Source: an uncultured bacterium
GTDB taxonomy: Bacteria > Verrucomicrobiota > Kiritimatiellia > PWTM01
DNA length: 48,228 nt
Direction: 5' to 3'
Assembly (NCBI GenBank): GCA_938010045.1
Contig: CALLFZ010000044.1
Coordinates: 1 to 48,228, forward strand
The position numbers and the translations under genes are program-made. The notes under the pieces were generated by a model that saw nothing but the letters and a program-made list of their open reading frames with translations, made no database searches and was not told the DNA's origin. Numbering within the stretch: the stretch's first letter is position 1; every line of letters begins with the position of its first letter. Of this stretch, positions 1 to 48,228 are shown one piece after another.

Positions 1-108
1 TGGGAGGTGGGGCGAGTCGGCGAGCCGATCCCAACCGAAGAGCGAGGGGGTGGATTCGAAGTTCATGCGGGCCTGATCCACCGCACCCACTACGCGCGTT
101 CAGGCCTG

Positions 109-206
109 ACCGGCGAATGGCGCGGGGTCGTTGGGGCCAACGATGTTCGCCTCCCTTCGCCGGCACCTGTATTCGCCGCTCATTCCCCAACAGCGCAATC
201 GGCTCC
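109..206 (-). repeat. Dispersed intergenic repeat, copy 1 (about 98 bp)
   Basis: By eye this aligns with 41490-41579 (same orientation) and with the reverse complement of 14206-14300. Conserved blocks read on the minus strand include AGCCGATTG, CTGTTGG, AATGAGCGGC and, further on, CAACGACCCCGCGCC. All three copies lie outside genes and the reading frames inside them are not conserved. Its nature is unknown. The short GGGGACAGGC units that follow copies 2 and 3 are not seen here, but the window edge is only about 108 bases away on that side. Confidence 0.7.
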
Positions 207-223
207 GATGAACGATTGTGGGG

Positions 224-251
224 TTGAAACGCCGGCGGATTATTGTAGTAT
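224..251 (+). promoter_or_regulatory. Candidate sigma-70 promoter for tRNA-Asp
   Basis: TTGAAA (224-229) and TAGTAT (246-251) are separated by 16 bases. The predicted start, near 258, lies about 30 bases before the mature tRNA. This AT-rich patch stands out in a very GC-rich region. It is a motif match only. Confidence 0.4.
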
Positions 252-289
252 ATGCAGCTGTTCGCGCGATCGGCGAACTTCGGCCGCGC

Positions 290-366
290 GGGGACGTAGC
301 TCAACTGGTTAGAGTACCAGATTGTCGATCTGGGTGTTGCGGGTTCAAGTCCCGTCGTCCCCGCCA
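290..366 (+). tRNA. tRNA-Asp (GTC anticodon)
   Basis: Full cloverleaf. The 7-bp acceptor stem GGGGACG pairs with CGTCCCC, the D arm carries GGTTAGA, the anticodon stem CCAGA/TCTGG encloses loop TTGTCGA with anticodon GTC at 324-326, and the T arm contains GGTTCAAGTCC. The discriminator base G is followed by an encoded CCA at 364-366. The GTC anticodon with G discriminator is the aspartate identity. No other tRNA is adjacent. Confidence 0.97.
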
Positions 367-546
367 TCTGGCTGTTTGTGGTCCGATGCTCCCGGATCAA
401 CGCTCCGCGACACGCCGCCTCACGCATCGATCCTGCCCGTGGTTTCTTCCGCACAGCTCTGTGCCGTCCCATGGTGGGATGAACCGGCGCTCCTCTCGTC
501 CAAACCATGGAAACCGCTGGGGCCTCGCGTTTGGGGTCGCGGTCGT

Positions 547-1737
547 TCAAACGCCGTGGCGGGCGCTGCGCGCGGCGGCGACTCGGTCGAGGGCGCTCAC
601 GATCCGCTCGCGAAAGCGCGCGGGGCTGTACTCGCGTTCGAATCGTTCCAGCGCCGCAGCGGCGACCCGAGCGGCGCGGGAGGCATCGGCGAATGCGGAG
701 GCGAGGGTGGCCGCGAGCGCGGCGGGGTCCGGATCGGCGAGCAACGCGATCTCTTCGTCGAGCACCTGCGTGTGGGTCGGTACGCGCGTGGCCACGATCG
801 GGCGGCCGGCCTGCATGTAGGTATAGATTTTCATCGGCGGATTGCGGCCCCGGCAGCGCGGACTCACGAGGACATCGGCGAGGGTCAGGACGGCGGTCAT
901 CTCGTGAGGAGGTTGCGAGCCCGCGAACACGCACCGTTCGGCCGCGCCGACTTCGCGGGCCAGCGCCTGCAGGTCGCGGATCTGGTCCGGCCGGCCGCCG
1001 ACCAGCACGATCCGGACGTCAGCGCACGCGGGGGGAAGCTGAGCGGCGGCGCGGACGAGGAGCTCCACTCCTTGGTAGGGCTCGAAGTTGCCCGTGTAGA
1101 CGGCGCACCGCGCGCGGCCGAGCGCCAGCCGCTCCCGCCACCGCGCGGCGCCGGCCTCATCCGGCACAAACCGGTCCGCGCCCGGCGTATCGGGAAGGAC
1201 GAGCACGTCCGCGCGCGGTGCGATGCGGTGCACCTCGGCCGCGTGGTCGGGGCCGACCGTGATCACGAGCGCGGCCGTGCGCATTGCGGCGCGCTCGAGC
1301 CAGCGCGCGAGCGCCAGCGCGGGGCCCCGCGTTGCGAACCCGCTGAACACGAGCTGCTCGGTGATCCAGGAGTCCATCTGGTAGACGAATGGCCGGCGCA
1401 GAAGACGGGCGGGCACCCAGGCGAAGAGACCGGCCTCCTCGACCGCCTGGATCACGTCCACGCCGCGGCGCGCGCACATCCGGAGCGCGCGCAGCGCGAA
1501 GGGCACATCGAGCACAATCTTGGCCGCGGAGGGGCCGATGCCAACGTCGCGAATCCCCGGCACCCGGGCCGAGCGGAGGATGCGCAGCCCTGGCATCTCG
1601 ACGTCGTCGCCGAACGGGTAGCACAGCATCTCGACGGTGTGGCCCGCCGCGGTCATCGTGGCGAGGATGTTGCGTGCCCGCAGCGGGGTGCCACGCTCCC
1701 GCAGGAAGGGCTGGGGCGCGAGGAAAAGGACCCTCAT
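547..1737 (-). CDS. GT4-family glycosyltransferase
   Basis: A 396-residue protein with the two-Rossmann-fold layout of GT-B glycosyltransferases. The N-terminus MRVLFLAPQPFLRERGTPLR is a typical acceptor-domain start. The C-terminal half has the donor domain, with a VYTGNFEPYQG strand, IVLVGGRPDQ and a late NPPMKIYTYMQAGRPIVAT segment matching the GT4 nucleotide-sugar loop, although the usual EX7E motif is weakly kept. It is probably cytoplasmic and uses a nucleotide-sugar donor; the acceptor is unknown. The ATG at 1737 was chosen because the longer upstream reading frame is basic low-complexity sequence and the protein starts sensibly here. It lies just downstream of the decayed membrane-protein gene and probably shared its promoter at 2461-2489. 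Confidence 0.85.
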   Translation of the reverse strand: MRVLFLAPQPFLRERGTPLRARNILATMTAAGHTVEMLCYPFGDDVEMPGLRILRSARVPGIRDVGIGPSAAKIVLDVPFALRALRMCARRGVDVIQAVEEAGLFAWVPARLLRRPFVYQMDSWITEQLVFSGFATRGPALALARWLERAAMRTAALVITVGPDHAAEVHRIAPRADVLVLPDTPGADRFVPDEAGAARWRERLALGRARCAVYTGNFEPYQGVELLVRAAAQLPPACADVRIVLVGGRPDQIRDLQALAREVGAAERCVFAGSQPPHEMTAVLTLADVLVSPRCRGRNPPMKIYTYMQAGRPIVATRVPTHTQVLDEEIALLADPDPAALAATLASAFADASRAARVAAAALERFEREYSPARFRERIVSALDRVAAARSARHGV

Positions 1738-1744
1738 CGGTGCG

Positions 1745-2434
1745 TTAGCTCGCCGCGGGCCCGGACCCCACCGGCGGCGCAGCCGGCGCCAGCGGAGTGT
1801 CCACAACGGGCGGGACGGACGACGCTGGCGGTGGCTCGAGCGGCGGCGGGCCGCCTGCGACGCAACGGTACGCCACCGCCATGGCGCATGTGTACAGAGG
1901 CGCCGTGAGACTCACCCCGAGACTGAGGCGATCGCACCCAACCCGCACAGCACCGAGAGGAGCAGCACCCCGGCCCGCAGCGGCCAGACCAAGGGGTTTC
2001 ACCCACTCGAAGCTCTGCTGAATCGCGGGCCCCACGCCGAGGTGTCGCTCCCCGGCCAAAAAGATCGAAAACATCGTTACGGTCATGATGGCAGTCACCG
2101 CCGACGGCGTGAGCGGCGCCAGCCCGCAACTCAGCTGCAGGATCACGGACACCATCACGCTGAAGAGTCCAAGCAGCAGGACGAGCAAAAAGGAGGGCAG
2201 AAACGTCGAACAGCCGCCGAACACGTCTCGGACGGGCGGAGGCCTCTGTCCGTCCACCAGCGCCAGCACGATCATGCTCACGCCGAGCCACAGCGGACCC
2301 GCGAGAATCCCGAGCGTCCGTCCTGCGAGGGCCGCCGCGACGAAGTGCACCACGACGAGCAGCGTGAAATGCTTCTTGTACAGCTTCCACGTCTCCTTCA
2401 GTCACGCGCCAATGTCCACATTCCTTGCTTGCAT
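1745..2434 (-). pseudogene. Decayed multi-pass membrane protein gene (DUF975/GDPD-membrane-domain-like)
   Basis: Translation from the ATG at 2434, which has a strong GGAGGT Shine-Dalgarno 5 bases upstream, gives MQARNVDIGA. An in-frame TGA follows at 2404-2402, and the same frame continues LKETWKLYKKHFTLLVVVHF, the start expected for this family (an N-terminal helix leading into the first membrane segment). Several hydrophobic segments follow. Around 1915-1975 the open frame becomes polar and Arg-rich, while another frame reads AGVLLLSVLCGLGAIASVSG before the first frame resumes as LTAPLYTCAMAVAYR, suggesting two compensating indels. The C-terminus is proline-rich. One nonsense change plus two apparent frameshifts indicate a pseudogene. 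A functional protein starting internally (GTG near 2353) is less likely. Confidence 0.72.
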
Positions 2435-2460
2435 GGCAGACCTCCGCTCGATTGTGCCCG

Positions 2461-2489
2461 ACTATACGCCCGCCCTGGCGTACGGACAA
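2461..2489 (-). promoter_or_regulatory. Candidate sigma-70 promoter for the 2434-547 gene pair
   Basis: On the minus strand TTGTCC (2489-2484) and TATAGT (2466-2461) are exactly 17 bases apart. Transcription would start near 2454, about 20 bases before the ATG at 2434 and just ahead of its GGAGGT ribosome site. This supports 2434 as the ancestral start of the decayed gene and supplies a promoter for the downstream glycosyltransferase. Motif match only. Confidence 0.5.
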
Positions 2490-2564
2490 CGGCTGCCTCA
2501 ACAGCGACGGCTCGAAGCGGCCGCCGGGGCCTTGACCGCGGTGGTTGGGCGGCGCTGCGGGCAG

Positions 2565-3887
2565 TCAGGTGCGGATCAACGCGAGGACTTCATCGCGCCG
2601 GCGGGCCATCTCTTCCGGTGTTGCGGCCTCGAGGTTGAGCCGCACCAGGGGCTCTGTGTTCGAGGCGCGCACGTTGAACCACCAGTCGTCGAACTCGACC
2701 GTGAGGCCATCGAGCCGCGTGCAGCGGGCGGATGGATAGGCTCGCTCGATCCGCTCGAACACCGCGTTGACATCCGCCACGCGCGAGTTGATCTCGCCGC
2801 TGGCCGCGTATCGGCGGAACGGACGGATCAGCTCGGAGAGGGGAACATCGGCGCTGCTGACGAGGTTGGCGACATGCAGCGCGGCGAGCGCGCTGCTCTC
2901 GGTGTAATAGTTGTCGCGGAAGTAGTAGTGGCCGGAGAGCTCGCCCGCGAACACGGCGTCGTGGTCGCGCATTTGCTGCTTGATGAACGCGTGGCCCACG
3001 CGCGACATCATCGGCCGGCCGCCGCGCTCCTCGATGGCCTCGCGGACCGCGCGGCTGCTGCGCAGATCATAGAAGATCGTCGCGCCGGGGTACCGCTCGA
3101 GCATCGCGGTGGCGATGAGCGCGGTGATCATGTCCATGGGCACCGGTTCACCGCGTTCATCGACGAAGCCGGCGCGGTCGGCGTCGCCGTCGAACGCCAC
3201 GCCGAAGTCGCATCGTTCGCGGCGAACGGTTTCGCGGAGCGCTTCGAGGGTTTCAGGTTTCAGTGGATTGGCCTCGTGGTTGGGGAACGAGCCGTCGAGC
3301 GTGTCGAACAGACGAATGGTGTCGAACAGGCCCTCGAGCGCGGCAGCCTCGACGATGCCCATCGCGTTCGCGAAATCCATCGCGATGCGTAGGGGCCGGC
3401 GGATCTGCGCAAAGGAGCGCACGAACTGGCGGTAGCGGTCGGTGATGTTGACGGCGCGCACCTGCCCCGGCGTGGCGGCGGGCGGGCCGAACTCGCCGCG
3501 CTCGACGATTCGCTCGATCTCCGCAATGCCGGTCGCGCCGCTGATGGGTACCGCCTGCGCGCGGCAGAGCTTGAAGCCGTTCCACTCGCCCGGATTGTGC
3601 GAGGCCGTGATCATGATGCTGGCGTCGGCGCCGAGCGCGCCGTTCGCGTGGTACGAGATCGGGGTGCTGCACAGGCCCAGATCGAGCACCTCGGCGCCGT
3701 GCCGTGTGAGCCCGGCGGCGAGCGCGTCCCTCAGCGGCACCGAGTGGGGGCGGCAGTCGCGGCCCACCACGACGGTGCGGGGCTTCAGCCACGAGGCGAA
3801 CGCGCAGCCGATCCGCCACGCGAGGTCGTCGGTCAGCGTGTCGCCATACACGCCGCGGATGTCATACGCCTTGAAGACTCCGGCCAT
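2565..3887 (-). CDS. manB: Phosphomannomutase/phosphoglucomutase
   Basis: A 440-residue alpha-D-phosphohexomutase, interconverting hexose-6-phosphate and hexose-1-phosphate to feed GDP-mannose or UDP-glucose synthesis. All four signature loops are visible: the phosphoserine loop ITASHNPGEWNG with catalytic Ser96, the metal loop FDGDADRAG, the sugar loop GELSGHYYF and the phosphate-binding loop RASNTEPLVRLN near the C-terminus. Length is close to the ManB/AlgC type (about 450). The ATG at 3887 has AGAGGA 7 bases upstream; an in-frame ATG at 3920 would add 11 residues and has no such site. It is divergent from the oligoribonuclease gene. Sequence alone does not settle glucose versus mannose specificity. 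Confidence 0.92.
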   Translation of the reverse strand: MAGVFKAYDIRGVYGDTLTDDLAWRIGCAFASWLKPRTVVVGRDCRPHSVPLRDALAAGLTRHGAEVLDLGLCSTPISYHANGALGADASIMITASHNPGEWNGFKLCRAQAVPISGATGIAEIERIVERGEFGPPAATPGQVRAVNITDRYRQFVRSFAQIRRPLRIAMDFANAMGIVEAAALEGLFDTIRLFDTLDGSFPNHEANPLKPETLEALRETVRRERCDFGVAFDGDADRAGFVDERGEPVPMDMITALIATAMLERYPGATIFYDLRSSRAVREAIEERGGRPMMSRVGHAFIKQQMRDHDAVFAGELSGHYYFRDNYYTESSALAALHVANLVSSADVPLSELIRPFRRYAASGEINSRVADVNAVFERIERAYPSARCTRLDGLTVEFDDWWFNVRASNTEPLVRLNLEAATPEEMARRRDEVLALIRT

Positions 3888-3986
3888 GGTTCGGTCCTCT
3901 TGGGATTCGAGTTGCGACATGATACGCTAGGTCGTGATGGCCGGTCTGTAAAGCGCGGAGGCGCGCGCCGGCCATGCAAAGCGAAT

Positions 3987-4658
3987 GTGAAGCGATCTTC
4001 CCGAAGACCGTTTGTGCGCGACTGTTCTACGGCGCTGATCTGGTTCGATGCGGAGTTCACCACGCTGGCTCTCGAGCGCGCGCGGCTGTTGCAGGTCGCG
4101 ATGATCATCACGGATGCGGAGCTGCGGCGGCTCGGGCCGCCCGACTCTGACCTCTGCCTGACGATCCGGCTGCCGCCGCGCGCCCGCGTGAGCCCGTGGG
4201 TGCGCGCCGAGCTGCCGGACCTGATCCGGGCGGCGCGCGGAGCTGCGGCGGTGACCGAGGCGGAGGCGGACCGGCGGCTGGTGCGCGCCGTGCGCGGCGC
4301 GCTGGGCCCCATTCCCGCCGATATCGAGCGCCGCCCGGTATTGGCGGGCAATAGCGTCCACACCGACTGGTGGCTCATCCGGCGGTTCCTTCCGAGGTTC
4401 GAGGCTTGCCTCCACTACCGCCGGCTCGATGTTTCAACGCTGAAGTTTGAGTGGCGGAGGCTGTGCCCATCGTTCGAATTCGAGAAGGCCAAACCGTCGG
4501 ATCTGCGCCGCTGGTACCCGGGCGAGTGGACCGCCACCGGCCGCCGGCACGACGCGCTCTTCGATCTGCACGCTTCGATTGCCGAACTCGCGTTCTACCG
4601 CCGGCATCTGCTGCGCCGCTCGGTGCGCGTGCCAACTTCACGGAGGAATGACGCATGA
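3987..4658 (+). CDS. orn: Oligoribonuclease (DEDDh 3'-5' exoribonuclease)
   Basis: About 223 residues. It degrades 2-5-nucleotide RNAs, and pGpG in c-di-GMP users, to mononucleotides. ALIWFDAEFT supplies the DxE pair of motif I, NSVHTDWWLIRRFLP the second Asp, and HDALFDLHASIAELAFYR the His and final Asp of DEDDh. HYRRLDVSTLK closely resembles the HYRYLDVSTLK segment of the E. coli enzyme. Unusually, a segment rich in Glu, Lys and Trp (EFEKAKPSDLRRWYPGEW) sits where the family has a shorter linker. The start is uncertain: no in-frame ATG is suitably placed, so GTG 3987 is given and GTG 4014, nearer the usual N-terminus, is equally possible. Its stop overlaps the next start (ATGA). Confidence 0.85.
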   Translation: MKRSSRRPFVRDCSTALIWFDAEFTTLALERARLLQVAMIITDAELRRLGPPDSDLCLTIRLPPRARVSPWVRAELPDLIRAARGAAAVTEAEADRRLVRAVRGALGPIPADIERRPVLAGNSVHTDWWLIRRFLPRFEACLHYRRLDVSTLKFEWRRLCPSFEFEKAKPSDLRRWYPGEWTATGRRHDALFDLHASIAELAFYRRHLLRRSVRVPTSRRNDA

Positions 4659-5113
4659 GGATGGGACGGACCTGGATGTGCGCCGCGCTGCTGGGATGGG
4701 TGGTCGCGTCGGGCGCTCGCGCGGGGGACGCGCGGCCGGCGCCGACGAACACGTCGTCTGCCGCGCCGGCGCCGAACGCCCGCGCCCCGGTGGATTACCG
4801 GAAGCTCACATGGAGCGACGGGCATTTTCTGCTCGATGGCCGCCCATTCACGGGGGTCGCCGAGCTCCGCGACCGCGACGGCCGGCTCAAGGCGCGCTAC
4901 CCGATGCGCGATGGAGAGCTGCACGGACTTGTCGAGGAATGGCACCCGAACGGGCGACGAAGCGCCGCGACGTGGTTCGAGCGCAACCGGCGGAACGGCA
5001 CCAACGAATACTGGGACGCGGACGGCCGCTTGCTCAAACGGCAGGTTTGGCAGAACGACGAGTTGGTGGATAGCTCCGATCCGGCCGAGGTGCACTCCAG
5101 TCCGCCGCCCTGA
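4655..5113 (+). CDS. Exported MORN-repeat-type protein (YwqK-like)
   Basis: 152 residues. An N-terminal signal peptide (basic MRMGRTW, hydrophobic CAALLGWVVASGARA) is followed by an Ala/Pro-rich linker and then MORN-like repeats: LDGRPFTGVAELRDRDG, LHGLVEEWHPNGRRS, RNGTNEYWDADGRL. The pattern 'G.....W...G' is typical of the toxin-antitoxin YwqK/MORN-variant family, whose molecular role is mostly unknown. It is translationally coupled to oligoribonuclease through ATGA and has GGAGG upstream. The signal peptide argues for an envelope location, which does not fit an antitoxin role. Confidence 0.75.
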   Translation: MRMGRTWMCAALLGWVVASGARAGDARPAPTNTSSAAPAPNARAPVDYRKLTWSDGHFLLDGRPFTGVAELRDRDGRLKARYPMRDGELHGLVEEWHPNGRRSAATWFERNRRNGTNEYWDADGRLLKRQVWQNDELVDSSDPAEVHSSPPP

Positions 5114-5120
5114 CGATCCG

Positions 5121-5321
5121 ATGCGATCAGAGTTCGAACAGTTTCGCGCAGTTGAACTGTACTGTCCGCGCTGTCGCCAGGCGCGGCCCGTGCGCGAACG
5201 GTTGCTGCTGACGCTGCCGCGGAGCGACCTCCTCGAGTACCGTTGCACGGTGTGCGGTGAGTCCTGCGGAACGCGCGAGGCGCCCCGCCCCCCGCCCGGG
5301 CGTGCGCGGCCGCCGGAGTGA
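5121..5321 (+). CDS. Small zinc-ribbon protein
   Basis: A 66-residue protein beginning MRSEFEQFRAVELYCPRCRQ. Two CxxC pairs (CPRC and CTVC) about 30 residues apart, plus a later Cys (ESCG), form a likely zinc ribbon; the C-terminus is Pro/Arg-rich. It starts 7 bases after the MORN gene stop and ends 6 bases before the next glycosyltransferase start, so it sits in the same run of genes. No specific function is recognised. It might bind nucleic acid or a protein partner. Confidence 0.6.
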   Translation: MRSEFEQFRAVELYCPRCRQARPVRERLLLTLPRSDLLEYRCTVCGESCGTREAPRPPPGRARPPE

Positions 5322-5327
5322 CCGACC

Positions 5328-6581
5328 GTGCGCATCCTCGTCCTGTGCCCCGAACTGCCGCACGCGCGGGTGCTCAGCGGGCACCGTATCGTGTACGAGC
5401 GACTGCGCCGGCTCACGGACCGGGGCCATGAGGTCGGGGTCGCTTGTTTCGCGGCCGAAGCGGAGCGCCCCCGTGCCGCGGAATGGGCGGGCCGCCTGCT
5501 CGAACTCGAACTGCTGCCGCCGCCCCGCGCCGCGCACCACGGCCGAGCGTTCGCGCCGTGGATCGCCGCCGCCCCGCCGCCGTTTTCCGAGTGGGCGTGT
5601 CCGGCCATGCACCGGCTCGCCGGCGAGATGGTTGAGCGGTCCCGCTACGATGTCGCGATCGCTGAGTTCTCGGTCATGGCGCAGTTTCTCCACGGCAACC
5701 CGTATCTACCGGCCGTCCGCCGCGTCGTATCCGTCCACGAGTGCGAGACCGTCGCCGCGCGCCGCCGCGCCGAGCTGCTGAACTATTCGCCGGCCGGCCT
5801 CCTCGAGCGCTGGCGTCGGGACCGTCTTGCGGTGCACGAGTTCCGGATCTACCGGAGCGCCGACGTCGTGACCGTGTTGACGCCGCAGGAGCGCTACCAC
5901 GTGCTCGAGTACGCGCCGGACCTGCGAACGGTCGTGATCCCCAGCGGGGTCGACACGCGCGTCTTCCGCCCGGCGGAGCATCCGATCCCGCCCGACGGCA
6001 TTATCTTCACCGGCCACTTCAGCCACGAGCAGAACCGCGACGCAGTGCGGTGGTTCCTCGCGCGCGTCTGGCCCGCGATTCGCGACCGCCACCCGGAGAT
6101 CTTCTTCTATGTGGTGGGCCCGAACCCACCCCCGGACATCCGCGACAGCCCTTGGCGCGACCCGCGGATCGTCGTCACCGGTGAGGTCACGGATGTCCGC
6201 CCGTACCTGCATCGCTCCGCGGTATACGTCTGCCCGATCCGCATGGGCTCGGGGATGCGCGGCAAGGTGCTCGAGGCGATGGCCGCTGGCGTTCCCGTAG
6301 TTGCCACCTCGGCCGCGGTCGAGGGCATTCCCATTCAGCCCGGCGGCACCTGCATGATCGCGGACGACGCGGATGTGATGCGAGACCAGATTCTCTGGCT
6401 CCTCGACGACGAACCGCTGCGCCGTCGGCTGGCGCAGCGCGCGCTCGAAGTGGTGCGCGAACGGCTCTCGTGGGAGCGCAGCGTGGACCGTCTCGAAGAC
6501 CTGTTGCTCGAGATCACCGGGCGGGCGCCGCGCCGCCGCGGCGTTCGATCGTTGGCCGAACCTCTGTGGCTGCCCGGATAG
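5328..6581 (+). CDS. GT4-family glycosyltransferase
   Basis: 417 residues with GT-B architecture. The N-terminal domain starts MRILVLCPELPHARVLSGHR, the hinge VVTVLTPQERYHV precedes the donor domain IIFTGHFSHEQNRDAVRWFL, and the donor-binding segment RGKVLEAMAAGVPVVATSAAVEGI carries the E..EAM..G..VV.T signature of retaining GT4 enzymes. This donor half resembles the sugar transferases of exopolysaccharide clusters, including those linked with exosortase systems, but no exosortase is seen here. The GTG start at 5328 follows GGAG by 11 bases. Its last 68 bases overlap the opposing pseudopilin gene. Confidence 0.88.
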   Translation: MRILVLCPELPHARVLSGHRIVYERLRRLTDRGHEVGVACFAAEAERPRAAEWAGRLLELELLPPPRAAHHGRAFAPWIAAAPPPFSEWACPAMHRLAGEMVERSRYDVAIAEFSVMAQFLHGNPYLPAVRRVVSVHECETVAARRRAELLNYSPAGLLERWRRDRLAVHEFRIYRSADVVTVLTPQERYHVLEYAPDLRTVVIPSGVDTRVFRPAEHPIPPDGIIFTGHFSHEQNRDAVRWFLARVWPAIRDRHPEIFFYVVGPNPPPDIRDSPWRDPRIVVTGEVTDVRPYLHRSAVYVCPIRMGSGMRGKVLEAMAAGVPVVATSAAVEGIPIQPGGTCMIADDADVMRDQILWLLDDEPLRRRLAQRALEVVRERLSWERSVDRLEDLLLEITGRAPRRRGVRSLAEPLWLPG

Positions 6582-7188
6582 CGGCGACCGCGGTGCGCGG
6601 CGCGCGCGGCGGGACCTCCAGCGTCAGGCGCAGCCCCTTCGGCAGTCCGGCGGCATCCCATTCGTTCCCACCGCGCAACGGCGGCCAGTTGCTCCACCAG
6701 TTGGTGCCGTCGGTGGCCTCAATCCGAACGGCCGCCAAACCCGAGACCACCCGCGTCGTCACCGGCGCCATCTCCGCGCCCGGTCCCGCCCGCGCGCGCG
6801 AGATCCGCTCCCAGACCCCTTGGGCCTCGGCATGCTCGGCCATACGCCAGATGACCTCTTGTGCGATACCCAGTGTCCCGGAGGGCTCCGGTTCACCCCA
6901 GCGCGCGAACTGCAACCTGGGACGGCCGGTGTCGGCCGCCTGCGCGTCCAAACGCAGCGGTGGCCCTCCCTCCGGCGCGAAGGCGGACTCCACGTCCGCG
7001 GCCCAGAGATGCAGCGCGAAATCTTCGATGCGCGCGCCGCGCACCTTCCATCGGGATTCGAGCGCACGCCGAACCGAGAGCGCGACCGCCGCGCAGAGCA
7101 CCGCCACCACCGCGCTCAGCGCAACGGCCACCACCGTCTCGATCAGCGTGACGCCGCACCCCCCGCGCCCAGCACGGGTGTTTACCAC
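6514..7188 (-). CDS. Type II secretion/type IV pilus-type pseudopilin (GspJ-like)
   Basis: 224 residues. The short leader MVNTRAGRGGCG ends in Gly and is followed by VTLIETVVAVALSAVVAVL, a type III prepilin signal with Gly at -1 and Glu at +5, then a hydrophobic helix. The rest is a soluble domain with a Trp-rich stretch (TNWWSNWPPL), consistent with a minor pseudopilin of the GspJ type that caps a secretion pseudopilus. The GTG at 7188 overlaps the stop of the FHA gene (GTGGTAA), indicating translational coupling; the longer frame upstream lies inside that gene. The C-terminal 68 bases overlap the opposing glycosyltransferase gene. No other secretion genes are nearby. Confidence 0.72.
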   Translation of the reverse strand: MVNTRAGRGGCGVTLIETVVAVALSAVVAVLCAAVALSVRRALESRWKVRGARIEDFALHLWAADVESAFAPEGGPPLRLDAQAADTGRPRLQFARWGEPEPSGTLGIAQEVIWRMAEHAEAQGVWERISRARAGPGAEMAPVTTRVVSGLAAVRIEATDGTNWWSNWPPLRGGNEWDAAGLPKGLRLTLEVPPRAPRTAVAAIRAATEVRPTIERRGGAAPAR

Positions 7189-7685
7189 AGCTCGAACAAC
7201 TTCAGCAGGAACCACGCGAGGCCGGCCAGCGCGAGCACCCCGACAATTCCGATCAGCGTGTACCACAGCGCCTGGTTTTCCTTGCGGCGCGGACCGAACG
7301 GCGAAATGCTCGTGAACGAGATCGGCGCGGTCGCGGGGCCCGTGGTCACCACCACATCCGGCTGAACGCGAGCCTCCGGCCGGGAGCTGGCTTCCTCCCC
7401 TTCAGCGTCGAACAGAAACTCGATGCTGCCGATCTGCACGAGGTCCTTGGGGTGCAGATCAATCTCCTTGATTTCCTGCGAATTGACGCGCGTGCCATTC
7501 GTGGAACCCAGATCGGTCAGTGTGAAGCGGTTTCCCACGCGGCTGATCTGACAGTGCTTGCCCGACACCGTCGGGTGATCGAGCACAATCATGTTGGTCG
7601 CGTTCCGGCCGATCGTGATCTTCTCGCGATCCAGCTCAAAGTTCTTCCCCTTCACCTCGGGCGACATTCCGATGAGCACCGCCAT
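7182..7685 (-). CDS. FHA-domain protein with C-terminal membrane anchor
   Basis: 167 residues. The FHA fold occupies about residues 20-95, with the core motifs ITIGRNATNMIVLD, VSGKHCQI and DLGSTNGTRVN, which bind phosphothreonine peptides. A linker follows, then a single membrane helix (YTLIGIVGVLALAGLAWFLL), so this is a tail-anchored protein with a cytoplasmic FHA domain. GAGGG lies 7 bases before the ATG. It is coupled to the pseudopilin gene, suggesting a link with envelope or secretion assembly. No Ser/Thr kinase is encoded in the window. Confidence 0.88.
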   Translation of the reverse strand: MAVLIGMSPEVKGKNFELDREKITIGRNATNMIVLDHPTVSGKHCQISRVGNRFTLTDLGSTNGTRVNSQEIKEIDLHPKDLVQIGSIEFLFDAEGEEASSRPEARVQPDVVVTTGPATAPISFTSISPFGPRRKENQALWYTLIGIVGVLALAGLAWFLLKLFELW

Positions 7686-7807
7686 GACCGGTCCCTCGTA
7701 TGCGATCAGCCTCGTCGCCGATCGGAGGCAGAATGAGACAACATACCCGCCTTGTCAACGGCCGGCGCGCTGTACAGTTCGCCCCGCCGCACGTATCATC
7801 CCGCGCC

Positions 7808-8794
7808 ATGTCCACGCCGGTTCCATCCGCGGTCTCCGCGCCGCGAGCGCCGGTCTCCGTTGTCACGGGCGGCGCCGGGTTTTTGGGCTCTCATCTCTGC
7901 GACCGGCTGCTGGCCGAGGGCCACTCGGTCATCGCCCTGGACAACCTGATCACGGGCAGCGTCGAGAACATCGAGCATCTGGCCGGCCACCGCAGATTCC
8001 GCTTCATCCACCACGACGTCACCGAGTACATCTTCCTGCCCGGCCCGGTGGACTTCGTGTTCCACTTTGCGTCCCCCGCCAGCCCGATCGACTATCTCGA
8101 GCTGCCGATCCAAACGCTCAAGGTTGGCGCGCTGGGCACGCACAAGGCGCTGGGGCTGGCCCGCGCGAAAGGCGCCCGGTTCATCCTCGCCTCGACCTCC
8201 GAGGTGTACGGCGATCCCACCGTCCACCCGCAGCCGGAAACCTACTGGGGCAACGTGAACCCGATCGGCCCGCGCGGCGTCTACGACGAGGCCAAGCGAT
8301 TTGCTGAGGCGATGACGATGGCCTATCACCGCGCGCATGGCGTGGATACGAAGATCGCGCGCATCTTCAACACCTACGGCCCTCGCATGCGCCCGCGCGA
8401 CGGACGCGTCGTGCCCGCCTTCATCACGCAGGTGCTCAAGGGAGAAGCCATCACCATCTTCGGCGATGGCCGCCAGACGCGTAGCTTCGGCTACGTGGAT
8501 GATCTCATCGAAGGCATCTGGCGGCTCGCCCACAGCCCGCTCCACGAGCCGGTCAACCTCGGCAATCCCCGCGAGATGAGCATCCTCGAATTCGCGGAGG
8601 CGATCCAGCAGACGTGCGGCCGCCGCGTGGAACTCGTGTTTCGCCCGCTGCCGGTCGACGATCCACGCGTGCGCCAGCCGGACATCACCCGCGCCCGCAC
8701 CGAGCTGGGCTGGGAACCCAAAGTGCCCCTCGAAGAGGGCCTGGCCCGCACCGTCGCATATTTTCGAAGGCTACTTGAAACCGGCCGCCTTTGA
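7808..8794 (+). CDS. uxs: UDP-glucuronic acid decarboxylase (UDP-xylose synthase)
   Basis: 328-residue extended SDR enzyme that converts UDP-glucuronate to UDP-xylose using bound NAD. Visible motifs are the Rossmann loop [15 protein letters not shown], the active-site tail STSEVYGDP, catalytic YDEAK, and the UXS-typical [30 protein letters not shown] near the N-terminus is also characteristic. The ATG at 7808 is preferred because the in-frame extension upstream is basic low-complexity sequence. A UDP-glucose dehydrogenase to supply the substrate is not obvious beside it; the dehydrogenase at 29854-31137 looks more like the N-acetylhexosamine type. The stop is close to the second FHA gene. Confidence 0.9.
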
Positions 8795-8832
8795 GAGCAA
8801 CATCGAACTTACGACGCCGGGGATTTTGGGCC

Positions 8833-9384
8833 ATGATGCTGAGGTTCAAGCGCAAGGATGGTACCCAGCTCGAATTCGAGATCGGCGAGCGGCCGATCAC
8901 GATCGGACGCAGCCCCGAGGCTGACCTCGTGATTCTGGATGAGAAGGTTTCGCGCTTCCATTGCGGCATCCGCCTCTGGGATGGCGACTTTGTTCTCAAG
9001 GATCTGAAATCCCGCAATGGCACCTACGTGAATGGGCAACGGGTCGAAACCGCGAAACTCCACGCCGGCGATCGCATCCGGATCGGTTCCTGCGTGTTCA
9101 CCGTCGAGACTGAGCCGGGCAAGGGCACCGAGACTATCCTGCAGGAGCTCGCCGAAGAAATGGCCGAGGGGAAAGGCTACTCGACGATGCTAAAAGAGAT
9201 CGTCGCCGACGCGTCCGCCCCGGCGCCCGCGGCGGAGGAGCCGGTCGAGGTGGTGGACGAACTCGCCCCCCCACCGGCTCCGCCGCCGCCACACAAGGCC
9301 CGCTCGCCGGACACCGTGATCGCGCCCGCCCGCCGCGTGCTGAAGGTGCGAGTGGCGCCACCCCGCAAGGGTCAGGGCAAGTGA
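8833..9384 (+). CDS. FHA-domain protein
   Basis: 183 residues. The N-terminal FHA domain (about 1-95) has ITIGRSPEADLVILD, VSRFHCGIR and DLKSRNGTYVNGQ, all core FHA motifs. It is followed by a short helical Glu-rich segment (ETILQELAEEMAEG), a Pro/Ala-rich linker with PPPAPPPPH, and a basic tail. No membrane segment is seen. Start ATG 8833 directly precedes MLRFKRKDG; an in-frame TTG at 8791 would overlap the preceding stop and add 14 residues. It is probably cotranscribed with the UDP-xylose synthase gene. Its phosphopeptide partner is unknown. Confidence 0.85.
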   Translation: MMLRFKRKDGTQLEFEIGERPITIGRSPEADLVILDEKVSRFHCGIRLWDGDFVLKDLKSRNGTYVNGQRVETAKLHAGDRIRIGSCVFTVETEPGKGTETILQELAEEMAEGKGYSTMLKEIVADASAPAPAAEEPVEVVDELAPPPAPPPPHKARSPDTVIAPARRVLKVRVAPPRKGQGK

Positions 9385-10042
9385 GGTTCGGCAGGGCGCG
9401 TTTCGCGCGGGAGCCGCAGCTGAAGGCCGGAGGCCGCGGATAGGATTCCTCCTCGGCGACAGAGGCCGGTTCCCGCTACGCGCAGCGCGCACGACATCGC
9501 ACGCGGTTGGGGGTCCGGCCGTCGCTGTCTTCAAAGATTCGGTAGGGTCTACGATTCGATGAGCGCCGAGCGCAGTGTGAGGTGCTCACCCGCGCTCTCC
9601 AGCCGTAGAATGCCGCACCTACACCGGCGTGGGGTCGCCGCGGGCGGTTGGTTTTCTCGAGCTGCGCACGTTCGAACCGAAGGTGGATGATCGCGGCCGT
9701 CCGGCGCGCAACGCCATGCCGCGCGCCGTTTCGTCGTTTCGCGCGACCTGGCGTCGCTCCGCTTCGCAGCACGGCGCTGGGCCAGCTGGCGTCCGCCAAA
9801 CCGGTGCCCCCCTGGGCTGAGCTCCATACTCGACACGCCACTCTGTCGGCAGAGCCGCACGCGGCGCGGACACCGTCCCAATCGACCGATCGGGGGCCGC
9901 GGGGACCTCGGCCGTCCCCGCGGCGCGGGCGGCCAATGCCATTCCGACCGCGTTCGGCATCCGCGCGCGGGCCATCTCCTCGCGTCACGATGTCCAATAA
10001 CCGGCTTGCAGGGTCCGTGCGGCTCGGCCAATGTGGCATGCG
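9385..10042. other. Gene-poor stretch of about 660 bases
   Basis: No convincing gene. Long open frames on both strands are Arg/Pro/Ala-rich shadows of GC-rich DNA. On the minus strand, pieces such as IIHLRFERAQLEKTN and GILRLESAGEHLTLRSALIES occur in different frames and might be remnants of a decayed gene, but I cannot name a family. The plus-strand end (about 9950-10042) must hold the promoter and leader of the isomerase gene; no clear -35/-10 pair is seen. Confidence 0.4.
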
Positions 10043-10951
10043 ATGACCCAGGAATTATCCGACTTACCCTGGTACGAAACCGCCGAAGTGTGGTTGAACG
10101 GCGAACGGCTGGAGCCAGCGTTGCTCCTGCGTGAGTACGAGGTGCTCCGGGCCGGCTATGCGGAGCGCATGTCCGAGAAGGAGATGGAGGCGCAGGAGGA
10201 GCGCCTTCGGCGGGACGCCGTCGAGAACGCAATCGAGCGCCGGCTGTTGCTCGACGAGGCGCGGCGGCGCATCTCCCTCCCGCAGGCTCAGCTTGAGGCG
10301 GCGGTCCTGCAGTGGCGTCGCGCCCGCCCTGTTGGCGCTCCCGAGCCGACACCCGAGGAGGAGGCCGAGGCCCAGCAGCAGATTCAAGAACGACTCCTGC
10401 TCGACCGTTTCTTCGACAGCCTGTATGCGGAGGTGCCCCGCCCCTTCAGCTCCGAAGTGCGCGCCTGGTACGACGAACATCCCGACGACTTCGAACGGGG
10501 AGAACAGGTGCACCTTGTCCTGATCTACCTACCCCGCAGCGCCCCGCTCAGCAGTCCCCGCGATCGGATGCTCCTGCTGTTCAACGCGCGAGAGCGCTTG
10601 GCGGGAGGCGAGCCCTTTGAGACGGTGAATAATGGGCTGGACGGCTGGTTGAGATCGGTGGATATGGGTTGGCAGCAGGTTGACCAACTGTCGCCGGCCT
10701 TCCGCGCTGCGGTGGCCGATCTTCCGGTGGGCGGGATCAGCGAGGTATTCGCGATGGATCAGGAATTCCACATTGCGCGGGTTCTGGATCGACGCCCCCC
10801 CGCCCGCCTGCCCTTGTCCGAGGTGTGGCGCGCGATTGAGACTCACCTGTGGAATGAGCGCAAAGACGAGCGCCTCGGGCGGGAGCTCGATCGGCTGCGT
10901 GCGGCCGCCCGGATCGAAATTCTGGGACTGCCGCCGCTTTCGGACGGATGA
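10043..10951 (+). CDS. SurA/parvulin-type peptidyl-prolyl isomerase-like protein
   Basis: 302 residues. The N-terminal half is highly charged and helical (residues about 30-130, rich in Glu/Arg), like the chaperone region of SurA/NifM proteins. The C-terminal part, from VRAWYDEHPDDFERGEQVHL through FRAAVADLPVGGISEVF to EFHIARVLDRRPP, follows the parvulin rotamase fold and its FxxAxxxLxxGxxS motif. There is no signal peptide or lipobox, unlike SurA or PrsA, so a cytoplasmic, NifM-like role is possible. The start is ATG 10043; ATG 10031 is in frame and equally lacks a ribosome site. Confidence 0.7.
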   Translation: MTQELSDLPWYETAEVWLNGERLEPALLLREYEVLRAGYAERMSEKEMEAQEERLRRDAVENAIERRLLLDEARRRISLPQAQLEAAVLQWRRARPVGAPEPTPEEEAEAQQQIQERLLLDRFFDSLYAEVPRPFSSEVRAWYDEHPDDFERGEQVHLVLIYLPRSAPLSSPRDRMLLLFNARERLAGGEPFETVNNGLDGWLRSVDMGWQQVDQLSPAFRAAVADLPVGGISEVFAMDQEFHIARVLDRRPPARLPLSEVWRAIETHLWNERKDERLGRELDRLRAAARIEILGLPPLSDG

Positions 10952-10971
10952 AGGACTTGGATCGGCCGCCC

Positions 10972-11916
10972 TTAGAGCTCTGCCATGGCTGCCGCAAAGC
11001 GACTTTGTCGCTCCGGAGGCGGCGGCGTGGGCGCGCCGCCCCCACCGAGCATCTTCAGCACCGCCTGGATGCGCTCTTCGGGATCGGGATGGGTCTTCGC
11101 AAAGTCCAGTCCACCGGGCTTCAGCCGGCGCTTCATCTCCTGAAGCATGGTCACCAGCGCGCGCGGATCATACCCGGCGGTGCGCAAGATGCGAACGGCG
11201 GCAGCGTCCGCCTCGCGTTCCGCGGCGCGTCCATAGCCGCTGTTGACCAGCGTCTGCATCACATCGCTGATCGAGCCTTCAAACGCGCGGACGGCCTCAG
11301 CGAGCTCCGCGCCGCCGAGGGTCTTCCCGGCCTCGGCAACGATGGTCGTGAACGCGCCGGTCCAGCGACTCTTCTTGATCGCCTGTAGGCCGTGGCGGTG
11401 CTCTACGTGGCCGATCTCGTGCGCGAGCACCGCGGCCAGTTCGTCCTCGGTGCGGCAGAGGCGCAGCATGCCGCGGGTGACTGTGATCAAACCGCCCGGC
11501 CCCGCAAACGCGTTGATTTCCTCGGAATCGAGGACGAGGAAATGGTAGCCGCCAAAGGTCTCCGGCCGTTCGGAGAACAGCGCAAGTGTTTGGCCGACGA
11601 GGTTCAGATAGCGGTTCAGGTTGGGCCGGTCATACGGCGGATAGCGCGAGAGGATGGTCGCGGTCACCGTCCGCCCGATCCAGTACTCGTTCTCCGGCGT
11701 CAAGTGCTCCATCGCCGAGCTCAACGCGGCGCCGGTGCGCACGATGGACTGGGCCTGCTCCTCTGTGACCGCCCCTGTCGCTACCCCGACGACCGCAACG
11801 GTTTCGCCGACCGCCTTGATCGTCTGGCATCCCGCCCAAAGGGACATCGCCGACACCGTCGCCCAGAGGGTAAGGACGGCCGCCCATCCTCTGCACACTG
11901 CGCGCACCTGCGTCAT
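10972..11916 (-). CDS. M48-family zinc metalloprotease, lipoprotein
   Basis: 314 residues, of the BepA/LoiP-like type. The lipoprotein signal ends at LWAGC (lipidated Cys30). The zinc motif HEIGH (166-170) is followed by a third-ligand segment EREADAAAVR. Preceding DSEEINAFAGPGGLITVTRGML is the family's typical lead-in. The C-terminal part THPDPEERIQAVLKML is also typical. It probably acts in the periplasm on misfolded outer-membrane proteins or on peptidoglycan-associated substrates. Its ATG at 11916 overlaps the stop of the upstream SH3 gene (ATGA). It converges with the isomerase gene, with 20 bases between the stops. Confidence 0.92.
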   Translation of the reverse strand: MTQVRAVCRGWAAVLTLWATVSAMSLWAGCQTIKAVGETVAVVGVATGAVTEEQAQSIVRTGAALSSAMEHLTPENEYWIGRTVTATILSRYPPYDRPNLNRYLNLVGQTLALFSERPETFGGYHFLVLDSEEINAFAGPGGLITVTRGMLRLCRTEDELAAVLAHEIGHVEHRHGLQAIKKSRWTGAFTTIVAEAGKTLGGAELAEAVRAFEGSISDVMQTLVNSGYGRAAEREADAAAVRILRTAGYDPRALVTMLQEMKRRLKPGGLDFAKTHPDPEERIQAVLKMLGGGGAPTPPPPERQSRFAAAMAEL

Positions 11917-12398
11917 TGGGCACCCTCCGCCGTTCGGGGCTGCAGACGGCCGGCCCGCAGGAATGCCTGCGCCTCAGCGGGCGTCACGCGATAGCTTTCC
12001 ATCCGGTCCACCCACGTGAACTTGAGGGTTGGGTTTTGCTTCCGGTACTCGGTTTCGACCTGTTGCGTGAATCCCTTCGCTGCGAGGGCGACCTCGTTGA
12101 CGGAGGCGCTGGCCTGCACGGTTTCGCCGCCCCGGAGCTGGAGCCGGCCCCGGATCAGCGCCGATTCGTGCATCCATCCACTACGGCCGTCGGGCAGTTT
12201 CACCCGTATCCAAGGCTTGGAGGGCGTTTCCACCTGCACGGCAGTGCCGTATGGCAGCTCCGCGATGACGGCGCCCAGATACGAGGCCGTCGCCCGGACC
12301 TGTCCGGACCGAACCTGAACGCTCATGGTCTCGGCACCGGCGGTTACGATGCCCGCAGTCGCAAGGACCGCGACCGCCACCCTCATGCTCCGGTTCAT
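11913..12398 (-). CDS. Exported bacterial SH3-domain protein
   Basis: 161 residues. The signal peptide MNRSMRVAVAVLATAGIVTAGA is followed by an SH3b fold (about 25-85): MSVQVRSGQVRATASYLGAV, PYGTAVQVETP, WIRVKLPDGRSGWMHESAL. Such domains bind cell-wall peptides. The second half (VNEVALAAKGFTQQVETEY..NPTLKFTWVDRME) is a helical region seen in small exported proteins accompanying M48 proteases, here directly coupled to one by ATGA. A joint envelope quality-control role is inferred. Confidence 0.82.
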   Translation of the reverse strand: MNRSMRVAVAVLATAGIVTAGAETMSVQVRSGQVRATASYLGAVIAELPYGTAVQVETPSKPWIRVKLPDGRSGWMHESALIRGRLQLRGGETVQASASVNEVALAAKGFTQQVETEYRKQNPTLKFTWVDRMESYRVTPAEAQAFLRAGRLQPRTAEGAQ

Positions 12399-12461
12399 CG
12401 CCGTTGTCTCCGTTGGTGAATCGTGCTTGCCGTCCGAAGGATATTGACGTGCAACCCGCGA

Positions 12462-13001
12462 ATGGATTCACATCTACCTTGCGTGGGTCCAAAATACAAC
12501 CCCTGGGGTTGCGGTCGAAGCCACATCGCCATCTGGGCTGCCGCCTGCCTGCTGGCCGCCGGCTGCGCGACGCCGCTCGTCCGCGAACCCCCCTTCGAGC
12601 CCCCCATCCCGCGGGAACAGATGGGGACTCCCCGCCGGTTGGTCGTCGAAGCCACCGCCTACTGCTCGTGCGGCGAGTGCTGTAACTGGACGCGCTCGTG
12701 GTTTGGCCTCGGCCCGCCCGTGATCGCCTCGGGGCCCTCCAAAGGTCAGCCCAAGGCCGTCGGCATCACGGCCACCGGCACGCGCGCGCGGCCCGGTACC
12801 GTCGCGGCCGACCCGGCCGTGCTGCCCTTCGGTACGATCCTGTACGTGCCCGGCTACGGCTGGGGGCGCGTCGAGGACACCGGCGGCGCCATTCGCGGCC
12901 ACGCGATTGATCTCTTCTTCTACTCGCACGAGGACGCGCTGCGCTGGGGGCGCCGCCGGATCCAGATCGAGGTGTGGCCTCCGGCGCGTTCTCCGCGATA
13001 G
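12462..13001 (+). CDS. 3D-domain (RlpA/MltA-fold) lipoprotein
   Basis: 179 residues. After a hydrophobic signal, the lipobox LLAAGC marks lipidation. The domain contains EATAYCSCGECCNWT, a cysteine cluster, then GITATGTRARPGTVAADPAVLPFGT and GWGRVEDTGGAIRGHAIDLFF. The last carries the conserved DTGG and D motifs of the 3D double-psi beta-barrel shared with MltA and YocH, which act on peptidoglycan. The ATG at 12462 is used; a GTG at 12423 in the same frame and an internal GTG are alternatives. It is divergent from the SH3/M48 pair. Confidence 0.83.
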   Translation: MDSHLPCVGPKYNPWGCGRSHIAIWAAACLLAAGCATPLVREPPFEPPIPREQMGTPRRLVVEATAYCSCGECCNWTRSWFGLGPPVIASGPSKGQPKAVGITATGTRARPGTVAADPAVLPFGTILYVPGYGWGRVEDTGGAIRGHAIDLFFYSHEDALRWGRRRIQIEVWPPARSPR

Positions 13002-13175
13002 ATCCGGTGCCGTCGAGCTGTACCCCGTGCTGGCGTCTCCAACCATCGCGCCGTGCCGACCCGACGCCGCCGTGGGACCTCGCGCGGCGTCGCTGCGCTC
13101 CGGCGACACAATGAAGGGGAGCGGCGGCCACCGCTCCCCCTCGTCGGGACGAATCTGGGTGACGTCGCGGAAACC

Positions 13176-13703
13176 TCACTCCGCCGGCGGACGAGGCGGC
13201 CGTGGCCCTCCGCCTTCGCCGCGCGGACCCCGCGGGCGTCTCTCGATACCCGGCCCACCTCTTTCGCTCCCCGGACCCCGCGGCCGATCGCCCGCCTCGG
13301 CCTTATCGCCCTCGCCGCGCGGAGGACGGGAACCAACGTCCGGTCCTCCCAGTGGCCGGTCGGGAGCGCCGAAGCACTCACGCAGGCTGATCTTGCCGTC
13401 GCCGTCGCGGTCGAGTTTGCGCAGCGTATCGGGCGCCTCGCGGATCTCGGCTTCATCCAACACGCCGTCGCCGTTGAGATCGAGGATCCCGAACATGGGC
13501 GGCGGATGAGGTCGCATGTGGCGTGCCTCGGGTCCTGCGCCGGGTCCAATGCCGGGGCGCGGCCCGAATTCGCCGTGCGGCGGTCCGAAACCCGGACGCC
13601 CGCCCGGTCCGCGTCGAGGGCCGTCTCCGGGCCCCTGGGCTTGCGCGATCGCGGCGGCCACCACGGCGGCCGCCAGTGCGCTTCCGATGATCTTCGCCTT
13701 CAT
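13176..13703 (-). CDS. Exported EF-hand protein, Pro/Gly/Arg-rich
   Basis: 175 residues. The signal peptide MKAKIIGSALAAAVVAAAIAQA is followed by a Gly/Pro-rich spacer, then two EF-hand calcium loops: DLNGDGVLDEAEI and DRDGDGKISLREC (about residues 74-110). The tail is low-complexity RPRGPG-type sequence. AAAGGAG lies 7 bases before the ATG. Small exported calcium-binding proteins of this kind are common in PVC bacteria; the function here is unknown. The 174 bases between its stop and the 3D-domain gene hold nothing recognisable. Confidence 0.85.
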   Translation of the reverse strand: MKAKIIGSALAAAVVAAAIAQAQGPGDGPRRGPGGRPGFGPPHGEFGPRPGIGPGAGPEARHMRPHPPPMFGILDLNGDGVLDEAEIREAPDTLRKLDRDGDGKISLRECFGAPDRPLGGPDVGSRPPRGEGDKAEAGDRPRGPGSERGGPGIERRPRGPRGEGGGPRPPRPPAE

Positions 13704-13861
13704 GTCGTCGCTCCTTTGTTTGCTTCAGGCCGGCGCCGCACCCGCCCGGGTGACCACCCGCGCCGGCCGGGCGATCCACTCGCCCCTGTGCGCGCGCATC
13801 GTCGCACGACCAACCTGAAAGGATCATGAAGCCGCCTCAGGGACCCGCCGGTCCCGGGAAT

Positions 13862-13908
13862 GTCCAAGCCTTGGAGCCGGGGCGACGCCCCGGCTCCAAG
13901 CGTTGGAC
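13862..13908. repeat. Large perfect hairpin with flanking second stem
   Basis: A 15-bp arm starting CTTGGAGCC (13870-13884), a single A, and its exact complement (13886-13900) form an uninterrupted palindrome. Outside it, GTCCAA (13862-13867) pairs with TTGGAC (13903-13908) across a 2x2 mismatch. There is no T-run, so it is not a classical terminator. It may be a repetitive extragenic palindrome. A second GTCCAA-N3-TTGGAC sequence occurs inside the coding region near 37455. Confidence 0.7.
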
Positions 13909-14205
13909 GCTGCGGCCGCTGTCGTGTTCCGCCTCGCCGTATCGCGACCACCGTTGCGACATCCGGGTGGACAATCTTCGTGGCCGTACGCGGCGGACGC
14001 GGGGTCGCGCACCCTTCGACCGCCGCCCACCGACGCGTTCCGCGGCGAAGGAAGGCTGCCGCCGCGCGACGTGTCGTGTTCGTATGCGCGGCGCAACCGT
14101 GGGTACTGAAGTGCAGGTCAATGCCGCCGCGTTCTCGGAGTGCGATTCTATGGCCCCGAGCTCATCTCGAATTGCTCAGCGATCAGACACCCTGCGCGAC
14201 CAACT

Positions 14206-14300
14206 CAAGCCGATCGCGCTGTTGGAGAATGAGCGGCCAATTACAGGCGTCGGCGGAAAGAGGAACATATCGAGTACTTCAACGACCCCGCGCCTGTCGC
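14206..14300 (+). repeat. Dispersed intergenic repeat, copy 3
   Basis: Shares AAGCCGAT, GCGCTGTTGG, AATGAGCGGCC and CAACGACCCCGCGCC with the minus strands of 109-206 and 41490-41579. It is followed about 80 bases downstream by the short-palindrome array at 14382-14545, the same order as at the 41.2-41.6 kb locus. No frame is preserved across copies. Confidence 0.7.
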
Positions 14301-14381
14301 GGGTGTTGCTCACCGCTTCCGAAAACAACACGCATGTTTCGGCCATCCATTCGTCCCTCCATTCGTCCCTGGGGAGTCGCC

Positions 14382-14545
14382 ATGGGGACAGGCAACCCAC
14401 TACCCACAGGGCGCAGTGGGCGCAGGGAACCGAAGGGAATTGCGAGGTTGCCAGGGGTTGCCAGGTGCCTGTCCCTATTGGGCCATCCCTATTGGGCCCC
14501 GGAGGCCGGTGCCTGTTCCCGGTCTTCGATTGGGGACAGGCACAA
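14382..14545 (+). repeat. Array of GGTGCCTGTCCCC-type units (REP-like), locus A
   Basis: Units: TGGGGACAGGCA (14383-14394), GGTGCCTGTCCCT (14464-14476), GGTGCCTGTTCCC (14508-14520) and GGGGACAGGCAC (14532-14543). The last two form an inverted pair with a loop of about 11 bases. Between them lie GCGCAGTGGGCGCAGGG and a 13-bp direct repeat (14472-14484 and 14486-14498). The same pieces recur at 41183-41480 in reverse orientation. Confidence 0.75.
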
Positions 14546-15263
14546 GCGCACTCCTGCCCGCATCCCGACGTCTCGCCTGATCTCTCATACCAGTCCACAA
14601 CGTAATGGGCTCGCCCCACACCGCTCCCAGTTGGAACGAATTCCCGTTGGAACCTGCGTCTGTGCAACGGCGAGGAGTTCTCCGCCCCGGCGCTGACGCG
14701 ACCGGCGCTCGTGGTCTCTCCGCTCTGTCGGGATGCAAGCGGGGTGCGGCTTCAGAGGACGGGCGAATCAATGAGGCGCCTCGCGGGTTGACCATCGCGA
14801 CGCGAATCCGCGGCCGCGGCGGCCGCGGTGGGGGACGGCCACTCATGGCGGCCCGCTCACCGATTCGGTTCGGGCGTTGCGGTCCTTGCGCGCCGGCTGA
14901 TGTTGGAACCCGAGACCCTCCGCTTCGCGAGGCGCGTTCTCTGCGGCGCGATGCCGAAGGGGCTTAGATCCGCCAACCAACCGGGTTCGGTGCCAGCCTG
15001 TGGCCCATCCCCTTCAAATGCACCGTCTTGGATCGTTGCCCTGACGAGCGCCGGAGTGAGTGATGACGGCCTCGGCCGCGGTCGGTTTCGTTTTGCCCGG
15101 CCCCCGTCCGGCGGCGCGCCCCCGGGCGGGGTGCTTCGGGCCGCGCAACCCGACCGAGCACCGATTGCGGGCAGGGGATGGAGGCGGTAGGCTCGGTGGG
15201 GACGGGCGGGACGCTGAGCAGGGGAACGCGGCGGGGCCCGGCCGGGGCGTCGGAGACTTGGAG

Positions 15264-15677
15264 ATGGGCGCCGTACGATTTACCGTGTCGCTCGACCGCG
15301 AGCTCGTCGAGCAGTTCGACCGAAAGATCCAGGCCGAGCGCTGCCCCACGCGCTCGAAGGCCGTGGGCGACCTCATCCGCGCCAGCCTCGTGCAAACGGA
15401 GTGGCGTGCCAACGAAGAGGTCGCCGGAGCCATCATCCTCGTCTATGACCACCACCGGCGCGATCTCGTGAACCGGCTGATGCAGATTCAGCACGACTTC
15501 CACACCGTGATCCTGTCAACGCAACACGTGCATTTGGACCACGACAATTGTCTCGAAATCATCGCGGTGCGCGGCCGGGCGGACCAAATCCAGGAGGTGG
15601 TCCGGCGCCTCAAGGCGGTCAAGGGTCTCAAGCACGTCGCGCTCGCTGCCGGCACCACCGGCACCCGTCTCGCGTGA
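15264..15677 (+). CDS. nikR: NikR nickel-responsive transcriptional regulator
   Basis: 137 residues. The N-terminal ribbon-helix-helix domain (MGAVRFTVSLDRELVEQFDR) binds DNA and the C-terminal ACT-like domain binds nickel. The ligands are present: His77 (QHDFH), His88 and His90 (QHVH) and Cys96 (HDNCLEI), matching the E. coli set shifted by one. CGGAG lies 8 bases before the ATG at 15264; the long frame upstream is not NikR-like. No nickel transporter, hydrogenase or urease gene is in the window, and I see no clear GTATGA-type operator at its own promoter, so targets lie elsewhere. Confidence 0.93.
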   Translation: MGAVRFTVSLDRELVEQFDRKIQAERCPTRSKAVGDLIRASLVQTEWRANEEVAGAIILVYDHHRRDLVNRLMQIQHDFHTVILSTQHVHLDHDNCLEIIAVRGRADQIQEVVRRLKAVKGLKHVALAAGTTGTRLA

Positions 15678-15711
15678 AGAGGCGATCGGGGCGCGAGCAC
15701 CTACGAACTCT

Positions 15712-16350
15712 TCAACCGGAGGGCGAATCGCGCTGGGTTGCCTGCGCTGCCGCGGCGCGGAGGAGGGGGCCCCAAGCCCTCAACGCGGCGCGCAGCGCGC
15801 GCGCGCGGTGTGAAATTCGGTTTTTTTGCTCGGCCGACAGCTCGGCAAAGGTCTGAGAGAAGCCATCCGGAATAAACAGCGGGTCGTAGCCGAAGCCGTG
15901 CCGGCCGCGCGGCTCGGTCGTGATCACACCCTCGCAGCGGCCCTCGACCGTCGCGGGCGGAAAACCTGGGCCGGCCAGCGCCAGCACGCAACGAAACCGC
16001 GCGCGGCGATTTGAACACCCCGCGAGCGCCTCGAGCAGCTTGCGGTTGTTCGCCTCGGGATCGCGGTGTGGGCCCGCATAGATCGCGGAGTGCACGCCGG
16101 GCTCGCCGCCCAGTGCGTCAACTTCGACCCCAGAATCGTCGGCGAGCGCCCACTCGCTCGTCGCCGCATGCACGCCGACCGCCTTTCGGATCGCGTTGTC
16201 CTCGAGCGTGGTTCCATCCTCGACGATCTCCGGCAGTCCCGGCACCTCCCCCGCGCCGACAATTGTGAGGCCTGCGGCGGCCGCATCGGCCAGTAGTTCG
16301 CGAAATTCACGCAGCTTATCCGGATTACGAGTCGCGATGATCAGACGCAT
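15712..16350 (-). CDS. rdgB: Non-canonical purine NTP pyrophosphatase (RdgB/HAM1)
   Basis: 212 residues. It hydrolyses dITP, XTP and dXTP to monophosphates, keeping deaminated purines out of DNA and RNA. MRLIIATRNPDKLREFREL is the family N-terminal nucleotide-binding motif; EDNAIRKA, ADDSGVEVDALGGEPGVHSAIYAG and GFGYDPLFIPDGFSQTFAELS are the other conserved blocks. Start ATG 16350 gives the usual length. The first 26 bases overlap the end of the MFS gene, so the two are likely cotranscribed. Confidence 0.95.
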   Translation of the reverse strand: MRLIIATRNPDKLREFRELLADAAAAGLTIVGAGEVPGLPEIVEDGTTLEDNAIRKAVGVHAATSEWALADDSGVEVDALGGEPGVHSAIYAGPHRDPEANNRKLLEALAGCSNRRARFRCVLALAGPGFPPATVEGRCEGVITTEPRGRHGFGYDPLFIPDGFSQTFAELSAEQKNRISHRARALRAALRAWGPLLRAAAAQATQRDSPSG

Positions 16351-17836
16351 GGCGTGGGTCTCCCTCGATGGATCTTGGATCCGCCGGCGTGGGTTTGCCG
16401 GACCGATCGGTTGACGCGGCCGACGGGGTGGCCAAGCGCACAAACCGCGGCAGCCGTTGGATGAGGTCGAGCCCGGCCGTCAGCACCGGCTCGCCGCTGC
16501 CGAACCGCCGGAGGATGGCCCAGGTGCTGACCCGTTCGACCGGGCGGACTTCGCGAAACCGCGGCAGCATCACCGCGGCGACCACAATGCGCAGCAGCCC
16601 TGAGGCTATGAATACCAACGGCAGCGACGAGACGAGCCGGACGTGCCAGGGGCCAACGGCGAACTCGTTTGGGAGCGCCTCGGCCAGGGGCGCGCCGATC
16701 AAGTTGGCGCCCACGAGCGTACAGGCGGCATTGAGAAGGCCGTGATAGCCGACGGCGCGCGCGCGCTTCGCGGGTGTGACGGCATCGTAGATGAAGTTGG
16801 TCGTCGCGAGGTTAAACCCCGCCCAGGTGAGGCCCGAGAGCACCTGCGCGAGCAGCAGCAGGCGGACGTCGGTCGTGATCGCCCAGAGGATCGGCAGCAC
16901 GGGCAGCATCACACTCGCGGCCTTGATCGCGACGCGCGAACCGTGCCGGTCGCAGACCACGCCCCACCAGCGGTAGGCGGCCATCTGAGACAGCAGTTGA
17001 ACGACGGTGTTCAGCGTGAACTGCGCATAGGTCCAGTGCAGGTCGCGCAGCATGTACACGCTGAAGAACGGCCCGGCGACATTCGTCGCGCCGTTCATCA
17101 TCGCGACGAGAACACTGAACTTCGCGAAGTTCGATTTCGGCGCGCGGCGCAAAAAATCCCAAAACGAAAAGCCCGCGTCGGGGGGGCGGGCCATGGGCGG
17201 CTCCCAGTGCCGCGCGAGGAGCCACGAGCTGAGCCCGCGCGCGGCGGCCGCGATCGCGAAGAGAACGCCGAAGCCCACCATCACGTGTCCCGCACGGCGG
17301 AACCACGAGAGGACGCTCGCGGCCAGCATCATCGAGACGGTCAGCGTGACCATCAGCACCGAATTGCGGCGCGCGAAGTAGCGGCCCCGCTCGCGGTCGG
17401 CGATGACGTCGCCCATCCAGCTCGTCCATGCGGCCGTGCCGAACGCGCCGAGCCACGCGATCGCGGCGCCGAGCAGCAGCACCCACGCGACCGCGCGCGA
17501 GGGCCAGGCGAGCGCGCCCGCGTAGAGCAACACGTAGGCGACGGCCTGCGTGGCGGTCGTCGCGACGAGCAGTGGTTTGCGGCGTCCCATGCGCTCGGCG
17601 ATCGAGGCGCCCGCGACTTGCGCCAGCGCGCCGAACACCAGCGGCATGCTGCCAAGCGCCGCCATCGCTCGGTTGCCGGCCCCCAGCCGCAGCGCAAACG
17701 GCGAGAGGTAGGAATCACCGAACCCGTACATGACTGACCAGGCCGCGCCCTCGATCACCGAGAGACGGCGCGTTCGCTCAGCCGCGGGCGTGTCGGCCGC
17801 GAATGGCGTGCGAGGGCGGGTTGCGATCTCGGCCAT
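16325..17836 (-). CDS. MFS transporter
   Basis: 503 residues with about twelve hydrophobic segments in two halves. The loop between helices 2 and 3 reads AERMGRRKPLL, the MFS signature, and a matching loop WGVVCDRHGSRVAIK begins the second half. The N- and C-termini are hydrophilic, the latter ending in a Pro/Asp-rich tail that runs into the rdgB start. The substrate cannot be told. It is upstream of rdgB in the same run. Confidence 0.88.
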   Translation of the reverse strand: MAEIATRPRTPFAADTPAAERTRRLSVIEGAAWSVMYGFGDSYLSPFALRLGAGNRAMAALGSMPLVFGALAQVAGASIAERMGRRKPLLVATTATQAVAYVLLYAGALAWPSRAVAWVLLLGAAIAWLGAFGTAAWTSWMGDVIADRERGRYFARRNSVLMVTLTVSMMLAASVLSWFRRAGHVMVGFGVLFAIAAAARGLSSWLLARHWEPPMARPPDAGFSFWDFLRRAPKSNFAKFSVLVAMMNGATNVAGPFFSVYMLRDLHWTYAQFTLNTVVQLLSQMAAYRWWGVVCDRHGSRVAIKAASVMLPVLPILWAITTDVRLLLLAQVLSGLTWAGFNLATTNFIYDAVTPAKRARAVGYHGLLNAACTLVGANLIGAPLAEALPNEFAVGPWHVRLVSSLPLVFIASGLLRIVVAAVMLPRFREVRPVERVSTWAILRRFGSGEPVLTAGLDLIQRLPRFVRLATPSAASTDRSGKPTPADPRSIEGDPRHASDHRDS

Positions 17837-17973
17837 CTCGGCCAGCGTAGCCTGCCGCCCGGCGCCTCGCCAATCGCGCCCCCGGCGGCACCGCTTGAGC
17901 GGCGGGCAACGCGGCGACAGAATCGCGCGCGAACTCGCCCCGGTTCACGGGCCGGTCCCGAGGAGGCCCTCAC

Positions 17974-19130
17974 ATGACCGAACCTGCATCGCGGAGGAAC
18001 TACCCACCTCAACCCTTCTTCATCCAGCGCCGCGCATTTCTAACAACCGCGGCCGGCGCGTTCGCCGCCCGGGCCCTCGGAGCCGACGGCGTGGATCTCG
18101 TGAACCGCCCGCCGCGCCGCGCTGATCCGCGCCGGCGGGTACGGCAAGAGCGATCTCTGGCGCCTGATCTAGGTCTGCCCGGGCGACGTGGTCGGTATCC
18201 GTGATCCCGACCGGCAGATGCTCGACGGCGCCATCGAGATCGCGGCGCAGCGCCAGCCCTCGCACCGACGGCCGCCCGGCTGCCGCGATCACCGCGACCT
18301 GCTCCGCGAGCAGAAGCCGAAGATCCTGCTCATCGGCTCGCCCGACCACTGGCACGCGCTCCATGCGATCGACGCGATCGAGGCCGGCGCGGACGTCGAC
18401 CTGCAGAAACCGATCAGCCGCGACGTGCTCGAGGGCGACGCAATCTTGGCCGCCGCGCGCCGGCATGGACGCGTCGTTCAGATCGGCCCACAGCGCAAGA
18501 GCACGCCGCATCTGATCGAGGCGAAGCAAACGATCGTCGGCGCCGGGCGGCTCGCAACGATCGGCCACGTGGACATGTGCGGCTACGTTCCCATCGAGCC
18601 AACGGCAACCCACCCGAGCGCCCCGTGCCGGAGTTTCTTGATTACGAGCTCTGGACGGGGCCGGCACCGCTGCGCCCGTACGACGGGCTACCGCACCGGC
18701 GCTGGTGGCGCACATTCATGGAGTATGGCAACGGCAATCGTCGGCGACATGTGTGTGCCCATGCTCGATCCCGCATGCTGGATGCGGAAGCTCGGCTGGC
18801 CCAAGCGCATCAGCTCGATCGGGGGCATCTTCGTGCCAACCGGCGGCACGTCGAACATCACGGACACGCAGACCGTCACGTTCGACTACGACGGTCTCTC
18901 GCTCGTCTGGCAACACCGCACCGGGGGGCCGCCCGCCGCCCCGGATTACCCGTGGGCGCTCGTCATCTACGGCGAGAAGGACGTGCTCAAGGCCAGCACG
19001 ATGCGGGCGGACTTCCTCCCGTGGGACAAGTCCGCGAAACCGATTCACTTGGAGCGTCTCTACGAGCGCGAACAGTATCCGGAGGATCTCGCCGAGAAAA
19101 CCATCGAGCTCAACGCCGCGCCCGCGACGC
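17974..19130 (+). pseudogene. Decayed Gfo/Idh/MocA-family oxidoreductase with Tat-type signal
   Basis: An AGGAGG ribosome site 8 bases before ATG 17974 leads into QRRAFLTTAAGAFAARAL, a twin-arginine-type signal. The frame then shifts near 18110 to IRAGGYGKSDLWRLI, a Rossmann GxGGxG motif, which ends in an in-frame TAG (18170-18172) before VCPGDVVGIRDPDRQ. It continues through IGSPDHWHALHAIDAIEAGADV and LQKPISRDVLEGDAI. Frame changes near 18600 (to ANGNPPERPVPEFLDYELW) and near 18725 (back, IVGDMCVPMLDPACWM) follow. Homology fades after about 19130 without the normal C-terminus. At least three frameshifts and a nonsense codon mean it is not functional. Intact relatives are exported NAD(P)-dependent sugar oxidoreductases. 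Confidence 0.88.
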
Positions 19131-19368
19131 GTCGGGTGCGCGGGGGTTCGGCCCTCTCGGGCTGGACGAAGCGGGCGATGGGCGCTCCCGTGCCCGACGT
19201 CGGTCGCGTGCGAGGGGTGGGCGCAGTCCTCCGATCACCGAGAGCCGGCGCGACCGCCGCGGGTGGGCGCGACTGCCCCGGCCGCGCCGCCCGCTTCGCA
19301 ACGATGTCCCCGGGACCCCTCACGGTTCGTTGCACGCCGCCAGCGGCGTTGCGGACCTCCTGTGCCCA

Positions 19369-19397
19369 TTGACGCGCCGGGGGGCATCCTCTAGAGT
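19369..19397 (+). promoter_or_regulatory. Candidate promoter of the dtxR-feoAB operon
   Basis: TTGACG (19369-19374) and TAGAGT (19392-19397) are exactly 17 bases apart, close to sigma-70 consensus. Transcription would begin near 19404, immediately before the iron-box-like operator. Confidence 0.5.
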
Positions 19398-19405
19398 GTG
19401 TAGAG

Positions 19406-19423
19406 TTAGATCAGCCTAACTTT
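19406..19423 (+). promoter_or_regulatory. DtxR/IdeR-type iron-box-like operator
   Basis: TTAGATCAGCCTAACTTT matches most positions of the known DtxR/IdeR box (TTAGGTTAGCCTAACCTAA), including the GCCTAAC core. It overlaps the predicted transcription start, so the iron-loaded repressor encoded immediately downstream would block transcription. Confidence 0.68.
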
Positions 19424-19437
19424 GTGCGTCGGTGAGC

Positions 19438-19869
19438 ATGACGGGCATCACATCCAGTCAGGAAGACTACCTCGAGGCGATCCTCGAGCTCGGCGGCGCG
19501 TCGGGCAGCGTGCGCACCAGCGAGATTGCGGACCGGCTCGGCGTGCGGCGCGCGAGCGTATCGGGCACACTGCGGGTGCTCGCGGCGCGCGGGCTGGTGG
19601 AGCACCGCGCGTACGGCCGCACGTCGCTCACACCGCGCGGCCGCGCGCGCGCGCTGGCTGTGCGCCGGCGGCACGAGTCGCTGCGGGAATTTTTCGCCGA
19701 GATCCTTGGCCTGCCGGCCGACTGCGCCGACGCCGCGGCCTGCGCAATGGAGCACGCCGCACCGCGCCTGCTGCCCGCCCGTCTGCGTGCGCTCACGCAG
19801 TGGTTGCGCCGCCACCCCGATGGCCGCCGCTGGCTCGCCCACCCACCCATGCAGAGCCCGCGCCGATGA
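19438..19869 (+). CDS. DtxR/IdeR/MntR-family metal-dependent repressor
   Basis: 143 residues: an N-terminal winged helix (TSEIADRLGVRRASVSGTLRVL) and dimerisation/metal domain, with no SH3 domain, the short MntR-like form. His79, Cys102, Glu105 and His106 (CAMEH) match DtxR numbering and the Cys favours iron sensing, while Asp10 and Glu13 resemble MntR's Asp8/Glu11, so the metal site looks mixed. The first gene of an operon with feoA and feoB, with an iron-box-like site upstream, it is probably an autoregulated ferrous-iron sensor. ATG 19438 was chosen; GTG 19432 is 6 bases earlier. Its stop overlaps feoA (ATGA). Confidence 0.9.
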   Translation: MTGITSSQEDYLEAILELGGASGSVRTSEIADRLGVRRASVSGTLRVLAARGLVEHRAYGRTSLTPRGRARALAVRRRHESLREFFAEILGLPADCADAAACAMEHAAPRLLPARLRALTQWLRRHPDGRRWLAHPPMQSPRR

Positions 19870-20132
19870 GCGTCGAGCGTTCCACACCGACCGCCGATGC
19901 CGTGCAGCCGCTCGCGGTTTGCGCCCCCGGCGCCGAGGCTGTGATGGTCAGAGCGGAAGCCGGCTGCGCGCTGCGGGGCCGGTTGGCCGCGATGGGATTG
20001 GTGCCGGGCGTGCGTCTGCGCGTGCTCCGCCGCGACGGGCGCGGACCGGTGGTGGTCGCGCTGCACGGCACCCGACTGGCCGTGGGACGCGGCGTTGCGG
20101 AACGCATCCTGGTGCGTCCGGCCACCCTGTGA
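19866..20132 (+). CDS. feoA: FeoA ferrous-iron transport accessory protein
   Basis: 88 residues. The SH3-like FeoA fold is recognisable from LRGRLAAMGLVPGVRLRVLRRDGRGPVVVALHGTRLAVGRGVAERI, in particular the LAAMGLVPG motif and terminal ALHGTRLAVGRGVAERI strand. It assists FeoB in Fe(II) uptake, probably by contacting it on the cytoplasmic side. It is coupled at both ends: ATGA with the regulator and GTGA with feoB. Confidence 0.93.
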   Translation: MSVERSTPTADAVQPLAVCAPGAEAVMVRAEAGCALRGRLAAMGLVPGVRLRVLRRDGRGPVVVALHGTRLAVGRGVAERILVRPATL

Positions 20133-22198
20133 ACGACCGCGTCCACCGGGTCGCGCTCGCGGGCAACCCGAACGTCGGCAAAACGACGCTGTTCAATTGG
20201 CTGACGGGATCCCGCCATCGCGTCGCGAATTATCCCGGCACAACGGTCGAAACCCGCGAGGGACGGCTGCGGAGCGCTCCGGGCGAGGTCGTGATCGTGG
20301 ACCTGCCGGGAACCTATGCGTTCTCGGCTCACACGGACGAGGAACGCGTCGCGGCTGCCGCGCTGATCGACCGGGCTCCGGACCTCGTGGTGCAGGTGGC
20401 CGACGCCACGAATCTCGAGCGCAACCTCTACCTCACGATGCAATTGTTCGAGATGGGCCTACCGGTGGTGCTCGCGCTGAACATGTGCGACGCCGCGGCC
20501 GCCCATGGGGTCGAAGTGGACTGCGCTGCGCTCGAGGGAGAATTGGGGGTGCCGGTGGTGCCGACCGTGGGCCACCGCGGGCGGGGCGTCGCGGAGCTGG
20601 ACGAGGCGATCCGCGCCGCGCTGGCGCGGCCGGATCCGCCGCGCGGGACTCCGCCCCCTCTCGATGCGGCGCTCGATCGGGCCGTGACCTCGCTGGAAAA
20701 GACGGCGGTGCGTCCGCCCGGCTCGGACGGAGCGCCGGCGCTGACGCGCTGGCGGGCGCTCACGCTGCTCGAGCACGGCGCGGCAGCGCTGGGGCCGGCG
20801 GCCTGCGATCGCGAGCTCGAGGCGGCGGTCGAGCGAGTTCGCCGCGAGTTCACCGCCGAAACGGGCGAACCGCCCGGCGCCCGCATCGCCGCGGCACGCT
20901 ACGCCCGGGTTGCCGAGGTCTGCGCACGCGCGGTGCGACGCCGTGCGGCCGCGCCCCTCACGCGCTCGGACCGCATTGATCGCGTGCTCGCTCATCCGGT
21001 CTGGGGCGTGCCGGTGTTCCTCGCGGTGATGTACGCGATGTTCACGGCGGTGTTCCGGCTGGGCGACCCGCCGATGCGTTGGCTCGAGGCGCGGTTCGAG
21101 CAGGCGGCCACCGCAATCCACTCGTTCTGGCCCGACGGCCGCTGGACGTGGCTCGAATCGCTGCTGGTGGACGGCGTGCTGGCCGGCGTCGGCGGCGTGC
21201 TCTCGTTCGTGCCGAACATCCTGCTGCTTTTTGCTGCCATCGCGGTGCTCGAGGACAGCGGCTACCTCGCGCGCGCCGCCCTCCTGAGCGACCGGCTCAT
21301 GCGGCGTATCGGCCTACACGGACGAAGCTTCATTCCGCTGCTGATCGGCTTCGGGTGCACCGTGCCGGCGATCCTCGCGACTCGTACGCTCGAAACGCGG
21401 CGCGACCGCCTCACGACGATGCTGATCCTGCCGCTGATCTCCTGCGGCGCGCGGCTGCCGATCTATTCGCTATTGATCCCGGCCTTTTTCCCGGCCCCCT
21501 GGCGCGCGCCGATGCTGTTCGCGATGTACCTCACCGGCATCGCGCTGGCGATCCTCGCCGCGCTGGTGCTCCGACGTACGATCTTCCGCGGCGAGCCCGA
21601 GCCGCTGCTGCTCGAACTACCGCCCTACCGTCGCCCCTCGTTGCGCGGCGTGCTCACGCACATGCTCGACCGCGGCTGGATGTATGTCCGCAAGGCCGGC
21701 ACCCTGATCCTTGCGATCTCGATTGCCCTGTGGGCCCTGACAAGTTTTCCGCGCCTGCCGGAGAGCGCGGCGGCCGGGCTCGAGCCCCCAGAGGCCCGCG
21801 CCGCGGCCCTCGCATACTCGGCCGCTGGCCGCATCGGCCGCACACTCGAGCCGGTGCTGCGTCCGATGGGTTTTGACTGGCGCATCGGCACCGCGATGAT
21901 CGGCGCCTTCGCAGCGAAGGAGGTGTTTGTGGCCCAGCTCGGCATTGTGTTCGCGGTGGCCGACGAGGAGGATGCCACGCCCCTGCGCGAGCGACTGCAA
22001 GCCGCCTATCCGCCGCGCACGGGCCTGTGCATGATGCTCTTCATGCTGATCGGCACGCCCTGCATGGCCACGGTCGCCGTCACGCGCCGCGAAAGCGGCT
22101 CCTGGCGCTGGCCCGCGCTCCAGTTCGGCGGACTCACTGCGCTGGCGTGGCTACTGACCACCGCGGTGAACCAGATCGCGCTCCGGCTCGGCGGGTGA
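20129..22198 (+). CDS. feoB: FeoB ferrous-iron transporter
   Basis: 689 residues. The N-terminal G domain has G1 GNPNVGKTT (12-20), G2 around YPGTTVE, G3 DLPG (58-61) and G4 NMCD. A helical insertion domain follows, then about eight membrane segments with two Gate motifs, including GFGCTVPAILATRTLE and the later IGAFAAKEVFVAQLGIVF. It imports Fe(II) across the inner membrane. The GTG start overlaps the feoA stop (GTGA) and is followed directly by the G1 strand, so it is secure. Slightly shorter than E. coli FeoB (773). FeoC is absent, as in many bacteria. Confidence 0.95.
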   Translation: MNDRVHRVALAGNPNVGKTTLFNWLTGSRHRVANYPGTTVETREGRLRSAPGEVVIVDLPGTYAFSAHTDEERVAAAALIDRAPDLVVQVADATNLERNLYLTMQLFEMGLPVVLALNMCDAAAAHGVEVDCAALEGELGVPVVPTVGHRGRGVAELDEAIRAALARPDPPRGTPPPLDAALDRAVTSLEKTAVRPPGSDGAPALTRWRALTLLEHGAAALGPAACDRELEAAVERVRREFTAETGEPPGARIAAARYARVAEVCARAVRRRAAAPLTRSDRIDRVLAHPVWGVPVFLAVMYAMFTAVFRLGDPPMRWLEARFEQAATAIHSFWPDGRWTWLESLLVDGVLAGVGGVLSFVPNILLLFAAIAVLEDSGYLARAALLSDRLMRRIGLHGRSFIPLLIGFGCTVPAILATRTLETRRDRLTTMLILPLISCGARLPIYSLLIPAFFPAPWRAPMLFAMYLTGIALAILAALVLRRTIFRGEPEPLLLELPPYRRPSLRGVLTHMLDRGWMYVRKAGTLILAISIALWALTSFPRLPESAAAGLEPPEARAAALAYSAAGRIGRTLEPVLRPMGFDWRIGTAMIGAFAAKEVFVAQLGIVFAVADEEDATPLRERLQAAYPPRTGLCMMLFMLIGTPCMATVAVTRRESGSWRWPALQFGGLTALAWLLTTAVNQIALRLGG

Positions 22199-22200
22199 AG

Positions 22201-22216
22201 CGTCGGCGCGCCGACG
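22201..22216. terminator. Palindrome between converging feoB and hemW
   Basis: CGTCGGCGCGCCGACG is a perfect 16-bp palindrome placed 2 bases after the feoB stop and 15 bases before the hemW stop. It could act as a bidirectional terminator stem, but no T-run follows on either strand and a perfect palindrome leaves only a tight loop. Confidence 0.3.
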
Positions 22217-22231
22217 GATCGCGCCAACGGC

Positions 22232-23380
22232 TCAGATGAGCTCCGCAAAGACCGTGTTGCTCACCATCCGCGCGTGCGGTGCTAGCCGAAGCCCCCACCT
22301 CGTGCGTTCGAGCCAACCCTGTGCGACCAACGACCGGATCGCCGCGCCGGCCACCTCATCGGGCGAGTGACCCGTCCGGGCGCGAAAGTCCGCCTCCGCA
22401 ACGCCGTCCACGAGCCGCAGCCACAGTACGAGCAGTTCGCGCGCGGCGCGCTCGGGCGGCAGCCGTTCGTCGGCCTCCGCCGGCCTCCAACCCTGGGACA
22501 GCGCCTCCGCCCACTCGTCCAAGGATGGGAAGTTGCCCCAGCGCTGTCCCTCCCAGTACGAATGTGCGGCCGGTCCGATGCCGATGTACTCGCCACCGGT
22601 CCAGTAGAGCAGATTGTGCCGGCATTCGCCGCCGGGCCGCGCCCAGTTGCTGAGCTCGTAGTGGCGGAACCCGGCGTTCGCCAGCCGTTCGGCGACGAGT
22701 TCGTACTCGTCCACGGCTTGTTCCTCCTGCGGCTCGGCGAGTTCACCGCGCGCGATCCGGGCCGCAAGCGGTGTGCCGGGCTCCAAGCTGAGCAGATAGG
22801 CCGAGATGTGCTCCGGTTCGAGCTCGATCGCCGCGTCAAGATCGCGTGCGAGCGCCTCGATCGGCCGCTCGGGAATCGCGAGCATGAGATCCAGACCGAT
22901 GCGCTCGATGCCCGCGGTGCGCAGCGCCGCGACGGCGGCGCGGATCTCGCGGGCGTCATGGAGGCGGCCGAGGGCACGTAACGCGGGGCCGTGGAAGGAC
23001 TGCGCGCCGAGCGAGACGCGCGTGACGCCGGCCGCACGCAGACGGGCCGCGACCCCCTCGTCCACCGTGCCCGGGTTCACTTCGACGGTCCACTCCTCCG
23101 CCGCGTCGCCGAACGGCGTGAGAAGCGCGAGCAGCCGCTCGAGCGCGCGCGACGGCAGCGCCGTGGGCGTGCCCCCGCCGATGTAGATCGTGCGGAACGG
23201 CCGCGCCCAGCTGACGAGGTTCAGCTCGCGCTCGAGCGCATCGAGGTAGAGCGCGATGCGCGCAGGATCCGGCGGTGCCTCGGAAGCAAAATCACAGTAG
23301 GCGCATTTCGCGCGGCAAAACGGCACATGGACATAGAGGCCCGGTCCCGGCGGCGGGGAGAGTGGAGGCGAGCCGTTCAA
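22232..23380 (-). CDS. hemW: HemW-type radical SAM protein (heme chaperone)
   Basis: 382 residues. The radical-SAM cluster motif CRAKCAYCDF lies after YVHVPF, followed by IYIGGGTPTAL (the GGGTP motif) and VEVNPGTVDEG, ISAYLLSLEPGTPL and NLLYWTGGEYIGIGPAAHSY, all HemW hallmarks. Once called oxygen-independent coproporphyrinogen oxidase-like, this family binds and delivers heme and lacks coproporphyrinogen oxidase activity. A TTG start at 23380 is chosen because it overlaps the upstream stop (TTGA) and is placed right before the conserved domain; no in-frame ATG or GTG is near. Last gene of the six-gene run. Confidence 0.9.
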   Translation of the reverse strand: MNGSPPLSPPPGPGLYVHVPFCRAKCAYCDFASEAPPDPARIALYLDALERELNLVSWARPFRTIYIGGGTPTALPSRALERLLALLTPFGDAAEEWTVEVNPGTVDEGVAARLRAAGVTRVSLGAQSFHGPALRALGRLHDAREIRAAVAALRTAGIERIGLDLMLAIPERPIEALARDLDAAIELEPEHISAYLLSLEPGTPLAARIARGELAEPQEEQAVDEYELVAERLANAGFRHYELSNWARPGGECRHNLLYWTGGEYIGIGPAAHSYWEGQRWGNFPSLDEWAEALSQGWRPAEADERLPPERAARELLVLWLRLVDGVAEADFRARTGHSPDEVAGAAIRSLVAQGWLERTRWGLRLAPHARMVSNTVFAELI

Positions 23381-24252
23381 CGTTCGCGTTCGATCACGGC
23401 TCGCTGCGTGCCGAGGCCCTCGACGCCGGTTTCCAGCACGTCGCCGGGCTGCAGCCACCGCGGCGGGTTGCGCGCAGAGCCGATGCCGGCGGGCGTACCG
23501 GTGGCGATGACATCGCCCGGTTCGAGCGTGATGCCCGCGGAAATGTGCGCAAGGATCCGCGGAATGCGCGCGATCATCTCGGCGGTGGTGCCCGCCTGTA
23601 GCGGTTCGCCGTTCAACCGCGAAAACATTCGCAGCGCGTGCGGGTCGGGCACCTCGTCGGCTGTGACCAGCCAGGGGCCCAGCGGGCAGAACGTGTCGAA
23701 GCTCTTCCCGTAGAACCACTGCTGAGCCGCGCGCTGCGCGTCGCGGTCGGTGACATCATTGAGCACGCAATACCCCGCCACAACCTCCAGCGCGGTCTCC
23801 TCGGCGAGCCGGCGCGCGGGACGTCCAATCACGACGGCCAGCTCCACCTCGCCGTCCACGTGCCGCGAGACGGGCGGTAGGCGGATCGGATCATACGGCC
23901 CGTTCAGCGAGGTCACGGCCTTGCTGAACACGACCGGCACCACGGCGGGCGGGCCGCCGAACTCGCGCGCGTGCTCCGCGTAGTTTTTGCCGAGCGCCAT
24001 GATCTTGCCCGGCCGCGCGACCGGCGGGCCAAGCCGCACACCGTCGGCGCGCACGACAACGCGACGCGGCTCCGCGAGCAGCGCGGGCAAGCGCCGCAGA
24101 CCGCCGTGCGCAAAGAAGTGGGCGTCGTAGTCGGCGATATCAAACGCCATGGCGTTGACGTCGAGGATGCCCGGCGCGTCGGGACCGAACGCGTCGGCGA
24201 TCCAGATGCCGGGCCGTTCATGGCCCGGGGGGCCGAATCGGACGAGTTTCAT
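23377..24252 (-). CDS. Fumarylacetoacetate hydrolase (FAH)-family protein
   Basis: 291 residues. KIMALGKNYAEHAREFG starts the FAH catalytic domain. DGEVELAVVIG supplies the metal-binding Glu residues, YCVLNDVTDRDAQ the Asp, and the fold ends with ITLEPGDVIATGTPAGIGSARNPPRWLQPGDVLETGVEGLGT, a very typical closing block. Relatives include 2-keto-4-pentenoate hydratases, oxaloacetate decarboxylases and 2-hydroxyhepta-2,4-diene-1,7-dioate isomerases; the substrate cannot be assigned. AAGGAG lies 5 bases before the ATG, which overlaps the rnhC stop. Confidence 0.88.
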   Translation of the reverse strand: MKLVRFGPPGHERPGIWIADAFGPDAPGILDVNAMAFDIADYDAHFFAHGGLRRLPALLAEPRRVVVRADGVRLGPPVARPGKIMALGKNYAEHAREFGGPPAVVPVVFSKAVTSLNGPYDPIRLPPVSRHVDGEVELAVVIGRPARRLAEETALEVVAGYCVLNDVTDRDAQRAAQQWFYGKSFDTFCPLGPWLVTADEVPDPHALRMFSRLNGEPLQAGTTAEMIARIPRILAHISAGITLEPGDVIATGTPAGIGSARNPPRWLQPGDVLETGVEGLGTQRAVIERER

Positions 24253-25352
24253 GCGGACTCCTTGCCTCGGGAAGAGCGGCGGCGGCGCGGCGGCGGCGCG
24301 GCGTGCGGCTGACGTGCGCGCGGGTGCCGGTGCGGCGGCGCGGAGGCTACCGCGGGCGGTGCGGCCCGTGCGGCGGGTATCGCGACGGCCGAGTCCCGCT
24401 GGGGAGGATCGCCCAGGTCGTTCCGCGTATGGCCGGCGGCGGCGAGCACCCGATCCGCGGTTTGGAAATGGCATTTCGCGACCCACCAGAGCGCGCGCGG
24501 GCCATGCCGACGGACCAGTTCCACCGCGGCCGCCTCGACCGCGGGCGACGCGCCCTTCGCCAGCGGCACCTCGAAGCGGCGGCTGAGCTCGGCGAGCGAC
24601 TCGAGAAACCGCGCGCGCGCCAACACCGAGGCCGCGGCGACGGCCGGATCGGACTCCGCGCGCGGCCGCTGCTCGAGCCGGATCATGCGGCCGCGCCGCA
24701 TCAGAGCGCCCTTCACGCGGACGGCGGGGCCGAATTGGTCCGAAAGCGCGCGTGGGCAGTCGGGCACGCGTTCGAGCAGGTTCTCGATCGCGCGCGCGTG
24801 ACCCCAGGCGAGTACCGCATTCACGTTGCCGAGCTTCGCGTACAGCCGGTTGTAGGCCTCGGGACCGATCGCGACCTCGACGTGGCGGTCACCGAGTACG
24901 CGTCGGATCTCGCGCGCCATGCGCAGCGCGACCGCGTCGCTCGTGATGCGCTTCGAATCGCGGACGTTGAGCCGGTCGAGCGCGGGCACGATCATCTCGT
25001 CCACATAGGCGGCCGCCACGACGAGCGGGCCGAAGAAGTCGCCTTTGCCGCTTTCATCAACGCCGATGTGGGGCGAGGCGCGACTGGGATCCAGCTTGTC
25101 CTCGTAGCCGATCGCGGCGCGGCGCAGCACGACGGGTTCGAGCACATACGCGACCCAATCGGCCGCGCCGGCGCCCTGCACGACGCACTTGCCCGAGGCG
25201 TAGAGCGCGATGTGGCACTCGGGCCGCGCCGCCGCGACGACCGCGTACGGCACCTCGAGCCGGCGGTAGTTGCCCTGCTCAAGCTCGCGGCGGAGGCGCT
25301 GCTGCTCGGCGGCGTCGAGCTGAACCGTGAACGAGGTGCGCGGTGCCGTCAT
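24249..25352 (-). CDS. rnhC: Ribonuclease HIII
   Basis: 367 residues. It cleaves RNA in RNA-DNA hybrids. An N-terminal TBP-like substrate-binding domain (about 1-80) precedes the catalytic domain opening HIGVDESGKGDFFGPLVVAA, with Asp99 and Glu100, then NVRDSK (Asp132) and ESDPAVAAASVLARARFL. The GKGDFFGP version and the N-terminal domain separate HIII from HII. The C-terminal 50 residues are basic and His/Pro/Arg-rich, beyond the usual end of about 310, and may add nucleic-acid binding. ATG 25352 overlaps the preceding stop; the longer upstream frame is inside that gene. Confidence 0.93.
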   Translation of the reverse strand: MTAPRTSFTVQLDAAEQQRLRRELEQGNYRRLEVPYAVVAAARPECHIALYASGKCVVQGAGAADWVAYVLEPVVLRRAAIGYEDKLDPSRASPHIGVDESGKGDFFGPLVVAAAYVDEMIVPALDRLNVRDSKRITSDAVALRMAREIRRVLGDRHVEVAIGPEAYNRLYAKLGNVNAVLAWGHARAIENLLERVPDCPRALSDQFGPAVRVKGALMRRGRMIRLEQRPRAESDPAVAAASVLARARFLESLAELSRRFEVPLAKGASPAVEAAAVELVRRHGPRALWWVAKCHFQTADRVLAAAGHTRNDLGDPPQRDSAVAIPAARAAPPAVASAPPHRHPRARQPHAAPPPRRRRSSRGKESA

Positions 25353-26854
25353 GGTCGTGGGCACGATACGGAACCCGGGCCGTCCGTGCAACGGTCGGCT
25401 GCGCCGAGCGTCGCCACTGGCCGCTCCGCGACGAGGAGCAGCGAGAGGCCCGGCAGCGGGATACGCCGCTCGATGCGGCTCATCAGCGGCACAAGCAGGT
25501 CGAAGAGCTTGATCTGCCAACGGCTCATCGAGCGGCGCCGCAGTGCGACGCTGTTCCACCACCAGCCGAGCATTGCGGCGAAATTGAACGAGCGCGCGCG
25601 GACCACGCGCAGACCAGCGGCCTCGACGAGGCGGTGCAGGTCCTCGCGCCGGTAGCGGCGATGGTGGCCGAGCTCGCGGTCGTACCGCCCATAGAGTGCC
25701 GGGTGTTGCGGCACGAGCAGCACCAGCCGGCCGCCCGGTTCCAACAGGGAAGCCATGTGGCGCACCGCGCGGGCGTCGTCGGCGACGTGCTCGAGCACGT
25801 TCGCGCACACGACCGTATCGAACGGTTGCGCGGCGAGTGCAGCGGCGTCGGTATCGGACTCAAGGTCGAACTTTGCAACCGAGACGATGGGGTGGCCGGC
25901 CCAGGCGTCCGCGAGCAGGCGCAGGTAGGTGGGGTCGTGGTCGCTGAGCACCAGCCGCTCGCGCTTCGGTAGCCAGCGGCTCAGGTTGCCGATCCCAGCG
26001 CCGACCTCGAGGATCCGCACGCCGAGGTCGGGGAGCATGAGCCGCGCCATCCACTCGTGGAAGCGGCGCGCGAGCGCCATTTCGGCGAGGATTTCGTGGC
26101 CGTAGCGGTCCTCATAGCAGTCGTCCACGATCCAGAACCGCAGGATCGTGAAGATCGCGGCAACGCCATCGCGCCAGCCGATCTTTTTGCCCTCGGCGTA
26201 GCCACGGCCGTGGTAATTGATCGGCACCTCGTAGACGACGCAGCGGCGCTTCGCGATCTTCGCGGTGATCTCGGGCTCGATGCCGAAGCGACGCGATCGG
26301 ATCGGAATCGTGCGCAGCACGTCGGCGCGGAACGCCTTGTAGCCGGTCTCCATGTCGGTGAGGTTCAGGCCGGTGCAGAGGTTCGAGAGCGCAGTGAGCA
26401 ACCGGTTGCCGAGCTCGTGATGGTAGTTGAGCACGCGGCGCATCGCGCGTGGCACAAAGCGGGAGCCGTAGACCACGTCGGCATGGCCGTCGACGAGCGG
26501 GCGCAGCAGCACGGGGTAGTCGGCCGGATCGTATTCGAGATCCGCGTCCTGCCAGATCGCAAACTGGCCGCGCATTTCGCGAATCGCGCGCGCGATCGCG
26601 GCGCCTTTGCCGCGGTTCTCAGGCTGGCGGACCACGCGCACGACCGGCGCGTGGCGGCGCTCGAGGTCGCGCGCGATCTCGGCAGTGCCGTCGGTCGAGG
26701 CGTCGTCCACGATGATCAGCTCGCGACTGAGCCCCTCGGGCAGGGGCGCGGCGAGCACGCGCTCGACGCACGGGCGCAGCCAGATGCGTTCGTTGTAGAC
26801 CGGGATCAGGATTGAGACGAGCCGGTGAGTCGCGGATTCGCTCGCGCCGCTCAT
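25349..26854 (-). CDS. Bifunctional GT2 glycosyltransferase / SAM methyltransferase
   Basis: 501 residues. Residues about 10-240 are a GT2 domain of the dolichyl-phosphate-mannose-synthase type: VSILIPVYNERIWL, IIVDDASTDGTAEIA, NRGKGAAIARAI, and the metal-binding IWQDADLEYDP. Residues about 270-470 are a class I methyltransferase: ILEVGAGIGNLSRWL (SAM loop), LVLSDHDPTYL, VVCANVLEHVADD and LLEPGGRLVLLVPQHPALYG. Two-domain proteins of this layout are known. It may transfer a sugar to a polyprenyl carrier or glycan and methylate a related product. Both ends overlap neighbours by ATGA; the FKP gene upstream suggests a fucose-linked role, an inference. Confidence 0.9.
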   Translation of the reverse strand: MSGASESATHRLVSILIPVYNERIWLRPCVERVLAAPLPEGLSRELIIVDDASTDGTAEIARDLERRHAPVVRVVRQPENRGKGAAIARAIREMRGQFAIWQDADLEYDPADYPVLLRPLVDGHADVVYGSRFVPRAMRRVLNYHHELGNRLLTALSNLCTGLNLTDMETGYKAFRADVLRTIPIRSRRFGIEPEITAKIAKRRCVVYEVPINYHGRGYAEGKKIGWRDGVAAIFTILRFWIVDDCYEDRYGHEILAEMALARRFHEWMARLMLPDLGVRILEVGAGIGNLSRWLPKRERLVLSDHDPTYLRLLADAWAGHPIVSVAKFDLESDTDAAALAAQPFDTVVCANVLEHVADDARAVRHMASLLEPGGRLVLLVPQHPALYGRYDRELGHHRRYRREDLHRLVEAAGLRVVRARSFNFAAMLGWWWNSVALRRRSMSRWQIKLFDLLVPLMSRIERRIPLPGLSLLLVAERPVATLGAADRCTDGPGSVSCPRP

Positions 26855-29820
26855 CCCTCGTCGAGGCTCCAGGTGTAGATGCGCAGCGCGGGGTCGAACG
26901 CCTCCAGGCGACGACGCACGAGTTCGGCGGCGTCGGGGTCTTTCGCGAGCAGGCCAAGAAAACCGCCGCCGCCGGCGCCGGCGAGCTTGCCGCCAACGCA
27001 CAGGTCCTCGACTTCGCGGAAGAGCGCGTCGATGTGAGGATTGCTGCACTCGGGCGTGAGCTGTTGCAGCGCGCCCCAGGCGGCCGCGAGCGCCGCGCCG
27101 AGATCGTCGAGCCGGCCCATCGCGAGCGCCGCGCGCGCTTCGGCGGCGATTTCGACCAGCGCGCGGATCGCGTCGAGCGTGCGGGCTTCACGCCGCAAGT
27201 AGCGCTGCACGACGAGCTGCAGGATGTTGCGCGCGAGCCGCTGCTGTCCCGTGAACACGAGCACGAAGCGGCGCTCGAACTCGTCGCGAACGCCTGGGCG
27301 CAGCGGCACCGGCTCAATGTCCATGCGCAACGGCCGGCGCGGTAGCGTGCGGATGCATTTGACGCCGCCGACGAGCCCGCCGATCTGGTCCTGCCAGCCG
27401 CCGCCGGTGCGCATGCGCTGTTCGAGCACGAGCACGAGGTCGCTGACCGTGCGCGTGTCGGCCGGGCGGCCGGCGAGTTCCTGCAGCGCGCGCATTACGG
27501 CCGCGCCGAGGATGCTGCTGGTGCCCAGGCCACTGCCTTTGGGCACCGCCGCACGTGTGCGCAGCCGCACGCCCTGCGTGATGCCGTTCGGCCCCGCGTA
27601 GCCCGCGACGCGCAAAGCGGTTTTCAGTAGGTGGAAGGGGTCGGCGACACCGCTGCTGTGAAGGGCCTCGACGGGCGACTCGATGATGCGCCGCGCGCCG
27701 AGGTCTTCCACCTCGAGCTCCCAACGGAGCGCCGGCAGGATTTGGGCCTCAACGACCACCGGGCGTTCGCCGTCAAGCCGCAGCGCGAAGTTGAGCACCA
27801 TGGCGGGGCGCTCGAGGCAGTAGGGCGGCGTGTCGCTCCAGCCGCCGGAGATGTCGAAGCGCACCGGCAGCCGGATGGCGACGCGGCGCGGCGGGCAGTC
27901 GCGGACCGGCTCGGGCTCAACGTAGCGGACGGCCTCGGCGACCTCGGCCTGAACGGCCGCGAACGCTTCATCCCCCGCGCGAGCGGCCTCCTCGGTGCTT
28001 CCGCTGGCCAGCGCGAGATCCGCGCGCATCTGCAGGCGGCGGCTGCGCGGCGTGAGCGGCGCGGCGGGGGCGTCGTCGGCGAGCATCTGATCGGCCATGG
28101 AGAGCGCCCGCGCGCGCAAGCCGGCCGTCGGAAGACGCCGCGCGAGCTCGTGCACGTTGCGGTCGAGCGCGCTCTCGACCGCGCGGCCGAGGGTTTGGAG
28201 CAGCAGCGCGGACTCGGTGGCGGCGAGGCGGCGAGACCAGGCACGGAAGTCGGCGCGGCGGTGAAGTTCCGCCAGCGACACGCGTTCGGAGGCCAGCCAC
28301 TCGCGCCGCACGCGCTCGGCCGCGCGGCCGCGACCGGGTCCGGCCAGCCACATCGCGAAACGGAGGCTCGCGGGCATTTCCTCGACGGGGAAGAGTCGCG
28401 CGTGCCAGATCTGCTTCGGCCCGCCGTCGGGCCACAGCACCTCGGGCGTCACGGCGTGCTCTTCGAGCCACAACCGCAGCTCGCGATTGCAGAAGGTCGC
28501 CTGATCGGCCGCCGCGCCGGGGTGATCGTCGGTGCCGCACACCGCGCCGACCACGCGCTCCGCGCCGCCGTCCGCGACGAGCGGCACTTGCCAAACGCAC
28601 GTATGGTCCGGCAGCGTCCACGCCTCGCCGCCGTCGTCTACGCCGACCGCGACGCAGCGCCGGCCGATCGCAGCGTGCGGGCCGAGCCGGCAGCCGTAGA
28701 TCAGGCTGCCCCAGCCGACCTGCGCGTCCGCATGGATGGCGCTGACGTAGAGGCGCGCGTCGGGCGAGATGCGCGGGCCGTCGTCGGCGAGCGCGCGAGT
28801 CAGCAGCGCGCCGGCCCAGGCCCCGGCGAAGTGGTCGAGGATCTCCGCAGTGGTGCCAAAGTGCAAGAACACGAGGTCGTCTGCACGGCGGTGCTGCAGT
28901 CTGAGCGCGCCGAGCCGCTCGACGAGCCGCCGCCCCCAGTCGGTGCGCGCGATGGCTGGTTGCGAGCTTTCGACCATCGCGCCTCCGAGTTCCTCGTAAA
29001 GGCTGCATGTGTCGCCGCGCTCCAGCAACCGGTCGTAGGCCCCGGGCCGTTCGACCGCAGCCGCGACCAGCTCGGCGAACGCGGCCCCGGTGAACGCCCA
29101 CACGCCCGTGTCGAGCAGCGCGGCGCCGCCCTCGATGAGCGCGCCGGCCGCCTCGAGCTCGGCGGGTGAGGCCTTTTGCAGCAAACGGAACACCTGACCC
29201 TCCGGCCCGCCGACGATCACGCCGTGTCGCGATGCGAGATCCAGCGGCACCGGCGCCGTGACCACCACCGCCGCGTCGCGCGGCAGCCGGAGCCGCGCCG
29301 GGTCGAACAGCAGTAACATGTCGCCGGAGAGCGTCACCATGCCGCCGCCCTGAAGCGCGTCGACGAAGCCCGCCGCGACCGCGACGAGATGATCGAACAC
29401 CGTCGGCAGCGCGTGGTCGGGATCGGCGAGGAGCGGCAGCGGAATAAACGCCTTGCCGAAGGTGTTCGCCCAGGGCACGCGCCGGCTATCGCCGCCCGAG
29501 TGGATCAGCAGCACGCGCCGCGAGGCGAGCGCCGGGTCGCCGGCCGCCATCGCCCGCAGCGCGTGGAGCGTCGCGCCGCCGCTGCCGATGCGACAGCCGT
29601 TGGGGTCGGGCACGACGGCCGTGCGCGTCGCGGCCGCAAGCGCGCCGCGGTGGCGGGCCGCCTCGAGCGCGATCGAATACCATTCAGCTTGCGCCTCACT
29701 CGCCGCGGTGAGGATGACCCAGTCCCACGACGGAAATCGCTCGGGCGCCGCGATCGCGAGCCGATGGCGGGCCCACCCGCCGGCCAGATCTCGAAGTTGG
29801 GGTTCGCCGATGTGCCGCAC
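26851..29820 (-). CDS. fkp: Bifunctional fucokinase / GDP-fucose pyrophosphorylase (FKP)
   Basis: 989 residues, close to Bacteroides FKP (about 950). The N-terminal part is the fucose-1-phosphate guanylyltransferase, with the nucleotide loop PDPNGCRIGSGGATLHALR and HSGGDSRRVPWANTFGK. A beta-helix-like middle (DARLYVSAIHADAQVGWGS, IYGCRLGPHAAIG) follows. The C-terminal GHMP kinase has RFDISGGWSDTPPY, ATP loop PKGSGLGTSSILGAAV and AGAGGGGFLGLL. Together they turn free L-fucose into GDP-fucose. AGGAGG lies 7 bases before the GTG start at 29820. This implies fucose salvage and fucosylated surface glycans; fucosyltransferase candidates are the window's GTs, unproven. Confidence 0.94.
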   Translation of the reverse strand: MRHIGEPQLRDLAGGWARHRLAIAAPERFPSWDWVILTAASEAQAEWYSIALEAARHRGALAAATRTAVVPDPNGCRIGSGGATLHALRAMAAGDPALASRRVLLIHSGGDSRRVPWANTFGKAFIPLPLLADPDHALPTVFDHLVAVAAGFVDALQGGGMVTLSGDMLLLFDPARLRLPRDAAVVVTAPVPLDLASRHGVIVGGPEGQVFRLLQKASPAELEAAGALIEGGAALLDTGVWAFTGAAFAELVAAAVERPGAYDRLLERGDTCSLYEELGGAMVESSQPAIARTDWGRRLVERLGALRLQHRRADDLVFLHFGTTAEILDHFAGAWAGALLTRALADDGPRISPDARLYVSAIHADAQVGWGSLIYGCRLGPHAAIGRRCVAVGVDDGGEAWTLPDHTCVWQVPLVADGGAERVVGAVCGTDDHPGAAADQATFCNRELRLWLEEHAVTPEVLWPDGGPKQIWHARLFPVEEMPASLRFAMWLAGPGRGRAAERVRREWLASERVSLAELHRRADFRAWSRRLAATESALLLQTLGRAVESALDRNVHELARRLPTAGLRARALSMADQMLADDAPAAPLTPRSRRLQMRADLALASGSTEEAARAGDEAFAAVQAEVAEAVRYVEPEPVRDCPPRRVAIRLPVRFDISGGWSDTPPYCLERPAMVLNFALRLDGERPVVVEAQILPALRWELEVEDLGARRIIESPVEALHSSGVADPFHLLKTALRVAGYAGPNGITQGVRLRTRAAVPKGSGLGTSSILGAAVMRALQELAGRPADTRTVSDLVLVLEQRMRTGGGWQDQIGGLVGGVKCIRTLPRRPLRMDIEPVPLRPGVRDEFERRFVLVFTGQQRLARNILQLVVQRYLRREARTLDAIRALVEIAAEARAALAMGRLDDLGAALAAAWGALQQLTPECSNPHIDALFREVEDLCVGGKLAGAGGGGFLGLLAKDPDAAELVRRRLEAFDPALRIYTWSLDEG

Positions 29821-29853
29821 GCTCTCGCCTCCTGCGCGTGGCTCCGCGCCACC

Positions 29854-31137
29854 TCAGAGCCGGCCATCGGAGGCGCCGCGCGGAAGCACGTACTTCACGT
29901 CGAACAGCACGTGTGGCCGACGGCCGAGCGCACGGATCCGCTCAGCACCCATCTCGCGGAACTGCTTGTGTGCGACCGCCAGGATGATTGCGTCGTAGGT
30001 TCGCGGCCGCGGCCGCGAGACGAGGCATAGACCATATTCGCGCTCCGCCTCGGCGGGGTCGGCCCAGGGATCGTGCACCTCCACGCGCGCGCCGAGGCCG
30101 CGGAGCTCTCGCACGATGTCCACCACACGCGTGTTACGGATGTCGGGACAGTTCTCCTTGAACGTGAGCCCCATGACGAGCACGCGCGAGCCGGGCACGA
30201 TGATCCGCCGCGCGGTCATGAGCTTGATCACGCGCGTGACGACGTACGACCCCATGTTGTCGTTGGTGCGGCGGCCGGCGAGGATCATCTCCGGATGGAA
30301 TCCCACCTGCTGCGCCTTGTGCGTGAGGTAGTACGGATCCACGCCAATGCAGTGCCCGCCGACGAGCCCGGGCCGGAACGGAAGGAAGTTCCACTTGGTG
30401 CCCGCCGCTGTGAGAACCTCCTCGGTGTCGATGCCGAGCCGCTCGAACAACATCGCGAGCTCGTTCACGAGCGCGATGTTCACGTCGCGCTGCGTGTTCT
30501 CGATCACCTTCGCGGCCTCGGCCACCCGGATCGAGCTGGCCAGGAACGTGCCGGCCAGCACGATCGTCGAATACACCGCCTGCACGCGCCGGGCGGCCGC
30601 GGGCGTCGAACCCGACACGATCTTGCGGATGTTGACGAGCCGGTGCTCCTTGTCGCCCGGGTTGATGCGCTCCGGGCTGTAGCCGAGAAAGAAGTCACGG
30701 TTCAGCTTCAGCCCGGATCGGCGCTCGAGGATCGGCGCGCAGACTTCCTCCGTCGCGCCCGGATAAACCGTGGACTCATACACGACGATGTCGCCGCGCT
30801 TTAGCACACCGCCCACCGTCTCGCTGGCGCGTTGGAGCGGCTGGAGGTCCGGCCGCTTGAACTCGTCCACCGGCGTCGGAACAGTCACGATATAAAAATT
30901 GCAACGGCGGAGGTCCGCCACTTTCGTCGTGAACCGCAGGTGTTTCGCGGCGCGCAGCTCCGCCGGCGAGGTCTCGAGAGTGGAATCGCGGCCCGAGCGC
31001 AGTTCGCGGATCCGGGCCGGATTGATGTCGAATCCGACTACCGGACCGCGGCGGCCGAACTCGACCGCCAGTGGCAATCCAACGTAGCCCAGACCGATCA
31101 CCGCGATGCGGACATCATCCACTTTGGGCTCGGGCAT
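29854..31137 (-). CDS. Nucleotide-sugar dehydrogenase (UDP-N-acetylhexosamine type, TviB/WbpO-like)
   Basis: 427 residues. It oxidises C6 of a UDP-sugar to the uronate in two NAD-dependent steps. [18 protein letters not shown] is the NAD loop, [26 protein letters not shown] carries the catalytic Cys, and [16 protein letters not shown]-like text ([16 protein letters not shown]) marks the C-terminal domain. [13 protein letters not shown] and [14 protein letters not shown] favour the UDP-GlcNAc/GalNAc dehydrogenase branch over UDP-glucose dehydrogenase. The ATG at 31137 has GGGAGAG upstream; GTG 31152 is in frame. It heads the minus-strand run, with 33 bases before FKP. Confidence 0.9.
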
Positions 31138-31298
31138 CGAATGCTCTCCCACGGCATAGCGCTATCGTTCATGATGCCGCAACACCGGGCCAGTGGAAAG
31201 CGGCTCCGCGGCCGCTTGCTTCGGCCGGGCGCGGCGTGGACGATAGCGCGCGTCGGCATGGGCCGATGGGGTCGGCCGCCGCGCGTGATGAATCCTGG

Positions 31299-32576
31299 AT
31301 GACAGCCTCGTGGTGGTCACCGGCGGTCTTTTTGACCGCCTATGTGCTGTTGGTGCTGCTTCCGCGGCGGCGGGCGCTCGTCGCCCTGCTTGCGGCGGGC
31401 GTTCTCGTGTTGGTCGGTGCGACGCCGTGGCGGACTGCTCTCGTCGCGCATGTGTCATGGAACGTCGTCTGCCTGTTTTTCGGCACGCTGATTCTCTCCG
31501 AACTCTTCATGCAGTCGCGCATGCCCGCGGTGATCGCGGAGGCGGTGATCCGACGCATGCACACCGGCACCGGAGCGATGCTCGCGATCTGCGGCATTTC
31601 CTCGGCACTGTCGATCATGCTCGAAAACGTGGCCGTGGTACTGCTCGTGGCACCGGTGGCGGTGAGCCTGTGCCGTCGGCTCGGCGTATCGCCCGTGCGA
31701 TTGCTCGTGCTGATTGCGCTCTGCTCCAATCTGCAGGGCACCGCGACGCTGATCGGCGACCCGCCGAGCATGATCCTGGCCGGGCACATGCACCTGTCGT
31801 TCAACCAGTTCTTCGTCTACCGCGGCCGCCCCTCGGTATTCTGGATCGTGCAGGCCGGCGCGATCGGCGCCATGGGGGTGGCGGCGTGGCTCTTGCGCCA
31901 CCACCGCGAACCGGTTGTTCCGATCGACGTCGAGCCTCCGCGCGCCTGGACACCCACCGCGCTGCTGGCCGTGTTTGTGCTCGGGCTCACCACCACCCAC
32001 GTGTTCGATCCGGACTTCCGCTGGCTGGCCGGCGCCTGGGCCATGGCGCTGGCGGCCGCGGGGCTGGCGTGGTATCGGGCCGTCGCACGGTGGGGTCGTG
32101 TGCGGGAGCTCGTGCAGTCGTTGGACTGGGATACGACCTTGTTTCTCATTGGCGTCTTCGTGCTCGTCGGGTCGCTGGCGTCGTCGGGCTGGCTCGACCG
32201 GCTTGCGGAGACGCTGGCTGGCTGGTCGGGCCGAAGCGTGACCGGCGCGTTTCTACTCATGCTCGGGATCAGCGTTGCGGTCTCGGGGTTCGTGGACAAC
32301 GTGCCGTACCTGGCCGCGATGCTGCCGGTGGTGGACACCATGGCGGGGCAGGTTGGCGCGCGCGAGCCAGCGCTGCTCTATTTTGCGCTGCTGGTCGGTT
32401 CGTGCCTCGGCGGTAATCTCACGCCGATCGGTGCCTCGGCCAACGTCGTCGCGATGGGCCTGCTGCGCCGCGAGGGGCACCTGGTGCGGTTCGGGGAGTT
32501 CCTGCGCATCGGCGCGCCCTTCACCGCGGCGGCGGTCGGCGCAGGCGCGGCGGTGCTCTGGTGGATCTGGCGGTGA
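31299..32576 (+). CDS. Ion/anion permease, ArsB/NhaD (SLC13/CitT-like) superfamily
   Basis: 425 residues with about ten to twelve hydrophobic segments. Two internal half-repeats carry superfamily motifs: NLQGTATLIGDPPSMILAG in the first half and GSCLGGNLTPIGASANVVAMG in the second, with SGFVDNVPYLAAMLP preceding. Members move Na+/H+, arsenite or dicarboxylates; the substrate is not resolvable. ATG 31299 overlaps a short upstream frame and no strong ribosome site is seen; the preceding in-frame extension is unlike a membrane protein. It ends in a GTGA overlap with the SGNH hydrolase gene. Confidence 0.86.
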   Translation: MTASWWSPAVFLTAYVLLVLLPRRRALVALLAAGVLVLVGATPWRTALVAHVSWNVVCLFFGTLILSELFMQSRMPAVIAEAVIRRMHTGTGAMLAICGISSALSIMLENVAVVLLVAPVAVSLCRRLGVSPVRLLVLIALCSNLQGTATLIGDPPSMILAGHMHLSFNQFFVYRGRPSVFWIVQAGAIGAMGVAAWLLRHHREPVVPIDVEPPRAWTPTALLAVFVLGLTTTHVFDPDFRWLAGAWAMALAAAGLAWYRAVARWGRVRELVQSLDWDTTLFLIGVFVLVGSLASSGWLDRLAETLAGWSGRSVTGAFLLMLGISVAVSGFVDNVPYLAAMLPVVDTMAGQVGAREPALLYFALLVGSCLGGNLTPIGASANVVAMGLLRREGHLVRFGEFLRIGAPFTAAAVGAGAAVLWWIWR

Positions 32577-33175
32577 GCGCGCGGCCGCGCTGGGTGGTGT
32601 ATGGCTCGAGCCTGTCGGCCGAGCGCGTGCGGTGGGCGCCGTGGCGCGCCTGCGGCGGGTCCTGGGTGGCCGCGCTCCGCGGCGCGAGACCAGATCTCGA
32701 GATCGTCAACCGCTCGGGCTGGGGCTGGACCTCGCGCGACGCGGTGCGCGCGTTCGGTCCCCGCGTGCTCGCGCTGCGACCGGCCGGCGTGATCCTCGAA
32801 TTCACGATCAACGACGCCGACGACCGTCGCCACTGCTCGGTCGAGGACTCGGCCGCGAATCTCGAGACGATGCTGCGCGCCTACGCGGCCGCCTACCCCG
32901 CTGGCCGGGCGGTCGTGCTGCTTCCTCCCGCGCCGCTCGGCCGCCACGCGCTGGCGCGCCCGCGCCTCGAGACCTATGCCGACGCCTGGCGCCGCGCCCT
33001 GGCCGCGCACCATGCGGTGGTCGTCGACCTTGACGCGGCGTGGACCGCGCAGTTTGGCGCCGACCCCGCCGGCGAATCGGTGCGCCGCCCCGACGGGCTT
33101 CACTTCTCCCGCGCCGTGGCGGACTGGATCGCGGCCGTCGTTGGTGCCGTGCTCAGATCCGCGAACCGGTCGTGA
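32573..33175 (+). CDS. SGNH/GDSL-type esterase
   Basis: 200 residues, three blocks of the SGNH fold visible: VVYGSSLSAERV near the N-terminus (Ser nucleophile block), EFTINDADD (the Asn of block III) and RRPDGLHFSRAVADW (Asp-x-x-His, block V). Block II is less clear (NRSGWGWTSRDA). No signal peptide is seen. Such enzymes remove acyl groups from sugars, lipids or glycans. The GTG at 32573 overlaps the permease stop (GTGA); a GTG at 32561 is 12 bases earlier. The two large exported proteins downstream suggest a shared polysaccharide substrate, an inference. Confidence 0.78.
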   Translation: MSARPRWVVYGSSLSAERVRWAPWRACGGSWVAALRGARPDLEIVNRSGWGWTSRDAVRAFGPRVLALRPAGVILEFTINDADDRRHCSVEDSAANLETMLRAYAAAYPAGRAVVLLPPAPLGRHALARPRLETYADAWRRALAAHHAVVVDLDAAWTAQFGADPAGESVRRPDGLHFSRAVADWIAAVVGAVLRSANRS

Positions 33176-33309
33176 TCGAGAGCCGGCCGCTGCGGCTGGC
33201 CCCATCGGCGAGGTGGCGATTGAGCGGTTGAACGCCGGAGGGCCCCTTCCTAGTATGGATCCGACGAGTCCAGCGCCCCGCCGGACTTCGTCACCCAGGA
33301 GGGGCGGGC

Positions 33310-36024
33310 ATGAAACGAGGCCGCCGATGGATCGTCTTGCTCGCGGCGACGGTGCTGGTCCTGTGGATGGCGACCGGGGCCGAGGGCGTCGTCGTCGAGG
33401 TGCATCGCGAGGTGGTCCGCGCGGCCAGTGAGCTTCAGCCCATCGGGGTGAACAATTTCGGCGACGCGGGTGGCACGAAACACGCGGCGGGCAATCTGCT
33501 CTACGACAGCGGATTCGAGCCCATTCGCCTTCGCGTGCTCTATCGGGTAGCGGACAGCGGCGAGGAGGGCGGTCGCAAATGGATCCGGCTCGACGGCCCC
33601 GGCACAAGCCATTGGCTGCTCTTCACCGACGGAACTTTCAGTGGCTCGCCCATCCGCGGATATCGCTTCGTGGATGCCGAGGGGCGCACGCCCTATCGCG
33701 AACAGCGGGGCGGCGCGCGGATGCTCGACGAGTCCGCCGCAGTGCGCTGCGTAGCGCTTCCGCCCGCGCGCGTGCTGCCCTCCGGCTCACCGGGCCTGCC
33801 GCGCGGCGGCTGGTGCGCACCCGCGCCGAACCGCTACGAAGAGTGGCAGAACCTGCCGGAGTCGGAGAAGGAGGCGTTCCGGCAACAATGGCGCGTCGGG
33901 TACGACGGCGAGGCCACCTACCAGCTCGATGATGTCGTCATCTTCGAGCGGGAATGGTTCTGGCCGGACCCGGCCGACGTTCATCCCCGCACAAGCGCCG
34001 ACGGAATCCACCTGACATGGGAGCTCAAGGGGCCCGGCGCCGTGCGCATCGTGCCGCATCTGCCCGACGCCCCCGCCGAGATGGGCGGCGGACGCGGCTG
34101 CCTGGAACTCACGCCGGAGAACGGACGCGCCGTGGTATGGAACAAGCTCGCCGGTGGTGTCGGCCGCCAAGACCGCGAGTGGTACGGCACGCTCGACGAG
34201 GGCATCACCTACCGTTATGAGGCCTGGGTGAAGGGCGACGGCGGCACGCTCACACTGACCTTCGGCGAGGCGAACCCCGCTCGGGCCACGGAGGGATATT
34301 TTGGGCAGTCCATCTCGCGTTCGTTCGTCATCGAGCCCCGCTGGACACGCGTGGGCTTCGACTTCGTCGCCCCGCCGCCTGGCCGGGACGGTATCTGGGG
34401 TGCCACGCTGCTGATCGAGGGCGGCGCAACGGTGCGCGTGGACAATGTGAAGCTTCAGCCCGTGTACGGACCGGATGATGGGGATCGGCCATTCGTCATC
34501 CACCGGCCGCTCTTCCAAACGCTGCTCGACGCGCAACCCGCCGCCGGCCGCAAGGGCGCCGCGCGCGTCTGGTTCGGTCTCAACAGCGCCTCGATGGCCT
34601 CGTTGCTCGACTGGTACAGTGAGTCGAAGCTTAATCTCGGAACGGCGCTGCGCGTGAGCGCCGCGACGACCTACACGCTGCCGCGCGCGCTCATGATCCT
34701 CGAGGCCACCGGCGACTCGCCCGAAACGCGCATGGTGCCCTGGCTCATGGGGCAGGTCACGCACACGGAGGACGAGTATCGGCAGCTCATCGAATACCTC
34801 GCCGCGCCCTATGACCCGGCCCGAGACACCCCGCACAACAAGCCGATGGCCTGGAAGCGGTTCACGCAGCGCGGGCACGGCCGGCCGTGGGCGGATGACT
34901 TCCGCGAAATCATCCTCGAGTTCGGCAACGAAAACTGGCACAACCGTGCGATGCCCTCCTGGATCGGCATGGGCCGGTATGGCGCGGTCCACCAACACGG
35001 CCGCGCAATGGGACTCTGGATCGCCCACATGGTCGCCGAGCTGCGCCAAAGCCCGTGGTGGCGGCCGGACAAATTTCGCGTAGTGGCCGGCGGCAACTAC
35101 AGTGCCGGCGTTCGTCCCGATGGCACGGTCTCGGGCTACGGCCAGGAGTCGGTGGTTGCGGCCGGCGGCGCGGCGAACGACCACAGCCATGCGACCTATG
35201 TGGGCCCGCGTTGGGAAATGGGCGAGGCCAGCCAGTCGGTTGTGGACGATGCAGGCTTTCAACGGACGTTGCTGGCGCACCGCGGTGGTAACCTGCCGGA
35301 GTGGGAGCGGCAACGGGAGGCGCACGAACGGCTGCTCGAACTCGGATTCAACGTGCGCATGACCGCGTACGAGGGCGGGCCGAGCGGGTTCGGGCTGCGC
35401 GCCCGAACGCCGGAAGAGGATCTCGCCGGCGAGATCTACGGCAAGTCCCTCGCGATGGGCACCGCGGTCTTCGACGCTTGGCTTAACGCGTGGCAGCTGG
35501 GCTGGACCCACCAATGTTATTTGAGTTTCGGTCAGGGGAAATGGTGGAACAGCCACACGTCGCGCTCCAACGGCCACCGGCCCAGCCCCGCTTGGCTGGC
35601 GATGACGCTCATCAACCGCCACCTCGCGAACCTCGATATGCTTCGCGTGACCGTCGAGGGTGCGCCCACGCTCACCGTGGATGCGCCGCGCCGCCGTGCC
35701 CGCGCCGGCGCGGAGACCCGCCGTGAGGTGCCGGTGGTCACGGCGCACGCGTTTGGGAACGAACGGCGTCTGGCAATTGCGCTGGCCAACCTCCATCTCT
35801 CCGAGCCGCAGACGGTCGAGCTTCGCCTGCCCTTCGCCGCCGCCCGCCGGATCGAGTGGCACCACCTCGACGGCGATCCGCGTCAGACCAACCTCGATGC
35901 CATGAACGTCACGTTGCGAAGCGAAGTGCTGAACGCGTCTCGGCTGCGCAACGGCCGGCTCGAGCTTTCGCTTCCGCGCGGGGTCGCCGGGGTGGTCGTG
36001 GTCGAGCCGGAGACCGGCGCCTGA
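33310..36024 (+). CDS. Large exported glycoside-hydrolase-like protein (clan GH-A type)
   Basis: 904 residues. A signal peptide (KRGRRWIVLLAATVLVLWMATG) is followed by a beta-rich region, a carbohydrate-binding-like module (about 250-395, with ITYRYEAWVKGDGGTLTLTFG), then a likely TIM barrel. IILEFGNENW (Asn540-Glu541) fits the acid/base 'NE' motif and MTAYEGGPSG (Glu688) fits a nucleophile strand, 147 residues apart, as in GH-A enzymes such as GH51. A C-terminal beta domain closes the protein. AGGAGGGG lies about 8 bases before the ATG. I cannot match it to a named family; arabinofuranosidase- or xylanase-like activity is one guess. Confidence 0.72.
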   Translation: MKRGRRWIVLLAATVLVLWMATGAEGVVVEVHREVVRAASELQPIGVNNFGDAGGTKHAAGNLLYDSGFEPIRLRVLYRVADSGEEGGRKWIRLDGPGTSHWLLFTDGTFSGSPIRGYRFVDAEGRTPYREQRGGARMLDESAAVRCVALPPARVLPSGSPGLPRGGWCAPAPNRYEEWQNLPESEKEAFRQQWRVGYDGEATYQLDDVVIFEREWFWPDPADVHPRTSADGIHLTWELKGPGAVRIVPHLPDAPAEMGGGRGCLELTPENGRAVVWNKLAGGVGRQDREWYGTLDEGITYRYEAWVKGDGGTLTLTFGEANPARATEGYFGQSISRSFVIEPRWTRVGFDFVAPPPGRDGIWGATLLIEGGATVRVDNVKLQPVYGPDDGDRPFVIHRPLFQTLLDAQPAAGRKGAARVWFGLNSASMASLLDWYSESKLNLGTALRVSAATTYTLPRALMILEATGDSPETRMVPWLMGQVTHTEDEYRQLIEYLAAPYDPARDTPHNKPMAWKRFTQRGHGRPWADDFREIILEFGNENWHNRAMPSWIGMGRYGAVHQHGRAMGLWIAHMVAELRQSPWWRPDKFRVVAGGNYSAGVRPDGTVSGYGQESVVAAGGAANDHSHATYVGPRWEMGEASQSVVDDAGFQRTLLAHRGGNLPEWERQREAHERLLELGFNVRMTAYEGGPSGFGLRARTPEEDLAGEIYGKSLAMGTAVFDAWLNAWQLGWTHQCYLSFGQGKWWNSHTSRSNGHRPSPAWLAMTLINRHLANLDMLRVTVEGAPTLTVDAPRRRARAGAETRREVPVVTAHAFGNERRLAIALANLHLSEPQTVELRLPFAAARRIEWHHLDGDPRQTNLDAMNVTLRSEVLNASRLRNGRLELSLPRGVAGVVVVEPETGA

Positions 36025-36077
36025 ACGTCGCGCCGCCTCGCCTCCGCGGCCGGTTCGCGCCATCGGCTTGCGGTGTG

Positions 36078-36092
36078 GGAGCCTCAGGCTCC
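36078..36092. repeat. Short hairpin GGAGCC-TCA-GGCTCC before the DUF4091 gene
   Basis: Six-base arms with a 3-base loop, ending 7 bases before the ATG at 36100. It could be a weak RNA hairpin limiting translation, a transcription pause, or an extragenic palindrome. No clear ribosome site accompanies this start. Confidence 0.4.
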
Positions 36093-36099
36093 ACCCTTC

Positions 36100-39000
36100 A
36101 TGGTCATGCACACGCTGATCTGCGCATTGGCCGCGGCGGCGGCGCCGTGGCATGTGGACCTCTCCGCCAGTCTCGATGGTGTCTGGAACCGTCGCCTTGC
36201 GGTGGATCTGACCAATGCCTCCGCCAACAGCGCGGTCGCGGACACCGCGGTGGTAGACCTTTCCCTGTTGGCCGGTGCGCGCGTGGCCGAACTACGCGTG
36301 GTCACCGCCGACGATGCCGAATTGCTCTACGACATCGTAGACCCCACGGGCGGCTGCCGGCGCGACGGCGTGGTCGAAGCGGGCGATCGGCTCCTCGTGC
36401 CCGTGGATCTCGAAGCCGGCGGGACGCAGCGCCTCTACGTCTATGCCGACAATCCGCGCGCCGTGCCGGTGCCCGAAGTCTGGAGTTCCGGATTGCGCAA
36501 CGGCGCGTTCGAGGCTGTCCGCAGCGGCGCGCCCGAAGGCTGGCAGGCGGCCAACACTGGCACCTCGCATCGAGCCGTCTGGGGAACGGGATTCGGCCGC
36601 CACGGTTCCGCCGGTGTGCTCGTCGCCGTCGCCAGCGGCGCCCCGCCCGTCTGGGTGCAATGGCGCCAACGCGTGGACTCGATCACCGGCGGCCGCCGTT
36701 ACCTGCTCGCGGGCTGGGTGAAAGCTTCGAACCTCCGTGGCCGCGCCGGCTGGTACATCCACATCCACACCAACGGTGGGCCCCCCATCATCCGCCACGC
36801 CGACGCGGAGCGCCCGATGCCCGACTGGACGCTCCTCGCCGTCGAGTTCGACGTGCCCACCGGTAGATGGAGCGCGACCATCGGCACACTGCTCTACGGC
36901 AATGGAGACGCGGCCTACGACGACGTCGAGCTCATCGCCCTCTCCGACGGTCCAAAGATCCACGTGGCCGCCGCGCGTCTTGAGACCCGCCCTTCGTCCC
37001 CGGAGCGTCCGCCGTTCGCGCCCCGGTTCCAACCCGGCGAGGTCGTCGCGGCGCGCTTCGTGCCCGCTGTGGACGCCGGCGACTGCGGCGGCGTTCTCGC
37101 CGATCTGAGGCCTCTCGGCGGCCGATGGTACGGTGGGCGGCCGAGCGCGCCGTTTCGCGCCGCCACGCCCGACGGTGCAGCAGTGACCGCGCTCCGCATC
37201 GGCGACTTTGTGTGGCTCGAGCGCCCCGCCGGCACACCCGCCGCTTGGGACGTGGTTCTTCGAGCGGCCGATGCCGTGCCGGCACCCATCGAGGGATTCC
37301 CGACCGCCAGCAACCTCGCGCCCCCGCTCTTTGCGGACGACGGCCGCTCGCCCGGCCGCGGCTGGCGTTTCAACGGCCGCGCGGACGCATCAGGCGCCGG
37401 CGTCCGAGAGGCCGCCGGCGTCCAAACCTTGGAATTCGATTCCACACCCGCGTCCAACGATTGGACGGGCTGGGTGTCGAACCCGATTCCGATCGAGCCG
37501 GGCGCCACCTATCTCCTCGCCGGTCTGCTCTCCGCTGAGGGTGCCGCGACCAGCGCCGTGATCCATGCTCACCTGCGTACCGCCGGCGGCGAGCTCGTGC
37601 GCGGGCGGTGGGCGATCTGTACCTCGCCCGGCGCAACGAACGGCGGTTGGACGCTCAGCAGCACCGTGTTTCGTGCCCCGTCCGATGCGGCCACAATCTC
37701 GCTGCACCTCACCGTGAACCGTCCCGGCCTCCTGCGGCACCGCGCCGTATATTTGGCGCGGGCGGACCGCGCGCGGATCGTCGCGACCACGACGCCCGGC
37801 GCGCCGCCGGCGAATCTGCCGCGCGTATGGAGTGCGGATCCGCTGGTGAAGGTGTTTCGCGACGACCCGCCGCCGGCGGCCGTGGCGGGACCGATCCGGC
37901 TTCGTGCCGTACGGGGCGAGGCGGAGATTGCGCAGCTGGTTGTGTATGCTGGCGGCGCGGCGCGTGAGGTCAGCGTCGAACTGCCGCCGCTGTGCGGGCC
38001 AGGCGGCGCGGCGCTCACCGCTCGGGTCGAGGTCGTCGGGTATGTGCCCGTGGATCACCCAACCTCGTACGATCGGGACGACAGCCCGGCGGGTCATCGC
38101 CGCCGCCCGCGCCGCGAGGGCAGCAGCGACGGCTGGGCCGGCGAATGGCCCGATCCGCTCATCCCCACCAACGCCGTGCACGTGGAGGCCGGGCGCCACC
38201 AGCCCGTCTGGATCACCGTGCGTGTGCCGGCCGACGCGCGGCCCGGTCTCTATGAGAGCCTCGCGCAAGTACGGCTCGACGGCCGGCCGTTCACGGAGGT
38301 GCCCCTTGCGCTCGAGGTGCTGCCGCTCGCGCTGCCCCGGCGGCCCTCGCTGCAGATTCTGCTCGACTTGCGCACAGGGCCCGGCGGCGACTTCGGCAGC
38401 GGCATTGCCGAGATCGGCCGCCCGCGCCGGCGCGCATGGCTGCAGTTGCTCGCAGAACACCGCGTCGGCATTGACCGCATTCGTCCTGAGCCGGAATTTC
38501 GACGGTTGGACGACGGCCGCGTCGAGATGGACTCGGCCGCCTACGAAGCCGAGGCCGCGTACTGCTTCGACGATCTGGGCATGGCCGCCGCGTACGCCCC
38601 GACCTTCTTCGATCAGTTCGGCTGGGCCTATCGCCCGCGGCCGCGCTTCGGTCTAGAGCCGCTCTCGCCGGAGTGGAGGGACGCGATGCGCCGCGCGGTG
38701 CGGCTCTTCGCGGACCGAATGCGCGAGCGCGGCTGGCACGACCGCTACTTGCTGTACATCTCGGACGAGCCGCACTTCCAGCATGAGTTCGTCGTCGAGC
38801 AGATGCGCGAACTCTGCCGCATGTACCACGAATCTGGCGCGGGCCTGCCGATCTATTCGAGCACGTGGCGGCATTGCCCGGCCTGGGACGATTCGCTCGA
38901 CGTGTGGGGGGTGGGCCAGTATGGATGCTTCCCGGTCAAGACGATGGAACGGCTGCGCGCGGCGGGGCGCGGCCTTCTCTTCACGTGCGACGGCCAGATG

Positions 39001-39465
39001 GCGATCGACACGCCCTATCTGGCCACCGAGCGGCTGTTGCCCTATTACTGCTTTACGTATGGCGCTCGGGGATGGGAGTTCTGGGGCGTCTCGTGGTGGA
39101 CGTTCGACCCGTGGCGGTTTGGTTGGCACTCGTACATCCGCCAGAGCGACGACGGCGCGCGGCACTACTTTATCCGCTACCCGAACGGGGACGGCTACCT
39201 CGCCTACCCCGGCGCGCCGGTCGGCGTGGAGGGGCCGGTGCCCTCAATCCGGCTTGCCCAGGTGCGCGAGGGGGCGGAGGACTACGAGCTGCTCAAACTG
39301 CTGGAGGCGGAGGCCGGCTTCGATGCCCCCGCGCTGGCTGCCGCGCGCGCACTCGTCACCATCCCCAACGCGGGCGGCCTGCGGTCGCTCTCGATTCTGC
39401 CGGACCCCGCGGCGGTGCGACGCGTGCGCGATCAGGTTCTCGACGCGCTCGTGGCGCGTCGCTGA
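36100..39465 (+). CDS. Large exported DUF4091/GH123-like glycoside hydrolase
   Basis: 1121 residues. After a short signal (MVMHTLICALAAAAA), two similar beta-sandwich modules resembling CBM4/9-type carbohydrate-binding domains are seen: NGAFEAVRSGAPEGWQAANTG (about 140-300) and WRFNGRADASGAGVREAAGV (about 415-560). A barrel of the DUF4091/GH123 type follows (about 750-1100), with LYISDEPHFQHEF holding Asp889-Glu890, the expected catalytic pair position, then YPNGDGYLAYPG and PSIRLAQVREGAEDYELLKLLE, the family's closing signature. GH123 enzymes release N-acetylgalactosamine; DUF4091 specificity is mostly unknown. Start ATG 36100; GTG 36073 and ATG 36106 are alternatives. Confidence 0.82.
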   Translation: MVMHTLICALAAAAAPWHVDLSASLDGVWNRRLAVDLTNASANSAVADTAVVDLSLLAGARVAELRVVTADDAELLYDIVDPTGGCRRDGVVEAGDRLLVPVDLEAGGTQRLYVYADNPRAVPVPEVWSSGLRNGAFEAVRSGAPEGWQAANTGTSHRAVWGTGFGRHGSAGVLVAVASGAPPVWVQWRQRVDSITGGRRYLLAGWVKASNLRGRAGWYIHIHTNGGPPIIRHADAERPMPDWTLLAVEFDVPTGRWSATIGTLLYGNGDAAYDDVELIALSDGPKIHVAAARLETRPSSPERPPFAPRFQPGEVVAARFVPAVDAGDCGGVLADLRPLGGRWYGGRPSAPFRAATPDGAAVTALRIGDFVWLERPAGTPAAWDVVLRAADAVPAPIEGFPTASNLAPPLFADDGRSPGRGWRFNGRADASGAGVREAAGVQTLEFDSTPASNDWTGWVSNPIPIEPGATYLLAGLLSAEGAATSAVIHAHLRTAGGELVRGRWAICTSPGATNGGWTLSSTVFRAPSDAATISLHLTVNRPGLLRHRAVYLARADRARIVATTTPGAPPANLPRVWSADPLVKVFRDDPPPAAVAGPIRLRAVRGEAEIAQLVVYAGGAAREVSVELPPLCGPGGAALTARVEVVGYVPVDHPTSYDRDDSPAGHRRRPRREGSSDGWAGEWPDPLIPTNAVHVEAGRHQPVWITVRVPADARPGLYESLAQVRLDGRPFTEVPLALEVLPLALPRRPSLQILLDLRTGPGGDFGSGIAEIGRPRRRAWLQLLAEHRVGIDRIRPEPEFRRLDDGRVEMDSAAYEAEAAYCFDDLGMAAAYAPTFFDQFGWAYRPRPRFGLEPLSPEWRDAMRRAVRLFADRMRERGWHDRYLLYISDEPHFQHEFVVEQMRELCRMYHESGAGLPIYSSTWRHCPAWDDSLDVWGVGQYGCFPVKTMERLRAAGRGLLFTCDGQMAIDTPYLATERLLPYYCFTYGARGWEFWGVSWWTFDPWRFGWHSYIRQSDDGARHYFIRYPNGDGYLAYPGAPVGVEGPVPSIRLAQVREGAEDYELLKLLEAEAGFDAPALAAARALVTIPNAGGLRSLSILPDPAAVRRVRDQVLDALVARR

Positions 39466-39532
39466 GAGCCGGCGTGGCTCACCGCGCGCGACACGGAAGG
39501 GCGGCGCGGTTGGCCAACGCCACCGGCGAGTC

Positions 39533-40853
39533 CTACCCCGGCACCCCGAGAAACCGCCAGCCCGAGCTGGAGCGCGAGCGCGCGGCCTCCGGAATTGCGC
39601 GCACCACGCCGGTGCGGAAATCCACCCACACGGGCTCGATGAAGCGCGCCGAGCGAAACTCAAAGCCCAGCCGCACCCACTCGTCCCGCTCCGACGGCGC
39701 TGCGGCCGCCATCCAAATCGTAACGAAGTCGCCGACGCGATCCGCGCGGCCGTACGCGGAGACGGTCAGCCCGATTGATATCGAGGCGCTCCACACAAAA
39801 TCGCGCACACGGCCGTCGAGCGTCGAACACAGCTGCTGCGCGGCGAACCACGCCCCTTTGGGACGGACCACGCGAAGCGCGTCATCCATCGCCAGCAGCC
39901 CCTTTGTGGTCCAGCCACTGCGATAGCGCAGCTCGGCGATCGTGAACAGATTCATGACCGGCACCTCCGCGTCGAGGTGCGCGAGCAGACGCCGCAGGTT
40001 CCATTTTGCCTGCGTGCGCTCGCGCTAGGGATGGCCCCTCAACGCGCCGAACGTGTTGCTGGTGGAGGGCGCGCCCGTCTTGCGCTGGAGCACCACCGCG
40101 TGCGGCGTCCATCGCCGGGCGAGCTCGCGTGCTCACCGCACAAGGCCGAGATCGTCTGGGTTGACCGGATAGCCGTGCACGGTGATCGCGTCGAGCAGAT
40201 TCGTGTGGCCGGTGTCTGCGAGACGCCGCAAAAATCGCGCGGCGAAGCCGAGATCGCCGGCTAGCGGCAGCGCCCAGATCCGGGCCTCCGGGTATTCGCG
40301 CCGGATGATGGCGGCAGCGCGCGCATGAACCTCCGCGGATGCCTCCGGCTCGATGCCGCCGCGCCGGAGGTCCGGTTCGTTCCAAACTTCCCACTCTCGC
40401 GCACCGGGTTCCGAAAATGACGCGCCGTGGTCGCGACCCAGTGGTCCCAGGCCGCGAGCGTCTCAACCGACGTCGGAATACCGCCGCCCAGCCTCGCGCC
40501 ACCGCCGCCCGGGTAGTTGGTGGAGCTGTAGCTCAGTTCAAGCGAGGGGCGCACTCCGCGAGCCAGCGCGTCGTCCACGATGGCGTACAGCCATCCGAGA
40601 TCTATACGGCCGGGCTTGCGTTCGCACTTCTGCCAGGCGGCCTGCGGCCGGATGCACGTGGCGCCCAGTTCGCCAACATAATCCCGGTCGTTCTCGTACA
40701 CCGCAAAGTCGCGGTCGAGCGTTTCGCCGCCGATGGACCACGGCGATTCGACGATGGCGCGGGCCGACCGTGGCTCGATGCGGCCGACGTCGGCCACTCG
40801 CCCGGCGGATGCGCCGCAACCATGGTGCCGGCGCAGACCCACATCCCTACCAT
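39533..40853 (-). pseudogene. Decayed clan GH-A (GH39-like) glycosidase gene
   Basis: Reading down the minus strand from ATG 40853: MVGMWVCAGTMVAAHPPGEW (signal-like) in one frame. A second frame gives IDLGWLYAIVDDALARGVRP, LELSYSSTNYPGGGG and WDHWVATTARHF. Near 40415 a third frame takes over with EWEVWNEPDLRRGG (the acid/base NEP motif) and DAITVHGYPVNPDDLGLVR. In-frame TGA (40135-40133) and TAG (40027-40025) interrupt it. Between them LQRKTGAPST has Lys where relatives carry the nucleophile Glu (E-T-G). The frame runs on to the tail LLAMDDALRVVRPKGAWFAAQQLCS and stops at 39533. At least two frameshifts, two nonsense codons and a lost catalytic residue show it is dead. Confidence 0.88.
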
Positions 40854-41182
40854 CGTTTTCGCAATCAGGGTCCTTCTTCGTCTCCGTGCGGGGCCCCGGT
40901 CGCAGCGCAGTTGAACCGCCCGTCCGGCCACTACTCCGCACGGTTCGGCTTGCGCATCAACCGAGACCGCCCCTCCCCGTCCCGAGCGCGCCTTGGACCG
41001 GTCCGGTGGCCAGGAGCCGACGGCGCCGGCGTCGCATCTAATGAATTTTTGAGTTTTCGGGCGAGGATGAACTCGAGATCAGCTGCCGGCACGAGCCGCC
41101 CCCTCATGGCGGTGTCGGGCTTTGGCGCTCTACCTCGCCCTGCGCGTCGGCTGCCCGGCCTGCCCCCGCCGACTGCGCGCTT

Positions 41183-41480
41183 GTGCCTGGCCCCGATCGG
41201 GGACAGGCACCTGGCCATCATCGCGTCGCGGTCGGGGGCATGGGTGTCGGGACAGGGAGCTAGCAATCGCCTTGGGTCCCCTGCGCCCACTGCGCCCAGC
41301 GAGGTGCCTGTCCCCATGACGCCTGCGAGGTGACGACTCCATGGCGGTTGAGGCAAGGTGGCGCTCGCCAAGTGCCCGGCCGACAGTGTGTGCCTGTCTC
41401 CATGAATCCCGACCGTGCCTGTTCGCATGAGCGCCTAGCCCAGGAGCCTGTCCCCAACGGACGTCCCAGGTGTCTGTTTG
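41183..41480 (-). repeat. Array of GGTGCCTGTCCCC-type units (REP-like), locus B
   Basis: GTGCCTGGCCCC-GATC-GGGGACAGGCAC (41183-41210) is a compact hairpin with one mismatch. Further units: CGGGACAGGGA near 41248, GGTGCCTGTCCCC (41303-41315), GTGTGCCTGTCTCC ending 41401, CGTGCCTGTTCGC near 41413, GGAGCCTGTCCCC near 41443 and GGTGTCTGTTTGCC near 41469. CCCTGCGCCCACTGCGC (about 41279-41295) is the complement of the matching block at locus A, showing the loci are diverged inverted copies. Confidence 0.78.
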
Positions 41481-41489
41481 CCGGGAGGC

Positions 41490-41579
41490 ACCGGCGTATG
41501 GCGCGGGTGTTGGGGCAGACGACCCTCCGTTCGCGGATGCCTGTAGTGGCCGCTCATTGCCCAACACATCAATCGGCTC
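41490..41579 (-). repeat. Dispersed intergenic repeat, copy 2
   Basis: The plus-strand text ACCGGCGTATGGCGCGGGT, GTTGGGGC, CCTGTA, GGCCGCTCATT and CAATCGGCTC parallels 109-206 block by block, with one gap of about 5 bases. It adjoins array B on the same side that array A adjoins copy 3. Confidence 0.72.
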
Positions 41580-41729
41580 GGGGGCGGATCAGCGGCCTTG
41601 ACATTCGGGGGCGCCGGGATGAGGATGGAGCGCGCATCAGCCATGCATCGATGCGTGTCCCATCCGGGCGTGTGAGCCCGTGACGTTGCGTCCGCCACCG
41701 CACAGCCGCGGCGCTGTGGAGCGTCTCCG

Positions 41730-43202
41730 ATGCCTGTGAGTTTGTGTGTCGTTGACGAGCCCGGCGAATGGCCGCTGCAAGCGCCGAATCTTCAGGTGGT
41801 GTCGGCGCGCGAGTACCTGACCGACCCGCGCTATTCGAGTCTGCCACGATGCCGGGTCTACAACCTTTGTCGTTCCTACCGCTATCAGACGGCCGGCTAT
41901 TACGTCTCGCTGCTCGCGGAGGCGCGCGGGCACAAGCCGCTGCCGAACGTCGCGACGATGCAGGACCTCCGCTTCCCGTCCGTCGCCCGTGCAATGTCCG
42001 GCGACCTCGACGACGTGATGGACCGGGCGCTCGCACATCTTCAGAGCGGCCGCACCTCGCTGCCGGTCTACTTCGGGCGCAGTCTCAATGCGCGCTACGA
42101 TCGGCTCGCCCGCAGCCTGTTCAATCTGTTCCCCGTGCCGCTGCTCAAGGCGCATTTTGTTCGCGGCGAGGACGGTTGGGAACTGCATAGCGCGGTCGCG
42201 ATTTCGATGGACGAGGTGCCCGCGGCGCACCGCGAGGTCGTGCTCCAGCACGCGAACCAGTACTTCTCGCACCCCAGCGCTACCCGCTCGCGCAAGGCAC
42301 CCGCCCGCTACCGCATGGCGATCTTGCGCGACCGGAAGGATCCGACGCCACCCTCCGACGAGGAGGCTCTCGAACGGTTCTGCGACGCCGCCGAACGGCT
42401 GCGCATCTCGGCCGAACTGATCAGCGAGGACGACTACGGCGAGCTTGCGGAGTTCGACGCGCTCTTCATCCGCGAGACCACCGCCGTCAACAATCCCACC
42501 TACCGCTTCGCGCGGCGCGCCGAGGCGGAGGGGCTCGTGGTCATTGACGATCCCGACTCGATCGTGAAGTGTACCAACAAGGTGTTCCTCGCCGAGCTGC
42601 TGCGGCGCCACGACATCCCGATCCCCACCACGTTGATTCTCCATCGGAACAACGTGGACGAGGTCCGCCGGACGCTCGGTCTGCCGATCGTGCTCAAACA
42701 GCCGGACTCGGCCTTCTCACTCGGCGTCGTGCGGGTGGACACCGACGAGCAGTACATCGAGCAAACCCGCCGCCTACTCGAAACCTCGGATTTGCTCATC
42801 GCGCAGGAATATGTCCGGACCGACTTTGACTGGCGAATTGGCATTCTCGACCGCCGTCCGCTGTTCGCCTGCCAGTACTTCATGGCGCGCAACCACTGGC
42901 AGGTGTACCACCACCACGGCAACGGTGAGGCGGCGTATGGCCCCTACAAGGCCCTGCCGGTGGAGCTGGCCCCGCGCCGCGTTGTGCAGACGGCATTGCG
43001 CGCCGCAAACCTCATCGGACAGGGCTTCTACGGCGTCGACCTCAAGGTCGTCAACGGCCGCTGTTACGTCATCGAGGTCAACGACAACCCAAGCGTCGAA
43101 AGCGATGTTGAGGACCGCGTGCTTCGCGAGACGCTGTACGATCGGGTCATGGAGGTGTTTTTGAAGCGCCTCGATGAGCGGCGCGAGGGCCGCGAGGCCT
43201 GA
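41730..43202 (+). CDS. RimK-like ATP-grasp ligase with RLAN-type N-terminal domain
   Basis: 490 residues. The first 200 residues (including YNLCRSYRYQTAGYYVSLLAEARGHKPLPN) match the RimK-like ATP-grasp N-terminal (RLAN) domain. The ATP-grasp part starts near RYRMAILRDRKDPTPPSDEE. It includes IVKCTNKVFLAELLRRHDIPIP, LPIVLKQPDSAFSLGV, and a metal/ATP site GVDLKVVNGRCYVIEVNDNPSVESD. Such enzymes join an amino acid (often glutamate) to a protein or metabolite carboxylate. Proteins with RLAN are often next to an N-acetyltransferase or peptidase gene; neither is here, so the substrate is unknown. ATG 41730 has GGAG 9 bases upstream. Confidence 0.87.
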   Translation: MPVSLCVVDEPGEWPLQAPNLQVVSAREYLTDPRYSSLPRCRVYNLCRSYRYQTAGYYVSLLAEARGHKPLPNVATMQDLRFPSVARAMSGDLDDVMDRALAHLQSGRTSLPVYFGRSLNARYDRLARSLFNLFPVPLLKAHFVRGEDGWELHSAVAISMDEVPAAHREVVLQHANQYFSHPSATRSRKAPARYRMAILRDRKDPTPPSDEEALERFCDAAERLRISAELISEDDYGELAEFDALFIRETTAVNNPTYRFARRAEAEGLVVIDDPDSIVKCTNKVFLAELLRRHDIPIPTTLILHRNNVDEVRRTLGLPIVLKQPDSAFSLGVVRVDTDEQYIEQTRRLLETSDLLIAQEYVRTDFDWRIGILDRRPLFACQYFMARNHWQVYHHHGNGEAAYGPYKALPVELAPRRVVQTALRAANLIGQGFYGVDLKVVNGRCYVIEVNDNPSVESDVEDRVLRETLYDRVMEVFLKRLDERREGREA

Positions 43203-43642
43203 ACCGCGCGATCCGCCGGGCGCCGCTGCGGTTCGGCGCGACCCGCCCACCCTCGAGCGTCAAGAACGCTGGCATCTGACCGCCGCCCGCTACGACAAGG
43301 GCCATACCGTAGCCGCGTGCTGTTGCGCGGTTTTGGACAGTGGTGCCACGCGAAGTGCGGCCAAACGGAGCACGGCACCGCTTGGGCCTGTCGCTTAGCG
43401 GCCTGTCCATGCGGCATCATCGGAACGCTGGACGGCTGTTGCCAGACCAGCCAGCGCGGCGTAGCGGCTGGACGGCCAGGCCGACGCCCTCCCAAGCCAG
43501 CGGCCTCTCGCGATTCGCCAGCCGCTGAGACACGCCCGCGTCCCAGCGGTCCAGATCAAGGCGCCGGGGCTCGCGCTCCTTCCGCCGCGCCGCTCGACAC
43601 TCGGTCGGGAACCCGCTACATCGCGAGGTGGGATCCATCGCA
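43203..43642. other. Intergenic region of about 440 bases
   Basis: No gene or clear repeat is supported. Minus-strand frames here are Arg/Pro-rich and lack a recognisable family or ribosome site. The right end holds GAGGTGGGA before the GntP start. Confidence 0.45.
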
Positions 43643-44989
43643 ATGGAATCGCGACTTTGGTTGGCGCCCGTCCTCGGCGTCGCATTGCTGCTGGTGCTGA
43701 TTCTGAGATTCCGGATTCAAGCGTTCCTGGCGCTGATCCTCTCGAGCGTCGTGGTGGGGCTCACCGCGGGGATGAAGCCGGCCGCGTTGCTGGCCAGTCT
43801 CCAGTCCGGCATGGGCAACACGCTGGGATTCGTCGCCACGGTCGTGGGGCTCGGCGCGATGCTCGGGCAGATCCTCGAGTCGTCGGGTGGCGCCCAGGCG
43901 CTCGCCGCGGCCCTTCTGCGACGCTTTGGGATCGAGCGCGCGCCACTCGCACTGATGCTCGCCGGTTTCTGCATCGCGATTCCCGTTTTTTTCGATGTCG
44001 GCTTCATCATCCTCGTACCGGTGGTGACAGCCCTGGCCGCCGCCACGGGCCGCTCGATCCTGCACTACGCGATTCCGCTGCTGGCGGGTCTCGCCGTCAC
44101 CCATAGTTTCGTCCCGCCGACGCCCGGGCCGGTCGCGGTCGCGGAAATCCTCAAAGCCGACCTGGGCTGGGTGATCGTGCTTGGCATCGCGACCGGTTTG
44201 CCGACCGCGCTCCTCGCCGGACCGGTGTTCGGCGCGTGGATCGGGGCGCGCGTGGTGGGATCGCCGCCGATGCTTTCCACCTCGGAGGACGCCGCGCCGC
44301 GGGACGAGCCGCCGTGGCCAACGGTCGCCGCGATCCTCGCGCTGCCGCTGGCGCTGATCGTCGCCAACACCGTGAGTCAGTTGCTCGTCAGACGCGGCCT
44401 CGTCGCGGAGGGATGGATCTCGAGCGCGGTCGGATTCGTCGGGCATCCGTTCATTGCGCTGCTCATCTCGACGTTCGTGGCGCTGGATGCGCTCGGCCGG
44501 CGCCGCGGCCGGACCGCCCACGAACTGATGGAGCTGTGCGTGCGGTCGCTCGCGCCGGCGGGCGTGATCATTCTGATCACCGGAGCCGGCGGCATGCTGA
44601 AACAGGTGCTTGTGGACAGCGGCGTCGGTGGGGAAATGGCGAGGATCTTCAGCCGATTCGCGCTGCCCCCGATCGTGCTCGGTTGGCTGCTGGCGGCCGT
44701 CGTTCGCGTCGCGCAAGGGTCCTCCACCGTGGCCATGATCACCGCGGCGGGGATTCTCGCGCCGATGATCGAGACGGCCGATCTCTCGGAACCTCATCGC
44801 GCGCTCGTCGTGCTCGCGATCGCAGCAGGCGCGACCATCCTCTCGCACGTCAACGACAGCGGCTTCTGGTTGGTGGGCCGCTACTGCGGTTTGAATGAGC
44901 GCCAGACTCTGCAATCGTGGACCGTAATGGAAACGATTGTCGCGGTCGCAGGCTTGGCGACGATTCTCGTGGCGAGCCTGCTGGTTTGA
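43643..44989 (+). CDS. GntP-family gluconate/sugar-acid:H+ symporter
   Basis: 448 residues with 12-14 hydrophobic segments. Family marks include GMGNTLGFVATVVGLGAMLGQILESSGGAQALA near the N-terminus (read as two blocks), IPVFFDVGFIILVPVV, HSFVPPTPGPVAVAEIL, and the C-terminal VAQGSSTVAMITAAGILAP and SHVNDSGFWLVGRY. These closely follow GntP/GntT/IdnT. It imports gluconate or a related aldonate or hydroxy acid with protons. GAGGTGGGA precedes ATG 43643 by about 10 bases; GTG 43628 is in frame. No gluconate kinase is adjacent, so the substrate is open. Confidence 0.93.
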   Translation: MESRLWLAPVLGVALLLVLILRFRIQAFLALILSSVVVGLTAGMKPAALLASLQSGMGNTLGFVATVVGLGAMLGQILESSGGAQALAAALLRRFGIERAPLALMLAGFCIAIPVFFDVGFIILVPVVTALAAATGRSILHYAIPLLAGLAVTHSFVPPTPGPVAVAEILKADLGWVIVLGIATGLPTALLAGPVFGAWIGARVVGSPPMLSTSEDAAPRDEPPWPTVAAILALPLALIVANTVSQLLVRRGLVAEGWISSAVGFVGHPFIALLISTFVALDALGRRRGRTAHELMELCVRSLAPAGVIILITGAGGMLKQVLVDSGVGGEMARIFSRFALPPIVLGWLLAAVVRVAQGSSTVAMITAAGILAPMIETADLSEPHRALVVLAIAAGATILSHVNDSGFWLVGRYCGLNERQTLQSWTVMETIVAVAGLATILVASLLV

Positions 44990-45050
44990 CGGGCGCCCTG
45001 CACGCGGGGCGGCGTTGCTGTCCCCGCCGGCCTCGCGCAAAGCTCGCAGA

Positions 45051-45320
45051 TCAGCGAACGATCGGCTTCGGCGGAGTCGGGGGTGGCTCGGGAATCCGCG
45101 GCTGTCTGGGATCCGGCACGCGGGGCACGTTCGGCGGCCGCTCGGGAAGCCGCGGAATGCCCGGCCGCCAAGGGGGAGGCGCGGGGCGACGCGCCACCCG
45201 CTCGAGGGCGGGCCTCTCGTCCGTGGGTTTCCAGCTCGCGGACGCGGCGAAGCGCGCCGGGGCCGAATACGGCAGGATCGCGATCGCGCCGATCGCCAGC
45301 ATGTGCGCGCTTTGACGCAT
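45051..45320 (-). CDS. Small proline-rich exported peptide
   Basis: 89 residues. MRQSAHMLAIGAIAILPYSAPARFA is a plausible signal peptide; the rest is dominated by proline and arginine in short repeats such as RLPERPPNVPRVPDPRQP and RIPEPPPTPPKP, resembling a cell-wall-spanning linker. No family is recognised. It converges with the GntP gene and sits 41 bases downstream of the EamA gene's stop on the same strand. The reading frame is open over a longer stretch of GC-rich sequence, so coding status is moderately uncertain. Confidence 0.5.
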   Translation of the reverse strand: MRQSAHMLAIGAIAILPYSAPARFAASASWKPTDERPALERVARRPAPPPWRPGIPRLPERPPNVPRVPDPRQPRIPEPPPTPPKPIVR

Positions 45321-45361
45321 CGGCCTGTCCGCCGTTGTGGTATGAGCATTTGGCCTTAGGG

Positions 45362-46393
45362 TCAACCCAGTGTCAAGTCGTTCGTGGGACATGAGGGACC
45401 GCGACAGTGGCCGTCGCCCCCGCTGGGGGTCCCCGTGACAGGAGAGCGGTCCGGCGGAAATGCCGGCGCCGGCGTTCCAGCGGCATTGGCCGTTGATGGG
45501 GAGGTGGTAGGGGCCGCGCGGATTGCGAGCACCGCACCGGCCACCAGCAGCACCGCGGCCGGATAGAACCGGGGCGCCGGCAGCTCGCCGGTCAGCGCCC
45601 AGGCCAGTGCGCCGGCGAACACGAACTGAGTGAGATTCGCGAGCGTGACCGTCTGTGGGCGCAGGAACCGCACCGCATAGAGCAGCGCGCTGTGGCCGAT
45701 GACCGTCGGCCCGAGGCCGAGGGCGAGCGCAATCAGTGTTTCCCGGCGCAGATCGAGATCCGGCGGGGACGGCCGCGCCAGCGCCACCGGCAGACACGTC
45801 AGCGCCGCCATCGCGTAGAGCGGCACGACGAACGCCCACAGCCCCGAGCCGTGACGGCGTGCTCGACCGAGCACCAAGTAGGCCGCGAAGAACACCATCG
45901 AACCTAGACACGTGAGATCGCCGAACAACGTGCGGCGGTCGACGTGAAAATCGCCCGCGACCAATAGCGCAACGCCAGCCAAGCCCAGCAGCGTTCCGCG
46001 TATCTCGCCGCGCGTGATCCGCTCTCCGAGGATCGCGTGCGCAAAGAACGGCACGATCGCCGGGGCGAGGTTCACCAGAAGCGTCGCGTTCGCGACCGAG
46101 GTCATGCGCACGCCGGCGAGGAAGGTCATGAAATGGACGCCGAGCAGAACGCCCGGCCAGAACGCGGCCTTCAGATCGGCCCGAAGCGCCGGCCAGCCGC
46201 CGCCGCGCCGCTCGGCTCGCCACCACGGCAACAGCGCGGTCGCCGCGATCGCGACGCGCGCGGCGGCCAGATGCACGGGATCCATCCGGCCGGCCTGGAT
46301 CAAGTTCGCGGCCGTCGCGCAGACGAGGATCCCCAGCCACATTACGATGTGGGCCTTGCGCATGGGGCGTTCACGGTATCCGGTTTGGACCAT
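45362..46393 (-). CDS. EamA-family (DMT) transporter
   Basis: 343 residues with about ten membrane segments in two EamA repeats. The first repeat ends VANATLLVNLAPAIVPFFAHAILGERITRGEIRGTLLG and the second HSALLYAVRFLRPQTVTLANLTQFVFAG followed by a Pro-rich tail; each is quoted here only as its key region. Such proteins export amino acids, nucleosides or other metabolites. Start ATG 46393 follows GAGGG by 8 bases; ATG 46363 (MRKAHIVMWLG) is 10 residues later and also plausible. The hydrophilic C-terminal 35 residues are unusual for the family and may reflect an extended reading frame. Confidence 0.86.
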   Translation of the reverse strand: MVQTGYRERPMRKAHIVMWLGILVCATAANLIQAGRMDPVHLAAARVAIAATALLPWWRAERRGGGWPALRADLKAAFWPGVLLGVHFMTFLAGVRMTSVANATLLVNLAPAIVPFFAHAILGERITRGEIRGTLLGLAGVALLVAGDFHVDRRTLFGDLTCLGSMVFFAAYLVLGRARRHGSGLWAFVVPLYAMAALTCLPVALARPSPPDLDLRRETLIALALGLGPTVIGHSALLYAVRFLRPQTVTLANLTQFVFAGALAWALTGELPAPRFYPAAVLLVAGAVLAIRAAPTTSPSTANAAGTPAPAFPPDRSPVTGTPSGGDGHCRGPSCPTNDLTLG

Positions 46394-46512
46394 CCTGCCA
46401 ACCCTCGCTCCACCCCCCGTGGACCGAGCAGGGGCGGCCGGCACCGAGGGCGCGTGCTCGACGTGGGTCTGCCGGCGCGGCATCATCGCAGAATGCGGGG
46501 GGTCGTCCGATT

Positions 46513-47133
46513 GTGGTCAGCCGGGTGAGCAGTGATCGCGATCTTCACGAGCACGGCGCTGAAGAAGCGGCCGGCGGCGGGCGTATCCGGGGTGAGCGGG
46601 GTCCCGGCCCAGACCCGTCGTCCCCGCCGTCCGCGGATGGCGGGCCGACGCTCGAGGCGGTGATCCGTGAACAGGAGCGGCCACTGTTGAGGTACGCCTC
46701 GCGAATCGTGCGCGACCCCACCGCTGCACAGGACATTGTGCAGACGACGTTGATCCGTCTGTGTGCGCATTGGACGGCGCTCTCGGCGACTCCGGGGCGG
46801 ATCGTACCGTGGCTCTACCGCACTGCGCACAATGCCGCGGTGGACCACATCCGCCGCGAGGAGCGTCATCGCCGGGCCGCCGAAACCATGGCCCACGAGG
46901 CCTCGAGCAGCTGCTCGGCGGCCCAGCCCGACGAACGACGCCGCGCGATCGAGAACGAGCTGGGCCGTCTCTCCGAGGGCGAACGCGAAGTGCTGTTGCT
47001 GCGGTTGGATGCCGGGCTGTCGTACCAGCAAATCGCCGAGGTCACCGGCCGGACGGTTGGCAACGTTGGCTGCCTGCTGCACAACGCGGTTCGCCGGCTG
47101 GCCGCCGCGCTGAAGGCTCGGGGGGAACTTTGA
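46513..47133 (+). CDS. ECF-type RNA polymerase sigma factor
   Basis: 206 residues. After a variable 45-residue leader, region 2 runs from LEAVIREQERPLLRYASRIV through DPTAAQDIVQTTLIRLCAHW to WLYRTAHNAAVDHIRREERH. Region 4 is LGRLSEGEREVLLLRLDAGL followed by SYQQIAEVTGRTVGNVGCLL, a helix-turn-helix that reads the -35 element. There is no region 3, as in ECF factors. The GTG at 46513 is given; GTG 46525 is in frame. It is 1 base upstream of the zinc-finger anti-sigma gene, the usual sigma/anti-sigma arrangement. Its regulon is unknown. Confidence 0.92.
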   Translation: MVSRVSSDRDLHEHGAEEAAGGGRIRGERGPGPDPSSPPSADGGPTLEAVIREQERPLLRYASRIVRDPTAAQDIVQTTLIRLCAHWTALSATPGRIVPWLYRTAHNAAVDHIRREERHRRAAETMAHEASSSCSAAQPDERRRAIENELGRLSEGEREVLLLRLDAGLSYQQIAEVTGRTVGNVGCLLHNAVRRLAAALKARGEL

Positions 47134-47134
47134 C

Positions 47135-48228
47135 GTGACCGCGCCGCACCGCTGCGACGAGATCGAGCCGAAACTGACCGCCTGGCTCGACGGCGAGCTG
47201 CCGCCTGATGAGGCGCGCGAAGTGGCCGAACACATTCAGCGCTGTGCCGCGTGCCGTGCGACCGCGGAAGAACAGCAGCGCGCGATGCGGATCATCGCCG
47301 AAGCGCTTCGCGCGGCGCCGGCGCCCGAGCCGCTCACGGCCGAACGCCGGGCCGCCGTATGGGGGGCGGTTCGTCGGGCCGCGTGCCCGGCGGCGGCCCC
47401 TTGGTGGCGCGGACTCGCGTGGGCGGCCGGTCTTCTACTCGTGCTCGGCGGACTGCATTGGGCCTCGATGGTGGGGCACCGCCCCGTGGAGGTCGAAATG
47501 GCGGCCCCAGCGGCGAAAGAAGAGTTGGCCTCCTCGGAGAATCGTGCGGTTGCGGCGCGGGCGGCCAGCGGCGAGGGGGGAGGCGCCGTCGCCGAAAGCC
47601 ACACCGATGAAGCGATGCTGCAAGCGACGGTACCGAGAACGGCACCGATGGTCGGGGTCGCGGCCGACGCGCAGCCGCTTTCGGCGCCTGTCGCAGAGCG
47701 AAAACTAAAAAACCCGACGCCGTCCGCGGCGGCGCCGCCGGCGGATCGCGCCGTGAAACTGCAAGCCAAGCGGATGGAGGATGCGGCCTCAGCTCCAGAG
47801 GTGTCGGCGCGGAATGGGCGCGAATCCTCAGCTCCTCGAGAAGCGCGTTCAGCCCGAAGGCTGGAATCGTTGCGTACCTCGGAAACCGAACTTCGGGAAG
47901 CACCGAAACCGCGTCAGGGGGCTGCTCACGCGGCGTCCGCGGGCGGTGCGCTGCCGGTACCCGTGGTCGCATCCGACAGGCTTGAGGCAACCGATCGGCC
48001 GGCCTTAGCCCGGCGGAGAACCGACGAGTGGGAGGCCCCTGCGCCACCGGGGGTCGCGCCCGCAAACGAGTCCGACCGCAGTGACATGGTTGAGCTGAAG
48101 CTCGAGTTACCGAAGCCGATGTTTGTGGGCACGCCGGTGCCGGTGAAGGTGCCGAATTTGGAGCCGGCGGGGACGAAGCCGCCGGTGGTGATGCTGCCGA
48201 AGGATGCGGCGGTGAATGTGGCGCGGGG
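47135..48228 (+). CDS. Zinc-finger anti-sigma factor with long C-terminal extension (partial)
   Basis: Open from GTG 47135 to the window end (364 codons, no stop). The N-terminal cytoplasmic zf-HC2 domain has CDEIEPKLTAWLDGELPPDE and His33-x3-Cys37-x2-Cys40 (HIQRCAAC), which holds the sigma factor. One membrane helix follows (WRGLAWAAGLLLVLGGLHW). Then comes a long Ala/Pro/Arg/Glu-rich exported linker, ending in ELPKPMFVGTPVPVKVPNL and a conserved-looking segment VMLPKDAAVNVARG that may begin a further domain. Such tails could sense envelope state. It partners the ECF factor 1 base upstream. Confidence 0.88.
   Translation, partial: MTAPHRCDEIEPKLTAWLDGELPPDEAREVAEHIQRCAACRATAEEQQRAMRIIAEALRAAPAPEPLTAERRAAVWGAVRRAACPAAAPWWRGLAWAAGLLLVLGGLHWASMVGHRPVEVEMAAPAAKEELASSENRAVAARAASGEGGGAVAESHTDEAMLQATVPRTAPMVGVAADAQPLSAPVAERKLKNPTPSAAAPPADRAVKLQAKRMEDAASAPEVSARNGRESSAPREARSARRLESLRTSETELREAPKPRQGAAHAASAGGALPVPVVASDRLEATDRPALARRRTDEWEAPAPPGVAPANESDRSDMVELKLELPKPMFVGTPVPVKVPNLEPAGTKPPVVMLPKDAAVNVAR

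Follow-up and report, generated by a model that had tools for sequence, protein, structure and literature searches.

The gene under study lies on the plus strand at positions 33310..36024 of the window (the whole 48,228-nucleotide stretch of DNA analyzed), and its translation, predicted fold and relatives mark it as a 904-aa glycoside hydrolase, putatively exported and remotely related to GH51. The frame is free of stops over 904 codons, and direct reading of the sequence placed a ribosome-binding site, AGGAGG, at 33297..33302 (+), 7 nt upstream of the ATG. Residues 1 to 25 (33310..33384, +) resemble a signal peptide, with KRGRR and then a hydrophobic helix at residues 5 to 20 that was modeled at low confidence. 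We read the N-terminal letters MKRGRRWIVLLAATVLVLWMATGAEG as such a peptide by eye, and on this reading the protein would be exported. Both the intact frame and the signal peptide had been proposed in a first-pass annotation of the locus, and both held. Opposite the gene, the minus strand carries a 788-aa open frame (33787-36153), presumably a high-GC shadow frame.

The next gene upstream encodes a GDSL-like esterase (32561..33175, +; Pfam PF13472, E = 1.8e-13), and the next gene downstream, after a gap of 48 nt as called, encodes a GH123-like hydrolase (36073..39465, +; Pfam GH123_cat, E = 2.4e-14). Also present are a citrate-type transporter (31071-32576), a UDP-glucose/GDP-mannose dehydrogenase (UGD; 29854-31152) that might serve UDP-uronate synthesis, and Fkp, the bifunctional fucokinase/GDP-fucose pyrophosphorylase (26851-29820). 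The window holds an epimerase and glycosyltransferases as well. A GT2-methyltransferase frame (25349-27049) lies near the Fkp/dehydrogenase pair, the three together spanning 25349-31152.

Searches against curated families returned little for the window protein. With the full sequence, Pfam gave solely a sub-threshold CBM_4_9 match (E = 0.19, 12.5 bits versus a cut-off of 25.9); the barrel part gave nothing at E = 1, and NCBIfam gave zero matches. Neither PF06964 nor PF22848 matched the protein (GH51 curated cut-off not reached), and PF06964 had no match in the window genome. The best phmmer match among PDB sequences had an E value of 1.1, and a search of genome contigs with the single protein sequence found no match. 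When the barrel parts of all 54 aligned family rows were searched (set A5, Pfam, E ≤ 1), Alpha-L-AF_C, the GH51 C-terminal domain, was weakly matched in 12 of them (best E = 0.0011); NCBIfam gave an arabinosylfuranosidase match in 1 of the 54 barrel rows (E = 0.013). As far as these sequence models go, the family is without a name in Pfam and NCBIfam, and a literature search, at the level of search listings, found no publication naming it.

An AlphaFold2 model built from the 54 sequences (pLDDT 90.2, pTM 0.91) folds into a (beta/alpha)8 barrel, whose eight strands lie at residues 46-48, 417-421, 476-481, 534-538, 589-593, 624-631, 683-691 and 732-737, and thus contains the TIM barrel that had been proposed. 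In the model, a first strand (residues 27-37) and barrel strand 1 (46-48) occupy residues 27-55 (33388..33474, +), with GH51 structures aligning from residue 24-27. Barrel strands 2 to 8 occupy residues 395-771 (34492..35622, +) and are followed by a C-terminal beta-sandwich at residues 776-900 (35635..36009, +), the region of the 12 weak Alpha-L-AF_C matches. In a Foldseek search of the PDB, the top 27 rows were all alpha-L-arabinofuranosidases, mostly labeled GH51 (best match, MgGH51 6zps, E = 1.2e-20); the rows after these were GH79, GH44 and more GH51 entries. VIA comparisons gave Z = 25.8 for the Thermotoga maritima GH51 enzyme 3ug4 (rmsd 2.9, 454 aa, 14% identity) and Z = 22.4 for 6zps, with 557 residues aligned across model residues 27-901. 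With eight strands and Z values of about 25 to GH-A structures, the predicted barrel has the features of clan GH-A.

Between barrel strands 1 and 2 lies a large insert. We modeled residues 56-392 separately (pLDDT 91.8) and compared them by VIA with the CBM16 3oeb (Z = 13.9, 131 aa, rmsd 2.3), the CBM4 4bj0 (Z = 13.8) and the own insert of MgGH51 6zps (residues 34-206; Z = 12.9, 150 aa), which occupies an equal position. About 130 to 150 of the insert's 337 residues form the jelly roll, and the middle is a nested module. The jelly roll, at about residues 60-94 and 236-386, and the nested module, at about 95-235, together span 33487..34467 (+), the boundaries of the nested module being approximate. 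CBM_4_9 was matched below its cut-off in 12 of the 13 rows of set A1 (Pfam, E ≤ 1). On the modeled structure, the insert is a CBM4/16/22-type jelly roll, and the binding-module-like region named in the first-pass annotation is a real one. The nested module has FN3-like sequence in many relatives. Fibronectin matches of profile A4 in the PDB stem from these FN3 modules and were set aside as uninformative on the barrel; toxin entries (insecticidal and other) among the insert's Foldseek and VIA rows were given no weight, the jelly roll being a common fold.

The presumed acid/base, Asn540-Glu541 (34927..34932, +), and the presumed nucleophile, Glu688 in the sequence YEGGP (35371..35373, +), are both conserved in 54/54 aligned rows. 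In the model, E541 comes directly after strand 4 (534-538) and E688 lies within strand 7 (683-691), as in the layout of clan GH-A, and these are the positions and the placement that the first-pass annotation had assigned to them. Arg419 (34564..34566, +) aligns with the arginine of the GH51 RxPGG motif in both structures and sequences. The residues invariant across all 54 rows are R419, N540, E541, Y630, W635 and E688, and Q735 is identical in 51 of them. Identity to relatives across the barrel and C-terminal domain is 24 to 45%, in many phyla. Given such relatives and the six invariant residues, the finding goes beyond chance.

Next, we looked at how the family relates to GH51 in sequence. 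When a barrel profile was run against PDB sequences, alpha-L-arabinofuranosidases were its sole barrel matches (E = 0.0043-0.086). An hhalign comparison with 13 GH51 proteins of the phylum, picked with a filter requiring PGG and GNE, gave a probability of 98.6 (E = 6.4e-16, 428 columns, 18% identity) and paired N540-E541 with GNE, E688 with the DEW glutamate and R419 with the RWPGG arginine. The clade containing the window protein scored 94.0 against GH51 on its own, and a clade found in exopolysaccharide clusters (see below) scored 95.9; four unrelated exopolysaccharide protein families, used as controls, scored 0.1 to 0.4. Against GH39 (8 of 12 GH39 proteins used), the family's probability was 0.2, versus 76.9 for GH51 against the same set. 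The family is thus homologous to GH51 and probably shares its chemistry. This remote homology, brought out by Foldseek, the barrel profile and hhalign, had been missed in the first-pass annotation, whose statement that no family could be named stands for Pfam and NCBIfam.

The window protein shares with the GH51 enzymes 6zps and 3ug4 the barrel, the C-terminal sandwich, the NE acid/base, the strand-7 Glu and the conserved Arg, and with 6zps also a first barrel strand that precedes a CBM-like insert. It differs from them in its low identity (13 to 15%), its lack of RxPGG, DEW and a Pfam match, the module nested within its CBM and its signal-peptide-like start. RxPGG and DEW are taken as substrate-side motifs in GH51. 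No P(x)G occurred within 8 residues past R419 in any of the 54 family rows, whereas RxPGG was found in 13 of 14 GH51 loci (frames picked by length alone; the exception is a 232-aa fragment), and the family's nucleophile motif is YE[G/A]GP rather than DEW. A quick tree contained a starred branch that splits GH51 from the family and an intermediate group; long branches lie between GH51 and the rest, and the tree speaks to grouping only. Row L091_b, also of the family, is placed apart from the branch that holds the 54 rows. Because the Arg is kept but RxPGG and DEW are absent, the family is, judged from its sequence motifs, a sister group of GH51 and not a GH51 member. The same absences, with the invariant Y630 and W635 and the YE[G/A]GP motif in their stead, suggest that its substrate would be other than alpha-L-arabinofuranosides. 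An ordinary GH51 alpha-L-arabinofuranosidase that has simply diverged would agree with GH51 being the nearest family by both fold and profile, with the retained catalytic pair and Arg419, and with an insert placed as in MgGH51. We consider it quite unlikely, however, in view of the motif differences and low identity described above, a window barrel without a Pfam match at E = 1, and the separating branch of the tree.

We also considered whether the enzyme acts on uronic-acid polymers, as the beta-glucuronidases and heparanases of GH79 do. By fold, the Acidobacterium capsulatum beta-glucuronidase 3vny (GH79) is nearly as close as GH51 (VIA, Z = 24.5, rmsd 3.3, 413 aa), the bacterial heparanase 5bwi (GH79) follows at Z = 22.0, and the dehydrogenase gene described above, with its possible part in UDP-uronate synthesis, would fit. 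GH79 belongs to the same fold group; sequence profiles run against the PDB at E = 10 found GH51 barrels and no GH79 chain, and we regard action on uronic-acid polymers as very unlikely. GH79 matches above the cut-off occurred in 1 of 240 genomes, too few for a profile.

A second orphan group of GH51-like (ASD1-like) proteins, the intermediate group of the tree, was found at loci L018 and L104 to L111 (also L010, L012, L023 and L024). Its members share with the window family GNE.W at the acid/base (9/9) and the general order of catalytic motifs, and differ from it in the nucleophile motif, YEVN or YETN (9/9). The best Pfam match within the group was to ASD1, in L105 (21.3 bits versus a cut-off of 22.2).

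Relatives of the window protein were found in 12 of 97 related genomes and, across the phylum, in 14 of 387 (the window's own genome counted in both), and in 15 of 286 genomes from the class of genome G127. When named genomes were scanned with the help of a profile, 65 of 87 pattern matches were confirmed, at 64 loci, in Verrucomicrobia, Planctomycetes, Kiritimatiellaeota, Armatimonadetes, Spirochaetes, Heliophilum (Bacillota), Myxococcota and Proteobacteria. None of 58 pattern matches on viral contigs was a true relative. The family is therefore widespread, occurring in Kiritimatiellota, Verrucomicrobiota, Planctomycetota, Armatimonadota, Spirochaetota, Proteobacteria and others. The window genome holds a single copy of the gene. 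A member in genome G049 (L017, 250-3444, +) carries about 400 extra residues, of no obvious kind, between barrel strands 6 and 7 (aa about 565-978), and a homologue in a genome ranked in the same genus (L101, 8804-11810, the same stretch as L008/L016) is split across two frames, by a frameshift or an assembly error.

Because the gene lies between a GDSL-like esterase and a GH123-like enzyme, in a genome with some 50 sulfatase matches (53, some being parts of one gene), its surroundings suggest that the window enzyme's role is in polysaccharide degradation. Among the matches listed, neighbors within the window's clade (80/81 proteins picked) included periplasmic-binding/LacI regulators, sulfatases, GDSL and sialate-type esterases and an alpha-fucosidase; those at 18 other loci that do not belong to the exopolysaccharide set (64 proteins) included GH42, GH94, GH106 and GH116-like matches. 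Each neighbor family was counted one to three times. No shared cassette was found: when 14 window proteins were compared with the loci of relatives, the sole matches were weak ones, to transporters, UGD, phosphohexomutase and glycosyltransferases.

Taken with the computed features, namely the barrel, the jelly-roll insert, the C-terminal sandwich, the Arg and two Glu residues that are conserved, and the homology to GH51, these observations lead us to consider it likely that the gene encodes an exported, probably retaining clan GH-A glycoside hydrolase, from a family that has no name and is sister to GH51. In such an enzyme, Glu541 would protonate the leaving group and Glu688 would form a covalent glycosyl-enzyme, and the jelly roll may help to hold the polymer. 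The enzyme would work outside the cytoplasm with the neighboring GDSL esterase, which would remove acyl groups, and with the GH123-like enzyme, and their joint target may be an acylated, possibly amino-sugar-containing polysaccharide. Several points weigh against this account: relatives do not share the local gene set, the signal peptide was read by eye, and a substrate does not follow from the fold and catalytic pair by themselves, GH79 being nearly as close by fold. Arabinoxylan and fucoidan, suggested as substrates in the first-pass annotation, received no specific support.

One clade of relatives occupies a different genomic setting. At locus L087, a single strand encodes Wzz, a CbiA-type ATPase, the exosortase EpsH, Wzy_C, the hydrolase, a Wzx-type flippase, an FkbM methyltransferase, GT4 and GT2. 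We scanned 55 family loci (L048-L102) with marker models seeded from L087 alone, which may miss distant relatives, and with glycosyltransferase and FkbM matches excluded as markers. Nine loci (L082, L086, L087, L088, L092, L093, L096, L097 and L100) carried one or more of the markers (Wzz, kinase, EpsH, Wzy or Wzx), and five of them (L086, L087, L088, L096 and L097) an exosortase. All nine fall in one starred (96), mainly proteobacterial clade of ten rows, the tenth of which (L089, Myxococcota) had no marker. No marker was found at the other 45 loci with these models from one locus, many of the contigs being short; the absence of a marker is weak evidence, because many loci end near the gene.

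The proteobacterial clade resembles PrmQ of Sphingomonas LM7 in that the hydrolase gene lies inside a Wzx/Wzy-type cluster; PrmQ, however, is a GH16 enzyme, and the window gene sits outside such a cluster. Deletion of PrmQ, which is encoded in an exopolysaccharide cluster, gave rugose colonies; its authors predicted that it hydrolyzes the polymer during secretion; and deletion of prmN (GH10) in the same cluster was without effect on colony form (PMC11340318).

By analogy, the window enzyme might trim the organism's own exopolysaccharide during export rather than serve in feeding. The setting of the relatives' clade (9/10 rows in exopolysaccharide clusters) is consistent with this, as are the Fkp, UGD, epimerase and glycosyltransferase genes of the window and the presence in the window genome of an exosortase, recovered by the exosortase model at E = 2.4e-35. 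That exosortase, however, is on another contig, the same models gave only glycosyltransferase-type matches within the 48-kb window and none for Wzx, Wzy, Wzz, a tyrosine kinase or an exosortase, and the window protein belongs to a different tree clade. We therefore judge trimming of the organism's own polymer unlikely and keep to degradation as the suggested role of the window enzyme.

More speculatively, the whole family may cut one linkage typical of bacterial exopolysaccharides and form a new CAZy family beside GH51. Proteobacterial producers would then trim their own polymer via the export cluster, and consumers (PVC bacteria, Armatimonadota, Spirochaetota and the window organism) would secrete the enzyme to eat such polymers. 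We offer this tentatively, as a rather unlikely proposal. Many uncultured bacteria carry this conserved, unnamed glycosidase family, which is blank in Pfam and NCBIfam and also occurs in exopolysaccharide clusters, and its active-site motifs are defined well enough for direct testing. If the proteobacterial clade does trim exopolysaccharide, its members would offer a handle on polymer sizing in export and a candidate dispersal tool. Three loci of the intermediate group (L109, L110 and L111) also adjoin Wzy, Wzz or GT2-type genes.
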